Of a DNA stretch of 64,000 nt, positions 1 to 64,000 are shown one piece after another. The notes under the pieces are model-generated. The model was not told where the DNA came from and ran no database searches. It worked only from the letters and a program-made list of their open reading frames with translations. The stretch's first letter is position 1, and each line of letters opens with the position of its first letter. Source of the DNA: Magnetococcales bacterium (GTDB lineage Bacteria; Pseudomonadota; Magnetococcia; Magnetococcales; Magnetaquicoccaceae); the NCBI GenBank assembly GCA_015231915.1, contig JADGAR010000011.1, positions 1 to 64,000 of the forward strand. Direction: 5' to 3'. Position numbers and translations under genes: made by a program.

Positions 1-153
1 ACCCCCCCCCTGCGCCCCGTGCCGGGCATGGATCTCGACCGGGTGGAACATCGCTGGCTCGAGCATCGCGCAGGATTGGCGGATCATCGCCTTTTTTTAT
101 GGAGCTGGCTCGCCTTGCAGGCCATTTTGCCATCGGAGACCCTGCCGCCATGA
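1..153 (+). CDS. C-terminal end of an asparagine synthase-like protein (5' part outside window)
   Basis: The frame is open from base 1 and ends at TGA 151-153, giving 50 residues. They contain a pattern typical of the extreme C-terminus of AsnB-family proteins: a helix ending in R-x-x-W, then E-H-R-A-G-x-A-D-H, then L-W-x-x-L-A-L-Q-A. This matches the family pattern of a W..EH..G..DH segment followed by LW..L. The stop overlaps the ATG of the next gene in an ATGA junction, which supports a real coding end and translational coupling. If the family call is right, the protein would transfer amide nitrogen from glutamine to a carboxylate. The fragment is too short for certainty, and the catalytic parts are not visible. 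Confidence 0.55.
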   Translation, partial: TPPLRPVPGMDLDRVEHRWLEHRAGLADHRLFLWSWLALQAILPSETLPP

Positions 154-2150
154 ACCTCGCCAGGATCCTCCGTCCCGCCCCTTTGCCCCCCGTGCCCCAG
201 GGTTCGCGGCTGGCGTGGCGGCTCTTTTTGCTGGCGCTCCTGCTGGCGGTGGGGGTCCGCTTCGGCCTCACGGCCCTGGTGGTTGCGCAACGCCCCATGC
301 CCATCGACCTCGATGACAGTTTCACCAGAATCTTCCAGGGGGTGCGCAACCTCCACTGCTTCACCCAGCACTGCGCGGCCCTGGATAGCCTGCGTCATCA
401 GGCAACCTCCTTTCCCGGCGATTTGAGCACCGGGGATTATCCTCTGTGGGATGTCTGGACCCGGGTGAGCATTCTGTCCGAACCCCTGTCCGGGTTGCTG
501 ATCACGGGGTTGCACGCACTCGGACTGTCGCTGGTGCAAGGTCACGACCTGCTCGTCCTGCTCTATCCGCTCCTCGTGTTCGGCGCGCTCGGCTACTGGC
601 TGCTGGTCTCCTTCGGTCCCGGACCAGCCGGATTGGCCCTGGTGCTGCTGACGTTGATGTGGGATCTGGGGCGGGGGATGATTCTTCTGCCCGGCGAGGC
701 CGCGCTCGGTCTCGCCATGCTGGCCTGGGCACGCATCCGCCACCGGGGCGCGGCCAGCGCGAAGGAGATCTTTTTCCTGGTTCTGCTGATGTCCGGCTGG
801 CACATGATCGGCAAAATGTGGGCCGTGGTGACCCTGATGGCGTATGGCTGGTTGGCCGGACGCCCACTGACGGGCGGGGAGAAAAAATGGCTCGCCGCCA
901 CGCTGGCCGTGCTGGCCATGGCGTTCCTGCTGCCGCCGCTGCTGGTCTCCGGGAGCGGCATCCCCACCCTGGACGGCATCACGCGACTGACCCCTGGGGA
1001 ACTGCTGGCCTTCCATTGGCCGGCCATCCAGGCCAGCGTCCAATACCTGGTCATTTTTTACAAGCACCCGTGGTATCTCGTCATCCTGTTCGGCTTCGGA
1101 TTCCTCACCCTGGCCCCTGGGGAACGCAGCCATGCGCTCTTCTGGCTGCTGCTGTTCGCCGCGCTGCTGACCGCCTCGCTCATCGATCACCAGCCCGCGC
1201 ACCCCGGTCATCTCCTGACCCGCATCTGGGTGCCGTTCGTCTTCCTTCTGACCGGCCTGATTGCCCACGGCATCCATCAATGGAGCGTCCGCCTCGGCCC
1301 TCTGGTCAAGGCGGCCTGGCACCAGGCCGACGACACCCGCAATCTCTTCGTCCTGACCCTCATGCTGGGGTTCTCCCTGGCCATGGTCGATCAATTCCTC
1401 TTTCAGGTGCGGGCGGCGGTCAAGGATTACCCCCAGATCATGCGGCACAATCTGGTCCGTCACGAGCATCTCCTGCTCCCCTCGCAACCCGCCAGACTGC
1501 TCGCGCAGGATCCCCCTTGCCAGGACGTGCTCTACACGGATACCGCACTGGTCGTCTATTATCTCGTCCATGGCGCCCATCGCTGCGGGGCGCTGGTGGA
1601 GAGCGGGTCAGACCAGACCAGGGCCTGGATCGAGGCACGTACCGGCATCACCCATCTGGTGACCTGGAATCCGGTCAAGAAGCATTACGGCAGGCTGCCA
1701 GCCACGCGCCGCCATCCCGTTGTCATGCAACCGGAAGCCGGCATGGCAGCCGGCCCCTGGCATATCGGGCTGCACAATCCAGGGAAACAGGCGGTGCGCG
1801 TGCAACTGCGTCCCTCTGGAGAAGAAAAGGAACTCCCCCCCGGCTGGTCGGGGTGGTGGGAGGTCAATGGGAACGCCGTACCCGGACAACGCATGGAACT
1901 GGCCCCCCTCGGCGAGGCCGAGGTGCTGCTGACCGGCCTGCGGATCGGAGCGCCGGAGCCTGACGGCTTGCGCTGGCCGTGGGAGCAGGGGATCACCCTC
2001 GACATCGCGGAGGCCAGGGCGCCGGGTGGTCGGCGCCAACTCCCGTTCCGGGCCGGGGCGTTATGGCCGGGCGGCTCCCGCACGGTCACGGTGATCGACG
2101 ATACGGGCAGTTCGGTGCTTGCGACCGTGCATCAAGAACGGAGTCCATGA
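150..2150 (+). CDS. Large polytopic membrane protein, GT-C glycosyltransferase-like
   Basis: The 666-residue protein has one transmembrane helix near residues 22-45, then a first loop with an acidic D-L-D-D cluster, then roughly ten more hydrophobic segments up to about residue 430. A soluble C-terminal domain of about 230 residues follows, rich in beta-like sequence. An acidic motif in the first extracytoplasmic loop before a many-helix core is typical of GT-C polyprenyl-phosphate-sugar glycosyltransferases, so transfer of a lipid-linked sugar at the membrane is an inference. ATG 150 is chosen over an upstream in-frame ATG at 99 because it overlaps the preceding stop and has CGGAGA about 10 nt upstream. 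The family is not firmly recognised; it could be another multi-pass envelope protein. Confidence 0.6.
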   Translation: MNLARILRPAPLPPVPQGSRLAWRLFLLALLLAVGVRFGLTALVVAQRPMPIDLDDSFTRIFQGVRNLHCFTQHCAALDSLRHQATSFPGDLSTGDYPLWDVWTRVSILSEPLSGLLITGLHALGLSLVQGHDLLVLLYPLLVFGALGYWLLVSFGPGPAGLALVLLTLMWDLGRGMILLPGEAALGLAMLAWARIRHRGAASAKEIFFLVLLMSGWHMIGKMWAVVTLMAYGWLAGRPLTGGEKKWLAATLAVLAMAFLLPPLLVSGSGIPTLDGITRLTPGELLAFHWPAIQASVQYLVIFYKHPWYLVILFGFGFLTLAPGERSHALFWLLLFAALLTASLIDHQPAHPGHLLTRIWVPFVFLLTGLIAHGIHQWSVRLGPLVKAAWHQADDTRNLFVLTLMLGFSLAMVDQFLFQVRAAVKDYPQIMRHNLVRHEHLLLPSQPARLLAQDPPCQDVLYTDTALVVYYLVHGAHRCGALVESGSDQTRAWIEARTGITHLVTWNPVKKHYGRLPATRRHPVVMQPEAGMAAGPWHIGLHNPGKQAVRVQLRPSGEEKELPPGWSGWWEVNGNAVPGQRMELAPLGEAEVLLTGLRIGAPEPDGLRWPWEQGITLDIAEARAPGGRRQLPFRAGALWPGGSRTVTVIDDTGSSVLATVHQERSP

Positions 2151-2887
2151 TGGCCACCCCCTATTCATACGATCAAGGCTTCCTGTCGGCCACCACCAGT
2201 GGCAACCTGCTGTCCGCAAGAAAAATCACGGCCCGGCTGATGCCGCTGCTGCAACCCCGCAGCGTGGTCGATTTCGGCTGCGCCCAGGGCGGCTGGCTGG
2301 CCGCCTGGCGGGAACAGGGGGTGGCCGACGTGCTGGGTCTGGACGGCGCTTATGTCCGGGTGCAGGATCTGATGATTCCCGCAAGCGGCTTCATGCCGGT
2401 CGATCTGGCGGAATCCATCCAACTGGCAAGAACATTCGATCTGGCCATGTCGCTGGAGGTGGCGGAGCATCTCCCGCCACAGGCCTCCAGAAACTTCGTG
2501 GCAAGCCTGACCCGGCACGCCGACATTGTCCTCTTTTCCGCCGCGCCACCCGGTCAGGGGGGGGAACATCACATCAACGAACAACCCTACCAGTACTGGC
2601 GCGACCTGTTCGCCAGTCTGGATTATGTGCTGCTGGACTTCTGCCGCCAAAGCTTCCGGGACGACCCGGAGATTCAGCCCTGGTACCGTTACAATATTTT
2701 CCTGTTCTGTAAGCGGGAGCATCTCTCCCGTCTCCCGGCGCCGCTGACCGCCACCCTGCTCGACCCGGCGCAACCGGTGCCCGATCTCTCGCCCTGGCAC
2801 TATCGCCTGCGCAAGCGCATCGTGCCTGCCCTGCCCTATTTTGTCCGTCAATGGCTGGCCAAGGCCATGGTGCGCCTGCGCGGATGA
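2150..2887 (+). CDS. Class I SAM-dependent methyltransferase
   Basis: The 245-residue protein shows the SAM-binding motif I near residue 40 (V-V-D-F-G-C-A-Q-G-G-W), an acidic motif II (G-L-D-G), and a motif around S-L-E-V-A-E-H-L typical of Methyltransf_23/11 proteins. Two ATG codons occur at 2147 and 2150. The second lies 6 nt after a GGAG and is preferred. It overlaps the stop of the membrane gene, so the two are probably co-translated. The substrate is unknown; the neighbourhood of glycosyltransferase-like and radical SAM genes suggests a sugar or glycolipid. It ends 15 nt before a convergent gene. Confidence 0.8.
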   Translation: MATPYSYDQGFLSATTSGNLLSARKITARLMPLLQPRSVVDFGCAQGGWLAAWREQGVADVLGLDGAYVRVQDLMIPASGFMPVDLAESIQLARTFDLAMSLEVAEHLPPQASRNFVASLTRHADIVLFSAAPPGQGGEHHINEQPYQYWRDLFASLDYVLLDFCRQSFRDDPEIQPWYRYNIFLFCKREHLSRLPAPLTATLLDPAQPVPDLSPWHYRLRKRIVPALPYFVRQWLAKAMVRLRG

Positions 2888-2902
2888 CGGGACAGCTCCC
2901 GT

Positions 2903-4381
2903 CTACTCCAATATCTGCCTTTTGTCATTGGGAAAATAAACCGCCTTGATGGCGCGCGCGACGGCCTTGACAATGCTGCGCACATCCCGGGGACCCGCCC
3001 CCGGAAAGATTCGGGAACTGGCCAGCCAGGTGAACGAGAGACTGTACAACAACCGGTAGAAACGGGAGAGCGGCAGACTCAACAACCATGGCAGCCCCTT
3101 GAGAACGACATCCGGCATGAAGCAGAAGATCTGGCTCAGATAGAGCAGATTGGTTTGCCGGCGTTTCTCTTGCGGGGAGTAACCGGTCAGGGACGAGGAC
3201 TCGAACGAGGTGATCGTCGCATAATCGATCTGCGGATCCAGCGCGCCGATGGCGATGGCGTGATTGGTCAGGGCGGTCTTGGGAAAAGGGGAGAAGATGG
3301 TGAAGGTCGGAAAGGCGGGTGCAACCTCCCTGGCAAACAGAAAGGAGCGGTAATCGTCCTCCAGGGTGGTCCCCGGAATCCCCAGGATGGTATTGGCATA
3401 GGCATTCAAGCGATACTTGCGGGCAATGGCGAACGCGCCGCGCACCATGTCGTCGTTCATCTTGCGGTGCAAGACCTTGTTGCGCACCTCCTCGGAACCG
3501 GACTCGATGGACATGCTGATGCTGCGACACCCTGCCTGACTCAGGATGCGACCCACCTCGTCGGTCAGGGAGTTGCAGCGGATCAGGCAATAGAAGGGCA
3601 CGCCCACCTCCCGGGGATAGCGTTGCGCGAACTCTTCCAGCCAGGCATCCTGGCGCAGAACGAACACATCATCGGCAAAACGCACGAAACGCATGGTCGG
3701 AAAGCGCTCCTTGACCTCCTTGAGTTCCTCGATGAGATTGTCCACCGACCGGCGGCGCAGCAGTTTATTGCCCGGCCCCTTGAAGAGCATGTTGTAGGCA
3801 TGATTGAAACAGTAGGTGCAGCGATGCGGACACCCCCGCTGGCTCAAGAACGAACGAATGCCTTGCGCCTGCAAATCCGGATCGGCCTGATACAGCAGGG
3901 TCCGATCCGGGAACGGGATGGCATCCAGGTTCTGCGGGAGTTCCTTCACGCAGTCGGTTTGGCCGGGCAGCAGCAGGTTCGGGATGCCGTCCAGGGGCCG
4001 GTCGTTCTCCAGGGCCGCAAGCAGACGGGGCAGCAGCAGATCCCCTTCGCCGATACAGACGGCATCCAGATCCAGTTTGCCCAGTACCTCCGGAAAGAAG
4101 GTGGCATGCGCCCCGCCCATGATGCGAAACACCCGCCTGCCCCGCCACTGTTGATGGCGCCGGACCACCGCGTCGGCCTGGACGAAAAGATGCTCGTCCG
4201 GCGTCATCGCGCTGTAGGCCACCACATCCGGATCGAATTCCCGCAGGGTGTCGGTCAGGCGATGCCGGGTCAGGGCGAGCAGGCGCGGCTGATGGCCGTA
4301 TTGGCGCGCGATGGCGCCAAGCAGCATCACCCCCAAGGGTTCCGAAAAAAACAGATCGGCAACGACGAAGAGAATGCGCAT
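2903..4381 (-). CDS. B12-binding-domain radical SAM protein (paralogue 1)
   Basis: The 492-residue protein begins with a cobalamin-binding-like Rossmann domain (about residues 1-140, with I-M-G-G-A-H-A-T-F and I-G-E-G-D motifs). A radical SAM core follows with C-x3-C-x2-C in G-C-P-H-R-C-T-Y-C near residue 195. No D-x-H-x-x-G cobalamin ligand is obvious, as is common in this family. Members often methylate unactivated carbons or make C-C or C-S bonds. It is clearly homologous, end to end, to the gene at 14836-16305. The start at 4381 gives M-R-I-L-F-V-V, matching the paralogue's N-terminus. An in-frame start 12 nt upstream is possible. A divergent promoter pair lies upstream. Confidence 0.85.
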   Translation of the reverse strand: MRILFVVADLFFSEPLGVMLLGAIARQYGHQPRLLALTRHRLTDTLREFDPDVVAYSAMTPDEHLFVQADAVVRRHQQWRGRRVFRIMGGAHATFFPEVLGKLDLDAVCIGEGDLLLPRLLAALENDRPLDGIPNLLLPGQTDCVKELPQNLDAIPFPDRTLLYQADPDLQAQGIRSFLSQRGCPHRCTYCFNHAYNMLFKGPGNKLLRRRSVDNLIEELKEVKERFPTMRFVRFADDVFVLRQDAWLEEFAQRYPREVGVPFYCLIRCNSLTDEVGRILSQAGCRSISMSIESGSEEVRNKVLHRKMNDDMVRGAFAIARKYRLNAYANTILGIPGTTLEDDYRSFLFAREVAPAFPTFTIFSPFPKTALTNHAIAIGALDPQIDYATITSFESSSLTGYSPQEKRRQTNLLYLSQIFCFMPDVVLKGLPWLLSLPLSRFYRLLYSLSFTWLASSRIFPGAGPRDVRSIVKAVARAIKAVYFPNDKRQILE

Positions 4382-4412
4382 AGAAATATCCATCCACAGG
4401 AAAATTAATAAC

Positions 4413-4484
4413 AAAATAAACCCATTGCACCATTTTGTCAAGCGTGTCGGGCGCCTTGACAAGCCGGCGGCATCGGCCTATTAA
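4413..4484. promoter_or_regulatory. Divergent sigma-70-like promoter pair sharing an inverted repeat at the -35 boxes
   Basis: On the plus strand TTGACA (4456-4461) is followed after exactly 17 nt by TATTAA (4479-4484). On the minus strand TTGACA (4441-4436) is followed after 17 nt by TATTTT (4418-4413). The two -35 boxes are the arms of a perfect 8-bp inverted repeat, TTGTCAAG (4435-4442) and CTTGACAA (4455-4462). The promoters would serve the methyltransferase at 4528 and the radical SAM gene at 4381. The repeat could also be an operator. Confidence 0.65.
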
Positions 4485-4527
4485 AGAGGAATGGCGGTCG
4501 ATTCGACTCAATAAAAACAGGTGCAGC

Positions 4528-5229
4528 ATGAATCCAAGAAGCAGCGACGAAGATCCGGTCTGGATCCGCTATCAGCAGGAGTTCGCGCAGCACTATCATG
4601 AAGTGTTCTATGCCTCCAGTCCGGTGATACGGGCCGTTCAGGAGGCGGGACACCGCATGGTCGAAAAGCCGTTCGCGGCCACGACCCATTGCGAGCGCAT
4701 CCTGGAAGTGGGGGCCGGAGCCGGGGAGCACATCCCCCATGTGCGTCACACCTTTGGCGAGTATCTCGTCACGGACCTCAACGAAACGATCCTGGAACAG
4801 GCCCGCCAGGCCCATGGCCACAAACCGGGCCTGGTCTTCCAGGTGCAGGATTGCCGGCGGCTGACACTGCCCGACCAGTCGGTGGACCGGGTGATCTCGA
4901 TCTACAACCTGGAACACATCCCCGAACCCTTCCGGGCGCTCAAGGAGTGGACGCGGGTGCTGAAACCCGGCGGCATCCTGAGCATCGCCATCCCCACGGA
5001 GGGCGGCATCGCCTGGAATCTGGGACGCCACCTGACCACCCGGCGCACCTTCATGAAAAAAGGGTTCGACTGGGACTACATCATCGCCCGCGACCACGTC
5101 AATGCCTGTTCCCAACTGCTCGCCTTCATCCGCCACTATTTTTCCGACCGGAAGGAGTCGTGGTTTCCACTCGGCGTTCCTTCCCACCATCTCAACCTGA
5201 TCTGCGCCATCACCATTCGGGTACCATGA
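4528..5229 (+). CDS. Class I SAM-dependent methyltransferase
   Basis: The 233-residue protein carries the Methyltransf_11 pattern: motif I I-L-E-V-G-A-G-A-G-E-H near residue 55, a motif II acidic segment V-T-D-L-N, a D-x-V-I-S-I-Y-N-L-E-H-I motif IV region, and L-K-P-G-G motif VI. The start at ATG 4528 is chosen because the similarity begins just after it and the predicted transcription start (about 4491) lies upstream. It overlaps the next gene by ATGA (5226-5229). It leads a three-gene plus-strand operon of methyltransferase, membrane protein and methyltransferase. The acceptor is unknown, with a glycan or lipid likely from context. Confidence 0.8.
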   Translation: MNPRSSDEDPVWIRYQQEFAQHYHEVFYASSPVIRAVQEAGHRMVEKPFAATTHCERILEVGAGAGEHIPHVRHTFGEYLVTDLNETILEQARQAHGHKPGLVFQVQDCRRLTLPDQSVDRVISIYNLEHIPEPFRALKEWTRVLKPGGILSIAIPTEGGIAWNLGRHLTTRRTFMKKGFDWDYIIARDHVNACSQLLAFIRHYFSDRKESWFPLGVPSHHLNLICAITIRVP

Positions 5230-6728
5230 ACAGGACGCCCCCTGCCCCCATGTCACGCCAGGAGCAGCGCCTGCTGTGGATTCTCATCGGCCTGGCCACG
5301 CTGGTGTTCCTGTTCTTCTCCCTGGGATGGCCGGTTGCGCCCGGACGGGTCTACAGGAACTACCTCGAGCATTATTACGGGTTGCCGACCTTCGACACCT
5401 TCGCCCGTTCCGTCGGGGCCAGTTATGTGCTGGGATGGATCAGCCAGTTGCCGGCGTCCGGGATGGAGGTCGCCATGCTCTTGCTCTACCTTGTCCATCT
5501 CCTGGCCACCTACCACACGGCCCGCCTGTTCGGTGTGGGCATCGCGCAAATCGTCACCCTGGTCATGATCTTCCATACGACCCTGCTGGCCAATTTCCAC
5601 AGTCTCAACCACGCGCCGCTGACTGCGCTTGCGGTTTCTTTGTGGAGTGTCGCGCTCGTGCGCCTGTTCCGAACGCAAAGCAAAGCCGGCCTGTTCTTCC
5701 TGGGGCTGGTCACCTTCATGCCCGTCCTGATGCGACAAACCCCGATGGCCCTGCTGCTCACCCTGGTGTTTCCGGTCGTCTGTTTCGGCCTCTCCAGGCA
5801 GACCCTGACGCGCTCTGCCATCCTCGGCGCCGGCTTCCTGGTGGGCCTGACGGGTCTGTTGATCTACCATCACCAGGCGTTCAACGTCTGGAAACTGTCC
5901 AGCAAAACCAACCTCCAGGTGCCGGTCGTGCATGTGCTCTTCGCCTCCCCCAAACTCGCGCCGGAGCATGGACCGAAAAACCGGGAACTGTTGCGCCTCG
6001 TTCAAGACGAACTGCTCTCCCTGGAAGAGTACCAAAAAAGCGGCGTGACCCTGCGGCATTTCACCACCGGTCCCATGTCCATGAACCAATACACGGACCT
6101 GATCTATTTGAATCACAGGCATCCCGGTGTGTTGACGGAGGCCGTCTCCGAAGCCATCCGGGCGCGTCCACTGGCCTTCGCCGGCTCTCTGCTCACCATG
6201 ACCTGGAACATGTACACCACCAATCCGGCCCTCTGGCCCCCCTCCAGCCAGCCCCGTGCGGAAAAAGCGCCGGATGATCCCCCAGCGAGCGAACTCGCCC
6301 GCTTGCGGGCCGCCTATCCCGAGCAGAACAAGTCCGATCTCGCCCGGATCATGATCGACCAGGCTTTCCCCATCCCCACACAGGCGCAAAAAGAGGCGGT
6401 TGCCGACCAGATCGCCCGCATCAAGGAAAAATTCACCCGCAGCGGCGATTACCACGCCGCCTTTGTCGTCATCAGCTTTTTGCAAAAAATCGTCCCGCCC
6501 ATGCTGTTGTTCCTGATCTTGACGCCATTCCTGCTGCCGGGGATGCGCTCTCCGGAAATCAGACTGCTGGTGGTGATGCTGATACCGATCATTCTGCTGA
6601 TCTTTATGTCCGGTCTGTTCGCGCCCGATCCCGAACTGCGCGCCCCGTTCGACTTCCTGATCATCCTGGGCGGGGTGGTGGGCGCACGGGAACTGGCCGC
6701 ACGCGCGCTGGCATGGGGGACACGATGA
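5226..6728 (+). CDS. Polytopic membrane protein of unknown family, possibly GT-C-like
   Basis: The 500-residue protein has about seven hydrophobic helices in the first 215 residues. A hydrophilic stretch of roughly 200 residues (about 220-415) follows, then three more helices near the C-terminus. Its layout differs from the larger membrane protein at 150-2150, since here the soluble part lies between two membrane blocks. It overlaps both neighbours through ATGA junctions (5226 and 6725), so all three genes are probably translated together. I do not recognise the family. A role in exporting or glycosylating the methylated product is only an inference from position. Confidence 0.6.
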   Translation: MNRTPPAPMSRQEQRLLWILIGLATLVFLFFSLGWPVAPGRVYRNYLEHYYGLPTFDTFARSVGASYVLGWISQLPASGMEVAMLLLYLVHLLATYHTARLFGVGIAQIVTLVMIFHTTLLANFHSLNHAPLTALAVSLWSVALVRLFRTQSKAGLFFLGLVTFMPVLMRQTPMALLLTLVFPVVCFGLSRQTLTRSAILGAGFLVGLTGLLIYHHQAFNVWKLSSKTNLQVPVVHVLFASPKLAPEHGPKNRELLRLVQDELLSLEEYQKSGVTLRHFTTGPMSMNQYTDLIYLNHRHPGVLTEAVSEAIRARPLAFAGSLLTMTWNMYTTNPALWPPSSQPRAEKAPDDPPASELARLRAAYPEQNKSDLARIMIDQAFPIPTQAQKEAVADQIARIKEKFTRSGDYHAAFVVISFLQKIVPPMLLFLILTPFLLPGMRSPEIRLLVVMLIPIILLIFMSGLFAPDPELRAPFDFLIILGGVVGARELAARALAWGTR

Positions 6729-7516
6729 CACAGGAACGGGACCATCCCCTGCATTTTTCCATTCACTCCAGGCTGCGACTGGCGCACCTGCGGCGACTGA
6801 TGCCGCCCGCGGCGGGAGGCCGCCTGCTCGATGTGGGGTGTGGCCTGGGTTATCTGACCATGGCCCTGGGCGAGGGATACCGGTGTGTCGGACTGGACGC
6901 CGATTTCGGCTCGGTGAACGCCAACCGCCAGCGCGGTCTGCCAGGCATGGTGCAGGGTCGCCTGGACCGTTTGCCCTTTGCGGACGACACCTTTGCGGTG
7001 GCGATCTGTTCCGAGGTGCTGGAACACCTCCCGGATGGCGCGGATGCCGCAGCACTGGCGGAAATCGCCCGGGTGGTCCAGCCTGGCGGACGGATCCTCG
7101 TCACCGTCCCCGCCCTGGAGGGGGTCCGGGCCACGAGTCGGCTGCGCAATCTGGGGCACGACGATCCGAACGGGGGGGAGTACCACTACCGCATGGGCTA
7201 CGCCTGGCAGGACCTCGCCACCCTGATCGCAGGCATTCCAGGCCTGCAAGTGGCAACACACCGGTATGCCATGTTCCTGCTCTCCGAACTGGCCATGGAT
7301 CTGCTCAAGTGGGTCTATTTCAAACAGAACTCCCTCAAGGAGCATGCCCACATCATGGACACCAAAAACACTCCGCTGTTCCGGATCTACCGGCGGCTGT
7401 TTCCGCTGATGCATCTTGTGTTCGTGCTGGAGGACCGGCTGCTCGCCTCCTGGCTGAAGGGGCACATCCACATCCTCGCTTTGGAACGGGTGGCGGACGG
7501 TCGGGGCCGCTCATAG
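6725..7516 (+). CDS. Class I SAM-dependent methyltransferase (Methyltransf_11 type)
   Basis: The 263-residue protein shows motif I L-L-D-V-G-C-G-L-G-Y near residue 38, an acidic G-L-D-A-D motif II, the post-II sequence L-P-F-A-D-D-T-F, the S-E-V-L-E-H-L motif and a V-x-P-G-G-R-I-L motif. These are classic for small-molecule or lipid methyltransferases related to UbiE and the phospholipid enzymes. The C-terminal 90 residues contain two hydrophobic patches and may lie at the membrane. ATG 6725 overlaps the preceding stop. Its 3' end overlaps the convergent SPASM radical SAM gene by 6 nt. Confidence 0.8.
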   Translation: MTQERDHPLHFSIHSRLRLAHLRRLMPPAAGGRLLDVGCGLGYLTMALGEGYRCVGLDADFGSVNANRQRGLPGMVQGRLDRLPFADDTFAVAICSEVLEHLPDGADAAALAEIARVVQPGGRILVTVPALEGVRATSRLRNLGHDDPNGGEYHYRMGYAWQDLATLIAGIPGLQVATHRYAMFLLSELAMDLLKWVYFKQNSLKEHAHIMDTKNTPLFRIYRRLFPLMHLVFVLEDRLLASWLKGHIHILALERVADGRGRS

Positions 7517-8626
7517 TTTGCAGCAGCGGGCACAGGCCGGAAACATGCGCTCTTTCAGTCGCTTGCGAAAGGTGGTCATGGTGGTGTCGTTCCACACCGT
7601 GAAGGGGTCGCGTCCCTCCAGGCTGCCAAGCTCCAGGTAGATCTTGGAACAAGGGTAAAGAGACCCGTCGGCGTCGAGCAGCATGCCGCGCCACGCGAAC
7701 AGGCACTTGCGCGGGGAGCGGAACGGCTCCCCGGAATACCAGTGGCGGGTCTCCTCCGGGGTCAGGTCGGGCGCCCACTGCACGGGCAGGTCGGGGGCCT
7801 CGCGGGCCAGATACGCCTTGAACTCGCCAATTGCTGCGGCCATGGTGCTCAGGTCACCGGTTTCGGCCACCTCGTTGATCCCGGCTTCGGTGGCAAACAG
7901 TTCGCGGATCACCGTACCCTGGGCCGCCAGCTCGTCGGGGAGCAGATAGTTGTAATGCTGGATGCGCAAGCCGTCCAGTTGCAGGCGTCTTGCCAGTTCC
8001 ACCGCGTGCCGCATGTCCCGGATGGCGCGCGGGGTGATGGTATAATTGAGGATGATCTGCGTCCTGCCGCGCTTGTTGGCAAATTTCGTCAAATTTTCCA
8101 GAAACTTCCCATAGGCGAAGGAGGCGCAGGCCACCTGGTTGTGGGATTCGGGATCGCCCAGCAGGGTGAAGTCGATGTAATCCAGTTCCAGTTCGATCAA
8201 CCGCTCCATCACGCCTGGGCGCATCAGGGTGCCGTTGGTGAAGATCTGCACCGGCAACCCTTTGCCCTTGGCATAGGCCACCATCTCCACCAGATGGGGA
8301 TGGGTGAACGGTTCGCCCCCGGACAAAATGACACATGGGCGTTTGCTGGCCACCTGATCGATGAAGCTTTGAAAGGCCGCAAGCGGCAAGATATGTCTTG
8401 TTTTCAATTCTTCATGAAAATAACACATCTCGCAACGAATATTGCACTGGTGCGTAATGGCAACCGTCACGTTGGTCACCGAACGAATCGGCAACGGATT
8501 GACATAATAATCAAACGGCAACAAAAAAGCCTGCTTGAGGATGGTCGAAAAAGGATACATGCGCTTGAAATAGCGAATGCGCCGGTAGACGTTGTAGAAA
8601 ATGCGCAGTGTCTCCCAGGGCTTCAT
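7511..8626 (-). CDS. Radical SAM protein with SPASM-like C-terminal cysteines
   Basis: The 371-residue protein has the radical SAM motif C-x3-C-x2-C (C-N-I-R-C-E-M-C) near residue 62, followed by the glycine-rich G-G-E-P. Its C-terminus adds a K-C-L-F cysteine, an L-Y-P-C-S cysteine and a terminal C-A-R-C-C cluster, which fits a SPASM or twitch domain holding auxiliary Fe-S clusters. Such enzymes modify peptides or sugars, as in aminoglycoside dehydrogenation or peptide maturation. The start at 8626 overlaps the upstream gene's stop (8623) in an ATGA junction. It is the last gene of the minus-strand glycan operon. No small precursor peptide is visible nearby, so a sugar substrate is favoured. 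Confidence 0.8.
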   Translation of the reverse strand: MKPWETLRIFYNVYRRIRYFKRMYPFSTILKQAFLLPFDYYVNPLPIRSVTNVTVAITHQCNIRCEMCYFHEELKTRHILPLAAFQSFIDQVASKRPCVILSGGEPFTHPHLVEMVAYAKGKGLPVQIFTNGTLMRPGVMERLIELELDYIDFTLLGDPESHNQVACASFAYGKFLENLTKFANKRGRTQIILNYTITPRAIRDMRHAVELARRLQLDGLRIQHYNYLLPDELAAQGTVIRELFATEAGINEVAETGDLSTMAAAIGEFKAYLAREAPDLPVQWAPDLTPEETRHWYSGEPFRSPRKCLFAWRGMLLDADGSLYPCSKIYLELGSLEGRDPFTVWNDTTMTTFRKRLKERMFPACARCCKL

Positions 8627-10167
8627 GTCCGCGTCTCCCGCCGGTGCAGCGAAATCAGACGCGCCAGGATCCGGTAAAGGGAATACTCGATCATGAAGTG
8701 GTGCAGATTGTGCCGCATCCGGAAATAGGCCACCGGTTTGTAAATGCGCGCGGCCAGACGCACCAGACGGAAAAACCACGTGGTGTTGCCCCTGGACTCC
8801 TTGATCAACTTGTCGTCGATCACGAAGGCGGACAGTTGCATCAACTTGACCAGGTTGTCGAACCGATCCGAATACCAGGGATGACGGATCTTGCGGGTGC
8901 TATCGAAGGTGTCGATCTCGATCCAGTCGTCCAGGGTTTTTGGCCCGACATAGCCGAACTCCCGTTCGGCCACCTCCAGCATGACCGATCCGGGGATCGG
9001 TTTCCAGTCGGAGCCGATGCCGAAATAGGCATTGCCGTTGTCCGCCAGCAACTGGAGCACCACGTCCTTGGTCTCCACCAGATCCTCGTATTGCTCCCCC
9101 GGCGAACCGTACAGAAAGTTATAATGAGGAATCAACTTGGGATGGCGCGCCAGCTTGCGGTTGACGCGCAGGATCTGTTCCCTGGTGATCCCCTTCTGCA
9201 TGGTCTTGAGGATGCGGTCGCTGGCCGATTCGACGCCCACCATGATCACCCGCCCCCCGGCGGCCACCATGAGTTCGAGAAAATCGTCGTCCATGCGATC
9301 GATCTCGTTGATCCTGGCCCCCCGGAACTCCAGGGTGAGGTGCAGACCCCGCGCGATGATCTTGCGAAAGATGCGGCCCATGCGGGGCAAATCGACGAAG
9401 CTGGTGTCGTCGATGATGCTCAGATGGGTCACCTGATAGTTGGCGATCAGGAACTCGATGTGCTCGATGACCTCATCCTCCGGATCGGGCAGCCATTTCT
9501 TGCCGTTGATCACCTTGTAGATGGCGGGACTGACGCAGAAGGTGCATTTGTAGGGACACCCCACCGAGGTGAAAATGGGAAACAGCTTCTGACGCTCCCC
9601 CTTGTACAGGCGCTGGTAATCGTCGCTGCCCACATCCAGGAGATGATAAGGAATGTCGGTGTAATGGATGCGTTCGAAGCCGGTGGCACGCGGGTTGTGG
9701 ACCGCCTCGCCCTGCCCGTCCTTGAAGGAGAGGCCGGGAATGGCGGCAAAATCCGGCTGGCCGGAACGCAAGGCGGCGATCAGGTCGGCCAGGGGCAAAG
9801 AGCCGTCGCCGCGCACCAGGAAATCGATGAACTCCTCCCGGATCGTCTCCGGCAGCACGGTGGGGTGGGGACCACCCCAAACCACCGGGACATGGGGAAA
9901 GTGCTCCTTGACGTACCGGGAAATCTCCCGTGCCGAAGCCAAAGGCATGCCGGTCATGACGCTGATGCCGACCAGACGCACGCCCTGTTGCAATATCGGG
10001 TGGATGGCCTGGCGCCAGTCCCCCTTTTCCCGCCGCAGATCCAGCAGTTTCAGGTCGTCGCCCCGTTTGGCCGATTCAGCAGCCGCGTAAATGATGCTCA
10101 AGGGCAGTTCCATGATGATGGAATCCATGCTGCCAAGACGGGGATAGAGCAGTAGCGCATCGATCAT
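8623..10167 (-). CDS. B12-binding-domain radical SAM protein
   Basis: The 514-residue protein has an N-terminal cobalamin-like domain (about 1-150) with V-W-G-G-P-H-P-T. A radical SAM core follows with G-C-P-Y-K-C-T-F-C near residue 205 and typical downstream segments such as G-V-E-S-A-S-D. The C-terminal 130 residues are of unknown type. It is more distant from the two paralogues at 2903 and 14836 than they are from each other. The start at 10167 overlaps the asnB stop (10164) and its own stop overlaps the start of the SPASM gene, so asnB and both radical SAM genes are probably translationally coupled. Radical methylation of a glycan or lipid intermediate is plausible. Confidence 0.82.
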   Translation of the reverse strand: MIDALLLYPRLGSMDSIIMELPLSIIYAAAESAKRGDDLKLLDLRREKGDWRQAIHPILQQGVRLVGISVMTGMPLASAREISRYVKEHFPHVPVVWGGPHPTVLPETIREEFIDFLVRGDGSLPLADLIAALRSGQPDFAAIPGLSFKDGQGEAVHNPRATGFERIHYTDIPYHLLDVGSDDYQRLYKGERQKLFPIFTSVGCPYKCTFCVSPAIYKVINGKKWLPDPEDEVIEHIEFLIANYQVTHLSIIDDTSFVDLPRMGRIFRKIIARGLHLTLEFRGARINEIDRMDDDFLELMVAAGGRVIMVGVESASDRILKTMQKGITREQILRVNRKLARHPKLIPHYNFLYGSPGEQYEDLVETKDVVLQLLADNGNAYFGIGSDWKPIPGSVMLEVAEREFGYVGPKTLDDWIEIDTFDSTRKIRHPWYSDRFDNLVKLMQLSAFVIDDKLIKESRGNTTWFFRLVRLAARIYKPVAYFRMRHNLHHFMIEYSLYRILARLISLHRRETRT

Positions 10168-12104
10168 GACGAAGCGGACTCCCGATGGGGGTTGGTATCC
10201 ATGACGACCCGAAACCATTGCTCCAGCATCGCCAGTGCCGCCAGTTGCCGGTAGGCCAGCATGCTGCCATGGTCAAACTGGAAAAACAGCCGTTCCACGG
10301 CGGACCAGACAAACAGGCCGCGCCGGGCCACCCCCTCCCTGGTCAACAAGGCACGGCACCAGGCGGCAAATTGCCGACGGGTGGGCGAGGTGAGCGGCAT
10401 GTAGAACGCCTGCTTGCCCTTTTCCCGCAGCGGTTCGGGAAAATGGCGGTCGATGATGGCCCGCAGCACCTCCTTGTTGCGTCGCGGGTTGAACTTCGCC
10501 TGGGGGGGCAGATGCAGGGCCGCCTCGACGAGCCGGTAATCCAGAAACGGGCTTCTGGTCTCCACGGCATGGGCCATGTTGAGCTTGTCCAGGCGATAGA
10601 GCACGCTGAAGGGAATCCAGCATTGCAGATCCAGGAGCGACAGACGGGCATTGAAGTCGAACTCCCGGTTCTCCTCCATCTGCCGATGAAAGAAGAGGTG
10701 CAGCGGCTCGCCGCTCCACTGTTCCCGCAGTTCCGGGGTGCAGATGGACTGCTTGTCCTCCGGGCTGAAACAGGAGGTGATCCCCTCGTAAAACCCGCCG
10801 AACGCCCCGCTGTGGGTGAGCGCCTGCACCAGTTTCAACTTCTCCCTGGGGCCGAAGCGGTCGGGATAGTCGAAGAAACGGTCCACCACCGCCGCAGGCA
10901 CCGCCCTGGCCAGGGCGGCCAGCGCGCGACCGGCCCCGGAGGCGGCAAACAGCCACAGGTTGCGCTCCCGCAGCATCATCAGGCGCTGGTGGAAATAGCC
11001 GTTGAGGATCTCGTCGGCGCCATCGCCGGTCAGCACGACGGTCAGCCGTTTTCTTGCCTCGCGCGCCAGGCAGTAGGCCGGCAGGCAGAGCATGTCGCCG
11101 AACGGTTCGTCGAGGTGAAAGGCGATTTTTGCGGTGGACCCGAACAGCTCCGGCTCCACCTCCACCGGATTGAAGTCGAAACCGAGATGCGCGGCAACCC
11201 TCTGGGCACGGGGATGCTCGTTGTGGCGGTAGTCGAAACCGATGGTATAGGAGATCCTGTCCCCTGTGGTCTGCTGGCGGGCCATGGAACTGGCCACGGC
11301 TGCGGAATCGACCCCGCCGCTCAGGTACAGCCCCAGCGGGACATCGCTTTGCAGCCGGAGGGCCACGGCGTCGTCGAAAAGGGCCTCGAACCGGTCGACC
11401 ACCGTGGCATCATACACCGTCTCCGGAGTGATGGCAGGCCGGGGCCGCCAATAGCGCCGGGTGGCAATACGACCGGACTCCCACACCAGCAGGGTGGCTG
11501 GCTCCAGCTTGCGCACCGCTTGCAGCATGGTCAGCGGGGCGGGTACGTGGCGAAAGGTCAGGTAGCGATCCAACGCCACCGGATCAAGGGACTTTTCGAC
11601 CCAGGGCAGATGCAGCAGGGCATGCATCTCGGAGGCCAGGGCGAAACGCGCGCCGAGCGCGGCATAATAGAGCGGTTTCTTGCCGAAGCGGTCCACGGCG
11701 ACAAGCAGGCGGTTGCGGTTGCGATCCCACAAGGCGAAGGCGAACATGCCGTTGACCCCCTCCAGGAGGTCCTCGCCCAACTCCTCGTAACGGTGCAACA
11801 GCACCTCGCAATCGCTGCCGGAGCGGAAGCGGTGGCCCTTGCGGCCCAGGGACTCCCGCAACTCCCGGTGGTTGTAGATTTCGCCATTGGCCACCAGGAT
11901 CAGCGAGCCGTCCTCGTTGTGCATGGGCTGGTTGGCCGCCTCCGACAGGTCGATGATGGAGAGGCGGCGATGGCCCAGCGCGATGCCGGGGGCGCGGAAC
12001 TCGCCACGCGCGTCCGGTCCCCGATGGGCCAGGGCATCGGTCATGCCCGAAAAACGGTCGAAATCGGCCCCGTGGGTACTGACGAGTCCGGTGATGCCGC
12101 ACAC
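10164..12104 (-). CDS. asnB: Asparagine synthase (glutamine-hydrolysing) family protein
   Basis: The 646-residue protein starts M-C-G-I-T-G, so Cys2 is the amidotransferase nucleophile after Met removal. An Ntn glutaminase domain fills about 1-200. A synthetase domain follows with the pyrophosphate loop S-G-G-V-D-S near residue 265 and a D-E-P-F-G-D segment. In polysaccharide loci AsnB homologues commonly amidate sugar carboxylates rather than aspartate. With an AsnB-like tail at the left edge and a toroid protein next door, amidation of a uronic acid or similar group is a reasonable inference. It lies 4 nt after the preceding gene's stop and overlaps the next. Length is normal for the family. 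Confidence 0.9.
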   Translation of the reverse strand: MCGITGLVSTHGADFDRFSGMTDALAHRGPDARGEFRAPGIALGHRRLSIIDLSEAANQPMHNEDGSLILVANGEIYNHRELRESLGRKGHRFRSGSDCEVLLHRYEELGEDLLEGVNGMFAFALWDRNRNRLLVAVDRFGKKPLYYAALGARFALASEMHALLHLPWVEKSLDPVALDRYLTFRHVPAPLTMLQAVRKLEPATLLVWESGRIATRRYWRPRPAITPETVYDATVVDRFEALFDDAVALRLQSDVPLGLYLSGGVDSAAVASSMARQQTTGDRISYTIGFDYRHNEHPRAQRVAAHLGFDFNPVEVEPELFGSTAKIAFHLDEPFGDMLCLPAYCLAREARKRLTVVLTGDGADEILNGYFHQRLMMLRERNLWLFAASGAGRALAALARAVPAAVVDRFFDYPDRFGPREKLKLVQALTHSGAFGGFYEGITSCFSPEDKQSICTPELREQWSGEPLHLFFHRQMEENREFDFNARLSLLDLQCWIPFSVLYRLDKLNMAHAVETRSPFLDYRLVEAALHLPPQAKFNPRRNKEVLRAIIDRHFPEPLREKGKQAFYMPLTSPTRRQFAAWCRALLTREGVARRGLFVWSAVERLFFQFDHGSMLAYRQLAALAMLEQWFRVVMDTNPHRESASS

Positions 12105-12108
12105 CGCC

Positions 12109-13818
12109 TCACCCCTCCGCCGCAGCGCCGGGGCGCACGACCAGGTGGGTCATGTGCCACCCTTCCGCCCCCAGTCGATAGATTTTTTCCAGGACCAGGC
12201 CGGTCAGCCGCTCCGGCAGACCGGAAACGTGCTCCGTCAAGGGGCTGGTGCGCGGCCACCCTTCCCCCCCCGCGCTGGTGACGAACAGGATCCGCCCGGT
12301 CGCCACAGGCCAGGCGAAGACGAGCCGATCCACGGTGCGGATCTCTCCGGTTTCCACCCGCAACTCCCGCTCCAGTTGCCACGCCGCCTTCCGTCCGCCG
12401 AGATTGGCCGAGGACTGGTTGAGCGCACTCCCTTTCCGGCGCCGGATCCAGTCGATCCCCCGGCGGGCCAGACGGGAGCCGATCCGGGTGGAGCAGGCAA
12501 GGCGCAACACCAGTCGGGCGGCCAGGGAGGGCATGAATTTGCGCACCCTCGGCATGGGGCAGGCCACCCGCATGCGGTTGCCCTCCTCCACCACCCCGGC
12601 CAGCTTGCGGTCATAGGTCAGATTGGTGGCGTATCCCCCCCGTTCGAGGGCGATGGCGTAGCCGCAATCGGTCACAACACCGCCGCATCCCGGCGCAAAC
12701 AGCCGGAGCAACCCGCCCGCCACGGGCGCGAACACGCCGCTCCCCTGCCCGGAGACAAACCGCGCCAGACCGGCGCCGGGAAAAAAGCGCACCCTCGATC
12801 CGCCGTCGGTGACCGCCAGGGGAATGACCTCGACCGGCGCCCGCTCCGTCCCCATGGCGTGCCGATAATCATGCGCCAACAACGGCTGAAAGGCCCACCT
12901 GGGCAGCCGCAGGTCGTCGCCCAGGGTGTTGGTGAACCCCTGGAAACCGACGGACTCCCGCTGCAACCGTTCCGCCAGACCCGCAGCCCGGCCAGACCGG
13001 TCCGCCATCAGCAGAATGGCGATCCGGGAGAGATAGGGATTGTGGCACACGCCGTACTCCTCGCCGATGGTCAGATCGGGGTGGACCCATTCACAGGCGA
13101 AGTCGAAGGCCCGCACGAACGGTGCGCTCGCGCTCCAGTCCTGCCACAACGCCATGGCCATGGCGACGAATTCGACGGTCAAAAACGTGTAACCCACATC
13201 CATGTGCCCCACTTCGGGAAACCACCCTTCCGGGGTTTGGACACGAATGATGGCATGCAATTTCTCCCTGGCGTTGCGGGTGAACGCGGCATCGTCCAGC
13301 ACCGCCCCGGCCCAGGCCAGGGCCGCCACGCCGACCGCCTGGTGGTTGGTCTTGAACAGGTCGTCGCGTCCGGTCAGCCAGCGGGCGGTGGCTGCCAGTT
13401 TCTCCCGCGCCCGTTGCCGCGACGCCGGGGCCAGCCGCCCCTCCAGAAGATGCAGGGTGCGGGCCACGGCATGGCAGGAAAAGGCGCTGGCGGCAAAGGC
13501 GCGCTCGCCTTTGTACCATTCGTCCATGGAGCCGTCGGGATATTGATGGTCACACCAGAAACGCAGCAACGCCTCCACCGCTTCCAGCAGACGCGGATCG
13601 TCCCGCCAGGAAGAACCGGGGTAGTCCCGGGTGTACAACAAGGCCAAAGGCAGCATGGCCTCCTGGCGGCGCATGTCAGAAAGCTCGGAGGTCTTGTCCC
13701 GCCAATAGGCCAGATGGGCCGAACCCCAGGTCGGGGAGAGCGGGTCGTGGTCCATCTGCCGCAGCAGCCGGGGCACGGCGCTCACGACGAAAGCGATCTG
13801 TTCGTTCAGGTCCTGCAT
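12109..13818 (-). CDS. Alpha/alpha-toroid protein, heparinase II/III-like
   Basis: The 569-residue protein has an N-terminal half rich in helices with W, H and Y residues (for example Q-Y-P-D-G-S near residue 93, and K-T-N-H-Q-A-V-G-V near 155). This resembles the alpha/alpha-toroid of heparinase II/III-type polysaccharide lyases and unsaturated glucuronyl hydrolases. The C-terminal half is beta-rich with V-V-T-D-C-G-Y, as in the beta-sandwich of those enzymes. No signal peptide is visible, so it would act in the cytoplasm unless exported otherwise. Homologues sit in exopolysaccharide clusters beside asnB. The start overlaps the preceding glycosyltransferase gene by 13 nt. The family call is by pattern only. 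Confidence 0.6.
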   Translation of the reverse strand: MQDLNEQIAFVVSAVPRLLRQMDHDPLSPTWGSAHLAYWRDKTSELSDMRRQEAMLPLALLYTRDYPGSSWRDDPRLLEAVEALLRFWCDHQYPDGSMDEWYKGERAFAASAFSCHAVARTLHLLEGRLAPASRQRAREKLAATARWLTGRDDLFKTNHQAVGVAALAWAGAVLDDAAFTRNAREKLHAIIRVQTPEGWFPEVGHMDVGYTFLTVEFVAMAMALWQDWSASAPFVRAFDFACEWVHPDLTIGEEYGVCHNPYLSRIAILLMADRSGRAAGLAERLQRESVGFQGFTNTLGDDLRLPRWAFQPLLAHDYRHAMGTERAPVEVIPLAVTDGGSRVRFFPGAGLARFVSGQGSGVFAPVAGGLLRLFAPGCGGVVTDCGYAIALERGGYATNLTYDRKLAGVVEEGNRMRVACPMPRVRKFMPSLAARLVLRLACSTRIGSRLARRGIDWIRRRKGSALNQSSANLGGRKAAWQLERELRVETGEIRTVDRLVFAWPVATGRILFVTSAGGEGWPRTSPLTEHVSGLPERLTGLVLEKIYRLGAEGWHMTHLVVRPGAAAEG

Positions 13819-14828
13819 GGGGGATCATCCCGGTCGCCCTCATCGGCGAACCCTTCGGAATAACGGATCGGTTTGTTGAACTCCAGCCCCTTGTGCAGAA
13901 AATAGATCAACTCCCCCAGCAGTCCGATGGACAGGAACATGAAACTCACCACCATCATGATGGGCGACAGGACCCACAGAGGATGCAGGTTCATGAACAC
14001 CTCCACGGTACCCAGGAAGTAGTTCACCAGATGGCTGCCAATGAAATAACCTCCCCACAACAGGGCGAAGATCATGCACAAGACGCTGTAGATGCCAAAA
14101 AAATAGAGCGGGGATTGCACGTAGCGGGTCAAAAAGAAGACCGTCAGAAAGTCCATGAAACCGGTGAACATCCGCCCGGTGCCGAACTTGGAGTGGCCGA
14201 ACCGGCGCGGGGCGTGCTCGATGGCCACCTCGCCGATCTTGTACCCCCGCTTGGCGATCAGCACCAGGATGTAGCGGTGCAGTTGGCCGTACAGCGGCAG
14301 GTTCTGAATGCACTCCCGGCGCATGAGCTTCAGGCCGCAGTTGAAATCCTGGACCTCGACCTTGGAAAAATAGCGTATGGTGCGGTTGAACAGCCGCGAA
14401 GGCAGGGTTTTGCTCAAGGGATCCTGGCGCTTGAACTTCCAGCCCGTCACGACATCCAGGTTGCGGTCGTGCAGGTGATTCAGCAGCTTGGGAATCTCTT
14501 CCGGCTGGTCTTGCAGGTCGGTATCCATCATCAGCACCAGGGTGCCGGTCGCCAGCTCGAAACCGGTTTTCAGGGCATTGGACTTGCCCTGGTTGATGCG
14601 GAAATGGACCGCCTTGAAACGACCCTGATGCTGACGGACCAGGGAACTGATGATGAGGTCGCTGCCATCCGTGGAACCGTCGTTGATGAAGATCACTTCG
14701 TAGGTGCCACCCAGTTGCGCCAGCACCGGCAGCAGCCGCTCCACCAGGGGTTCGATGGTCTGGTGTTCGTTATAGACCGGCAAGATGACGGACAGAAAAA
14801 CCTCGCTTGGCTTCACGGACCCATTCAT
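13806..14828 (-). CDS. Family 2 glycosyltransferase, dolichol-phosphate-mannose-synthase-like, membrane anchored
   Basis: The 340-residue protein has a GT-A domain (about 10-225) starting S-V-I-L-P-V-Y-N-E, with N-D-G-S-T-D-G-S and the D-x-D motif in M-D-T-D-L-Q. Two hydrophobic helices follow near residues 230-265 and 275-320. This is the layout of bacterial DPM1/GtrB/ArnC-type enzymes, which load a sugar onto undecaprenyl phosphate at the inner membrane. Such a lipid-linked sugar is the donor expected by GT-C enzymes like the one proposed at 150-2150. ATG 14828 is used because the domain begins right after it. It lies 7 nt downstream of the radical SAM paralogue's stop. Confidence 0.85.
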   Translation of the reverse strand: MNGSVKPSEVFLSVILPVYNEHQTIEPLVERLLPVLAQLGGTYEVIFINDGSTDGSDLIISSLVRQHQGRFKAVHFRINQGKSNALKTGFELATGTLVLMMDTDLQDQPEEIPKLLNHLHDRNLDVVTGWKFKRQDPLSKTLPSRLFNRTIRYFSKVEVQDFNCGLKLMRRECIQNLPLYGQLHRYILVLIAKRGYKIGEVAIEHAPRRFGHSKFGTGRMFTGFMDFLTVFFLTRYVQSPLYFFGIYSVLCMIFALLWGGYFIGSHLVNYFLGTVEVFMNLHPLWVLSPIMMVVSFMFLSIGLLGELIYFLHKGLEFNKPIRYSEGFADEGDRDDPPCRT

Positions 14829-14835
14829 GATCTCT

Positions 14836-16305
14836 TCAACTCCTGGACGGTTTCGCCAGATAAAATGCAAACGTGCGCACGACCGCCCTGAACAGGTGCA
14901 TGACACCCTGAGGCCGGATCCCTGGAAAAATCTGCGAACTCAATACATAAGAAATATAAAAAGTGCCGACAAACGAATAAAAATTGGGAATATTGATACG
15001 AACGATACGCAGCAAAAATGGCACCAGAGATTCAGGCGCCTTGCAGATGATGGAGCCGAGAAAGGCGAGATTGCGCTGAATCATCTTCTCGCGAGGGGTG
15101 TAACTGTTGAGCATGGTCAATCCGTAAGGAGACAACTCGGAAAAATCGTACTCCTTGTCGAGCACCCCCAGTTGCTGGGCGTAATCCGTCAATTCGGTGC
15201 GGGGATAGGGCGCGAAGATGACGAACTGGTTCGCGGTGATCCGCAGACTCCTGGCCACCCGCACCGAGTTGAAATCCTCCTCCAGGGTGGTGCCGGGAAT
15301 GCCCAGCATGGTGTTGGAGGTGATGCGCAGGCCATATTTCCTGGCGATGCCGAAACCCTCACGGATTTTCGCATCGGACATCTCCCGTTTCAGGACCACG
15401 TCCCGCAACTGTTCGTTGCCGGCCTCCAGGGACATGCCCACCGACCAGCAACCCGCCTTTTGCAACTGACGCCCGATGGTGTCGTTGATGACATCGGCGC
15501 GAATCAGGCAATAGAAGGGAATGCCGATCTCCCGGGAGTAGCGCTCGGCGAACTCCTCGAGCCAGGGATCGTCCTGGCGCCAGGCAAAGGAGTCGTCCTG
15601 AAAACGGATGAAGCGGATGTCCGGAAAATGCTCCCGCGCGTGCTTGATCTCCGCCAGGACATTCTCCACGGAACGGCGGCGGAACAGATTGCGCCCCACC
15701 CCCTTGAACATCTGGTTATAGGTATGGTTGAAACAGTAGGTGCACTTGAACGGACACCCCTTCTGGGTCATGAAGGAACGCATGCCGGAACGCTGCAACT
15801 CGGGCGCGGCCTGGTAAAAGATCGCCCGGTCGGGAAACGGCAGGGCATCGAGATCCTCCACCACCTCCTTGATCAGCTCCGGGGAGCCAGGCACCATGAT
15901 GTTCGGGATGCCGACGAAATCGCGCTTTTCCTCCATGGCCTCGAGCATGCGGATGATGGCCAGATCCCCCTCGCCGATGCAGATGGCATCCAGTTCCAGG
16001 CGCGCCATGACCTCCGGGAAGAAGGTGGGATGCGGCCCGCCCATGACCCGCACCACCCTCCGGCCCGTGCGGGCGGCCCAGGCCCTGACCTGCCCGTCCC
16101 CCTGGGCGAACCGTTTCTCGTCCGGACTCATGGTGGAGTAGGCCACGAAATCGGGCAGGAATTCGTCCAGGGTCTCGGGGATGTCGTGGCTGCGCAAGGC
16201 GATCAGGCGCACCGCGTGACCTTCGCGCCGGCAGATGGCGCTCAGGGCCATCACCCCGATCGGCTCGCCAAAGTAGAGATCCGCGACGACAAACAGGACT
16301 CTCAT
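14836..16305 (-). CDS. B12-binding-domain radical SAM protein (paralogue 2)
   Basis: The 489-residue protein begins M-R-V-L-F-V-V-A-D-L-Y-F and aligns over its length with the gene at 2903-4381. It shares the I-G-E-G-D and F-F-P-E-V motifs and the cluster motif G-C-P-F-K-C-T-Y-C near residue 170. The first 140 residues form the cobalamin-like domain. Both copies keep all three cluster cysteines, so both appear active. The pair could act at successive or alternative positions of one molecule. It is followed closely by the glycosyltransferase gene and preceded by a methyltransferase gene 21 nt away. Confidence 0.85.
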   Translation of the reverse strand: MRVLFVVADLYFGEPIGVMALSAICRREGHAVRLIALRSHDIPETLDEFLPDFVAYSTMSPDEKRFAQGDGQVRAWAARTGRRVVRVMGGPHPTFFPEVMARLELDAICIGEGDLAIIRMLEAMEEKRDFVGIPNIMVPGSPELIKEVVEDLDALPFPDRAIFYQAAPELQRSGMRSFMTQKGCPFKCTYCFNHTYNQMFKGVGRNLFRRRSVENVLAEIKHAREHFPDIRFIRFQDDSFAWRQDDPWLEEFAERYSREIGIPFYCLIRADVINDTIGRQLQKAGCWSVGMSLEAGNEQLRDVVLKREMSDAKIREGFGIARKYGLRITSNTMLGIPGTTLEEDFNSVRVARSLRITANQFVIFAPYPRTELTDYAQQLGVLDKEYDFSELSPYGLTMLNSYTPREKMIQRNLAFLGSIICKAPESLVPFLLRIVRINIPNFYSFVGTFYISYVLSSQIFPGIRPQGVMHLFRAVVRTFAFYLAKPSRS

Positions 16306-16326
16306 GGCATTCCGTCACCCCTATCC

Positions 16327-17325
16327 TCATGCCTGACGCGTGGTGCCCTTGGTCAACTGGCAGTTGCGCATCATGCCGAAATTCAGATCGATCCAGCGGT
16401 GCAGCCACCTGGGCACGAAACGGCTCACCGGAATCTTGCCGATCATCAGGAATCGCAAGGGGAAGTGGCTGGTCGTGCATTCGGTGATGGTGAAATCGGC
16501 GAACAGCCTGGGAAAATCCTCCTTGCCATAATAACGCCCGATGGGATTGGTCGGCCCGTCCATCAACCGGTAGAACTCGTCGTAGTTGGCGGTGTGCTGG
16601 ATGCCATCGCGCACCTTGGGTGCTTTCAGCAGCCTCTTGAGAACCATTTGCGCCAGGGGAAACAGCCAGGGATTGAAAAAAAACAGCTTGCCGTACAGGG
16701 AGATGATGGCGTTGCCACCCGGCTTGAGCACCCGCCAGGCCTCCCGGATCCCCTGTTGCGTGTCCGGGATGTGGTGCAAGACGCCAATGGAGGAGACACG
16801 ATCGAAGACCCCGTCCCGGAACGGCAGGGCCTGGGCATCCGCCTGCACCACCATGCCCGGCAACCGATAGGTTTGCAGCGCGGCGGCGGTGGAGATCACC
16901 GCCCGCTCGGTGAAATCGACCCCGACGGAATAGGCCCCATGCCTGGCAAAGCTCTTGACCACCCATCCGGAGCCACAACCGATATCCAAGGTCATCTTGC
17001 CCCGCACCTCCTCGAAGCGGTAGATCTCCATGGAGAACGGATCCACCTCGTTGGCCCGCCAGCGGTCCTGCTCCTCGAAATAGTCCCTTGTGAACAGCTC
17101 CGCGTGGGCCTCGTACTGGAAATGGGGGCTGCCCTCCCAGTGATCCTTCGCCTCCTTGAGCAACGGATCGTCCACGACCAGCATGCGGGGGATGCCGTCC
17201 ACCACGGGATAGACGCGACTGCAAGCGCGGCAGGCCAGCCCCGTCACCGGTTGACCTTCCGGTTGCAGTTCCCCCCTGCAATGCGGACAGACAAGAATCG
17301 CAAGCGCTTTTTCCGTGTCGAACAT
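16327..17325 (-). CDS. SAM-dependent methyltransferase with Trm112-like zinc-ribbon N-terminus
   Basis: The 332-residue protein opens with a short Trm112-like domain: C-P-H-C near residue 12 and C-R-A-C near 33, then V-Y-P-V-V-D-G-I-P. A class I methyltransferase domain follows with motif I D-I-G-C-G-S-G-W near residue 115 and an I-G-V-L-H-H-I-P segment near 178, the latter typical of Methyltransf_11. A Trm112-like cap fused to a methyltransferase is common in natural-product and lipid modification. The start at 17325 is set just before the zinc-ribbon. Substrate unknown; context suggests glycan or lipid. Confidence 0.82.
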   Translation of the reverse strand: MFDTEKALAILVCPHCRGELQPEGQPVTGLACRACSRVYPVVDGIPRMLVVDDPLLKEAKDHWEGSPHFQYEAHAELFTRDYFEEQDRWRANEVDPFSMEIYRFEEVRGKMTLDIGCGSGWVVKSFARHGAYSVGVDFTERAVISTAAALQTYRLPGMVVQADAQALPFRDGVFDRVSSIGVLHHIPDTQQGIREAWRVLKPGGNAIISLYGKLFFFNPWLFPLAQMVLKRLLKAPKVRDGIQHTANYDEFYRLMDGPTNPIGRYYGKEDFPRLFADFTITECTTSHFPLRFLMIGKIPVSRFVPRWLHRWIDLNFGMMRNCQLTKGTTRQA

Positions 17326-17388
17326 GGTGCACTGCCCTCTTGAAAAACGTCGAATGGATATCAATAATGCATCATCTGCGGGCCGATG

Positions 17389-18240
17389 TCACACTTTATT
17401 TACGCGCCACTGGTCCGCATCCGTCTCGATCACATGAAACACCCACCCCATGGACTCCTCCGGGTGACGCCGGGCACAGGCGTATTTCCAGCGCTGCGCC
17501 CGGCGATACAACGCCGGGGAGAACACCGCGCACAACGCCAACAGCCCGTGCCAGGGAAAACTGGGCACCACCGGCAACAACGGTCCCTCCAGCCGCAAAC
17601 CGGCCTGGGCAATCTCGGCGCGCAGGGTCTCTTGGGTGTACTCGATCTTGTGGTCGGTGTCATCGCGGGAGTCGATGCCGGCCTGACGCAGCCGCCGTTT
17701 CCAGGTGGTCTCCGCATTGGGGATGCTCACGACAATCGGCGCGCCGTTTTTTTTGATCCGCCGCAGCTCCGCCAGACACTCCACCCGCCGGTGCAGATGC
17801 TCCAGGACATCGGAACAGTTGATCAGATCGAAACTCCCATCCTCGAACGGATACGGGGTGCGTTCCAGATCGATGGCCAGCACCTCCAGCGGATACCCCC
17901 GTTGCGCAACCACGGTCTGCAATTGCCGCACCGACTCCGCATCGTGCTCCAGCCCCACCACGCCAACGGCGCCCAGTTCGCACGCCTTCAGACAGAAGGC
18001 CCCGCTGCCGCACCCCACATCCAGAACCCGCATCCCCGGCCCCAGGAAGCGCTGGGCATGGGCAGCGGTTTCCGGGTCGAACAGATGCTTCGGATGGATC
18101 GGCCAGGCAGAAAACCCACGCCACACCATCCCCCGGCAGGCCAGTTGCGCACAATATTTATTTTGCCATTTCAAGAATTCCAGCCAGCTGCGGCGGGGGT
18201 TGGCCAGCCATTTTCTCAGGCTCCAGTAGAGCGCCCTCAT
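17389..18240 (-). CDS. Class I SAM-dependent methyltransferase
   Basis: The 283-residue protein has motif I V-L-D-V-G-C-G-S-G-A near residue 73, G-L-E-H-D as motif II, F-D-L-I-N-C-S-D-V-L-E-H-L near 145 and the G-A-P-I-V-V-S-I-P strand. These fit a UbiG/Methyltransf_23-type enzyme. An N-terminal extension of about 60 basic and aromatic residues precedes the domain. Its start overlaps the stop of tlyA (18237-18240, ATGA), so it is translated with the housekeeping block although it resembles the glycan-locus methyltransferases. It therefore links the two regions. A gap of 63 nt separates it from the next gene. Confidence 0.8.
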   Translation of the reverse strand: MRALYWSLRKWLANPRRSWLEFLKWQNKYCAQLACRGMVWRGFSAWPIHPKHLFDPETAAHAQRFLGPGMRVLDVGCGSGAFCLKACELGAVGVVGLEHDAESVRQLQTVVAQRGYPLEVLAIDLERTPYPFEDGSFDLINCSDVLEHLHRRVECLAELRRIKKNGAPIVVSIPNAETTWKRRLRQAGIDSRDDTDHKIEYTQETLRAEIAQAGLRLEGPLLPVVPSFPWHGLLALCAVFSPALYRRAQRWKYACARRHPEESMGWVFHVIETDADQWRVNKV

Positions 18241-18977
18241 GGCATGACCTCCTTGACGAAATGCAGCAGGAACTCCCGATTGCCCGCCGGTCCCAACACC
18301 GGCGACGGCAATACCCGCACCACCCGCAATCCCAGCCGCCCTGCCTCCGCCTCAACCAGACCGATGGCCTCCTGGTGCAAAAGCGGATCGGTGACCACCC
18401 CCCCCTTTTGCACCCGATCACGGGGCAATTCGAACTGCGGTTTCACCAATACCACCCCCTCCCCCCCCGGACGGAGATGCGACACGACAGGCGCCATGGA
18501 GTGTACCAATGACACGAAACTGAGATCGGCACTGCAAAAATCCATCGGTTCGGGGAGATCCGTCGCCGTCAGGTGCCGGATGTTGCGCCGGTCCATCACC
18601 ACCACGCGGGGGTCCGAGACCAGTTTCCAGGCCAGCAGCCCGTAACCGACATCCAGGGCGTACACCCTGCGCGCCCCATGGGCCAGCATGACATCCGTGA
18701 ACCCCCCGGTGGATGCCCCCACGTCCAGACAGACCGCCCCCGTCAGATCGATGGGGCAAGCCTCCAGTGCGGCGGCCAGTTTCAACCCCCCGCGCGACAC
18801 CCACGGCACGGGTTTTTCCTTGAGCCGGATTGCCGCCCCGTCGGGAACGGGGGTTCCCGGCTTGTTCCAGGGGCGATCGTTCACCAGCACCTTGCCGGTC
18901 ATGATCAACCCGCGCGCAGCACTCAGGTCGGCGACCAGACCGCGTTCGAGCAACAGCCGGTCCAGCCTGTGCGCCAT
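18237..18977 (-). CDS. tlyA: TlyA family rRNA (cytidine-2'-O)-methyltransferase
   Basis: The 246-residue protein has an N-terminal S4 RNA-binding domain (about 1-60: R-L-D-R-L-L-L-E-R-G, then G-K-V-L-V-N). An FtsJ-like methyltransferase domain follows with V-C-L-D-V-G-A-S-T-G-G-F-T-D near residue 85. TlyA proteins methylate ribose at C1409 of 16S and C1920 of 23S rRNA. The start at 18977 sits 4 nt after the dxs stop and gives the usual M-A-x-R-L-D start and a normal length. The dxs-tlyA order following ispA-xseB is a widely conserved housekeeping arrangement. Confidence 0.92.
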   Translation of the reverse strand: MAHRLDRLLLERGLVADLSAARGLIMTGKVLVNDRPWNKPGTPVPDGAAIRLKEKPVPWVSRGGLKLAAALEACPIDLTGAVCLDVGASTGGFTDVMLAHGARRVYALDVGYGLLAWKLVSDPRVVVMDRRNIRHLTATDLPEPMDFCSADLSFVSLVHSMAPVVSHLRPGGEGVVLVKPQFELPRDRVQKGGVVTDPLLHQEAIGLVEAEAGRLGLRVVRVLPSPVLGPAGNREFLLHFVKEVMP

Positions 18978-18981
18978 GGCG

Positions 18982-20850
18982 TCATTGCAACAACGCCTGG
19001 ACCCGCCTGACGATCCCGGCGACATCCAGTTCCAGTTCGGCGCGCAGTTCGCACTGGCCGCCGTGGGGAATGAAACGGTCGGGAATCCCCCAGTTGCGGA
19101 TCCGGCACCCCCCGTCCAGGCTGCCATCCTGGGCCAGAAACTCCAGCAGCGCGGCACCGAACCCCCCCTGGGTGGTATTCTCCTCCAGAGTGGCGATCAC
19201 CTTCACCCGCGCGGCCTTTCTGGCCAGTTGCGCATCCAGGGGCTTGACGAACCGGAAGTCGTACACCCCGACGGAAATCCCTTGTTTTTCCAGTTCGTTG
19301 GCAGCCAGCAAAGCGGGATGCACGGGTTGTCCGACTGCGGCCAGGATGATGTCGGTCCCGTCACGCAGGATGCGCCCGACCCCCACGGGCAACGTCCTGG
19401 CCGGCTCCCGGGGCAGGTCCATGACCGCGCCGCGCGGATAGCGGATCGCCACCGGACGGCCCAGGGTGACCGCCGTGGCGAGCATGTGCCGCAACTCGTT
19501 CTCGTCGGCAGGGGCCATGATGACCAGATCGGGCAGGGCGCGCAGAAAGGTCAGATCGAACACCCCGGCATGGGTCGGCCCGTCCGAACCGACCAGACCG
19601 GCACGATCCAGGGCGAAGACCACCGGGAGTTTCTGCAACACCACGTCGTGAATGATCTGGTCATAGGCGCGCTGCAAGAAGGTCGAATAGATGGCCACCA
19701 CCGGGACATACCCCTCGCAGGCCAGCCCGGCGGCAAAGGTGACGGCGTGCTGTTCCGCGATGCCCACGTCGAAAAAGCGATCCGGAAACCGCTCCTGAAA
19801 CTCCGACAAACCGGTCCCCTCCGGCATGGCCGCCGTGATGGCCATGATCTTCTGGTTGCTCTGGGCCAACGCCACCAGGGTGTCGGAAAAAACCTGAGTA
19901 TAAGAAGGCGTCGCCTCGCGGGAGGGGAGAATCCCCTTGCCCCGGTCGAAGGGCGACACCCCGTGATAGGTGCAGGGATTGCGTTCCGCCGGGGCGAACC
20001 CCTTGCCCTTGCGGGTGACCACATGCACCAGGATCGGACCCGGCAACTGCTTGACATTGCGCAAGGTGGGCAGCAACTGGGCAAAATCGTGGCCATCGAT
20101 AGGCCCGAAATAGTCGAAACCCAGCTCCTCGAAGAGGGTGCCGGGGGTGAGCATCCCCTTCATGTGCTCCTCGGCCTTGCGGGCCGCGTCCAGCAGAGGC
20201 GGGGCCAAACGGCCCAGGACCTTGCCCGTGCCCCCCTTGAAACGGGTATAGACACGTCCGCTCATGATGCGGCTCAAATAGGCGGAAAAGGCCCCGACAT
20301 TGGCCGAAATGGACATCTCGTTGTCGTTGAGGATGACGATCAGGTTGATTTCCTTCTGGTACTCCCCGGCATTGTTGAGGGCCTCGAAGACCATGCCGGC
20401 GGTCATGGCCCCGTCGCCGATGACCGCGATGGCGCGCCGTTTCTGTCCCTGGTGCCGGCTGGCCAGCGCCATGCCCAGGGCAGCGGAGATGGAGGTCGAG
20501 GAGTGACCGGCCCCGAAGGGGTCGTAGCGGCTCTCGGTGCGCAGGGTGAACCCGGAAAGGCCATGCCGCTGCCGCAGGGTGTGCATGCGCTCCCGCCGAC
20601 CGGTGAGGATCTTGTGGGGATAGGATTGATGCCCCACATCCCAGATCAGGCGATCCTCCGGGGTGTCGAAGACGTAATGGAGCGCGACGGTCAACTCCAC
20701 CACGCCGAGGCTCGCCCCCAGATGGCCGCCGGTGGAGGAGACGGTCTCGATGGTGAACTCGCGGAGTTCGTCCGCCACCTGTCGCAGGGCGTGCTCCGGC
20801 AGGGCGCGGAGTTGATGGGGTTCGTTGATGCTTTTGAGGATCGAATACAT
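18982..20850 (-). CDS. dxs: 1-deoxy-D-xylulose-5-phosphate synthase
   Basis: The 622-residue protein matches DXS in full length. It has thiamine-diphosphate features (G-H-L-G-A-S-L-G near residue 50, V-I-G-D-G-A-M-T-A-G near 152), the transketolase pyrimidine domain (A-E-Q-H-A-V-T-F-A-A near 370) and a C-terminal transketolase domain. It condenses pyruvate with glyceraldehyde 3-phosphate, the first step of the MEP isoprenoid pathway, in the cytoplasm. The start at 20850 (M-Y-S-I-L-K) gives the usual N-terminus although no strong Shine-Dalgarno site precedes it. It lies 16 nt downstream of ispA. Confidence 0.96.
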   Translation of the reverse strand: MYSILKSINEPHQLRALPEHALRQVADELREFTIETVSSTGGHLGASLGVVELTVALHYVFDTPEDRLIWDVGHQSYPHKILTGRRERMHTLRQRHGLSGFTLRTESRYDPFGAGHSSTSISAALGMALASRHQGQKRRAIAVIGDGAMTAGMVFEALNNAGEYQKEINLIVILNDNEMSISANVGAFSAYLSRIMSGRVYTRFKGGTGKVLGRLAPPLLDAARKAEEHMKGMLTPGTLFEELGFDYFGPIDGHDFAQLLPTLRNVKQLPGPILVHVVTRKGKGFAPAERNPCTYHGVSPFDRGKGILPSREATPSYTQVFSDTLVALAQSNQKIMAITAAMPEGTGLSEFQERFPDRFFDVGIAEQHAVTFAAGLACEGYVPVVAIYSTFLQRAYDQIIHDVVLQKLPVVFALDRAGLVGSDGPTHAGVFDLTFLRALPDLVIMAPADENELRHMLATAVTLGRPVAIRYPRGAVMDLPREPARTLPVGVGRILRDGTDIILAAVGQPVHPALLAANELEKQGISVGVYDFRFVKPLDAQLARKAARVKVIATLEENTTQGGFGAALLEFLAQDGSLDGGCRIRNWGIPDRFIPHGGQCELRAELELDVAGIVRRVQALLQ

Positions 20851-20866
20851 AAGGAACCGTTCGTAA

Positions 20867-21751
20867 TCAGTGGGTGCGGTCCAACAGCATCCGGACCAGG
20901 CCGCGCAGGGGATCGGCAGCCGACGAGAAAGGCGCCAGGGCCTCCAGGGCCTCCCGGACCATGGAGGCCGCCTCCTCCCGGGCCTGGGCGACGCCAAGGA
21001 GCGAACAATAGGAGGCCTTGTTCCGTTTGCGGTCGTTGCCGGCGGTCTTGCCCATCACGAGGCTGTCGCCCACCTCGTCCAGGATGTCGTCGGTGATCTG
21101 GAAGGCGAGTCCGAAGGCTTCGCCGTAGCGCTTGAGCGCCCGCGTCCCTTCCGGGGAGCCGCCGCCGAGCCGGGCACCGGCCAGAATGGCGGAACGGATC
21201 AGGGCGCCGGTCTTGTGGATGTGGACGTTCTGGAGTTCCGGCAGGGAGAGAAGGCGGTTTTCCGCCTCCATGTCCATCATCTGACCGCCCACCATGCCAT
21301 GGATGCCGGCGTCGCTGGCCAATTGTGCCACCACGGTCATCTGGATGGCCGGATCCACGCCCGCGACGGGACGAACCGCCAGTTCGAAGGCAAAGGTGAG
21401 CAGTGCGTCACCGGCCAGGATGGCGGTGGCCTCGTCGAAGGCCTTGTGACAGGTGGGGCGTCCCCGGCGCAGGTCGTCGTCGTCCATGGCAGGGAGGTCG
21501 TCGTGGATCAGGGAGTAGGTATGGATGCACTCCATGGCGCAGGCGAAGGGAAGCAGAGGCGACGTTTGTCCCCCCACCGCCTCGGCGGCGGCCAGCACCA
21601 GGATGGGCCGCAACCGCTTGCCGCCCCCCATGAGGCTGTGGCGGATGGCGGCATTGAGGCGTTGCGGCGGACGCTGGACGGGCGGCAGAAGATCTTCCAG
21701 CGCCTGTTCCACCAGCAGCCTGCGCTCTTCCAGATAGCGGGAAAGGTCCAT
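20867..21751 (-). CDS. ispA: Polyprenyl synthetase, farnesyl diphosphate synthase type
   Basis: The 294-residue protein shows both aspartate-rich motifs of trans-prenyltransferases: D-D-L-P-A-M-D-D-D-D near residue 85, with the two-residue insertion typical of short-chain bacterial enzymes, and D-D-I-L-D near 222. A G-G-K-R-L-R-P motif sits near residue 45. It makes farnesyl (or geranyl) diphosphate from isopentenyl units, feeding undecaprenyl, quinone and hopanoid synthesis. It is placed 4 nt after xseB and 16 nt before dxs, the standard cluster. Product chain length is inferred from family, not proved. Confidence 0.93.
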   Translation of the reverse strand: MDLSRYLEERRLLVEQALEDLLPPVQRPPQRLNAAIRHSLMGGGKRLRPILVLAAAEAVGGQTSPLLPFACAMECIHTYSLIHDDLPAMDDDDLRRGRPTCHKAFDEATAILAGDALLTFAFELAVRPVAGVDPAIQMTVVAQLASDAGIHGMVGGQMMDMEAENRLLSLPELQNVHIHKTGALIRSAILAGARLGGGSPEGTRALKRYGEAFGLAFQITDDILDEVGDSLVMGKTAGNDRKRNKASYCSLLGVAQAREEAASMVREALEALAPFSSAADPLRGLVRMLLDRTH

Positions 21752-21755
21752 GGCA

Positions 21756-21977
21756 TCAACCCGCGACCAGGCCGTCCCGGGAGGCGGAAGCGGTCAACTC
21801 CTCGATGCGCTTCTGGGCGGCGTCCAGGCGCTGTTGACAGTGCCGGGCCAGGGCCGTCCCCTCCTCGAACGCGGCAAGCCCCTCTTCCAGGGGCAGGTCG
21901 CCCTGCTCCAGGCGAGCGACGACCTCTTCCAGGCGACCCAGGGAGCGTTCGAAGTCGAGCGATTTCATGGTATCCAT
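21756..21977 (-). CDS. xseB: Exodeoxyribonuclease VII small subunit
   Basis: The 73-residue helical protein has the conserved R-L-E-E-V-V-A-R-L-E-Q-G-D-L-P-L-E-E segment and the C-terminal C-Q-Q-R-L-D-A-A-Q region of XseB. It assembles with XseA to degrade single-stranded DNA; xseA is not in the window. Two starts, 21977 and 21968, are possible. The first follows GGGAA at about 6 nt and is chosen. It is the promoter-proximal gene of the xseB-ispA-dxs-tlyA operon. Confidence 0.92.
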   Translation of the reverse strand: MDTMKSLDFERSLGRLEEVVARLEQGDLPLEEGLAAFEEGTALARHCQQRLDAAQKRIEELTASASRDGLVAG

Positions 21978-22028
21978 GCGGCATTCCCGTTTTTTTTCGG
22001 CTGTCCGGTGCTTCGAGACAAAGAATAC

Positions 22029-22057
22029 ATCATAGCAGCCCGCGCACCTGGAAGCAA
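22029..22057 (-). promoter_or_regulatory. Predicted sigma-70 promoter of the xseB operon
   Basis: Reading the minus strand, TTGCTT (22057-22052) is followed after 17 nt by TATGAT (22034-22029), a 5/6 match to the -10 consensus. Transcription would start near 22022, giving a leader of about 45 nt before xseB. Spacing and -10 are good; the -35 is only 3/6. Confidence 0.5.
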
Positions 22058-22106
22058 TCGTTGCGTTGCACCCCGTTTTGCATGCCGCGTCGCGCAACGC
22101 ATTTCC

Positions 22107-22135
22107 TTGCATTCGCGGATAGTTGAGAATATAAA
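22107..22135 (+). promoter_or_regulatory. Possible promoter of the NIT-domain chemoreceptor gene
   Basis: TTGCAT (22107-22112) and TATAAA (22130-22135) are separated by 17 nt. The -10 matches 5 of 6 and the -35 only 3 of 6. It lies about 60 nt upstream of the ATG at 22198. No sigma-28-type flagellar promoter was seen. Confidence 0.4.
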
Positions 22136-22197
22136 CAACAATTCAGAAAAATCTTCATCCATGCCATCATCACGCGCCAACGACACGGAGCCACATC

Positions 22198-24945
22198 ATG
22201 CAATGGCTGCACGACATTCGATTGCGGACCAAGTTCGTCATTCTGCTCTTTTTCCCCTTGATGGGCTGTCTGTGGTTCGGAGGCTTTCTTGCCCTGGAGA
22301 AGAGCGCGACCAGTCGCCGCATGGACGCCATGCACTCCCTGGCCAATCTGGCGGTTCGGGTCAACGCCCTGGTGCATGCCACCCAAACCGAACGGGGCAT
22401 GTCGGCAGGCCTGCTGGCCAGCAAGGGGGGAAAATTCAAACAGGAACTCCCGAACCACCGCGCAACGGCCACCGATGAAAAACGCAACGCACTGCAACAG
22501 TTCCTGCGCGGCTTCGACCCCACCCGGTTCGATGACGGGTTTGCCGGGCACCTGCGGGCCGGCATGGAGAAACTGCAAGGAGTGGACGCCCTGCGCAAGG
22601 CGGTGGATGGCCTCTCCATCCAGGCGCCGGAAGCCATCCAGGCCTATACCGAAATCATCAACGCCCTCTTCGCCACCCTGGACGAACTGCCCAGACTGGC
22701 ATCGGATGCACCGATGGCCGCCGCCGTCAGCGCCTATGTCAACCTTTCGCTGGCCAAGGAGCGCGCCGGCCTGGAACGGGCCACCCTGAACGCCACCTTC
22801 TCCCGGGACGCCTTCGCCCCAGGCATGGTGCGCCGCCTGGGGGAACTGCTCGGCGAGGAGTCGGGTTACCTGCACGGCTTTCATGCGCTGGCCACCCCGG
22901 AACAAAACGCATTCTTCAAACAGACGGTCCAGGGCCAGCCGATCGAGGCAGTGGCCAACTTCCGCCGCATCGCCTTCGACAAGGCCGCCACCGGCGGATT
23001 CGGCGTGGACCCGACCGCCTGGTTTGACGCCAGCACCAGGAAAATCGACCAGCTCAAGGTGGTGGAGGAGCGACTGGCGACCGATCTCATCGACCGGGTG
23101 GAAACCCTGCGCACGGCGTCGTTTTATGGATTTCTCGCCTCGTCCATGCTGGTACTCCTGTTGATCACCCTCTCCAGCTGGCTGGGTTATTTCTACTCCC
23201 GTCACATCCTCGGGCTGGTGGGCGGGGAACCCAATGACGTGGTGGCGCTCCTGGAACGGGTGGCGATGGGCGATCTGACCGTCGCCATGAACGGCGACAC
23301 CAGCAGGGGCATCCTCGGGGCCACCATCCGCATGGTGAACAACATCCGCCTGATCATCCACCAGATTCACATCCAGACCGACACCCTGAAGGCCTGCGTC
23401 AACGAGTTGCTGGCAGCGAAACAGACCCTGGACGAGGATGCCGGCGCCGGCTCCACGCTGGTGCGCGAGGTCGCTTCGACCAACGCCCTGTTCGAACAAC
23501 AGGCCGGTCTCATCCAGGAAAACGCACAAATGACCACCAACAACATCAATGTGGTGGCGGCGGCCATCCACCAGCTCACCACCTCCATCATGGGCATTGC
23601 GGAGATCTCCCGGCAGGCCTCCCTCACGGCAGGGACCATGGCCGCCGCCTCGGAGCAGATGACCGCCAATCTGGCGGGGGTCAACGGCAGTCTGGCGCAA
23701 GTCAACCAATCGGTAGGGTCCGTGGCCAGGTCGGTGGACGAGATGAGCGCCTCCCTCGAAGAGGTGCGGGAACGGTGCGAGACCGCCAGCCGGGAGGCGA
23801 GCCAGGCCGACAGGGTGGCGGAAAGCAGCCTGACCATCATGGAAAGACTGGGAGACGCGGCACGGGAGATCGGCAACGTGACCGGCATCATCAACACCAT
23901 TGCCGAACAGACCAACATGCTGGCGCTCAACGCGGCCATCGAGGCCGCCGGCGCGGGGATGGCCGGCAAGGGATTCGCGGTGGTGGCCAACGAGGTCAAG
24001 GCCCTGGCCCGCCAGACCGCCGATGCCACCGCCCTGATCGCCCGACAGGTACAAGAGATCCAGGATTTCACCGGGGAGGCCGCCGATGCCGTGCGCCAGA
24101 TCGCCCACATGGTGGATACCCTGGCCGCCACCAACCAGCGCATCACCGAAGCCGTGGGGGCGCAGGCCAATGTCACCCGCACCATCGCCCAATCCATGGA
24201 CGAAGTCGCCCAGGCCGCCGAGGACGTGACCCGCAACGCCCAGGAGCTTTCGGTGGCGGCCAACGAGGTCGCCCATGCCGCCGAGGAGACCGCGCACGGG
24301 GCCGAGGAGATCTCCCGTGCCTCCACCGAGGCCTCCAGGGCCGCCGAGGAGTTGTCCCAGGGCAGCCACGAGGTGCAGGAACTCTCCTCCTCCACGTTGC
24401 AGGCCGCCCGGTCGGCGCTGGAGAACATCATCGCCGCCAACCACAAGGTGCGCGAGACCGTCAGCCGGGTCGGCTACATCGAGGGCACCGCCCATCACAC
24501 GGCCATCCTGGTGGATGTGGTCCACACCTCCGCCGAGGATCTGACCAAGGCCAGCGGGATGATCCGCGTGGAGGAGGCGCCCTTTCCCACCGGCGCCATC
24601 AAGGGCGCGCACCTCAAGTGGCTGGGCAGACTGGAAAACGTCATCCGGGGGCGCGTCGCGCTTTCCGCCAGGGAGGTGGCCACCGGCCACGATTGCGACT
24701 TCGGCAAGTGGTACGACAACGACGGGAGCAAACGTTTCGGCGAACTGCCAACCTTCCGGGAGATGGGCAAGGTTCACATGTCGGTGCATGACACCGCACG
24801 CGAGACCGTGCAACTGGTCAACGACGGGCGCGTCGAGGAGGCCATCCGCTCCATGGATCGCTTCAACGAGATCCGCCGGGAGCTGTTCGCCATCATGGAC
24901 CGGCTCTATCTGGAGATCCGCACCGCCGCACGGGTCCCAGGGTGA
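22198..24945 (+). CDS. Methyl-accepting chemotaxis protein with NIT sensor and C-terminal CZB domain
   Basis: The 915-residue receptor has a first helix near 12-33 and a periplasmic nitrate/nitrite-sensing (NIT)-like domain about 45-290, carrying the conserved Q-T-E-R-G-M-S motif. A second helix lies near 305-330, then HAMP, then a long signalling region whose hairpin tip reads [16 protein letters not shown]. The last 110 residues form a chemoreceptor zinc-binding (CZB) domain with the invariant C-D-F-G-K-W motif and surrounding histidines. CZB domains bind Zn and can respond to oxidants. The tip predicts coupling to CheA/CheW, which are not in the window. An ACGGAG precedes ATG 22198 by about 10 nt. 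Confidence 0.92.
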
Positions 24946-24946
24946 A

Positions 24947-26203
24947 CTAACCCCCCCCGTCCTTGTGCGCCAGGAGAAAGAGTTCGGTGCGTTGCATGGT
25001 CTCCAGGAAATTCAGCGGCGCCCGTTTGCGCGGCCAGTCGAACTGGACGCCATGGTAGATGAAGGCCCTGCCCTCCGGATCGACGCTCGGAAAACCGCGC
25101 ACGATGCGGCCCCGGACGATCAGGTGATTGCGATCCACCAGGGGAAAAACCAGCTCGATCGGCTCCCCGATCCGGAACGGCTCCACAGGCTGCTCGGGAG
25201 CCACGAAGACCCCGAAACCGGCCCCGCCTTCCGAGATGTTGAGGATGTTGACATAACGCATCTCGCCCGCCGCCTTGACCATGGCGGGGAAGGTCCGGAA
25301 ACACAACCGGAAATTGCCGCGCTGGTTGCTGCCCGCCTTGTCCCTGGCAAAGGTCATGCCGGCCCTGGTCTCGCCATAATGCCCGTCTCCCACCATGACC
25401 TTGTCGATGCTCCCCTTGCCCCAGGAGAGACTCGCCGCGATGGCCTCGATCTTGGAAACCCGCTCCACGGCATAATGCTCCAGGGTCTTGTGGATCTCCT
25501 CCTGGGTCATGACCACTGCGGGATCCGGATGCTGGAAAGGACCGCGCCACCGCCTGCGCGGCGGGACTGCGGGTTTGGCGGTCGGGGCCGGCGTGGGAAC
25601 GGGCGGCGGCGCTGGGGGTTCGGGCAGGACAGCGGCATTGAGCACGGTCGCCTCGTCCGGGGCGGATCGCTCCCCTCCCCCCTCCTCCTCCACAGCGACC
25701 GTATCCTGGCCAAGGAGGGCCTCCAGCGAGTCATGATGCTCCAGATCGATCTGCACCTCGTAGGTGACATCCCGGAAGGGCAGCCTGGCCTCGACACTGC
25801 GCAACCGCCCATCCGCCCGCAGTTCGGTCAGACCGTTGCGCAACATCTCGATCAGCTTGGCGGGTTTGCCGGTCTGGTGGACGCTGGTGACCTCCAGATC
25901 GGTGATCCGGTTGATGGCGCAGGTCAAACGGGCCACCTTGGCGTTCTCCCGCTTGCCGACCACGAACGTCTGATCGCGAATCGATTCCACGACCATGATG
26001 TTGCCGCTCCTGGTGACCAGATACGCCATGATCCGCTTGTCGACCGTCAGGTCCATGAAAGGCGCCAACTGGCCAACGGAACTGCTGATCGACATCCGTT
26101 TGCCTTGCAACTCCTCGAGCAGGGCATAAAACGGACGACTGCGATTGATCGTTATGGCCAGCATGTTCCAGAAAGTCGTGACGGTGCAGGTTCTTCCAGC
26201 CAT
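24947..26203 (-). CDS. PilZ-domain protein with an unknown N-terminal region
   Basis: The protein has about 418 residues. Its N-terminal 190 residues are mixed alpha/beta and unassigned. A low-complexity Pro/Ala linker follows (about 195-225). The C-terminal 170 residues carry a PilZ fold with basic R-x-x-x-R-like residues and the N-I-S-E-G-G-A-G diagnostic motif (N-x-S-x-x-G). PilZ domains bind c-di-GMP and usually act on motility or exopolysaccharide. The start at 26203 is favoured by GGAAG 4 nt upstream; an in-frame ATG at 26236 would add 11 residues. It follows the hybrid kinase gene by 36 nt on the same strand, so the two probably share a transcript. Confidence 0.75.
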   Translation of the reverse strand: MAGRTCTVTTFWNMLAITINRSRPFYALLEELQGKRMSISSSVGQLAPFMDLTVDKRIMAYLVTRSGNIMVVESIRDQTFVVGKRENAKVARLTCAINRITDLEVTSVHQTGKPAKLIEMLRNGLTELRADGRLRSVEARLPFRDVTYEVQIDLEHHDSLEALLGQDTVAVEEEGGGERSAPDEATVLNAAVLPEPPAPPPVPTPAPTAKPAVPPRRRWRGPFQHPDPAVVMTQEEIHKTLEHYAVERVSKIEAIAASLSWGKGSIDKVMVGDGHYGETRAGMTFARDKAGSNQRGNFRLCFRTFPAMVKAAGEMRYVNILNISEGGAGFGVFVAPEQPVEPFRIGEPIELVFPLVDRNHLIVRGRIVRGFPSVDPEGRAFIYHGVQFDWPRKRAPLNFLETMQRTELFLLAHKDGGG

Positions 26204-26239
26204 GTCGCTTCCATTCCCCCTATTTTTCGATTGCATGGA

Positions 26240-29200
26240 TCATGAATGCACATGGAGACGCATCGTCTCCAGCAGACGTTCCATGTCCACGGGTTTGCTC
26301 ACATGCCCGTTGGCCCCGGCGGCAAGGCTTTTCCGTTGATCCTCCGGCATCGCCTTGGCGGTCAGCGCCAGGACCGGCAGGGCGGCGAATCTCTCCTGGG
26401 CGCGCAGCCGCCGCATGGCCTCATAGCCGTCCATGACCGGCATCATGAGATCCATCAACACGATATCCACCGGCTCGCCGGTTTCCAGCACACGGAGCGC
26501 CTCGGCCCCATTGTTGGCCATGACCACGCGCCAACGACTCTTTTCCAGACTGCGGGCCATGGCGTACAGATTGCGCATGTCGTCATCCACCAGCAGGACC
26601 CGCCCACCACCGTTCCGGGCGGCCTGCGGCTCCTCCTCCCGTGGAGATGCCACAGGGGGGGGCGGGGCATGCGTCCGCTGCCAGGACAACAGGATCTCGT
26701 CATGCAGCCGCGCCTCCCGATCCGCGCCATCCACCACGATGGCATCGGTAAACCGCCGCAGACGGGCATGCTCCTCCCGTGTCAACGCCTGCGCGGCATG
26801 GATGACCACCGGCGGCAAAGGACGCAGGGCGGCCATCCGCTCCAGCAGTTCGCCCCCCTCCAGGTCCGGCAGCCGGGGAGCCACCACCAGACAATCGAAC
26901 GGCTCCTCCCCATGGCGGGCCAAGGCCTCTTCGCCACTGGCCGCAGCCACCACGGTCACCTGCCGCTCCCGCAACACTCCGCTCAGAAAACGCCACGCCC
27001 CGGGATCGGCATCCGCCAGCAACAGCCGACGCGTCACCAGGGGACAAGGCAGATGCAAGATGAAGGTGCTGCCCTGTCCCGGTTCGCTCTCCAACCGGAT
27101 CTCCCCTCCGGCCAACCGGGCCAGCCTGCTGGCAATGGCCAACCCCAGGCCGACCCCACCGCGCCGCGACTCCATGCCATCCCCCGGCAACTGATGAAAA
27201 GGGGTGAAGATCGCCTCCCGATGCTCCGGCGCGATGCCTGGACCGCTGTCTTGCACCGCGACCGCCAGCCGTTCCCCCTCCAGCCCCAGACGCACCTCCA
27301 CCCCGCCCTGCCGGGTGAACTGAAAGGCGTTGGCCACCAGATTCTTGACAATGCGCCGCAGTTTTTCCCCATCCGCCAGCCGCGGGGCCGCCAACCCCTC
27401 GCCCAGGCTCACCCGCCACTGCAGACCCCGCTCCCTGGCCAGCGGGAGAAACTGACGCCGCAGTTCCTCGGCGAACGTCTCCAACCGGATCTCCGCCCGC
27501 GTATCCTCCACCTGCCCCGCCTCGATGCGGGACAGATCCAGCAGGTCGTTGATCAGCCCCAGCAACTCGCTGCCGCTCTGGCGCATCACCTCGGCGGCCT
27601 CCACCTGATCCGGACGCAGATTCCCCTCCCCGTTCCGACAGAACTCCCCGGCCAGGATCAGGATGCTGTTCAGGGGGGTGCGCAGTTCATGGGACATGGT
27701 GGCCAGGAATTCGGACTTGTACTGACCGGTTCGCTCCAGATCCTCCCGCGCCTTGGCCAGACGCGCATTCTGTTCGGTCAACTCCTCGGAGCGTTCCTCC
27801 AACTCCTGATTCATCTCTTCCAGTTCCTGCTGGCTGGTCTCCAGTTCGGCGGCCTGGCCGCGGGTCTCTTCCAGCAGATCCTCGATGTGGCGGATCCGTG
27901 CGAGGTTGTCCAGGGCCAGCCCGCCCACCGGGACCAGGGCCTCCAGCAACTGCCGCTGGACCGGGGTGAGGGGTCGCATGTGGGCCAGCACCACCACCCC
28001 GCCGACCCGCTCCCGATAGGGCAGGGGCAGGGCCAAAAGGAACGCTGGCCGCGCTGCGCCGACTCCGGTGGCCAACGACCATCCCTCCCCCGGCGCGCCC
28101 TCGAGGAACAACGGACGCCGCTCCAGCGCGCAGCGCCCGACGATCCCTTCCCCAAGTTCGCAACCGGCGCCCTCCTCGCGACCGGCCTCCAGGCGATAGG
28201 GCGCGACGCTCTCGTAACGACCCGTCCGGTCGTTCAGGAGGTGAAACTCCCCCATGGAGGCCTCCAGAAGCTCCATCAGCTCCCGCAAAAAGGCCTCCGG
28301 AAAGGCCTCGATGCCCTGGATGGACTGCATCAACGCGGAAAAACGGGCCAGATGCTCCTTGAGCCACAATTGATCCGCGACCTGGTCCGCCATGCGGTTG
28401 AAGGCGTCACCCATCCGCCCCGGTTCGTCATCCACCCGCACCGGCACCCGCGCCTCCCACTCGCCCTCGGCGATGCGGTGCATGGCGGACGAGAGGTCCC
28501 GCAGGGCGTGCAACAGAATCTTCCCGGACGCAGCCGCCAGCAGCGCCACCCCGAGCAGGGTCACCGCCAGGATCCACCCCAGACTCCGATGCATGGCCAG
28601 GGTCGGTGCCATGGCCTCGTCCAGGGAGAGGATCCCGGCCAGACTCCAGGAGACCCCGGGCAGTTGCAGCGCCACCCTGGAGCGCATCAGGCCCGCCTCC
28701 GGCAGGGGGGCAATGGCAGCGAAGCGCGGCATCTCCCGTCCGTCGCCGTCCAGCAAAACCACCTCCTCGGTCTCGCCCAGACCGGACTTGTCCCGCAGGA
28801 TCTCCTCCACGGCCCGCAAGGGGAGACGCCCCAACACCACGGCAGGACTCCCGTCCGCCAGATCCAGGGGAGCCGCCAGACAGATGGAGGGCATCGAAGC
28901 AGTGGGTGCACACGGGGGAAGGCCGATCACCACCCAGGTGGAGTCACCCCGGACCCGGGCGACGATTCGCTCCCCGGCCCGGGAGTCGTTGCGCAACGCC
29001 TGCGCAAACAGACTCTCCCGCCGATCCGCCAGCATCACCTCACCGCCACGCCCCTCCAGCAGGATCAATTCATCGAAGCCATGGACCACCGCGTGCTTCC
29101 GGAAACGCGCGGCCACGGTCTCCGGCTGCAACTCCGCATCGCGCGTCAGATCCAGGAGTTGCCGACCGGTCATGCGCAGGTGCTGCTCGACCTGGACCTT

Positions 29201-29365
29201 CTTGGACAACAGGGAGTCATCCAGGTCGCGCCGGGCAATCTCCCGCAGGAGGGTGTCCACCTGTTCCATGACGATCCAGCCGGCCAACAGCAGCGGAGCC
29301 AGGCCGGTCAGCAGCAGCAGACCGACGACGCGGGATCCGAAAGAGAGGTTGGACAAACGGGGCAT
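26240..29365 (-). CDS. Membrane hybrid histidine kinase: periplasmic sensor, HAMP, GAF-like, HisKA, HATPase, pseudo-receiver, receiver
   Basis: The 1041-residue protein has a helix near 12-35, a Cache-like periplasmic domain to about 270, a second helix near 278-300, HAMP, a GAF-like module (about 350-500) and a coiled coil. HisKA carries M-S-H-E-L-R-T-P, and the ATPase domain has N-L-V-A-N-A and G-V-G-L-G-L-A. Two receiver folds follow. In the first, the phospho-acceptor position reads V-V-A-P-R-L-P (Ala for Asp) and the conserved Lys is missing, so it is a pseudo-receiver. The second is intact (L-M-D-L-M-M-P). A longer start at 29401 exists, but M-P-R-L at 29365 places the first helix normally. 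It is divergent from a receiver-kinase gene. Confidence 0.9.
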   Translation of the reverse strand: MPRLSNLSFGSRVVGLLLLTGLAPLLLAGWIVMEQVDTLLREIARRDLDDSLLSKKVQVEQHLRMTGRQLLDLTRDAELQPETVAARFRKHAVVHGFDELILLEGRGGEVMLADRRESLFAQALRNDSRAGERIVARVRGDSTWVVIGLPPCAPTASMPSICLAAPLDLADGSPAVVLGRLPLRAVEEILRDKSGLGETEEVVLLDGDGREMPRFAAIAPLPEAGLMRSRVALQLPGVSWSLAGILSLDEAMAPTLAMHRSLGWILAVTLLGVALLAAASGKILLHALRDLSSAMHRIAEGEWEARVPVRVDDEPGRMGDAFNRMADQVADQLWLKEHLARFSALMQSIQGIEAFPEAFLRELMELLEASMGEFHLLNDRTGRYESVAPYRLEAGREEGAGCELGEGIVGRCALERRPLFLEGAPGEGWSLATGVGAARPAFLLALPLPYRERVGGVVVLAHMRPLTPVQRQLLEALVPVGGLALDNLARIRHIEDLLEETRGQAAELETSQQELEEMNQELEERSEELTEQNARLAKAREDLERTGQYKSEFLATMSHELRTPLNSILILAGEFCRNGEGNLRPDQVEAAEVMRQSGSELLGLINDLLDLSRIEAGQVEDTRAEIRLETFAEELRRQFLPLARERGLQWRVSLGEGLAAPRLADGEKLRRIVKNLVANAFQFTRQGGVEVRLGLEGERLAVAVQDSGPGIAPEHREAIFTPFHQLPGDGMESRRGGVGLGLAIASRLARLAGGEIRLESEPGQGSTFILHLPCPLVTRRLLLADADPGAWRFLSGVLRERQVTVVAAASGEEALARHGEEPFDCLVVAPRLPDLEGGELLERMAALRPLPPVVIHAAQALTREEHARLRRFTDAIVVDGADREARLHDEILLSWQRTHAPPPPVASPREEEPQAARNGGGRVLLVDDDMRNLYAMARSLEKSRWRVVMANNGAEALRVLETGEPVDIVLMDLMMPVMDGYEAMRRLRAQERFAALPVLALTAKAMPEDQRKSLAAGANGHVSKPVDMERLLETMRLHVHS

Positions 29366-29437
29366 GACGGCCTCCGATCCGAGGGCATCTTGCGTTGACA
29401 TTGGCGGTCATGTTAAACAAAACGAGGAGGTCAAACC

Positions 29438-30571
29438 ATGGAAAAAAACATGACCCGAACCGACCCGCCTGCCATCCTGGTGGTGGACGACGAGCGGGCC
29501 AACCTGATCGCCATGCGGCACCTGCTCAAGGTGCTGCCCTGCATGGTGGTGGAAGCCCAGTCCGGCGAAGAGGCCTTGCGCCTCTGCCTGGGCGAACGGT
29601 TCGCCCTGGCCTTGATCGATGTCCGGATGCCCGGCATGGACGGCTTCGAACTGGCGGAATTGCTGCGCGGCACGGAACACACGAAGGAGATGCCGTTGCT
29701 CTTCGTCAGCGCAACCCTCACCCAGATGCCCCATGCCTTGCAAGGATACCAGGCCGGGGCGTTGGATTACATTCAAAAGCCGGTGGACGACCGCATCCTG
29801 CTCTCCAAGGTCAAGGTGCTGCTCGACCTGCATCAGACCCGCGAGGAGTTGCGGCTTCACCGGGATCATCTGGCGATCCTGGTTGCGGAACGCACCGCTT
29901 CCCTGGAACAGGCGCGCGCCGAGTTGCGCGCCCTCCACCGGCACGTCGAGCAGGCGCGCGAGCAGGAGCGCCGCCGCATCGCCCGCGCCCTGCACGACGA
30001 GATGGGCAACACCCTCGCCCAGCAGAAGATGACCATCGAATGGCTGCTTGGCAACCGTCGCGATCCGGAGCAGACCCACCAGGAACTGGAACGCCTCAAG
30101 GGGCAGGTGGAGGAGGCCATCGCCAAGGTACGCCACCTCACCCTGATCTTGCGTCCTCCGGTGCTGGACCATGGCACCCTGCCGGAGATCCTGGAATGGC
30201 AGGCGACGCAGTTCGAGAAGTCGAGCGGCATCCACTGCCGGGTGGAGACCGCCCCCATGGACACGCCCATGGACGAAAACCACAAGCTCGCCCTGTTCCG
30301 CATTCTTCAGGAGTCCCTGACCAACGTGGGCCGCCATGCCGCAGCCAGCGAGGTCGCCATCGCGCTCCACCGACTGGATCGCCGCATCCAGTTGACGATT
30401 CAGGACAACGGCTGCGGCATCCCGGACGAGATCCTGCTCGATCCCAGGCGCTGCCTGGGTCTGCGCGGCATGGAAGAGCGCGCCTGTCAGAACGGCGGGG
30501 AACTCCATGTGGAGACCTCTTCTGCCGGCACCCGCGTCACCGCCTCCCTGCCCATGGGAGATGGGTCATGA
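29438..30571 (+). CDS. Soluble receiver-histidine kinase (NarX-type HisKA_3)
   Basis: The 377-residue protein starts with a receiver domain (about 12-130; L-V-V-D-D-E, acceptor in L-I-D-V-R-M-P, Lys in Q-K-P). A coiled coil follows (130-185), then a HisKA_3 dimerisation domain with R-A-L-H-D-E-M-G-N near residue 189, then a HATPase domain with Q-E-S-L-T-N and G-L-R-G-M. No membrane segment is present. It probably relays phosphate received on its own receiver to the NarL-type regulator at 30892. GAGGAGG precedes the ATG. The architecture suggests it works downstream of one of the neighbouring membrane kinases. Confidence 0.9.
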   Translation: MEKNMTRTDPPAILVVDDERANLIAMRHLLKVLPCMVVEAQSGEEALRLCLGERFALALIDVRMPGMDGFELAELLRGTEHTKEMPLLFVSATLTQMPHALQGYQAGALDYIQKPVDDRILLSKVKVLLDLHQTREELRLHRDHLAILVAERTASLEQARAELRALHRHVEQAREQERRRIARALHDEMGNTLAQQKMTIEWLLGNRRDPEQTHQELERLKGQVEEAIAKVRHLTLILRPPVLDHGTLPEILEWQATQFEKSSGIHCRVETAPMDTPMDENHKLALFRILQESLTNVGRHAAASEVAIALHRLDRRIQLTIQDNGCGIPDEILLDPRRCLGLRGMEERACQNGGELHVETSSAGTRVTASLPMGDGS

Positions 30572-30660
30572 CGACAGTGGTGACCTGCTCTGCCCGACCG
30601 AATACGAACTTGCCATGGCAGGACATTTTGGAACTGTCCAACTGCGAGGAGAATCAAACA

Positions 30661-30882
30661 ATGCCTTATATCACGAGCGTGGAAAGAATCGGGATGCGCA
30701 AGGGCAGGCTGGAGGGGCTGCGGGAGGGCAAGGCGGAAATGCTGCTCGATCAACTGCAAGAACGCTTCGGCCTCGTTCCGGAGTCGATTCAGCAGCAGGT
30801 GACCTCCGCCCCCATGGACGATCTCAATGCCTGGGCGCGCAAGATTTTCAAGGCCGACTCCTTGCAGGCGATCTTTCTTTAA
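30661..30882 (+). pseudogene. C-terminal fragment of a DUF4351/Rpn-like nuclease protein
   Basis: The frame encodes 73 residues beginning M-P-Y-I-T-S-V-E-R-I-G, followed by a G/R/E-rich linker and a DUF4351-type tail (L-Q-E-R-F-G, then A-W-A-R-K-I and S-L-Q-A-I-F). In full-length relatives, such as the gene at 52571, this forms only the end of a protein of about 300 residues that begins with a PD-(D/E)XK nuclease domain. No nuclease part is present. The frame extends upstream to ATG 30568, which overlaps the kinase stop (ATGA). A GAGGAGA before 30661 argues that the short form can be translated. It sits between a kinase and its likely partner regulator. Confidence 0.6.
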
Positions 30883-30891
30883 GACCTATCC

Positions 30892-31527
30892 ATGATCCGC
30901 ATCCTGCTGGCCGACGATCACTCCATCTTCCGCGAGGGGCTGAAACGCATCCTGTCCGAACGGGACGACATGCGCATCACCGGCGAGGTGGACAACGGCG
31001 ACCTGCTCCTGACGACACTCAGGAAAGGGGCCTGGGACCTGGTGCTGCTGGATGTCTCCATGCCCGGCAAAAGCTCCCTGGAACTGGTGGTCCAGATCAG
31101 GCGACTGATGCCGGAACTGCCGGTGCTGATCCTCACCATGCATTGCGACCGGATGCTGGCCAGCCGTTTCATCCGCGCCGGGGCCAGGGGGTATCTGACC
31201 AAGGATTGCGGCCTGCAACAACTCCTGCACGCCATCCGCAAGGTGGCCAGGGGACAGCGCCACCTCGACGAGGAGGTGGCCGACATCATCCTGGATGCAC
31301 TCGGCAACGCCTCGCCGGATACGCCCCCGCATGCCGGCCTCTCCAACCGGGAATTCACCGTGTTGTGCCGCATCGCCAGCGGTCAGACCGTGACCCGCAT
31401 CGCCGAAGAACTCTCCCTGAGCGTCTCCGCGATCAGCTCTTATCGCACCCGCCTGTTGCACAAGCTCGGCATGGAAAACAATGCCCAGCTCACCCATTAC
31501 GCCTTCAAGCACGATTTGATCAAATAA
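30892..31527 (+). CDS. NarL/FixJ-family response regulator
   Basis: The 211-residue protein has an N-terminal receiver (L-L-A-D-D-H, acceptor in L-L-D-V-S-M-P, Lys in L-T-K-D). A C-terminal LuxR-type helix-turn-helix starts L-S-N-R-E-F-T-V-L and continues with I-A-E-E-L-S-L-S. It should bind DNA after phosphorylation, with the soluble HisKA_3 kinase at 29438 as the natural partner, since that kinase class pairs with NarL-type regulators. It lies 9 nt after the DUF4351 fragment. Targets are unknown; the carbonic anhydrase and chemoreceptor downstream are candidates by position only. Confidence 0.9.
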   Translation: MIRILLADDHSIFREGLKRILSERDDMRITGEVDNGDLLLTTLRKGAWDLVLLDVSMPGKSSLELVVQIRRLMPELPVLILTMHCDRMLASRFIRAGARGYLTKDCGLQQLLHAIRKVARGQRHLDEEVADIILDALGNASPDTPPHAGLSNREFTVLCRIASGQTVTRIAEELSLSVSAISSYRTRLLHKLGMENNAQLTHYAFKHDLIK

Positions 31528-31546
31528 TCCGGACCCTTCCCCCCGT

Positions 31547-31567
31547 TTGCCGTCATGGGAACGGCAA
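31547..31567. repeat. Hairpin after the NarL-type regulator
   Basis: Perfect 7-bp inverted repeat TTGCCGT / ACGGCAA with a 7-nt loop, 19 nt after the stop codon. There is no following T-run, so it is at best a weak or Rho-assisted terminator. Confidence 0.4.
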
Positions 31568-31690
31568 TCAATGACACTTGATACGACATGCAATTGATGG
31601 TTTGTACGCTTCTCCATACCGCGCGCGGCATGTTTGAATGACCTGATAAAGTGATCAGCGAACACTACCATTCAACAGGAGCCTCGTACC

Positions 31691-32386
31691 ATGTGCAATC
31701 ACGTCATCACCCGGCGCACCGTACTGCGGGGCATGGCCCTCGGTTTGGGCGCCATGCTGGCGCCAGGACTCGCCCGCGCCAGCGGGGAGTTTCATCCCGT
31801 CATGTCGCCGGAGCAGGCGTTGCAACTGCTCAAGGAGGGCAACAGCCGCTTTCTGGCCGGCAAGGCGGAACGGCCCAATCTTTCTCCCCAAAGGATCGAG
31901 GAGACCGGCGCCAAGGGTCAACATCCCTTCGTCACCATCCTCTCCTGCTCGGATTCGCGGGTGCCGGTGGAATACCTCTTCGACCGTGGCATCGGGGATC
32001 TGTTCGTCATCCGGGTGGCGGGGAACGTGGCCCACACCGACGAGATCGCCACCTGCGAATACGGTGTGGAACACCTGATGACCCCGCTGGTGGTCGTTCT
32101 CGGCCACACCAAATGCGGGGCGGTGACTGCCGTGGTCAAGGGCGACAAGGTGGGTGGCCACATCCCGACGCTGGTGGAAAGCATCGGTCCGGCTGCGCAG
32201 CGCTCCAAGGCCAAAGGCGCGACCGGTGATGCCCTGATTCTGGACGCCATCAAGGAGAACGTGCAGCAGTCGATCCAGGATCTGCTTGCCGGCAGCGAAG
32301 AATTATATAATTTTCGCATGAATGGTAAACTCAAAGTGGTTGGAGCACTCTATCATATCGAAAACGGCAAAGTCGAGTGGCTGTAA
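31691..32386 (+). CDS. Tat-exported beta-carbonic anhydrase
   Basis: The 231-residue protein opens with a twin-arginine signal (R-R-T-V-L-R-G, hydrophobic stretch, A-R-A-S cleavage region near residue 31). The beta-class zinc site is visible: C-S-D-S-R near residue 87 (Cys and the Asp-Arg dyad) and H-T-K-C near 140. It interconverts CO2 and bicarbonate, here most likely in the periplasm. AGGAG precedes the ATG by about 9 nt. The next gene, a chemoreceptor, starts only 21 nt downstream, so co-expression is likely. Confidence 0.9.
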   Translation: MCNHVITRRTVLRGMALGLGAMLAPGLARASGEFHPVMSPEQALQLLKEGNSRFLAGKAERPNLSPQRIEETGAKGQHPFVTILSCSDSRVPVEYLFDRGIGDLFVIRVAGNVAHTDEIATCEYGVEHLMTPLVVVLGHTKCGAVTAVVKGDKVGGHIPTLVESIGPAAQRSKAKGATGDALILDAIKENVQQSIQDLLAGSEELYNFRMNGKLKVVGALYHIENGKVEWL

Positions 32387-32407
32387 CGATAATAAAGGAA
32401 ACAAGAA

Positions 32408-34393
32408 ATGAAACTCAACATCATGGGGAAGATGTTACTGGGCTTCGGTATGATCTTGATCATCACGGTCCTGATCGCTGCGAACGGATGGAGAAGCCTG
32501 GACGGCGTGGTCAAGCGGGTCCATCACACCACCAACATGGTCGCCATTCAGGACGCGGCCACCGACCTGCTGCGCGCGGAACGCAATTTCGTCGAGGACC
32601 GGGATGCGAAGCATCTGAGCGACACCCTCAAGGCGGGCGGGATGATCAAAAAACAGGCCGCCGAGGCGCACGAGGTGTTCAAGGATCCGGCGGACAAGGA
32701 GCACATGCAGCGCGTGAGCCAATTGACCGAGGCGTATGAAAAGCTCTTCTCCACCCTGGTGGCGGGAGACAAGAAACTCGCCGAGGAGGTGGAGAAGATG
32801 CGCGCCGCCACGCACACCGTGCTCGAGGCGGTGCATGCGCTGGAAAAAAGCCAGTCCGACAAACTGCGCGGCATCGGCGACCGGCTCAACGTCTACCAGG
32901 GCTACCAGGATCTCCAGGCGCAACTGGCGGGTCGCATCCAGAAAATCAATCACAGCAGCGAAATGGGGCTGTCGTTCCTCGACGCCCGACTGGGGGAGAA
33001 GGAGGTGATCCTCTCCGGTGGCAAGGATGCCAAACAGGTGGAACGGACCCGCGCGGGACTGGCAAAGGGCAAACAGCTCGCCACCGAGATGGCGGGCGTC
33101 TTCCGCGACCCCAAGGATATCGAGGTGGCCAAGCGTGCCGAGGCGGCGTTCGCCAACTACCAGCACGAATTCGATGGACTGCTCTCCCAGTTGCATGAAC
33201 TGGACAACGAGAAAAAACGCATGATCGCCAGCAGACGCGAGCTGAACAAACTGGTGGATGAGGTGGTCGAGGGCCAACAGAAGAAACTGGAAAACGAGGT
33301 CGCCAGTTCCGAATCGCTCATCCTGATCGGCACCTTGCTGGCGATCATCGTCGGCTGCCTGATCGGCTACCTTTTGTCCAGAAACCTGTCCAACGCGGTC
33401 ACCGGCTGCATTGGCAACATGACCAACCTGGCGGCGGGCAACCTGATGATTCGCTGCATCACCAACCGCACGGACGAACTGGGCCTGATGTCACGCTCCA
33501 TAGACGAGATGGCAGCCAGGTTGCGTTCTGTGGTGGAGGAGGTGGCGCAATCGGTGGTGAACGTCACCGCCGGTTCGCAGCAGCTCTCCGATTCGGCCCA
33601 GACCCTGGCCGAAGGGGCATCCTCCCAGGCGGCCAGCATCGAGGAGACCTCGTCGGCCATGGAGGAGATGACCAGCACCATTCAGAAGAACATGGACAAC
33701 GCGCAGGTCACGGAGCGGATCGCCCTGGAGGCCTCGCGGGACGCCAGCAGCGGCGGCGAGGCGGTCTCCAAGGCGGTGACGGCCATGAAGGAGATCGCCA
33801 GCAAGATTTCCATCATCGAAGAGATCGCCCGCCAGACCAATCTGCTGGCCCTGAACGCGGCCATCGAGGCGGCGCGGGCCGGAGAACACGGCAAAGGATT
33901 CGCGGTGGTGGCCGCCGAAGTGCGCAAGCTGGCCGAACGCAGCCAGACCGCTGCCGGGGAGATCAGCCACTTGTCGTCCAGCAGCGTGGTGGTGGCCGAG
34001 GAGGCCGGCACGATCATCAACAAACTGGTGCCGGACATCCGCAAGACCGCCGAACTGATTCAGGAGATCGCCGCATCGAGCCGGGAACAGAATCAAGGCG
34101 CCGATCAGATCAACAAGGCGATCCAGCAACTCGACCAGGTGATTCAGCAAAACGCCGGCTCCTCCGAGGAGATGGCCGCCACCGCCGAGGAGCTGAGCGC
34201 CCAGGCGGAACTCCTGCGACAGACCATGGCCTTCTTCAAGACGGAAGGGGCCGCCTCCCACGCCGCCCCACCCCCGCCGGCGGCCCGGCGCCAGGCCAAG
34301 CCGGCGCGTCTGTCCCAGCACGCTGCCGCCCCGCGCGCCGTCAAGGCGCTCCCCCCGCCAACTCATGCCGATGAGGAGTTCGAGAGCTTCTGA
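32408..34393 (+). CDS. Methyl-accepting chemotaxis protein with helical periplasmic sensor
   Basis: The 661-residue receptor has a first helix near 7-28 and an all-helical periplasmic region of about 270 residues, compatible with a helical bimodular (HBM) sensor. A second helix lies near 303-323, then HAMP and a signalling domain whose tip reads [16 protein letters not shown]. The tail is Ala/Pro-rich, ending D-E-E-F-E-S-F. That acidic-aromatic end recalls CheR/CheB tethers, but the usual W-x-x-F form is absent. It is 21 nt downstream of the exported carbonic anhydrase, which raises the question of CO2 or bicarbonate taxis. A strong hairpin follows the stop. Confidence 0.9.
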
Positions 34394-34412
34394 CCACAAA
34401 GATGTGCCGACC

Positions 34413-34447
34413 GGACGTGGCTGGAATGGCAATCTCCAGCCACGTCC
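34413..34447. repeat. Perfect 13-bp hairpin downstream of the chemoreceptor gene
   Basis: GGACGTGGCTGGA (34413-34425) pairs perfectly with TCCAGCCACGTCC (34435-34447) around a 9-nt loop, 20 nt after the stop. Neither strand shows a T-run afterwards, so this is not a textbook intrinsic terminator. It may stabilise the upstream mRNA or be a protein-binding palindrome for the kinase gene at 34577. Confidence 0.75.
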
Positions 34448-34576
34448 CGGCAGCAAGATGGTGCGCATCTGCATTTGGCGCTTGATCCCCGCACCCGATT
34501 GAGTGAATATGGTCCCGCATGACGACGGGATCGCGCGGATCCCCTCTGGCCGCACTCAACCGGGCACACCTGCGAG

Positions 34577-37003
34577 ATGAACAGACGCACACTGCATGAT
34601 CTCCTTGGACGTCATTCGACGGTGTTCCGTTTCATGGCGATCCTGTTGCTGCTGGGCGCGGGAGAGACGCTGGCCTGGTTCGGAATGGCGCACGCCGGGA
34701 GCGATCAGACATGGGTCCGGGTGGCGCATGTGGCCGGCATGCTCGTCTGGAACCTGACGATCCTGATCATGTTCTTCTATCTGCCCTGCATGCGGGAGTT
34801 GCGGTCGCGGCAAAAGATCCAGAACGGACTGGTCGAAACGCAACAAAAAATGCGCAACGTGACCGATCCGCAAGAACTGGGGAAGATCATCCTGCGCTGC
34901 CTGGCCGAAAACATGACCGCCGACAGCGGCCTGCTCTACCAGACGGGCACGGACGGCAAGCTCCATCTGACCGCCAGTTACGGGATCCTCCCCGACCGGG
35001 CGCCATCACGCACCCTGCAACCGGGTGAAGGGGTCCTGGGGGAGATCGCGATGCATCGCAGGCTCACCTGGCTCTCCAACACCCCCATCGCCTCCTTGCG
35101 CATGCAGGCCGAACTCATGGAGGTGGTCCCCAACCATCTCCTGGCCGTGCCACTGCTGCACGAGGATCAATTGCAGGGCCTCCTGGCCGTGGGGGCCGTC
35201 CGCCCCTTCGAGCCGTGGCATGCCGGATTCCTCGAACGGATCGGCGATTCCGTCGCCCGCGCCTTCTCCGGCGTGCAGACGAACCTGGCCACCCGCAAAC
35301 TGCTGGACCAGACCCGGCGGCAAGCCGAGACCCTGGCCATCAACCAGCAGGTGCTGCGGGGAACCATCGAGCAACTGGAAAAAGAAAGCGGTTACAAATC
35401 CCGATTTCTGGCCAACATGTCCCACGAGCTGCGCTCCCCCCTCAACAGCCTGCTCATTCTCGCGCGTCTCCTCGGGGAGAACAAGCCGGGCAACCTGACC
35501 GCCAGACAGGTGGAGTTCGCTGCCACCATCCATGCCGCCGGTTCCGATCTGTTGACCCTCATCGACGAGATCCTGGATCTGGCGCGCATCGAGGCCGGAC
35601 GCATCCGCCTTTTCCATACCCCGATCCGCTTGACCGATCTGGCCTTCAATCTCGAACGACTGTATACCCATGTCGCGAAGGAAAAGGGGCTGGAGTTCCG
35701 GATCCTCCTCGAAGAACCCTTGCCCCGCGCCATCCACACGGATCGCATCCGGGTGGAGCAGATTCTGAAGAATCTGATCTCCAACGCCATCAAATTCACC
35801 CCCGCCGGTCGGGTCTCGGTCACCTTTCGCGCCCAGCGCCAGGCAGAAAACCAGGAGTGGCTGGCCATTGCCGTGGAGGATACCGGCATCGGCATTCCCG
35901 ACGATCAACAACTTGCGGTTTTCGAGCCGTTCAAGCAACTCGACGACGGCTTCAACCGGAAATTTGCCGGCACCGGCCTGGGACTGGCCATCTGCCAGGA
36001 GTTGAGTCGCCTGCTGGACGGTCATGTCGAACTGGTCAGCACCGTGGGACATGGCAGCGTTTTCACCCTCTGGTTGCCCATACGCGAGGGTGAAGCGCCA
36101 CCCCCCACCGGAAATGACCAGATTGACGGCATGCGGGATGACCGGCGCTCGCTCTGCCCGGACGACCGCGCCATTCTGGTGGTGGGCCAGGAGTACGACC
36201 GGATGCGCCATGTCACTGAGCTTGCCCGCGCACGGGAGTTGCGGGTGATCGTGGCCGGGGACCGGGGAGCCGCCCTGTTTCTGGCCCACCATTTTCAGCC
36301 CCTGGCCATCGTGATCTGCGGGGAGTTGCCCGACCAGGAGGCCGGCAACCTGCCGATCCATCTGCGCAACGCCGTGCGGCAACTCCGCTGCCCGATCCTC
36401 TATCTGACCGACCGCGCCGACCCGGCCTCCGGGCTGACGCTGCCGGCAGACGCGCGGGTGATCGCCCCACCCCTGGGACAGGAGGCGATCTTGCTGGAGT
36501 GCGATCGTTTTCTGGCCACCATCGCCAACGTTGCGCCGGAGCATGCCCCACCCGCCGACCCGGAGGATGCTCCCCCTCTCCCGCAACCCCTGCCGGTCGT
36601 GCCCCAACATACCCTGGCGGGAAAACGGATCCTGCTGGTGGATGGCGATATCCGCAACGTCTTCGCCATGACCAGCCTGTTGGAAGAGAGAGGGAGCGAG
36701 GTGATCATGGCGGAAAACGGTCACGTGGCCCTGGAACGCCTGCAGACGGAAGTACCGGTCGATCTCGTCCTGATGGATGTCATGCTGCCCGACATGGACG
36801 GCTATGCCGTGCTGCAAACGATCCGCCATCGCCCTGGCGGGAGAGAGCTGCCCATCCTGGTATTGACCGCCAGGGCGCTGCCGGGAGAGCGGCTGCGTTG
36901 TCTGAATGCCGGGGCGTCGGATTATCTCTCCAAACCCGTGGACACGAACAAACTGTTATCCATGATGCACCTTTGGCTGAATATGAGGACCATTGCCCCA
37001 TGA
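34577..37003 (+). CDS. Membrane hybrid histidine kinase: two helices, GAF, HisKA, HATPase, pseudo-receiver, receiver
   Basis: The 808-residue protein has two N-terminal helices (about 16-36 and 50-74), a GAF domain (about 90-230) and a coiled coil. HisKA carries M-S-H-E-L-R-S-P near residue 282, and HATPase carries N-L-I-S-N-A and G-T-G-L-G-L-A. A degenerate receiver follows (about 530-650), in which the acceptor strand reads I-V-I-C-G-E-L-P without the Asp. A final receiver has an acceptor in L-M-D-V-M-L-P, but its first acidic pair is D-G rather than D-D. The domain order matches the kinase at 26240, so the two probably arose from one ancestor. Its stop overlaps the next kinase's start (ATGA). 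Confidence 0.9.
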   Translation: MNRRTLHDLLGRHSTVFRFMAILLLLGAGETLAWFGMAHAGSDQTWVRVAHVAGMLVWNLTILIMFFYLPCMRELRSRQKIQNGLVETQQKMRNVTDPQELGKIILRCLAENMTADSGLLYQTGTDGKLHLTASYGILPDRAPSRTLQPGEGVLGEIAMHRRLTWLSNTPIASLRMQAELMEVVPNHLLAVPLLHEDQLQGLLAVGAVRPFEPWHAGFLERIGDSVARAFSGVQTNLATRKLLDQTRRQAETLAINQQVLRGTIEQLEKESGYKSRFLANMSHELRSPLNSLLILARLLGENKPGNLTARQVEFAATIHAAGSDLLTLIDEILDLARIEAGRIRLFHTPIRLTDLAFNLERLYTHVAKEKGLEFRILLEEPLPRAIHTDRIRVEQILKNLISNAIKFTPAGRVSVTFRAQRQAENQEWLAIAVEDTGIGIPDDQQLAVFEPFKQLDDGFNRKFAGTGLGLAICQELSRLLDGHVELVSTVGHGSVFTLWLPIREGEAPPPTGNDQIDGMRDDRRSLCPDDRAILVVGQEYDRMRHVTELARARELRVIVAGDRGAALFLAHHFQPLAIVICGELPDQEAGNLPIHLRNAVRQLRCPILYLTDRADPASGLTLPADARVIAPPLGQEAILLECDRFLATIANVAPEHAPPADPEDAPPLPQPLPVVPQHTLAGKRILLVDGDIRNVFAMTSLLEERGSEVIMAENGHVALERLQTEVPVDLVLMDVMLPDMDGYAVLQTIRHRPGGRELPILVLTARALPGERLRCLNAGASDYLSKPVDTNKLLSMMHLWLNMRTIAP

Positions 37004-38922
37004 AACCACCGATCCTCATTGTGGACGACCTGGACAGGAATCTGGCCGCCACCGCCGCGCTGCTGGCCGACATGGACGCCGAACACGTCCTGGCCAGCAG
37101 CGGTCGGGAGGCGTTGTTGCATCTGACCAAAAGGGAGTTCGCGGTCGTGCTCCTGGATGCACACATGCCGGACATGGATGGATTCGAGGTGGTCAAACTG
37201 ATGTCCGGCGTCAATCGCACCCGGACCATCCCGATCATTTTCATGTCGGCGGTGTTTCTGGAGGATCGTCACGCCATGAACGGCTATGACCTGGGGGCCG
37301 TGGACTATCTGATCAAACCCTTTCATCCCTCCATTCTGCGCGCCAAGGTCAAGGTGTTTCTGGACCTCTTCCGCCACAAGGAGGCCCTGCGCGCACGGGA
37401 TGCCCAGATCAAACGGTTCCGCGACATCCTGGATCACTCGGGTGACGAAATCCTGATTTTCGACATCGAAACCGGTCTGTTGCTCGATGGCAACCTCACG
37501 GCGTTTCAGCGACTGGGGGTGCCACGGGAGGAGGCGGTCGGCGAACTGCATCTGGAGGATTGTCATCTGCTGGTCGGCCAGGCGCATGACCTGCCGGATC
37601 TGCTGACACGCATCCGGCAAAATGGCGTACTGACCGTGGAAGGAAGCTATCCGGACGCCACCGGGCAGACCCGCCACACGGAAACCAATCTGCAACTGTT
37701 CACACGCGAGCAGACCGTGTTGCTGGCCCTGGTGCGCGACGTGACCGAACGCAAGCAGGCCGCAATCTGGTTGAGCCGGGCGCAGGCCGAGGCCAATCAG
37801 GCCAATCAGGCCAAAAGCGATTTCCTGGCCGCCATGAGTCACGAAATCCGCACCCCGATGAACATCATCATCGGCATGAGCGAAATCCTGCTGAACACCC
37901 CGCTGAACCCGGAACAGCGCTCCCATCTGCAAATGCTGAATACGGCGGGCAACAACCTGCTGCAACTGATCAACGACATCCTCGACCTGAGCAAGGTGGA
38001 AGCGAACCGGTTGCGGATTCTCGAGGAACCCGTGCATCTGCGCCGCGAGACGGAGGAGACCATCGGGATGCTGCGGATTCTGGCCGGCAACAAGGGACTC
38101 TCCCTGGAACTGCGGCTGGATCCCGCCCTCCCGGAGTGGATCGTGACGGATCCCGTGCGGCTGCGTCAGTGCCTGTTCAATCTGATCGGCAACGGGGTGA
38201 AATTCACCGATCATGGCGGCATTGTCGTGGAGATGCGCCCCCTGGCCGACGAACCGGAGCGCCTCTTGTGCACGGTTTCCGACAGCGGCATCGGCATCCT
38301 CCCGGAGCACATGGAGCGGATCTTCGAGACCTTCACCCAGTCCGACTCCGGGATCTCCCGGCGTTATGGCGGAACCGGGCTGGGACTGGCCCTGACCCGA
38401 CGGCTGCTGACCTCGATGGGGGGCCGGATCTGGGTGGAGAGCCGTTACGGACACGGCAGCCGCTTCTCCTTCTCGCTGCCCCTGCGTGCGACCTCGGCGC
38501 CCCTGCAGGCCGCAACCGAAGTGACCGCCAAACCACCCCGGCAGTCGCGTCCCTTGAACATTCTGCTGGTCGAGGACGTGGAGGAAAACGCGCTTGTGAT
38601 CCGCATCTATCTGGAATCGACCCGCCATCAGGTGACCTTGGCCCGCAATGGCGAAGAGGCGGTGCGCAAGGTGCGGGAGGAGCGCTTCGATCTGGTGTTG
38701 ATGGATATCGAAATGCCGGTCATGAACGGTCTGCAGGCCACGGCCCGGATCCGGGAGTGGGAACGGGAGACGCAACGGGAACCGCTCTTCATCGTCGCCC
38801 TCTCCGCCCACACCATGGAACGGGAGGCCAGTCAGGCCCTGGCCGCCGGGTGCAACGATCACCTGGGCAAACCGATCAACAAGAAGACCCTGCTGGCGGC
38901 ATTGGAGAGCTACCCGTTGTGA
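37000..38922 (+). CDS. Cytoplasmic hybrid kinase: receiver, PAS, HisKA, HATPase, receiver
   Basis: The 640-residue protein starts with a receiver (about 1-120; L-I-V-D-D-L, acceptor in L-L-D-A-H-M-P, Lys in I-K-P). A PAS-like domain follows (130-255), then HisKA with M-S-H-E-I-R-T-P near residue 282, HATPase with N-L-I-G-N-G and G-T-G-L-G-L-A, and a canonical C-terminal receiver (L-L-V-E-D-V, L-M-D-I-E-M-P, G-K-P). No membrane segment is present. ATG 37000 overlaps the stop of the membrane hybrid kinase, so the two form a phosphorelay pair by position. No output or DNA-binding regulator follows directly, so the target is unclear. Confidence 0.9.
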   Translation: MKPPILIVDDLDRNLAATAALLADMDAEHVLASSGREALLHLTKREFAVVLLDAHMPDMDGFEVVKLMSGVNRTRTIPIIFMSAVFLEDRHAMNGYDLGAVDYLIKPFHPSILRAKVKVFLDLFRHKEALRARDAQIKRFRDILDHSGDEILIFDIETGLLLDGNLTAFQRLGVPREEAVGELHLEDCHLLVGQAHDLPDLLTRIRQNGVLTVEGSYPDATGQTRHTETNLQLFTREQTVLLALVRDVTERKQAAIWLSRAQAEANQANQAKSDFLAAMSHEIRTPMNIIIGMSEILLNTPLNPEQRSHLQMLNTAGNNLLQLINDILDLSKVEANRLRILEEPVHLRRETEETIGMLRILAGNKGLSLELRLDPALPEWIVTDPVRLRQCLFNLIGNGVKFTDHGGIVVEMRPLADEPERLLCTVSDSGIGILPEHMERIFETFTQSDSGISRRYGGTGLGLALTRRLLTSMGGRIWVESRYGHGSRFSFSLPLRATSAPLQAATEVTAKPPRQSRPLNILLVEDVEENALVIRIYLESTRHQVTLARNGEEAVRKVREERFDLVLMDIEMPVMNGLQATARIREWERETQREPLFIVALSAHTMEREASQALAAGCNDHLGKPINKKTLLAALESYPL

Positions 38923-39028
38923 TGGTTTGGCATCCTGGCAACATTGGCGCGCCAACAAACCAATTCTCGCCTCGGAGCAAATTGTGGTATGCTGCGCGTA
39001 TCATCAACCACAAAGCAGGGAATCGCGC

Positions 39029-39157
39029 ATGACCACCGTGACGAGGGAGTACCTGGACGCGCGCCTGAAGGAACTCGAATACCGCATGACCACCCGTCTG
39101 GGTGGCATCATGATCGCCGGTTTCACTGCGCTGGGCGCTCTCATGAAGATGCATTGA
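39029..39157 (+). CDS. Small membrane-anchored protein of unknown function
   Basis: A 42-residue frame with AGGGA about 8 nt before its ATG. The first half is charged and could form a short coiled coil (E-Y-L-D-A-R-L-K-E-L-E-Y-R); the second half is a hydrophobic helix (G-G-I-M-I-A-G-F-T-A-L-G-A-L-M). The pattern recalls the tail of DUF1640/CCDC90-like proteins, which end in a coiled coil and membrane anchor. It lies between a kinase gene and the convergent sigma-54 activator gene. Function unknown. Confidence 0.5.
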   Translation: MTTVTREYLDARLKELEYRMTTRLGGIMIAGFTALGALMKMH

Positions 39158-39161
39158 CCGC

Positions 39162-40919
39162 TCACTGAATCCCGTACTTCTCCAACTTGCGGTACAGGGT
39201 GCTGCGGCTCATGCCCAGCAGCTTGGCCGCCTTTTTCTTCTTCCATTGGGCCTCTTCCAGGGTGCGCAGCAAGGACTCCTTTTCCGAGGAGGCCGGGGCC
39301 GGAGCCGGGATGACCGGAGCGGATGGCAGGCAGCAGGCGCTCTCGACTTCGGCCTCGACCACCTCCGGGTCCGAGCAAGGGCGCTGCATGATCAGATTCT
39401 TGGGCAGATGCTTGATCCGGATCGTATTCACCCCCCCCACCACAAAGGCATGCTCGATGGCGTTCTCCATCTCGCGGATGTTGCCAGGCCAGGGATATTG
39501 CAAAAATAACTCTAATACACCATCCTGCACCCCGACGACGCCTTTTTCGTATTTCTGGTTGAATTTCTGAATGAAATGATTGACCAGCAAGGGGATGTCC
39601 TCCAACCGCTTGCGCAACGGCGGCACGTTGATCTCCACCACGTTGAGGCGAAAATAGAGGTCCTCCCGGAAACGACCCAGCCGGATCTGCTCCTCCAGAT
39701 CCCGGTTGGTGGCGGCAACCACCCGCACGTCCACCTTGATGGTCCGGGAATCCCCCACCCGCTGCAACTCCCGCTCCTGGAGCACCCGCAGCAGACGGGT
39801 CTGCATGGACATGGAGATGTCACCGATCTCGTCCAAGAAAATGGTCCCCCCGCTGGCCACCTCGAAACGCCCTGGCCGGTCACGCACCGCGCCGGTGAAT
39901 GCCCCCTTGACGTGCCCGAACAGCTCGCTTTCCAGAAGATTGTCCTGCAAGGCCGCGCAGTTGACCTTGATCAACGGTCCATGGCCCCGCCGCCCCTTGA
40001 AATGGAGCGCCTCGGCCACCAGCTCCTTGCCGACCCCCGACTCCCCGGTGATCAGGGTGGTGGTGTCCTTGTTGGCCAGAGATTCGACCAGGTCGTACAC
40101 CTCCTGCATCTTCTCGCTCACCCCGATCAGGCGATGAAAGGTCCGCCGCTTGTTGCGACTCTCGTCCGGCACGGCGGCCAGACTGGCCCGCTCCAGAATC
40201 ACCGCCACGGCGCCATGACAACACCCCAGCGCGTCCATCAAGGGGGTCGCGGTGAGATGGATCTCCGTTTTCTCCTCGCCCGGAATGGCGCAGCGCAAAT
40301 GGACGTTCAACTCCGCCTTCATGGTGACGATGACCCGCTGCAGCAACGCGGCGATCTCCGGAACGCAGCCGCGATGCTGCTCTTGCAAAGAGTGTCCCAG
40401 CACCGCTCCCACGAAACGACAGGCGTTCATGGCCGCCGGATTGACCCGCGTCACCATCATCCCCCGATCCACCACGATCACCCCCTCGCGCACATTGTCG
40501 GCGACACAATCCAGGATCTCGCTGGGCAACGTGGCCTCCAGACGCAACCCGGCCACCTGGAGCAACCCCCTGATCCGCTCCGGCAACTCCTCCCAGGCGC
40601 AGCGGGTCTGCCTGGCGGTGGCCGAGGATCCCTCGACCGGTTCCATCAGCGTCACCCGCTCCTCACCGTCGATGGCCACCAGCGGAACACGGGGGCCGGT
40701 GTTGGCAAAGACCCGCAGCAGTGTCACCCCGCTCTTCCCCGCCGGCAACTCGGTGACGATCACCCCCACCGGCTGTCGCTTGATCACCACCCCCGCCTCA
40801 TCGAGCGACTCCACCCGCTCCAGGGGCGCAATGGCCGCCAGCACGTCTCCCAGGCGGGCATCCAGGGTGGGGCCGACTCCCGCGAACAGAACGGCATGCA
40901 ATGGCACGGAGTGTCTCAT
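39162..40919 (-). CDS. Sigma-54-dependent transcriptional activator with degenerate receiver and PAS domain
   Basis: The 585-residue protein has a receiver-like N-terminal region (about 8-115) in which the acceptor position reads V-I-V-T-E-L-P, Glu in place of Asp. A PAS-like domain follows (about 145-270), then a complete AAA+ domain: Walker A G-E-S-G-V-G-K-E, the sigma-54 contact loop G-A-F-T-G-A, and Walker B T-I-F-L-D-E. A Fis-type helix-turn-helix closes the protein (A-A-K-L-L-G-M-S-R-S-T-L-Y-R-K-L). The start at 40919 follows GGAAG by 8 nt. It is divergent from the ankyrin-cytochrome operon, whose promoter carries a -24/-12 element, so that operon is the likely target. Confidence 0.93.
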   Translation of the reverse strand: MRHSVPLHAVLFAGVGPTLDARLGDVLAAIAPLERVESLDEAGVVIKRQPVGVIVTELPAGKSGVTLLRVFANTGPRVPLVAIDGEERVTLMEPVEGSSATARQTRCAWEELPERIRGLLQVAGLRLEATLPSEILDCVADNVREGVIVVDRGMMVTRVNPAAMNACRFVGAVLGHSLQEQHRGCVPEIAALLQRVIVTMKAELNVHLRCAIPGEEKTEIHLTATPLMDALGCCHGAVAVILERASLAAVPDESRNKRRTFHRLIGVSEKMQEVYDLVESLANKDTTTLITGESGVGKELVAEALHFKGRRGHGPLIKVNCAALQDNLLESELFGHVKGAFTGAVRDRPGRFEVASGGTIFLDEIGDISMSMQTRLLRVLQERELQRVGDSRTIKVDVRVVAATNRDLEEQIRLGRFREDLYFRLNVVEINVPPLRKRLEDIPLLVNHFIQKFNQKYEKGVVGVQDGVLELFLQYPWPGNIREMENAIEHAFVVGGVNTIRIKHLPKNLIMQRPCSDPEVVEAEVESACCLPSAPVIPAPAPASSEKESLLRTLEEAQWKKKKAAKLLGMSRSTLYRKLEKYGIQ

Positions 40920-40954
40920 ATCGATCTTCCACGGTTGCGGAGCAATTAACGAAT

Positions 40955-41008
40955 GTGTCTCACGACACCGATACATTATGTCCCATTCTGTTCCACCCGG
41001 ACATGTCC
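40955..41008. promoter_or_regulatory. Candidate upstream activator sites (two palindromes)
   Basis: GTGTC-TCAC-GACAC (40955-40968) is a 14-nt inverted repeat and GGACATGTCC (40999-41008) is a perfect 10-nt palindrome. Both share the GACA/TGTC core, and their centres lie about 42 nt apart (four helical turns). They are 85-135 nt upstream of the -24 element, a normal enhancer distance for a sigma-54 activator. Binding is inferred. Confidence 0.45.
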
Positions 41009-41050
41009 CGCAGTGGCGTCCCGGCAGGCAACGCGGACAACATGTTTGCC

Positions 41051-41083
41051 TATATTATTGATAATAAAAAAAATTTTTTTTAT
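41051..41083. promoter_or_regulatory. IHF-like site and A8T8 palindrome
   Basis: On the minus strand 41063-41051 reads TATCAATAATATA, matching 8 of 9 fixed positions of the IHF consensus. Directly beside it, 41064-41083 is a perfect 20-nt palindrome with eight A then eight T. DNA bending between enhancer and -24/-12 promoter is usual in sigma-54 systems. Confidence 0.4.
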
Positions 41084-41091
41084 TTCCATTC

Positions 41092-41107
41092 TGGCACGTC
41101 CCATGCG
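41092..41107 (+). promoter_or_regulatory. Sigma-54 (-24/-12) promoter of the ankyrin-cytochrome operon
   Basis: TGGCACG at 41092-41098 matches the -24 consensus at 7 of 7 positions. After 4 nt it is followed by ATGC (41103-41106), giving the invariant GG and GC with correct spacing. Transcription would start near 41119, leaving a leader of about 70 nt before ATG 41189. A sigma-54 activator gene is divergently encoded next door. Confidence 0.75.
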
Positions 41108-41188
41108 CTATAACCAACAAGCATATCAACAACCATCGCGGGACACCAGACCCGCTGGAACAACCGGATCACACCAAGGAGAACGACC

Positions 41189-42154
41189 ATGAACGCCAAG
41201 AAAATCGCCATCACCCTCTCCGCTCTGGCCGTTGCCGCCGTGCTGGGCATGGGCGGCTTCGGCGATCGGGACACGAAAAAAGTGGACAACGCCTTGTCGG
41301 TCGCAGCGATGGAAGGGGATGTCGCAACCGTGCGCACCCTGCTGGCCAAAGGGGTTCATGTGGACAGCCATGGCAACCTGAAGATCTCTCCCCTCTCCTG
41401 GGCGGCGGACAACGGTCACGCCGATGTGGTGCAGGTACTCCTGGAGGCCGGCGCCGATGTCAACGCCATCGACCCCTCCGGCTTCACCCCGCTGAGCCTG
41501 GCCGCCCGCTGGAACGACCACACCATCGTGCGCATGCTGCTCGACGCCGGGGCCAACCCCAACATCGCCACCCGGTCGGGACAGACCGCGCTCTTCGGTC
41601 CGGCGCAATACGGCTTCGAGGAGATGCTCAAGGTGTTGATCGAACGGGGCGCCGATGTCAACGCCATCGACAAACGGGGCGACAGCCCGATGATCATCGC
41701 CTCCAAACGGGGACACATCCCGGTGGTGAAAGAACTGCTCGCGGCGGGTGCCTCCCCGAACGTGCAAAACAAACACGGCTACTCCCCGCTGATGATCGCC
41801 TCCGAAGCCGGTCACGAGGCCATCGTCGCCACCCTGCTCGACCATGGCGCCAATCTCACCTACCGCCACGAGTGCGGCTGCACCGCCCTGCTGGCGGCGG
41901 CGGAAAAGGGCTACACCGAGATCGTGCGCATGCTGCTCGACCACGGCGCCGACATCAACGCCGTCAACTACGAAGGGACCTCGGCCCTGATGTTCGCAGC
42001 CCGCTACAACTACCTGGATACCGCCAGGCTGCTCATGGAACGCGGCATCCAGACCACCCTGGTGGACCAGAACGGCAAAACCGCCAAGGACTATCTGCGC
42101 AAGGGCGCCAGCTCCGCCATGAACAGACTGCTGATCCCGGACACCCACGCATGA
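41189..42154 (+). CDS. Exported ankyrin-repeat protein
   Basis: The 321-residue protein begins with a basic start and hydrophobic stretch (about 5-25), a signal peptide or anchor. About eight ankyrin repeats fill the rest, recognisable by repeated L-L-x-x-G-A-D-V-N-A and T-P-L-x-x-A-A-x-x-G-H patterns. Ankyrin arrays bind other proteins, and a periplasmic one in a cytochrome operon could act as a chaperone, scaffold or inhibitor of the multihaem proteins, for example in heme protection. AAGGAGA precedes the ATG. It is the first gene after the sigma-54 promoter and is separated from the heptahaem gene by a hairpin. Confidence 0.88.
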   Translation: MNAKKIAITLSALAVAAVLGMGGFGDRDTKKVDNALSVAAMEGDVATVRTLLAKGVHVDSHGNLKISPLSWAADNGHADVVQVLLEAGADVNAIDPSGFTPLSLAARWNDHTIVRMLLDAGANPNIATRSGQTALFGPAQYGFEEMLKVLIERGADVNAIDKRGDSPMIIASKRGHIPVVKELLAAGASPNVQNKHGYSPLMIASEAGHEAIVATLLDHGANLTYRHECGCTALLAAAEKGYTEIVRMLLDHGADINAVNYEGTSALMFAARYNYLDTARLLMERGIQTTLVDQNGKTAKDYLRKGASSAMNRLLIPDTHA

Positions 42155-42177
42155 ACCATCCGGTCACACCAGCAAGT

Positions 42178-42215
42178 CCGGGGGCCACCTGACAACAAAG
42201 ACAGGCGGCCCCCGG
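42178..42215. repeat. GC-rich intercistronic hairpin
   Basis: CCGGGGGCC (42178-42186) pairs perfectly with GGCCCCCGG (42207-42215). After one mismatch, CCTG and CAGG extend the stem, leaving a 10-nt A-rich loop. There is no T-run. It ends 27 nt before the heptahaem cytochrome start and could set relative expression by mRNA processing. Confidence 0.65.
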
Positions 42216-42242
42216 CCAACCGGAGCTTCGCCGAGGGCCGCC

Positions 42243-43187
42243 ATGAACGCCATCCCGCTCAGGCTTATTTTTGCCATCACGATATTACTTTTTTCATCAG
42301 CGCTTCCCGCCGCAGCGCTCGCCGATCCGCAAACCGACAAGGCCTGCCTGCGCTGTCACGGCATGGCCACCCTGGCCTATCAGGACCCGGAAACCGGCGG
42401 CGTTCGCAATCTGGCCATCGACGCCCAGGCCATGGCCCGCTCCGAGCACCGCAAACTGCGCTGCCGCGAATGCCATGGGGCCGGCGTGGATGTCCATCCC
42501 CACTTCCAGGAGGCGAAACGGGAACGCCTGGAATGCCTGAAGTGCCATGAGAAGGGCGATGCCTTTCCCAGGGAACGGTTCGAAGCGATCAATAAAAGCT
42601 TTGAGCGCAGCATCCATTATCAGGCCATGCCGGACTCCTTCACCTGCTTTTCCTGCCATGATCCCCACGATTTTCGGGCACTCGCCAACCAGGACGGGGC
42701 CAATCTGCCGCGGGTGGTGGCGCAGGACAATGCCATCTGCCGCCGCTGCCACGAAACCACGGAGGGCATCCGCAACCAGACCGGTCGCCGCTTCGCCACC
42801 CTCGCCGACACCCACGCCTGGCTGCCGGAGACGGAACGCCACTGGAGCAAGGTGCGCTGCATCGATTGTCACACCAGGGGCGAATACAAGCAAAACCACT
42901 TCATCGTCGGCAAGAACGACGCGGTGCGCGCCTGCGAGGCATGCCACGCCAAAAACTCCCTGCTGGCCGCGAAACTCTACCGCCACCGCATCCGCCATGA
43001 ACAGCGCACCGCCGGATTCGTTCACTCCATCGTGATGAACGATGCCTACATCATCGGCATGACCCGCCACCCGTGGCTGGATTGGGGCGGAGCCGTCCTG
43101 GTCGCCCTGACCCTCGCCGGTGTCGCCGGCCACGGTCTGGCCCGTTACCTGAGCGCAAGGAGCACCTCCCATGAACACCACCACTGA
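42243..43187 (+). CDS. Membrane-anchored heptahaem cytochrome c
   Basis: The 314-residue protein has a signal peptide (about 1-28) and seven C-x-x-C-H haem-binding motifs: CLRCH, CRECH, CLKCH, CFSCH, CRRCH, CIDCH and CEACH. A single C-terminal helix lies near residues 275-300, before a His-rich tail (H-E-H-H-H). It should be exported by Sec, matured by the Ccm system and anchored facing the periplasm. It probably carries electrons between the membrane cytochrome b and the octahaem protein encoded downstream. GAGGG precedes the ATG. Its 3' end overlaps the next gene by 17 nt. Confidence 0.88.
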   Translation: MNAIPLRLIFAITILLFSSALPAAALADPQTDKACLRCHGMATLAYQDPETGGVRNLAIDAQAMARSEHRKLRCRECHGAGVDVHPHFQEAKRERLECLKCHEKGDAFPRERFEAINKSFERSIHYQAMPDSFTCFSCHDPHDFRALANQDGANLPRVVAQDNAICRRCHETTEGIRNQTGRRFATLADTHAWLPETERHWSKVRCIDCHTRGEYKQNHFIVGKNDAVRACEACHAKNSLLAAKLYRHRIRHEQRTAGFVHSIVMNDAYIIGMTRHPWLDWGGAVLVALTLAGVAGHGLARYLSARSTSHEHHH

Positions 43188-43797
43188 ACTCTATCCGGTC
43201 TGGATTCGCGTCTGGCACTGGTGCAACGCCCTCTCCTTCCTGGCGCTGCTGGTCACGGGGGTCAGCCTCCATTTCGCCGAACCGGGGGCGCCGTTGATTT
43301 CCTTCGAGACGGCACGGGTGGCGCACAATCTCTTCGGCATCCTGCTGGGATGCGGCTGGCTGGTCTTCGTTGCCGGCAACCTGTGGAGCCGCAACGGCAT
43401 CCACTATCGCCCGCGCCTGCATGGCCTCCTGATCCGTTTGCTGATCCAGGGGCGCTTCTACGGGGTCGGCATCTTCCGCGACGAACCCCACCCCTTTCCC
43501 GCCACCCGCGACGCCAAGTTCAATCCGCTGCAACAGGTGACCTACCTGATGGTGATGTACGGCGCCATGCCGCTGCTGATCCTCTCCGGGCTGGCCTTCT
43601 GGTTCGACGGACTGACCCCGGAACGGGTGCTGGGCATGGACGGCCTCTGGATCGCCGGGGTCGTGCATTATCTGCTCGGGCTGTTTCTCACGCTGTTTCT
43701 CATCGGACATCTCTATCTGGCCACCGCCGGCGAGACGCTCCTCGGTGAGTTCAAGAAAATGGTCTTCGGTTCCACCCTGACGGAGGAAAAATCATGA
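43171..43797 (+). CDS. Cytochrome b561/thiosulfate-reductase-type membrane cytochrome b
   Basis: The 208-residue protein has four predicted transmembrane helices with histidines placed as haem ligands: W-H-W in helix one, A-H-N before helix two, and H-Y and G-H-L-Y in the last helix. This is the Ni-hydrogenase/formate dehydrogenase/thiosulfate reductase cytochrome b family, which oxidises or reduces quinol and exchanges electrons with periplasmic partners. The overlap with both neighbours (17 nt upstream, ATGA at 43794 downstream) argues for a complex with the two multihaem cytochromes. Confidence 0.88.
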   Translation: MNTTTELYPVWIRVWHWCNALSFLALLVTGVSLHFAEPGAPLISFETARVAHNLFGILLGCGWLVFVAGNLWSRNGIHYRPRLHGLLIRLLIQGRFYGVGIFRDEPHPFPATRDAKFNPLQQVTYLMVMYGAMPLLILSGLAFWFDGLTPERVLGMDGLWIAGVVHYLLGLFLTLFLIGHLYLATAGETLLGEFKKMVFGSTLTEEKS

Positions 43798-45941
43798 ACG
43801 CCCCGACCTTCCATCCCACACGGCACATCAAACACATCGCCCTGATGCTGGGCCTGGGCGTCACCATCGGCGTGGTGCGCTGGATCTATCCCGGACTGCT
43901 GGAAAGCTACATCGGGGTGACCAACGCCCCCCTGACCTATGCCAACAGCGTGGCCTTGAGCGAACGGGAGTTCGAAACCCTGGCCGACTCCCTGACCCGC
44001 TCCCATCGCGAGGAGCGCGCCCTGGCGAAAACCGCGGACGAGGAAGTCCCCTTCGCCCGGCGTCTGAAGGTCAACCTGCTGATGAAGACCGGCTCCTTCG
44101 CCAAAGAGGCCCCCTACCCGCACATCCAGTACTTCCGCAAGGCCGGCATCCGCCAGTATCAGGGACCGGAGACCTGTCTCGGCTGCCATGCGACCATCAA
44201 GGTCACGGACGAACAGGGCCGGATCCAGGAAGTGAATACCATGCAAGACGTGGTGGAGTCGGTACACTTCAAGTTCCAGAGCACCTCCAGCGGCTTTTCC
44301 ACCTACGGCTTCGATGGTCGCCAGGTCAACGGCCCAGGCACCCGCCCGGTTCCGGTGGGCAAGATCGACCGGGCCTGCGGGGTGCCTGGCTCCTTCACCT
44401 GGACCGGCTGGGCCGATCTGGTCACCACCAAACCGGCGCACGCCAACGGTGGCAGCGAAACCCGCAGCGAAGGATGCGGGCAATGCCACATCGGCGGCGG
44501 CTACCACCCGGCCACGGAACAGATGCTCCCCCTCCACGACGCCCCGAAGAGCGCCAAGGCCGGCATCGACTGCCTCATCTGCCACAGCCCCACCTACGAC
44601 ATGAACGAGCGCTACGTGATCGAGGACGGCAAAGGTCGCCGCTGGAACCAGGACCGCTCCATGAAGGCGGCCCTCACCGTCGGCCCGCCGACCAGCCAAA
44701 CCTGTCTGTATTGCCATCAGCACAACATGGGCGGCGATCTGGAAAAATCCCTGCCCCCAGGCGCGGCCCCGGACAATCTGGGCCACAAGAACAAACGGCT
44801 GCTCCATCCGGGCGCCAAGCGGGGCACGTCGATCCAGCCGGAACACGATGTCCACGCCGCTGCCGGCATGGTCTGCACCGACTGCCACAAACCGCAGGGC
44901 CACAAGATCCCGCGCGGCACCATGGGCGTGGACCTGGTGGCCAACGACCTGCCCGGCAGGAAGGTCGATTGCGAGTCCTGCCATACGGCGGCCCCCCACG
45001 TGAAGGACCCGGAGGATCGGGCGCTGCTCAACGGTCACGTCGCCCGCGTCTCCTGCGAGGCGTGCCATATCAAGAAACTGCGTGACGACAACACCGTGCT
45101 GCGCGACTGGATCCATCCGGTCTGGAACGAGGAGGAAGGGGCCTACGTCTTCAAGGATGTCTATCAAAGCGGCGAAGCGGGACGCGGTTTCACCTTCCTG
45201 TGGTTCAACGGCAATGGCACCTTCCTGGCCAATGCCCTGGGCGACAACCCGGTGGGGGACGGCTCCTACAACCCGCTGATGCGCCAACTGGCCAAAATCG
45301 AGGATCCCAAGGCCATCGATGCGATCCGCAACGCGGCCATCGCGTTGCAAAAACACTATCCGGACCTCGACGTGGAAAAATATGTCCGGGAGGCCACCGA
45401 TCCCCTGTCGAGCCTCTCCCCGGAGATGCTCGCAAAACGCAAAAAGATGATTGAAGAAAAAATCCGTCCCATCATGGCCAAGGGACAAAGCAAGATCTAT
45501 CCCTTCAAGGTGTTCAACGCCATCATGTACGAGGACATGAACAACCAGGGTCCCTTCGGCGCGATGATCCTGCCCTTCGACTATCCTTCCTACTACGAGG
45601 GGGGCAACCCGCTGGCCTCGGTGAAGAAGGCCCTCGGGCATCCGATCATCCAGCGCATGTACCAGACCCCGTTCAAGTTCTTCATGATGGACGAGTTCAT
45701 GCGCTACTTCGGCGTGGAGCAGTGGAAGGCGGAATACCCGGTGGACAAGACGGGCAATTTGCAAAATGTCGAAGCCCACTGGATGCGGCAGATGGGATCG
45801 CTGATGATCAACCACGGCATTCGGAAAGAGGGGCGCGGCTGCAAGGACTGCCATGCCAAGAGCGGCATCCTCGACTTCGCTGCCCTGGGGTATCCGCCGG
45901 AACGGGCGGAGGAACTGCGCAACCTGCCGGAACTGCGTTAA
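43794..45941 (+). CDS. Octahaem cytochrome c, putative periplasmic reductase
   Basis: The 715-residue protein has an uncleaved-looking N-terminal helix (about 13-35) and eight C-x-x-C-H motifs: CLGCH, CGQCH, CLICH, CLYCH, CTDCH, CESCH, CEACH and, far downstream near residue 683, CKDCH. Seven lie between about 130 and 430; the 250-residue stretch before the last has none. It may be related to the octahaem tetrathionate reductase/hydroxylamine oxidoreductase superfamily, but at 715 residues it is longer than the usual 450-550, and no lysine-ligated C-x-x-C-K site is seen. Substrate cannot be read from sequence: sulfur oxyanions, nitrogen oxides or an extracellular acceptor are all possible. It closes the operon. 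Confidence 0.85.
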   Translation: MNAPTFHPTRHIKHIALMLGLGVTIGVVRWIYPGLLESYIGVTNAPLTYANSVALSEREFETLADSLTRSHREERALAKTADEEVPFARRLKVNLLMKTGSFAKEAPYPHIQYFRKAGIRQYQGPETCLGCHATIKVTDEQGRIQEVNTMQDVVESVHFKFQSTSSGFSTYGFDGRQVNGPGTRPVPVGKIDRACGVPGSFTWTGWADLVTTKPAHANGGSETRSEGCGQCHIGGGYHPATEQMLPLHDAPKSAKAGIDCLICHSPTYDMNERYVIEDGKGRRWNQDRSMKAALTVGPPTSQTCLYCHQHNMGGDLEKSLPPGAAPDNLGHKNKRLLHPGAKRGTSIQPEHDVHAAAGMVCTDCHKPQGHKIPRGTMGVDLVANDLPGRKVDCESCHTAAPHVKDPEDRALLNGHVARVSCEACHIKKLRDDNTVLRDWIHPVWNEEEGAYVFKDVYQSGEAGRGFTFLWFNGNGTFLANALGDNPVGDGSYNPLMRQLAKIEDPKAIDAIRNAAIALQKHYPDLDVEKYVREATDPLSSLSPEMLAKRKKMIEEKIRPIMAKGQSKIYPFKVFNAIMYEDMNNQGPFGAMILPFDYPSYYEGGNPLASVKKALGHPIIQRMYQTPFKFFMMDEFMRYFGVEQWKAEYPVDKTGNLQNVEAHWMRQMGSLMINHGIRKEGRGCKDCHAKSGILDFAALGYPPERAEELRNLPELR

Positions 45942-46339
45942 GGCCCTGCCGATGCCTCACAACCGGGCGGGGGAGACCCCGCCCGTACTCGCAAGGAAGG
46001 AAGGCACTCGCCATGATGGAGGATCCGCCTGACCTCATCGAACTCGGTGATCAAACCCACGGGGGGCTGGACGAGAAACCGCACCCCCACCCCGGTTTCG
46101 GTCAGACGCGCCACTTGACAGGGAATGATCCGGCACAGCGTCAAGGGCAAGTGGTGCAGCAGACCGGTCTCCCCCACATCGATCCGAATGGGTGGATAGC
46201 CCAGCTCGAACAGAAGGCCGCTTTCGCTGACATTGATCGTCATGCCGATGTAGGCACGCATGCCGCCCAATTCCAGCAGCACCCGACTCTGCAACTCATA
46301 GCGTTCCGCCCGAGGCGGACACTCTTCGGCGCTCTTCAT
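45938..46339 (-). CDS. Small PilZ-domain protein
   Basis: The 133-residue protein is essentially a single PilZ domain: an N-terminal R-A-E-R-Y-E-L-Q-S-R basic stretch, then M-T-I-N-V-S-E-S-G-L-L-F (the N-x-S-x-x-G motif) and closing beta strands up to about residue 110. It should bind c-di-GMP. The last 20 residues are Gly/Pro-rich and coincide with a perfect GC hairpin, so the true functional end may lie earlier. Its stop overlaps the end of the octahaem gene by 4 nt in convergent orientation. An operator-like inverted repeat lies 57-86 nt upstream of its start. Confidence 0.75.
   Translation of the reverse strand: MKSAEECPPRAERYELQSRVLLELGGMRAYIGMTINVSESGLLFELGYPPIRIDVGETGLLHHLPLTLCRIIPCQVARLTETGVGVRFLVQPPVGLITEFDEVRRILHHGECLPSLRVRAGSPPPGCEASAGP
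45964..45985. terminator. GNRA-capped GC hairpin after the octahaem cytochrome gene
   Basis: CGGGCGGGG (45964-45972) and CCCCGCCCG (45977-45985) form a perfect 9-bp stem closed by a GAGA tetraloop, 22 nt after the octahaem stop. No T-run follows on either strand. It is probably a Rho-assisted end point or RNA-stability element, and it lies inside the 3' end of the PilZ gene. Confidence 0.5.
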
Positions 46340-46395
46340 GGTCTGAGTTCCGTTACGAACGTTTGTTTAGAACAATGATACCGTAACAGACCATT

Positions 46396-46425
46396 TTGTG
46401 ACAAGCAAGCAAAAATATGTCACAA
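46396..46425. promoter_or_regulatory. Operator-like inverted repeat between the PilZ gene and gatC
   Basis: TTGTGACA (46396-46403) and TGTCACAA (46418-46425) form a perfect 8-bp inverted repeat with 14 nt between arms, so arm centres are 22 nt apart, two helical turns. The TGTGA/TCACA cores resemble CRP/FNR half-sites, but the spacing is not the 6 nt of that family. The 219-nt gap between the PilZ gene and gatC holds nothing else clear. Confidence 0.5.
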
Positions 46426-46567
46426 CGCACACGCCTGCCATCTGGAGAATGATGAAGCAACAAGAAGGAGTTGATGACGACACCATCCAGCCGCTTGCCC
46501 CACCCGCTTCGTTGTGATAAGCTGATGGAATCCTCATTGATCAACCTTCAAAATCCGGATGCTTCCG

Positions 46568-46855
46568 ATGTCCATCACCGCCGACACGGTACGCCATGTG
46601 GCCACCCTGGCCCGCCTGGAGATCTCCCCGGAGGAGATCGACACCTACGCCGAACAACTCAACCGCATCCTGGGGCTGATGGAACAGTTGCGCCAGATCC
46701 CCACCGACGGGATCGAACCCATGTCCCACGCCGTGGAAATGACTTTGCCGGAACGAGAGGATCGGGTGGTCAACGCCGACCGCCGCGACGCCCTGCTCGC
46801 CAACGCCCCGGACGCGGAGGAAGGGTGTTTCCGCGTGCCGAAAATCATCGAATGA
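46568..46855 (+). CDS. gatC: Asp-tRNA(Asn)/Glu-tRNA(Gln) amidotransferase subunit C
   Basis: The 95-residue protein has the GatC pattern: [10 protein letters not shown] near the start, [10 protein letters not shown], and P-M-S-H-A-V-E near the middle, ending in F-R-V-P-K-I-I-E. It bridges GatA and GatB in the cytoplasmic transamidosome. Two starts three codons apart (46559 and 46568) are possible; 46568 gives the common M-S-I-T start. It leads a gatCAB operon with a 16-nt gap to gatA. Confidence 0.95.
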
Positions 46856-46871
46856 AAGGGAACAGCCGAAC

Positions 46872-48344
46872 GTGGAATCCGCCCTCCCCACCCTCGCCGC
46901 AGCCAGCCGGGCACTGGCCGCCGGAACCGTCTCCTCCCTGGAGCTGACCCGCGCCTGCCTGCAACGCATTGCCCGGCTCAACCCGGAGATCAACGCCTTC
47001 ATCACCATCGACGAGGAAGGCGCATTGCAGGCCGCCCGCGAGGCCGACGCCCGCATCGCCCGCAAGGAGCATACCCCGCTGACCGGCATCCCGCTGGCCA
47101 TCAAGGACATCTTCTGCACCCAAGGGCTGCGCACCACCTGCGCCTCTGCCATGCTGGCCAACTTCATCCCCCCCTACGAATCGACCGTCACAGGCCGCCT
47201 GCGAACCGCCGGCGCGGTCCTCCTGGGGAAGACCAACATGGACGAGTTCGCCATGGGCTCCTCCAACGAGACCTCCCACTTCGGCCCGGTGCGCAACCCC
47301 TGGGACCTCGACCGGACCCCGGGCGGCTCCTCGGGAGGCTCCGCCGCCGCCATGGCCGCCGGCATGTGCCTGGGGGCGCTGGGCACCGATACCGGCGGCT
47401 CCATCCGGCAACCCGCCGCCCTCACCGGCATCACGGGACTCAAGCCCACCTACGGTCGGGTCTCCCGCTTCGGCATGATCGCCTTCGCCTCCTCCCTGGA
47501 TCAGGCAGGTCCCATGACCCGCACCGTCGAGGATGCTGCCCTGCTGCTGCAGGTCATGGCCGGTCACGACCCCCTGGACGCCACCAGCATCGACGCCCCG
47601 GTCCCGGATTACGCGGCGGCCCTCCCGTGCGACCTGCGCGACGTGCGCATCGGCATCCCGGAGGAATATTTTGGCAATGGCCTCAACCACGAGATCCGCG
47701 CTGCCATCGAGGCGGTTCAGGAGGTCTACCGGGAACTGGGAGCCACCCTGGTCCCCATCTCCCTGCCCATGACCGGACACGCCATCCCGACCTATTACAT
47801 CATCGCCCCGGCAGAGGCCTCCTCCAATCTGGCCCGCTACGACGGCATCCGCTTCGGACACCGCGCCGACCAGCCCAAAGACCTGCGCGACCTCTACTGC
47901 CGCACCCGCGCCGAAGGATTCGGCCCAGAGGTCAAGCGCCGCATCATGCTGGGGACCTACGTCCTCTCCTCCGGCTATTACGATGCCTACTACCGCAAGG
48001 CCCAGCAGGTCCGCCGCCTCATCGCCGAGGATTTTTCCACTGCTTTCGCCAAGCATCGGCTCACCGCCATCCTCACCCCCACCTCCCCGGAGACGGCCTT
48101 TCTGCTGGGTGAAAAAAACCAGGACCCGGTGAGCATGTACCTCTCGGACATCGACACCATCAACGTCAATCTCGCGGGACTGCCGGCCATCTCCCTGCCC
48201 TGCGGCCTCGACGCCAGGGGGCTGCCCATCGGCTTTCAGCTCATCGGTCGTCCCCTGGACGAACCCGCCATCCTGGCCACCGGCCATGCCTTTCAGCAGG
48301 CCACCCGCTGGCATGCCCACACACCCCCCGGGGTAACGCCATGA
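46872..48344 (+). CDS. gatA: Asp-tRNA(Asn)/Glu-tRNA(Gln) amidotransferase subunit A
   Basis: The 490-residue amidase-signature protein has the catalytic Lys in A-I-K-D near residue 77 and the Ser-rich segment G-G-S-S-G-G-S-A near 154. It also has the G-S-I-R-Q-P-A-A motif with the acylated Ser. It releases ammonia from glutamine for GatB. The start is a GTG at 46872. The stop overlaps the gatB ATG (48341-48344, ATGA). Length is as expected. Confidence 0.97.
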
Positions 48345-49792
48345 GTACCGACTTCGAAACCGTGATCGGCCTGGAGATTCATACCCAGCTCCTCACCCGC
48401 TCCAAGATCTTCTGCGGCTGCCCCAACCGGTTCGGCGCCGCCCCCAACACCCAGATCTGCCCGGTGTGCGCCGCCTTTCCGGGGGTCCTGCCGGTGCTCA
48501 ACCGCGCGGTGCTCGACATGGCCATCCGGACCGGACTGGCGGTCAACGGCCAAATCCGCCTGCGCAACGAGTTCGCCCGCAAGAACTATTTCTACCCGGA
48601 TCTGCCCGCCGGCTATCAGATCTCCCAGTTCGAACTCCCCATCGTCGAGCACGGCGAACTGATCATCGAACCCGAGGGGGCGCCCAGCAGGCGCATCGGC
48701 ATCACCCGCATCCACATGGAGGTGGACGCGGGCAAAAACCTGCACGAGGGGATCCAGGGGGCCTCCTGGGTGGACCTCAACCGCACCGGCACCCCCTTGC
48801 TGGAAATCGTCTCGGAACCCGACCTGCGTTCCGCCGCCGAGGCCGGGGCCTATCTGAAAAAACTGCGCTCCATCGTCCGCTATCTCGAGGTGTGCGACGG
48901 CAACATGGAGGAAGGCTCCTTCCGTTGCGACGCCAACGTCTCCGTGCGGCCCCGCGGGGCGGAGCGCTTCGGCACCCGCGCCGAGGTCAAGAACCTCAAC
49001 TCCATCCGCAACGTCATGCGGGCCATCGAATACGAGGCCCAGCGCCAGATCGACCTGATCGAAAGCGGCGGCAAGGTGGTCCAGGAGACCCGCCTCTGGG
49101 ACGCCAACCAGAACCTCACCCGCTCCATGCGCGGCAAGGAGGAGGCCCACGACTACCGCTACTTTCCGGAACCGGACCTGCCGCCGGTGGTGATCGCACC
49201 GGAGCGGATCGCCGCCATCCGCGCCACCATGCCGGAACTGCCGGATGCCAAAGCCCGGCGTTTCCGCGACACCCTCGGCCTCTCCGAATACGACGCCGGG
49301 GTGCTGACCGCCAGCCACGAACTGGCCGGTTATTTCGAGGCCACCCTCGCCGGGGCCGCCCCCGCCGACGCCAAAAGCGTCGCCAACTGGGTGACCGGCG
49401 ACCTGCTGGGCCGCATCAACAAGGAAGGACTGGAGATCACCGCCTCCCCGGTCCCGGCCCAGGCCTTGGGCGCCTTGATCGCCATGATCCAGGAGAACGT
49501 CATCTCCGGCAAGATCGCCAAGACCGTTTTTGCGCTCCTTTGGGAACAGGGCGGCGGCGACCCGCGCCGCATCGTGGCGGAAAAGGGCCTCAACCAGGTG
49601 ACCGACCAGGGGGCCATCGAGGCCGAAGTGGACCGGATCCTCGCCCTCCACCCGGAAAAGATCGCCCAGTACCAGGCCGGCAAAAGCCAGTTGCTGGGCT
49701 TTTTCGTTGGCGAGATCATGAAGGCCACCCGTGGCAAGGCCAATCCGGGCGTGGTCAACGAACTGCTGAAAAACCGGCTCCAGACCTCTTGA
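48341..49792 (+). CDS. gatB: Asp-tRNA(Asn)/Glu-tRNA(Gln) amidotransferase subunit B
   Basis: The 483-residue protein starts with the family hallmark [10 protein letters not shown]. It has the zinc-type cysteines C-G-C-P and C-P-V-C near residues 26-45, the kinase-like core with R-N-Y-F-Y-P-D-L-P-like sequence near 85, and a C-terminal YqeY-like helical tail. It activates and amidates mischarged tRNA using ammonia from GatA. A T-rich stretch follows the stop at 49805-49815, but no clear hairpin precedes it. Confidence 0.97.
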
Positions 49793-49883
49793 TGCGGTTG
49801 GGTGCATTTTTTTATTGACAAAAAAATGGCGCCCGTTCACACTTTGCTCCAGTTCCCATTCACTTGTCGGGAGAAACTTTGCC

Positions 49884-50093
49884 ATGATTGGTGTTGTGAA
49901 TGACTTGACGGAAAGGGCACTCGAAGTTGGCAGGTCCTATTCCAGAGCGCTGGACGAAACGACCAAGCAAAAAGTTTCAGAAACCCTGGACCTCAAACCT
50001 TTGGTAACCAAGGCGATTAACGGCAACTTTGAACTGCCCGCCTACACCGTCAACATTTCCAGCGCGGCCAGGGCACGGGCTGTGGCAGCCTGA
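49884..50093 (+). CDS. Small hypothetical protein
   Basis: A 69-residue frame with a good GGGAGAAA ribosome-binding site about 8 nt before its ATG. The sequence is hydrophilic, mostly helical by composition, with no Cys and no membrane segment. A TTGACA box lies at 49815-49820 without a good -10 partner. Its stop overlaps the start of the exported rhodanese gene (TGATG at 50091-50095), which supports it being translated. I do not recognise the family. Confidence 0.5.
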   Translation: MIGVVNDLTERALEVGRSYSRALDETTKQKVSETLDLKPLVTKAINGNFELPAYTVNISSAARARAVAA

Positions 50094-50827
50094 TGCCTGT
50101 TCGCCCACCCCCTTCGATCGTCCACTGGTGGGTCACGGGGGTATTGCTTCTGTTGTCGTCCCTGGCGGGTGCGGCGGAACCGGATCCCTATCCGGTCAAG
50201 ATCACCGCCACCCTGCCCTATGTCGATCTGCCCAAGCTCGATAACGGCAAGGACGTGCGCCTGCAACGGGACCAGAATCCCGACAGCGTGCTGGATTTCG
50301 ATTTCTCCTTCATCGCGCGCAAGTGTCCCCCCTTCTGCATTCAACCGATGGTCCTCAGCCCAGGGGTGGAGACCATCGCCGAACTCGAGGTGATCGAGGT
50401 CATCAAGCGCATCGCCCAACAGGATCAGTCCCTGCTGCTGATCGACTCCCGCACCGACGAATGGCTCAGGAAGGGAATGATCCCCGGCGCCATTTCCATC
50501 CCCTGGACCCGCCTGCATCACAAGCATACCGACCGGGCCACCCTGATGGAGATCCTGGAAATGCAGTTCGGGGTCGCCAAGGAAGACGACCTGCTCAATT
50601 TCCAGAACGCCAAGACCCTGGTCTTTTATTGCAACGGCAACTGGTGCGGCCAGTCCCCGACCAGCATACGCTCACTGTTATTACTTGGTTATCCGCCACA
50701 TAAGCTCAAGTGGTATCGTGACGGCATGCAGGCCTGGATGATGCTTGGGCTGACCACGGTCAAACCCCACCAGGATGCCCAGCCCGCATCCGGGGAGCCG
50801 AAAAAGCCCGCCGAGGAGACACCATGA
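50093..50827 (+). CDS. Exported rhodanese-like domain protein
   Basis: The 244-residue protein has a signal peptide (about 1-27, ending A-G-A-A-E). About 80 residues of unknown type follow, carrying C-P-P-F-C, then a rhodanese domain (about 100-215): L-L-I-D-S-R-T-D near residue 120 and the active-site loop C-N-G-N-W-C-G-Q-S-P near 182. That loop keeps the catalytic Cys. It is probably a periplasmic sulfurtransferase or a thiol-containing regulator. The C-terminal 25 residues are Pro/Glu-rich. Its start overlaps the small gene before it and it precedes the GGDEF gene by 22 nt. Confidence 0.82.
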   Translation: MPVRPPPSIVHWWVTGVLLLLSSLAGAAEPDPYPVKITATLPYVDLPKLDNGKDVRLQRDQNPDSVLDFDFSFIARKCPPFCIQPMVLSPGVETIAELEVIEVIKRIAQQDQSLLLIDSRTDEWLRKGMIPGAISIPWTRLHHKHTDRATLMEILEMQFGVAKEDDLLNFQNAKTLVFYCNGNWCGQSPTSIRSLLLLGYPPHKLKWYRDGMQAWMMLGLTTVKPHQDAQPASGEPKKPAEETP

Positions 50828-50849
50828 GCGACGGACGAGGAGCACGGCG

Positions 50850-52457
50850 ATGTGGCGCAACCGCAGTCTGATCTATCCCGCCGTCACCTTTCTGCTGGTG
50901 GCCATCGGGGTCACCCTGGCAGTGGGATACGCGATCAATTACGCCATCCTGGAAGATGTGCTGCGGGAACGGATGGCCCGTCAGGCCGAGCAGGTGGGCG
51001 GGGACGTGCGCCAGGCCCTGGAGAAGAAAATCACGCAACTGGAACGGTTCCAGGAGTCCTGGACGGCCAATTCCGGCAGCGATCTGCTGGATCCGGAATC
51101 CCCGGAGGCGGCCTGGAAACGGCTGGACAATCTCTTTCCGTTGTGGGGCGTGGATTTCATTCTGCTGCTGGATCCCGACGGACGGGTGATCCAGCGCATG
51201 CCCCGGGATTTCGGCGGCGGCTCCCCCTTGCCGATGGAGCGGGTGGCGGGCGACTTGCCCCGTCAGGCCCCCCTCTGGCGCGTGGCAGAGGTGGAGGGGG
51301 CATGGCGCATCCTGCTGTTCGCCCCGGTCGGACCACGCGGGGTGGAAAAACCCCATATCGTGGTGTTCGGCCAGAGCCTTTCCAGGATCGTTGCCGGGCT
51401 GCAGCGGGAAAATCCCAGCCGTCCGTTCCTGATCGCAGGGGAAAACGGGGTGGTGGCGGGATCCGCCCAGGAGTGGGCGGGCGCCCGCTATCTCCAGGAA
51501 AGCGCCACCGCCACCATCCGGGAAAACCGGGCGCGCATGGCGTTCGACAGCGACCTGCCCGTCAACCTGTATCATGCCCCGTTGCCGGTGCTGGACCGGA
51601 CCTTCGCCCTGGTGGTGCCGATCCCGCTGGAGGAGGCGCGCCGGGTGCTGACCAACAGCCGGCAGCGGCTGATCGGCTCCATGGGGTTCATCGTCCTGCT
51701 GTTGGCCGGTCTTGGGCTGGCCATGGAGCGGATTCTGCTGCGCCCCCTGCGCCAGTTGCGGGAAAAGGCCGCAGCGATGGTGCGGGCCTGCTCCGGGGAG
51801 GAACAGGCGCTCCACTTCGGCCCCGAGACACACGGCAACGAGATCGCCATGCTGGACCGGGCCATGGCGGAGGCGTCGGTGAAGCTGTACGCCCATGTCG
51901 CCCACCTGGTGGACACCAAGCAGTTGCTGGAGGGTCTGGCCCTCAAGGATCCGGTCACCCTGCTGGGGAACCGGCGCATGCTGGACGAGTTCCTGGGCAT
52001 CACCCTGGGGGGGTGCCGACGCAAGCAGCGTCCCCTGGCCCTGCTTTTGGTGGCTCCGGAGCAGATGACCGTGCCGTTCGGGGCCGAGGATCGCAACCGG
52101 ATTTTGCGCGAACTGGCCGAGCGGCTCTGCAAGCAGTTGCGCGGGGAGGACCTCGCCTTCCGGCTGGAGGGGGACGAATTCGTGGCCTTCGCCCCGGAAT
52201 GCGGCGACGAGGAGCAGGTACTCGCTTTGGTGTTCCGCCTGCATCGCGCCCTCGCCCAGCCCTATCCCCTCGCCGCCGGGCAGGTGGTCACCATCGACAT
52301 CCGCCTGGGTGTCGCGCTCTTTCCCGAGTCCGGCGACCAGGGAGAGACCCTGCTCGCCAACGCCAGAAGCGCCCTGGAACTGGCGCGCCGCAGCCGTCAT
52401 TACCCCTTCGCCATCCACAATCACCCGGAAGCCACCGACCCGGACGCCAACGATTGA
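50850..52457 (+). CDS. Membrane sensor with HAMP and degenerate GGDEF domain
   Basis: The 535-residue protein has a helix near 10-30, a periplasmic sensor of about 240 residues, a second helix near 272-295 and a HAMP-like linker. A GGDEF fold follows (about 365-520) with D-P-V-T-L-L-G-N-R-R near 368 and R-L-E-G-D-E-F near 436. The usual L-D-x-D-x-F-K metal-binding segment reads V-A-P-E-Q-M, and the N-D-x-x-G-H-x-x-G-D segment is missing. Diguanylate cyclase activity is therefore doubtful, and it may be a GTP or c-di-GMP sensor instead. No EAL domain follows. It is 22 nt downstream of the rhodanese gene. Confidence 0.8.
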   Translation: MWRNRSLIYPAVTFLLVAIGVTLAVGYAINYAILEDVLRERMARQAEQVGGDVRQALEKKITQLERFQESWTANSGSDLLDPESPEAAWKRLDNLFPLWGVDFILLLDPDGRVIQRMPRDFGGGSPLPMERVAGDLPRQAPLWRVAEVEGAWRILLFAPVGPRGVEKPHIVVFGQSLSRIVAGLQRENPSRPFLIAGENGVVAGSAQEWAGARYLQESATATIRENRARMAFDSDLPVNLYHAPLPVLDRTFALVVPIPLEEARRVLTNSRQRLIGSMGFIVLLLAGLGLAMERILLRPLRQLREKAAAMVRACSGEEQALHFGPETHGNEIAMLDRAMAEASVKLYAHVAHLVDTKQLLEGLALKDPVTLLGNRRMLDEFLGITLGGCRRKQRPLALLLVAPEQMTVPFGAEDRNRILRELAERLCKQLRGEDLAFRLEGDEFVAFAPECGDEEQVLALVFRLHRALAQPYPLAAGQVVTIDIRLGVALFPESGDQGETLLANARSALELARRSRHYPFAIHNHPEATDPDAND

Positions 52458-52570
52458 CGGGTGCCGCACCGCACCCGTTTTGTGATCCGTGCAACGATGC
52501 CGCAAGGCCAGGCACACATTTTTCTTGCCGAACTGGACCAGTTGACGGAATATGATGCAGAAGTCACGGC

Positions 52571-53554
52571 ATGGACGAAGACCAAGGAAAAAAACGCTTG
52601 AGCGACCCCGGCACAAAGACCTGTTGGCACTGTCTGGTAGGCGCGACTCTGAAAGCGCTGCTGGAACCGACAGGGATCGAAGTCCGCACCGAGGTGCCAC
52701 TCCTCTCCTTTCCGCCCAAGGCAGACATCATCCTGATCCAGCGCAGAGAGGGTGGCCGGACGGAACTGCAGAACATGCTGATGGCGGATGGGCTGCGAGA
52801 CTTGAATGTCGATCGGATCCTGGCCGAAATCAAGATCACCGAAAGCATGAACGAAGCCGCGCTCATTCAGGCTTCATTATACGATGCCTGGTACCGGATA
52901 TGCGAAAATCTGGAAAAACATCAACTGCGAACCGTGATTATCAGCGCCGCCACGGCACGGAAACCATTTTTGCAACGCTTCGCATTCAAACCAGTCGGAC
53001 CGAATGGTGTTTATGAAAGCACGCCTCTGTGGGGGGAACCCGTTCGGATCATTTTTCTCAATGAACTTGAAAATTCCCCCCGGAATGCACCACTTAAATT
53101 TTTTTCATCGCGCAAAGAAGAACGAAAAAAAGCGTTTGCAGTGGTGAATGAAGTCGGGCTGATCCGTATCTCCACACCATTTCACTACATTATGAGCGGC
53201 CTCAGGAGCACAGTCATGCGTCATTCATTACGACATCTCGATAACGCAGGCATCACGCCCGACTCCGTCATGCGGATGGGGAGGAGGATGTTCGAGGCGA
53301 CGCTGGATCTGATGCCTGAAGAAGAACTGTCCGCCTTCCCAAAGCTGGAGCATCTCCTGGGTCGGGAACGCCAGGAAAGTGAGCAGAAGGGCGAAGCGAA
53401 AATCCTCGCACGCCAGTTACAACGCCGCTTTGGTTCTCTCCCAACCTGGGCCAGTGAAAAGATCGCCAAGGCGACCTCCCAATCCCTGGAGGAGTGGAGC
53501 CTGCGACTCCTGGATGCCCAGTCACTGGAAGAGGTCTTTGCGGACAGGATGTGA
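52571..53554 (+). CDS. Rpn/PD-(D/E)XK nuclease-like protein with DUF4351 tail
   Basis: The 327-residue protein has a PD-(D/E)XK-like core: K-A-D-I-I-L-I near residue 50 and L-A-E-I-K-I-T-E near 93. The tail of about 55 residues is of DUF4351 type (G-E-A-K-I-L-A-R-Q-L-Q-R-R-F-G, then S-L-E-E-V-F). Proteins of this group are related to recombination-promoting nucleases (Rpn, transposase_31) and occur in many copies in some genomes. The AT content inside (about 52880-53220) is higher than in its neighbours, which suggests transfer. A second, truncated tail lies at 30661. Confidence 0.75.
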   Translation: MDEDQGKKRLSDPGTKTCWHCLVGATLKALLEPTGIEVRTEVPLLSFPPKADIILIQRREGGRTELQNMLMADGLRDLNVDRILAEIKITESMNEAALIQASLYDAWYRICENLEKHQLRTVIISAATARKPFLQRFAFKPVGPNGVYESTPLWGEPVRIIFLNELENSPRNAPLKFFSSRKEERKKAFAVVNEVGLIRISTPFHYIMSGLRSTVMRHSLRHLDNAGITPDSVMRMGRRMFEATLDLMPEEELSAFPKLEHLLGRERQESEQKGEAKILARQLQRRFGSLPTWASEKIAKATSQSLEEWSLRLLDAQSLEEVFADRM

Positions 53555-53563
53555 CGATGCGGT

Positions 53564-55192
53564 TTACCGCCCCGCCGATTTGCGCACCAGAAAAAACACC
53601 GGCAGCAGGCCGACCGCCACCAGCATGACCGCAGGCAACGCGGCCCGCTCCCACTCCCCCTCGGAGGTCATCTCATGGATGCGCACCGCCAGGGTATCCC
53701 AGCCGAAGGGGCGCAGGAGCAAGGTGGCGGGCATCTCCTTCATCACCTCGACCATGACCATCAGGATGGCCGTCAGCAGCCCGGGACGGAGCAGCGGCAG
53801 ATAAAGCCGCCTGGCCACCTCCCGCGAGGTGGCGCCCAGGCCATGGGCGGCCTCGGCCAGGGAGGGACGGATCCGCTCCAGGCCGCTCTCCACCGGTCCC
53901 ATGGCCACGGCCAGAAAGCGGACCAGATAGGCGAACAGCAACGCCAGGATGCCGCCGCTCACGCCGGAGGCGAGCCCCTGGTGCATCACGCCGGGAAACA
54001 GCCAGGCGAACCCCTTGCCCAGCCAGATCAGACAGAGCATCACCCCGACCGCCAACACCGATCCCGGCAGGGCGTAGCCCAGGGTGGCCAGACGCAGGGC
54101 CAGATGCACGATCCGGTCCCCGGCATGCCGCTTGCGGACCAACCCCAGAAAGAGCGCCGCCAGGGTGGCCAGCAGCGCAGCGCCCACGCCCAGGGTCACG
54201 GTATGCAGGGTCAGATCCCAGAAGCGTCCATCCAGATCCAGCCGCAACCGCGACCAGGACCACACCAGCAGTTGTCCGACCGGCAGGACAAAGGCCAACA
54301 GAAAGACCGTGCCCGCGAACGTGGTGGCCAGCAGCGCTGCCATGCCTCGCAAGCGGATGCGCTCCCGTTTGGGACCATGACCGTCACTGGAAAAATAGCG
54401 CGCCCGGCCCCGCATCCCCTGCTCCACGGTCAAGGCCACGGCCACGAACAGCAGCAGCAGGGATGCGAGCTGGGTGGCGGCGGTCAGATTGAACATCCCG
54501 AACCATGCCTTGTAGATGGCGGTGGTGAAGGTGTTGAAGCCGAGGACCGACACGGCGCCGAAATCGGCCAGGGCCTCCATGACGGCCAGGGCGCATCCCG
54601 CTGCCATGGCCGGACGGGCCATGGGCAGGGCGGCATGCAGAAACGCCCCCCATGGAGAACGGCCCAGCATGCGGGAGGCCTCCAGCATGCGCCTGCCCTG
54701 GTCGAGAAAGGCGGCGCGGGCCATCAGGTAGACGTAGGGATAGAGGCTCAACGAAAACAGAAACACCACCATGCCCGGCGAACGGGTATCGGGAAACCAG
54801 TATCCGTTCGGCCCGAACCGCAAGGCGAGCCAGCCGCGCAGCGGCCCGCCGTAGTCGAGCAGCCCCAGCATGCTGAAGGCCAACACATAGGCGGGCATGG
54901 CCAGGGGGAGGATCAAGGCCCAGTCCAGGAAACGCTGCCCCGGAAAGCGGCACATGGCCGTCAGCCAGGCGAGTCCCACGCCCAGCAGCAATACCCACAC
55001 CGTCACGCCGAACAACAGGATCAGGGTGTTGCGCAGCAGTTCCCCGAGCAGGGTATCGACCAGATGACGCCATACCCCCCATTCCGGGGTGATCCAGGCC
55101 GACAGGATCACCCCGATGGGGAAAAGCATCAAGCCGACGAAAATCCAGAGGATCGGCTTCCAGGGCCACCCAAGGGTGGAATGGGGCGTCAT
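53564..55192 (-). CDS. fbpB: Fe(III) ABC transporter permease (FbpB-type, two fused permease halves)
   Basis: The 542-residue protein has about twelve transmembrane helices in two repeats. Each half carries an EAA-like loop: A-S-R-M-L-G-R-S-P-W-G-A-F and A-A-H-G-L-G-A-T-S-R-E-V. This is the fused FbpB/SfuB layout, forming the channel for ferric iron across the inner membrane. It starts 1 nt after the stop of the binding-protein gene and is the last gene of the minus-strand fbpC-fbpA-fbpB operon. It converges with the DUF4351 gene, 9 nt apart. Confidence 0.93.
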   Translation of the reverse strand: MTPHSTLGWPWKPILWIFVGLMLFPIGVILSAWITPEWGVWRHLVDTLLGELLRNTLILLFGVTVWVLLLGVGLAWLTAMCRFPGQRFLDWALILPLAMPAYVLAFSMLGLLDYGGPLRGWLALRFGPNGYWFPDTRSPGMVVFLFSLSLYPYVYLMARAAFLDQGRRMLEASRMLGRSPWGAFLHAALPMARPAMAAGCALAVMEALADFGAVSVLGFNTFTTAIYKAWFGMFNLTAATQLASLLLLFVAVALTVEQGMRGRARYFSSDGHGPKRERIRLRGMAALLATTFAGTVFLLAFVLPVGQLLVWSWSRLRLDLDGRFWDLTLHTVTLGVGAALLATLAALFLGLVRKRHAGDRIVHLALRLATLGYALPGSVLAVGVMLCLIWLGKGFAWLFPGVMHQGLASGVSGGILALLFAYLVRFLAVAMGPVESGLERIRPSLAEAAHGLGATSREVARRLYLPLLRPGLLTAILMVMVEVMKEMPATLLLRPFGWDTLAVRIHEMTSEGEWERAALPAVMLVAVGLLPVFFLVRKSAGR

Positions 55193-55193
55193 G

Positions 55194-56189
55194 TCACTTG
55201 TATCCGGCGCGATCCATCAGACGCACGGCATCGGTCTGGAATTTGCCCGCCAGGGAGAGGTTGAGGTTCTCGCCCTTGAAATCCCCCCAGGCGGCCACCG
55301 AGGCATGCGGCTTGACGGCGGGGTTGACCGGGAATTCCATGTTCAATTCGGCGAAGAGTTGCTGCGCCTCCGGGGTGGAGAGCCACTCCAACAGTTTGAT
55401 CGCCTCTGCCTTGTGTTTGGCATGTCTGGTGACGCCCGCGCCGGAGACGTTGACGTGGGTGCCGCTGGAGCCTTGATTCGCCCAGAAGAGGGCCACGGGG
55501 GTGGCGGGTTTGTCCTTCAGCAAGGCGCCGAAGTAATAGGTATTGACGATGCCCACGTCACACTTGCCGGCTGCCATGGCCTCCATGAGCTTGGTATCGT
55601 TGGAGAAGACCGGCGCCGCCAGATTGCCCACCCAGCCGCGCACGATCCGCTCGGTGGCCTCTTCGCCGTGACGGGCGATCATCATGGCCACCAGGGATTG
55701 GTTGTAGATTTTCTCCGAACTGCGCAGGCAGAGACGGTTTTTCCATTTGGGATCGGCCAGATCCTCATAGGAACTCAAATCCGCCGGTTTGACCCGCTCG
55801 GTGCTGTAAACGATGGTGCGGGCGCGCACGGAGAGTCCGAACCACTGGTTGGCGGGGTCGCGCAGATGGGCGGGGATGTTGTCGGCCAGGGTGCGGGATT
55901 CGACCGGGGCCAGCACACCCCGTTCGGCGGCATGCCAGAGGTTGCCGGCATCCACGGTGATGAGCAGGTCGGCGGGGGTGTCGGTGCCTTCGGCTTGCAG
56001 ACGGGCCAACAGCGGGCCTTCGCCATCCGTGAGATAGCGGGTCTCCACGCCGGTTTTGGCGCGATAGGCATCGAGGATCGGCTTCAACAGGTGTTCCTTG
56101 CGCGCCGAGTAGATCACGATCTCATCCGCCGCGTTGGCGAGGGGCGCGCCGGTGAACAGGAGCAAGGTCAGCAAGAGTCGTTTGAACAT
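55194..56189 (-). CDS. fbpA: Periplasmic Fe(III)-binding protein
   Basis: The 331-residue protein has a signal peptide (M-F-K-R-L-L-L, cleavage near A-N-A-A-D at about 20). The mature protein begins I-V-I-Y-S-A-R-K-E-H and carries the twin tyrosines N-T-Y-Y-F-G near residue 215 that coordinate iron in FbpA/FutA proteins. It delivers ferric iron to FbpB. The start at 56189 follows AGGA at 7 nt and places the signal peptide normally; an in-frame ATG at 56204 is less suitable. It is 21 nt downstream of fbpC. Confidence 0.94.
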   Translation of the reverse strand: MFKRLLLTLLLFTGAPLANAADEIVIYSARKEHLLKPILDAYRAKTGVETRYLTDGEGPLLARLQAEGTDTPADLLITVDAGNLWHAAERGVLAPVESRTLADNIPAHLRDPANQWFGLSVRARTIVYSTERVKPADLSSYEDLADPKWKNRLCLRSSEKIYNQSLVAMMIARHGEEATERIVRGWVGNLAAPVFSNDTKLMEAMAAGKCDVGIVNTYYFGALLKDKPATPVALFWANQGSSGTHVNVSGAGVTRHAKHKAEAIKLLEWLSTPEAQQLFAELNMEFPVNPAVKPHASVAAWGDFKGENLNLSLAGKFQTDAVRLMDRAGYK

Positions 56190-56210
56190 GGGGAGTCCTT
56201 TCATTTAAAG

Positions 56211-57314
56211 TCAATTGATGGCAGAGGGTACGCATTCCATGGTGACGCCGGGTCCGGTATTGGCAAACAGCACCAGGTGGTCGGTCGCCACCCGGATCGG
56301 CACCCGTTCGCCGATGGCATGATCGACGTGGGAGGGGAACAGGGACTGCAACTGGCAACCGGAGTCGAGTTGCAGGGTATAGAGGGTGGTGGCGCCCTTG
56401 AAGGCGCGCCGGATGACACGGGCGTGGATCGGGGAGTCGGGATCCGGGACCACGTCATCGGGTCGAACCAGCACGCGCACGGGGTCACCCGGGTTGGGGC
56501 GATACGGTTGCGGCGTGCCTTGCAGCAGCCCGACGGGGGTCTGCATGACATTCGGGGTCAGGCAGGTGCCGGCCACGAAGGTGCCCTGGCCGATGAAACC
56601 GGCCACAAAGGGATCGACCGGTCGGTGGTAGAGGGCGAAGGGGGTGTCCCATTGGCGCAGATTGCCCTCGTGGAGCACCCCGACCTGATCGCCCCAGGCA
56701 AAGGCCTCGTGCTGATCGTGGGTGACAAGAATGCCGGTCATCTCCTGGCTGACGAGGATTTGGCGCACCTCCAGGGCGAGGCGTTCCCGCAGATCCACGT
56801 CGAGATTGGAGAAGGGTTCGTCCAGGAGGATCAAGGCCGGTTTGGGGGCCAGGGCGCGGGCGAGGGCCGTGCGCTGCTGCTGGCCGCCGGAGAGTTCGTG
56901 GGGATGGCGGCGTCCCAGGGATTCCATGCCGACCAGATGGAGCATGTCGCGGGTGACGGTACGGATTTCCTCTTTTGGACGCCCTTTCAGGCCGAAGGCG
57001 ACGTTCTCTTCCACGGTGAGATGGGGAAAGAGGGCATAATCCTGAAACACCATGCCGACCCGTCGCCGTTCCGGGGCCAAGGTGAAGCCCGGTGCGGAGA
57101 GGCGTTCCTCGCGCAGCAGGATGGTCCCGGCCAACAGCGGGACGAATCCGGCGATGGCGCGCAGGACCGTGGTCTTGCCGCAGCCACTGGCCCCGAGCAG
57201 GCTGACCATCTCCCCCTGGACGACCTGGCAGGAAAGCTCGCGGATCACCGGATTGGCCGGGTCGTGGCCACAGGAGATGGCATCGATGGTAAGCAGTGGC
57301 GTGGCTGGCCGCAT
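56211..57314 (-). CDS. fbpC: Fe(III) ABC transporter ATP-binding protein
   Basis: The 367-residue ATPase has Walker A G-A-S-G-C-G-K-T-T near residue 37, signature L-S-G-G-Q-Q-Q-R near 140, Walker B L-I-L-L-D-E-P near 160 and the H-loop T-H-D. A C-terminal TOBE-like domain (about 240-367) follows. It powers ferric uptake with FbpB. It is the first gene of the operon, which is unusual since the binding protein often comes first. A Fur-like sequence lies about 47 nt upstream of its start. Confidence 0.93.
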   Translation of the reverse strand: MRPATPLLTIDAISCGHDPANPVIRELSCQVVQGEMVSLLGASGCGKTTVLRAIAGFVPLLAGTILLREERLSAPGFTLAPERRRVGMVFQDYALFPHLTVEENVAFGLKGRPKEEIRTVTRDMLHLVGMESLGRRHPHELSGGQQQRTALARALAPKPALILLDEPFSNLDVDLRERLALEVRQILVSQEMTGILVTHDQHEAFAWGDQVGVLHEGNLRQWDTPFALYHRPVDPFVAGFIGQGTFVAGTCLTPNVMQTPVGLLQGTPQPYRPNPGDPVRVLVRPDDVVPDPDSPIHARVIRRAFKGATTLYTLQLDSGCQLQSLFPSHVDHAIGERVPIRVATDHLVLFANTGPGVTMECVPSAIN

Positions 57315-57741
57315 GGTTCTTTGCTTTGGCTGGGGTTGCTGGAAGCGTCTCTAATATTTAAATGATACCCATTCTTACTAAGCCTGTCAAGCGACATACA
57401 CTGCGGCGAAAAATTTTTCATGAGCATTATGACTCACTCACAACCATCAGACAGCTCCGACCCTGCGGAAAACGATTGACAAACTTGCTTGCATTCTTTA
57501 CGCTTGCGTCATTCGAAATCAGGAAAATGAACTCAACAAAGCGGTACGCCACCGTACATAACGGTGATCGTGTCTTGTTGCGATGCCAAACCTGTGGCGA
57601 TCAACGCCCTTGGACCCACGATCACAGCACCAATCAGGGAACATTTCTTGCAATATTTTCGGTGTCGTCCCTAGAATGGACAAGATCCGAGGCATGACGC
57701 GTCTGTCTGCCCCGACTCCGCCAACCGAGAGGATACACCCG
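57315..57741. other. 427-nt divergent intergenic region
   Basis: The region separates fbpC (minus) from the cyclase gene (plus) and is richer in A and T than its surroundings. It holds the Fur-like site, a TTGACA at 57476-57481 without a convincing -10, and a 6-bp hairpin CACCGT/ACGGTG at 57550-57566. A 111-codon open frame (57362-57697) shows no recognisable domain and starts inside the Fur-like site; I take it as non-coding. Confidence 0.5.
57361..57373. promoter_or_regulatory. Fur-box-like sequence upstream of fbpC
   Basis: AATGATACCCATT matches 11 of 13 positions of the core AATGATAATCATT of the Fur consensus. It sits in an AT-rich stretch 47 nt before the fbpC start, where iron repression of the fbpCAB operon would act. 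It was found by eye; no matrix score was computed. Confidence 0.5.
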
Positions 57742-60700
57742 GTGAAATGTAGCCATTGCCAACTGGAGAATCGTCAGGGGGTCCACTTCTGCACCCGCTG
57801 CGGGACTCCGCTGGTCGCCATCTGTCCCCTCTGCCGCGCACCGAGCGCTGCCGACGACCTCTATTGCGGCGAGTGCGGCGCCCGCCTGCCCTCCGGCGTC
57901 CGCCCGCCCGCCATGACCCCGGCTCCGTCCAGCCAGCTCCCCGCTGCAGTCAAACCCCAGATGGAGTCCGAACGCAAAAACGTCACGGTCCTCTTCGCCG
58001 ACATCTCCGGCTTCACCGCCATGAGCGAAAAAATGGATCCGGAAGAGGTCACCAATATCATGAACGGCTGCATGAAAATGCTCGCCGACATCGTACACCG
58101 CTACGAAGGGTACGTGGACAAGTTCATCGGCGACTGCATCATGGCCCTCTTCGGCGCCCCCGTCACCCACGAAAACGACCCGGAACTCGCCCTGCGCGCC
58201 GCCCTGGACATGCAAAAGGAAATGGAGGAGTACAACGCCAGCCTGCAAGGCCGCCTGGAAACCCCCCTGACCCTGCATACCGGCATCAACTCCGGCATGG
58301 TCATCGCCGGTGGCGTCGGCTCCGACAAAAAAATGGAATACACCGTGATGGGCGATACCGTCAATCTGGCCGCCCGCCTCGAATCCCTGGCCCGCAACGG
58401 CCAGACCTTCGTCTCCGGCTATACCTACAACCTCACCCGCAACCTGTTCGAATTCGTCCGCCACGAGCCGATCAAGGTCAAGGGCAAAAAGGATCCGGTG
58501 GCCGTCTACGAACTGGTCCGCGCCAAAAGCCGCGTCGAACGGGACAGCGACCTGGCCAGGGAGAGCATCCCCCTGGTGGGACGCAACCGGGAAATGGAAA
58601 CCCTGCGCGCCTGCCTGGACCGCCACACCACAGGCCAGGGACTGGTCGTTTTCCTCATCTCCCCGGCGGGCGTGGGCAAAAGCCGTATCCATCAGGAGAT
58701 CAAAAAACAATACCTCAAGGGCGACCGCATCCAGGTCCTGGAAGGCACCTGCCGCTCCTTCAGCCGGGAAACCAGCTACGCCGTCTTCATCGAACTCTTC
58801 CGCCAGCTCCTCAACATCGACTCGGAAGACCTGCACGAGGCCATGGCCGACAAACTCACCCAGAACCTGCCCCTGCTGCTGGGCCTCGATCCGGAAGAGA
58901 TCCACGCCGAGGAAACCCGCAAGGGACTGGTCTTCATCGGCGCTCTCCTCGGCCTGAAACTCGGCGCCGAATTCGACATCCCCCTGGAACGGATGAACTC
59001 CCAGGAGATCAAACTGGGCATCTTCCGCGCCTGCGGCTGGTTTTTCCACGCCTTGGCCGCCCGCAAGCCCCTGATCCTCTCCCTGGAGGATATCCATTAC
59101 GCCGACCCCACCTCCGTGGAACTGATCGCCTCGCTCCTGGAACGGGTCAAGCAGGCGCCGATTCTGCTGCTGCTGCTGATGCGGCCCTTCAGCGACCATC
59201 CCTCCAGCAAGCTCCCCCTGATCGCCGACAAGGAACTGGACGACCTGGCCACCGAGATCCACTTCAAGCACCTCTCCCCAGCCGAGTGCGACGAGTTGAC
59301 CCGCCAACTCCTGCGCTCGGACGATGTCCCGGAGCCGATCCTGCAACTGGTGCGCAGCCGCGCGGACGGCAACCCCATGTTCATCGAGGAGATCGTGCGC
59401 AACCTCCTGGACGAGGGCATCGTCGCCATCAACCCGGATGGCGCCCCCAGGGTGATCAAAAACCTCGATGAGGTCTCCATCCCCTCCTCGATCCAGGGGA
59501 TCTTCATCGCCCGCATCGACAAGCTCGCCACAGAGTACAAGGAGATCCTCCTCGCCGCCTCGGTGATCGGCCCGGTCTTCCGTCTGGCCCTGCTGCAACG
59601 CCTCTTTCCCGGCACCGAGCTGGAACCGAAACTCGCCCAACTGGGGGAGATGAACGTCATCTTCGAGTCCAAATCCTTCCCGGAGATCGAATACAGTTTC
59701 CGCAACATCCTGATCCAGGAGGCGATCTACTCGACGCTGCTGCTCAAGAAAAGACGGGAACTCCACGCTGCCGTGGCCGCAGAGATCGAGGATCTCTACG
59801 CCAACCGGCTGGAAGACCACCACGAGGTCCTGGCCCAGCACTACCTGCGCGCCGAGATCGCCCCCCAGGCCTATTTCCACCTGGTCAAGAGCGGCCTGAA
59901 GGCCAAGGAGACCCATGCCAACAGCGTGGCGGCCTCTGCCCTGGAAAGGGCTTTGGAACTGGGCAAGGGGCTGACCGACCCGCCGCTGCCCCTGGCAGAG
60001 ACCGCAGTCGCCCTTTCCGAGGTGCGGGAACTCGCCGGCGAATTCTCTGCCGCCATCGCCATCCGCCAATGGATCCTGACCGCCATGGAAGACCCCAAGG
60101 CGCGCATCGAGCATTTGCGCCGCATCGGTCGCCTGCACGAAAAGATGGACGACTACCCACAGGCAATGGCGGTCTACGAACAGGCGCACCAGGAACTCCA
60201 GGGCCAGCCCGACTCCATGGATCTGGGCATGCTGCTCATGAACGAAAGCTGGATCCTCAACCGCATGGGCCAGCGGGACGAGGCCGCCCTGCGCGCCCGC
60301 CGGGCATTGGCCATCTTCGAGGCACACAACGCCCAGGAACGGATCGCCATGGTCTGCAACAATCTGGGCGTCATCCTGGAACACCAGGGCGACCTGGAAC
60401 TGGCGCTGGCCTTCAACCGCAAGAGCCTGAAGATCTTCATGGAACTGGGCGACAAACGCCAGACCGCCAATCTCTACCTTTCCATGGGCTTCCTGCACGA
60501 GAAGAACGGCGCCCTGGAAGAGGCGTTGCAATACTTCGAACACTCCCACGAGATCATGACGCGCATCGAAAATCCCTTCGGGGCCGGCACCGCCCTGATG
60601 CGCATGGGGATCTGCCTGTCGCGCCTCAACCGCCTGGCCGAGGCCGAGAAGGCGTTGCGCGAGGCCCTCAAGCTGCACCGGCAACTCGGTCTCACCCGCA

Positions 60701-60996
60701 AAGTGGTCTCCAATCTCTGGACGCTCTGCGAGCTTCATCTGGCCATGGGCGCCGCCTCCAAGGCCCGCAATCAGTTGGAAGAGGCCAGACAGATCGCCGC
60801 CGGTCGCAACGACCTGCCGGATCTGGCCCAGTGTGCGCTGCTGGAGGCACGCGTCCAGGTCCAGGAGAAGCGTGACCCGGACACCGCGTACCAGGAGGCC
60901 ATCCGCCTGTTTTCCGCCATCGGTCGCCACGATGCCGCCGAAGCCGCAGGCAGGGAACGGGAACGCCACTCGCGACAAGGGACCACCCCGGCATGA
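57742..60996 (+). CDS. Zinc-ribbon, class III adenylate/guanylate cyclase, AAA ATPase and TPR protein
   Basis: The 1084-residue protein starts with a double zinc ribbon (C-x2-C pairs: C-S-H-C, C-T-R-C, C-P-L-C, C-G-E-C). A class III cyclase domain (about 75-250) has both metal aspartates (F-A-D-I-S-G-F-T and F-I-G-D-C-I-M) and N-L-A-A-R-L-E-S. An AAA-type ATPase follows (G-V-G-K-S near 310), then a long TPR region (about 730-1070). It resembles large multidomain cyclases whose ATPase and TPR parts sense protein partners. The GTG at 57742 is preferred because GAGAGGA precedes it and the zinc ribbon begins at once; ATGs at 57676 and 57694 are alternatives. Its stop overlaps the next gene. Confidence 0.85.
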   Translation: MKCSHCQLENRQGVHFCTRCGTPLVAICPLCRAPSAADDLYCGECGARLPSGVRPPAMTPAPSSQLPAAVKPQMESERKNVTVLFADISGFTAMSEKMDPEEVTNIMNGCMKMLADIVHRYEGYVDKFIGDCIMALFGAPVTHENDPELALRAALDMQKEMEEYNASLQGRLETPLTLHTGINSGMVIAGGVGSDKKMEYTVMGDTVNLAARLESLARNGQTFVSGYTYNLTRNLFEFVRHEPIKVKGKKDPVAVYELVRAKSRVERDSDLARESIPLVGRNREMETLRACLDRHTTGQGLVVFLISPAGVGKSRIHQEIKKQYLKGDRIQVLEGTCRSFSRETSYAVFIELFRQLLNIDSEDLHEAMADKLTQNLPLLLGLDPEEIHAEETRKGLVFIGALLGLKLGAEFDIPLERMNSQEIKLGIFRACGWFFHALAARKPLILSLEDIHYADPTSVELIASLLERVKQAPILLLLLMRPFSDHPSSKLPLIADKELDDLATEIHFKHLSPAECDELTRQLLRSDDVPEPILQLVRSRADGNPMFIEEIVRNLLDEGIVAINPDGAPRVIKNLDEVSIPSSIQGIFIARIDKLATEYKEILLAASVIGPVFRLALLQRLFPGTELEPKLAQLGEMNVIFESKSFPEIEYSFRNILIQEAIYSTLLLKKRRELHAAVAAEIEDLYANRLEDHHEVLAQHYLRAEIAPQAYFHLVKSGLKAKETHANSVAASALERALELGKGLTDPPLPLAETAVALSEVRELAGEFSAAIAIRQWILTAMEDPKARIEHLRRIGRLHEKMDDYPQAMAVYEQAHQELQGQPDSMDLGMLLMNESWILNRMGQRDEAALRARRALAIFEAHNAQERIAMVCNNLGVILEHQGDLELALAFNRKSLKIFMELGDKRQTANLYLSMGFLHEKNGALEEALQYFEHSHEIMTRIENPFGAGTALMRMGICLSRLNRLAEAEKALREALKLHRQLGLTRKVVSNLWTLCELHLAMGAASKARNQLEEARQIAAGRNDLPDLAQCALLEARVQVQEKRDPDTAYQEAIRLFSAIGRHDAAEAAGRERERHSRQGTTPA

Positions 60997-62225
60997 CGAC
61001 CCAACGCACCGCCCTGGTCGTGGACGACGATCCCGACCATGTCTCCATGATACGCTCCCTCCTGGAAAAGGCGGGCTACACGGTCACCGGAGAAACCGAC
61101 AGCCTCCTGGCCATGGAGCGGATCGAGGCATTGCGACCGGATTGTGTCCTGCTCGACATCATGATGCCCAATCTGGATGGGCTGCAACTGTGCCAAAAAA
61201 TCCGCGCCAACCCGGATTACGCCGCCATCAAGGTCGTCATTGTTTCGGCCAAGCCCTACGAGTTCGACCGCCAGCGCGCCATCCGCTTCGGCGCCGATGC
61301 CTATTTCATCAAACCCATTGAACCCAGACCCTTTCTCGCCAGGCTGGAAGAGGTCTTTCAGGACACGCTGCAGGTGCGTTTCTGGGGGGTGCGCGGCACC
61401 CTGCCGGTCCCCGGCCCCCATACGGTTCGCTACGGCGGCAACACCAACTGCGTCACCTTGCATCTCCCCAAAGGCCCGATGTTCGTTTTCGACGCGGGAT
61501 CCGGCATCAAGAATCTCTCCGACCACCTGCTGGCGGCAAAAAAATTTCCCATGGCGTGCAAAATCCTGATTTCCCATCCGCACTGGGATCACATCAACGG
61601 CCTGCCCTTTCTGGTTCCGCTCTACATCAAGGGCAACGAGTTCGAAATCTGCGGGGCCAACCAGAACGGCATCTCCACCCGGCAAATGATCTCCGACCAG
61701 ATGGACGGTGTTTATTTTCCAATCCGCATCAAGGAGTTCAGCGCCAGGGTCTACTTCCGGGACATCCAGGAGGAGCAGTGGGACGTGGGCCATGGCGCCC
61801 TGGTCTCCACCATGCTCCTCAACCATCCCGGCATCTGCTTAGGCTACCGCGTGGATTATGGGGGACGCCGCGTGGCCTATATCACCGACAACGAACTCCA
61901 CCCCCCGGAACACCCCCACCACAATCCGGCCTATCTGCGCAAGCTCGTCCGTTTCGTGGAGGAGGCCGACATGGTGATCATCGACACCACCTACACGGAC
62001 GAAGCCTACGTCCGCCATGCCGGCTGGGGACACTCCGCCCCCCGGCAGGTGGCGGAACTGGCCCATCAGGCGCGGGTCAAGACCCTGTGTCTGTTTCACC
62101 ACGACCCGGACCAGAAGGATGCCGACATCGATGCCAAGCTGGCGCAAACCCGCGCGCATCTGCACCGGCTCGGCGCCTCCTGCGACTGCGTCGCCCCGGC
62201 GGAAGGGTCGGTCATCACGTTGTAG
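60993..62225 (+). CDS. Response regulator with metallo-beta-lactamase-fold output domain
   Basis: The 410-residue protein joins a receiver (about 1-125; V-V-D-D-D, acceptor in L-L-D-I-M-M-P, Lys in I-K-P) to an MBL-fold hydrolase. The hydrolase carries F-W-G-V-R-G-T, Y-G-G-N-T-N-C, the metal motif H-P-H-W-D-H near residue 193, T-D-N and a final F-H-H-D. This MBL type is related to PhnP/RNase Z-like enzymes and class II cyclic-nucleotide phosphodiesterases. Encoded in an ATGA overlap with a cyclase, it may hydrolyse the cyclase product when phosphorylated. That role is inferred from neighbourhood and fold, not proved. Confidence 0.85.
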   Translation: MTTQRTALVVDDDPDHVSMIRSLLEKAGYTVTGETDSLLAMERIEALRPDCVLLDIMMPNLDGLQLCQKIRANPDYAAIKVVIVSAKPYEFDRQRAIRFGADAYFIKPIEPRPFLARLEEVFQDTLQVRFWGVRGTLPVPGPHTVRYGGNTNCVTLHLPKGPMFVFDAGSGIKNLSDHLLAAKKFPMACKILISHPHWDHINGLPFLVPLYIKGNEFEICGANQNGISTRQMISDQMDGVYFPIRIKEFSARVYFRDIQEEQWDVGHGALVSTMLLNHPGICLGYRVDYGGRRVAYITDNELHPPEHPHHNPAYLRKLVRFVEEADMVIIDTTYTDEAYVRHAGWGHSAPRQVAELAHQARVKTLCLFHHDPDQKDADIDAKLAQTRAHLHRLGASCDCVAPAEGSVITL

Positions 62226-62309
62226 GTGATCGTCTTTTCCCGCGCGCAAGGCAAGGGATGGCAAACACGCATGGACTAGGCTCTGCGGGAATGGGTTGCC
62301 CACGCCAAG

Positions 62310-64000
62310 TCATGAAGGGCCATCCGGCAGCAGCATCTCCCGCCTGCCCGCCCGGTATTGCTCCCACATGCGCCCATACAACCGCTCCAGGTTGCGCGTG
62401 AAACGCACGGTATCGAACAGGGGATGACGCTCCCGATCCTGCAGCAGATGCCTGCGGATGGCCTGCAACCGGTTCGGGTCGCGCGCCAGACGCAACGCCA
62501 GATCGAACCAGCCCTCCCAGTCGGTGGTCACCAATTCCGGCAGACCCACCGCATGCAGCAAACTGGCCCCGACCCTGGAGGCAAAGGTCTCCCCGATCCG
62601 GGTCACCAGCGGCACCCCCACCCACAAGGCATCGCTTCCCGTGGTATGCGAGGTGTACGGAAAGGTGTCCAGCGCCAGATCCGCCAATGCCAGACGGGCC
62701 AAATGATCGGCAATGTCCGGCAGCCTGGGTGCGAAAATCAACCGCTCGGGATCCACCTCCCGCAGCCCCGCCTCGCCGCGCAAACGGTCGACAGGCACGC
62801 TACCCTGGTCAGGCAGCCACAACCGGCTCTCCGGCACGGCCCGCAGCAATTGGCACCAGAGATCGAAACTCTCCGGGTTGAACTTGACGCCCTGGTTGAA
62901 ACTGCAAAACACCAATCCCTCTTCCGGCAGCCCCGCCATACTCCGCGTGGGGATGGCGGCGGTGCGTCGCTTGCGGTCATTGGGTTGATAACAGTGCGGA
63001 AGCAACGCCAGGGTCTCGCCGAAATGGCCGGCATGCTCCGGCGGCGTGACGATCGGATCCCCGATCAGATAATCCGCGAGCCGCGCATCCCCCAGTGTGC
63101 CGGGATAACCCAGCCACGTCACCTGTACCGGCGCCGGTCGCAAGGCGAGGATTCCAAGGCGGCTGCCCTTGGTGAACCCCTGCAGGTCCACCAGAATCTC
63201 CACCCCATCCTCGGCGATGCACCGCGCGGCCACGGGATCGGCCAGCCCATGCACCGGGCGGAAATGATCGCAGGCGGCCACGATGCGCGCCCGGAGTGTG
63301 GAGCCGTCGTCTGCGGTGTTGGAATAGGCAAAAATCTCGAACCGCTCCCGGTCGTGCCGTTCCAACACCTCCACCAGCAGACTGGCCACGGCGTGCTCCC
63401 GGAAATCACTGGAGAGATAGCCGATCCGCAACCGCCGGGCGGGTCGCGGTGCCACCACCGCCGGAGCCGCCATGAAGTTGTGCCGCGCACAATAGCGCGT
63501 GGCGGCGGTGCGCTGATCCAGGGGGGTGACCGGCAAAAACAGCAGCTTGAACGGACTGACCTCCCCCCGCCCCGCGCGCAACCCTTCCTGCAAGACGGGC
63601 AGCACCTCTGCCAGGGCCGGCCAGTCGCACGCATACATCAACGCATACGTCAGATCACTCAATGCCCCCTGAAAATCCGGTCGGATGGCCAATGCCCGGC
63701 GGTAGCAGGTCAGGGACTCTGCCAGGTCGCCCCGATCCCAACACAAATTCCCCAGATTGCGCCAGGCGCCGGCTTCCATGGGCGCGAGACGCACGGCCTC
63801 CCGGTAAAGCGCCTCGGCCTCGGTCACGCGGTCCTGTCCGGCCAGCATCACGCCCAGGTTGTTGAAGGCGCCCGCCATCCCGGGATCGATGCGCATGGCC
63901 TCGCGCCAGGCGGCTTCGGCTTCCGTGCCGCGCTGTTGCAAATTCAAGGAAACACCTAAATTATTAATAGCTTCGGCATATTCCGGCTGGAGGCGCAAGG
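62310..64000 (-). CDS. TPR and SPINDLY-type O-GlcNAc transferase-like protein (5' end outside window)
   Basis: At least 563 residues are visible and the frame runs to the window edge. The first 130 are TPR repeats (N-N-L-G-V, A-E-A-x-x-R-E-A). The rest matches the GT41 catalytic region of bacterial SPINDLY-like proteins: I-G-Y-L-S-S-D-F, Q-V-T-W-L-G-Y-P-G-T, F-N-Q-G-V-K-F-N-P and L-D-T-F-P-Y-T-S-H-T-T. Such enzymes glycosylate proteins, sometimes flagellins or surface proteins, in the cytoplasm. It converges with the receiver-MBL gene, leaving an 84-nt gap in which no clear terminator is seen. Confidence 0.85.
   Translation of the reverse strand, partial: LRLQPEYAEAINNLGVSLNLQQRGTEAEAAWREAMRIDPGMAGAFNNLGVMLAGQDRVTEAEALYREAVRLAPMEAGAWRNLGNLCWDRGDLAESLTCYRRALAIRPDFQGALSDLTYALMYACDWPALAEVLPVLQEGLRAGRGEVSPFKLLFLPVTPLDQRTAATRYCARHNFMAAPAVVAPRPARRLRIGYLSSDFREHAVASLLVEVLERHDRERFEIFAYSNTADDGSTLRARIVAACDHFRPVHGLADPVAARCIAEDGVEILVDLQGFTKGSRLGILALRPAPVQVTWLGYPGTLGDARLADYLIGDPIVTPPEHAGHFGETLALLPHCYQPNDRKRRTAAIPTRSMAGLPEEGLVFCSFNQGVKFNPESFDLWCQLLRAVPESRLWLPDQGSVPVDRLRGEAGLREVDPERLIFAPRLPDIADHLARLALADLALDTFPYTSHTTGSDALWVGVPLVTRIGETFASRVGASLLHAVGLPELVTTDWEGWFDLALRLARDPNRLQAIRRHLLQDRERHPLFDTVRFTRNLERLYGRMWEQYRAGRREMLLPDGPS

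Follow-up and report, generated by a model that had tools for sequence, protein, structure and literature searches.

A cyclase gene overlapping a receiver–metallo-β-lactamase gene forms a conserved pair in one genus of Magnetococcales and may support a cyclic nucleotide circuit

Introduction

Several described systems share parts of their make-up with the gene pair analysed here. The atypical class-II phosphodiesterases Rv1339, YhfI and CpdA (Cgl2508) are defined by the Pfam domain PF12706 together with the motif [T/S]HXHXDH (PMC9293780), and YhfI is a metallo-β-lactamase (MBL) enzyme reported to cleave cAMP and cGMP, its preferred substrates (PMC9117128). In Dictyostelium, RegA carries a receiver, and GbpA and GbpB are MBL phosphodiesterases with two cNMP-binding domains (PMC11988041). 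The receiver of RegA controls a cAMP phosphodiesterase through a phosphorelay whose kinases are encoded elsewhere, but this eukaryotic enzyme is a class I phosphodiesterase and not an MBL. We know of no pairing of RegA with a cyclase gene. RNase Z, another relative by fold, has a flexible exosite arm that binds tRNA and is located after the motif-3 region, ahead of the next strands. For proteins that join a receiver to an MBL domain, we found no characterised or assayed member in the open-access literature.

Here, we describe a cyclase gene (gene 1) followed by a receiver-MBL gene (gene 2) in a window of 64,000 nucleotides from contig C22 of a Magnetococcales genome (G000; 133 contigs, 4.02 Mb), to which Magnetococcales MAGs are the nearest named relatives. 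Gene 1 has the cyclase, AAA and TPR order and the class IIIb residues of soluble adenylyl cyclase-like and bacterial cyclase-STAND proteins, but it contains a single cyclase domain and begins with a double zinc ribbon. Gene 2 shares with YhfI, Rv1339 and CpdA the PF12706 fold, the motif and the absence of an RNase Z arm, and differs from them by its fused N-terminal receiver and by a Trp in place of the small or hydrophobic residue that usually fills the second X of the motif. With GbpA and GbpB it shares the MBL catalytic fold, with a receiver instead of the cNMP-binding domains. RNase Z and ELAC proteins are its nearest profile matches and have the same metal ligands and a conserved late His; unlike them, gene 2 lacks the exosite arm, has an added receiver and scores far below the family cut-off.

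Results

A preliminary description had proposed that a gene for a zinc-ribbon, cyclase, AAA and TPR protein overlaps the receiver-MBL gene by ATGA, and both open reading frames, their Pfam domains and the junction (CGGCATGACG) agree with this (Table 1). Its coordinates identified gene 1 correctly except for the start, which had been placed at 57742, one codon late. The longest frame is open from 57583 on the plus strand, and the GTG at 57739 is the likeliest start, since it coincides with the V-x-C-x-x-C position at which orthologues start.

Table 1. Features of the gene pair and of the MBL-cNMP fusions encoded elsewhere in the same genome
Feature	Position	Strand	Basis or remarks
Gene 1, zinc-ribbon / class III cyclase / AAA_16 / TPR protein	57739..60996	+	~1085 aa; GTG start assigned by comparison with orthologues
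Putative ribosome-binding site GAGAGGA	57724..57730	+	Predicted from sequence; 8 nt ahead of GTG 57739
Double zinc ribbon, four CxxC	57748..57879	+	PF12773
Class III cyclase domain (Guanylate_cyc)	57970..58509	+	PF00211, E 3e-33
AAA_16 (STAND-like) ATPase, Walker A PAGVGKS	58570..59169	+	PF13191, 1e-21
TPR array, MalT-like	60103..60834	+	PF13424, PF17874
ATGA stop/start overlap	60993..60996	+	Sequence; gene 1 TGA stop within gene 2 ATGA
Gene 2, receiver-MBL protein, 410 aa	60993..62225	+	ORF and Pfam; AlphaFold2 model
Receiver domain (Response_reg): D11/D12, phospho-acceptor D55, S85, K107	61014..61346	+	PF00072, 8e-26
MBL hydrolase domain (Lactamase_B_2)	61371..62222	+	PF12706, 3e-18
REC-MBL-cNMP, 887 aa, MBL motif HTHAHDDH	G000 C46:38300-40960; L197:1798-4461	-	
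MBL-cNMP fusion with periplasmic solute-binding domain	G000 C41; L198:1195-4488		
MBL-cNMP fusion ending in hemerythrin	G000 C79; L199:2733-5369		

Among solved structures, the cyclase domain is closest to the adenylate cyclases CyaB, its best PDB match (9e-37), and CyaC. Residues D104, K144, D148, T218, N225 and R229 (numbering from 57691) are invariant in 20 Magnetococcales orthologues; we take them to be the two metal-binding Asp, the adenine-specifying Lys and Thr, and the transition-state Asn and Arg. A Lys/Thr pair is the mark of class IIIb adenylate cyclases. Gene 1 has all six catalytic residues of this class, and judging from its sequence the product probably makes cyclic AMP. The Walker A Lys of the AAA_16 domain is retained in 20 orthologues, and the four CxxC in most orthologues that have a complete N-terminus.

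The AlphaFold2 model of the gene 2 product is confident (pLDDT 91.5, pTM 0.85). Its receiver has the complete response-regulator set of acidic pair, phospho-acceptor Asp, Ser/Thr and Lys; among 63 receiver-MBL sequences from several phyla, K107 is invariant and D11, D12 and D55 are conserved in at least 90%. The MBL site, consisting of SHPHWDH (H195, H197, D199, H200), H278, D299, H347 and H369, is invariant in the same 63 sequences. The cyclase, receiver and MBL sites all look intact, with nothing degenerate. Because we found no assay of any receiver-MBL, the MBL domain might be taken for a sensing or binding module instead of an enzyme, but the invariance of all metal ligands across phyla makes this highly improbable.

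Grouping of the MBL domain differed with the method, since the fold favours YhfI and the sequence profile favours RNase Z. When the model was searched with Foldseek, YhfI and its orthologue 1zkp came out on top (identity ~16-19%), followed closely by RNase Z and, lower in the ranking, by PhnP, whereas the profile search put RNase Z in first place and the 1zkp protein in fourth. We rejected an RNase Z identity on the missing arm, whose region covers 19 profile positions versus 57 residues in B. subtilis RNase Z, and on a score of 70.7 bits against the model TIGR02651, which has a cut-off of 292.95 bits. Typical class-II phosphodiesterases (PF02112, HXHLDH; the motif here is HPHWDH) and the anti-Pycsar protein Apyc1 (PF23023) gave no match at E 0.01. 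In contrast, both defining features of the atypical class-II enzymes are present, PF12706 at 3e-18 and the motif as SHPHWDH. A cyclic-nucleotide phosphodiesterase activity is thus plausible from the sequence and the model, because of the YhfI-like fold, the preference of YhfI for cAMP and cGMP, and the agreement with PF12706 and [T/S]HXHXDH. That some phosphodiesterases use this fold, as had been suggested, is borne out by YhfI, one of the best fold matches here, which is reported to cleave both nucleotides (PMC9117128) and so removes the objection that MBL homologues are confined to phosphonates, lactones or RNA.

Within the genus, the two genes are adjacent in all eight genomes that have both. 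The cyclase is present in ten genomes, and the receiver-MBL stands alongside it in eight of these; G006 has a truncated match in a genome that is 57% complete, and G008 has the cyclase without any receiver-MBL of this size. Neither gene was found in G001. The ATGA overlap occurs in six of the eight linked pairs (the source genome, G002, G005, G007, G009 and G010), with short gaps in its place in G003 and G004. Gene order is kept at 65-76% protein identity, which puts the pair beyond chance. A downstream LysR/SLT/RND setting is common to G000, G005, G009 and G010, while no LysR, SLT or RND gene lies near the pair in G002; the pair is thus found in at least two clearly different chromosomal settings and must have stayed together through a change of place. 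In the tree, all eight receiver-MBLs from linked pairs group in a single clade with support 100, indicating one origin of the linkage. The pair is a genuine conserved genus-level unit of single origin. The source genome also encodes an unlinked receiver-MBL paralogue with 55% identity on contig C93 and, on contig C89, a short MBL that lacks a receiver.

Receiver-MBL proteins are widespread, with at least 577 confirmed relatives in one genome scan. We sampled the neighbourhoods of receiver-MBL loci in several phyla, 80 in all, two of them from the genus of the pair; these two alone had the cyclase next door. None of the 78 loci outside the genus had this cyclase next door; one had a distant cyclase-like match 5 kb off on the opposite strand. 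In ten genomes of the order outside the genus, a cyclase orthologue was present without a receiver-MBL beside it, and among 30 order genomes outside both the genus and its sister the presence of the two families was not associated (Fisher p = 0.68). We therefore rejected a family-wide co-occurrence with cyclases (0/78 loci, p = 0.68); conserved co-occurrence holds within the genus (8/8 adjacent) and not beyond it. A gene for B12-dependent ribonucleotide reductase (nrdJ) lies upstream in the cluster at 20 of the 80 loci, and a RidA-family gene downstream at 20 of the 80. The usual context of the family does not point to cyclases. In Rhodospirillales-type loci (L008, L024, L039, L048 and others), the receiver-MBL often lies between the two. 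A class III cyclase is encoded somewhere in 47/47 of the non-Magnetococcales receiver-MBL genomes tested versus 106/152 comparison genomes, a difference that is only suggestive, because the two samples differ in lineage and the comparison is confounded.

These distributions bear on two other explanations of the pair. In the first, the receiver-MBL would be a phospho-controlled hydrolase of another phosphodiester, such as 2',3'-cyclic phosphates, RNA ends or a PhnP-like ribosyl cyclic phosphate, having nothing but regulation in common with the cyclase in this genus. We regard this as possible if doubtful: RNase Z is best by profile, PhnP also turns up in the fold search, the majority of receiver-MBLs lack a cyclase neighbour and the Rhodospirillales-type copies lie by nrdJ and a RidA-family gene, but the protein lacks the RNase Z arm, scores 70.7 versus 293 bits, has a YhfI-type fold and is conservedly coupled to a cyclase in its clade. 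In the second, a receiver-MBL duplicate would have landed behind the cyclase in the ancestor of the genus and have remained there as an expression hitch-hiker with no shared pathway. The single origin, the absence of the linkage outside the genus and the cyclase standing alone in G008 fit this account, which is nevertheless unlikely, as the pair is intact in different surroundings at 65-76% identity with the overlap retained and both active sites conserved.

As stated earlier for this locus, no histidine kinase adjoins the pair. Of the four HATPase_c matches on the window contig, none extends past 38.5 kb, which leaves more than 19 kb between them and the pair, and the receiver of gene 2 is therefore an orphan. 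By a rough motif scan, kinase motifs lie near very few of the 80 receiver-MBL loci and none is a conserved neighbour. At one locus (L009), an Hpt protein adjoins the receiver-MBL.

MBL domains are also joined to cNMP-binding domains in three proteins of the source genome (Table 1), in a layout resembling GbpA and GbpB and with a receiver, on contig C46, reminiscent of RegA. This family was found in 48/48 Magnetococcales genomes searched, with one to six copies each. The protein on contig C46 is predicted to be a phospho-regulated, cNMP-binding MBL protein. The MBL domain of these fusions has weak similarity to that of gene 2, and we therefore use them as context and not as proof of homology.

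Discussion

The best reading of the locus, to which we tentatively give close to an even chance, is a coupled operon of a class IIIb adenylate cyclase and a phospho-gated MBL cyclic-nucleotide phosphodiesterase. The two genes would form one operon, probably translationally coupled. Gene 1 would encode a cytosolic class IIIb adenylate cyclase, with the STAND-type ATPase/TPR module setting its output, and gene 2 a response regulator with an atypical class-II (YhfI-type) zinc MBL phosphodiesterase as its output domain. An unlinked histidine kinase would phosphorylate D55 and so alter hydrolysis of the cyclic nucleotide made by gene 1, most likely cAMP. Co-production would fix the ratio of cyclase to hydrolase, and two separate inputs would set the nucleotide level. 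We infer the cyclic nucleotide substrate, the gating by phosphorylation and the single nucleotide pool for both enzymes from features that are directly observed, namely the domains, the intact catalytic residues, the ATGA overlap, the conserved pairing and the similarity of fold.

For the coupled cyclase–phosphodiesterase operon, we count the intact sites, the conserved pair, the YhfI fold, the missing RNase Z arm, the MBL-cNMP fusions and the 47/47 genomes; against it, the ranking of RNase Z above YhfI by profile, the usual absence of a cyclase neighbour, the nrdJ cluster at 20 of the 80 loci, the lack of association with cyclases in the order and G008. The make-and-break circuit put forward in the preliminary description thus gains from the first three of these and loses from a co-occurrence largely absent outside the genus. 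Since the linkage is limited to the genus, such a circuit, if real, was recently assembled from older parts. With somewhat less confidence, the pair may be a bacterial counterpart of RegA on the MBL fold, that is, a cyclic-nucleotide phosphodiesterase switched by a histidine kinase and linked by translational coupling to an adenylate cyclase of its own, in an order whose searched genomes all carry MBL-cNMP fusions, REC-MBL-cNMP proteins among them. If true, a bacterial phosphorelay would gate the breakdown of a cyclic mononucleotide. The cyclase-locked clade provides the first concrete substrate hypothesis for the receiver-MBL family, together with a simple two-protein assay.

Two neighbouring regions complete the description of the locus. 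On the minus strand, window positions 62310-63998, continuing to C22:64611, encode a 766-aa TPR protein resembling SPINDLY/OGT glycosyltransferases; among the relatives inspected, none has a match to it alongside the pair. About 4.1-5.6 kb past the pair and outside the window, G000:C22:66366-67850 (minus strand) holds two genes with cNMP-binding domains. The larger of them keeps synteny with the pair in G009 and G010, but neither accompanies the pair in G005 or G002, and we therefore leave both out of the unit; it is possible that their products read the nucleotide.
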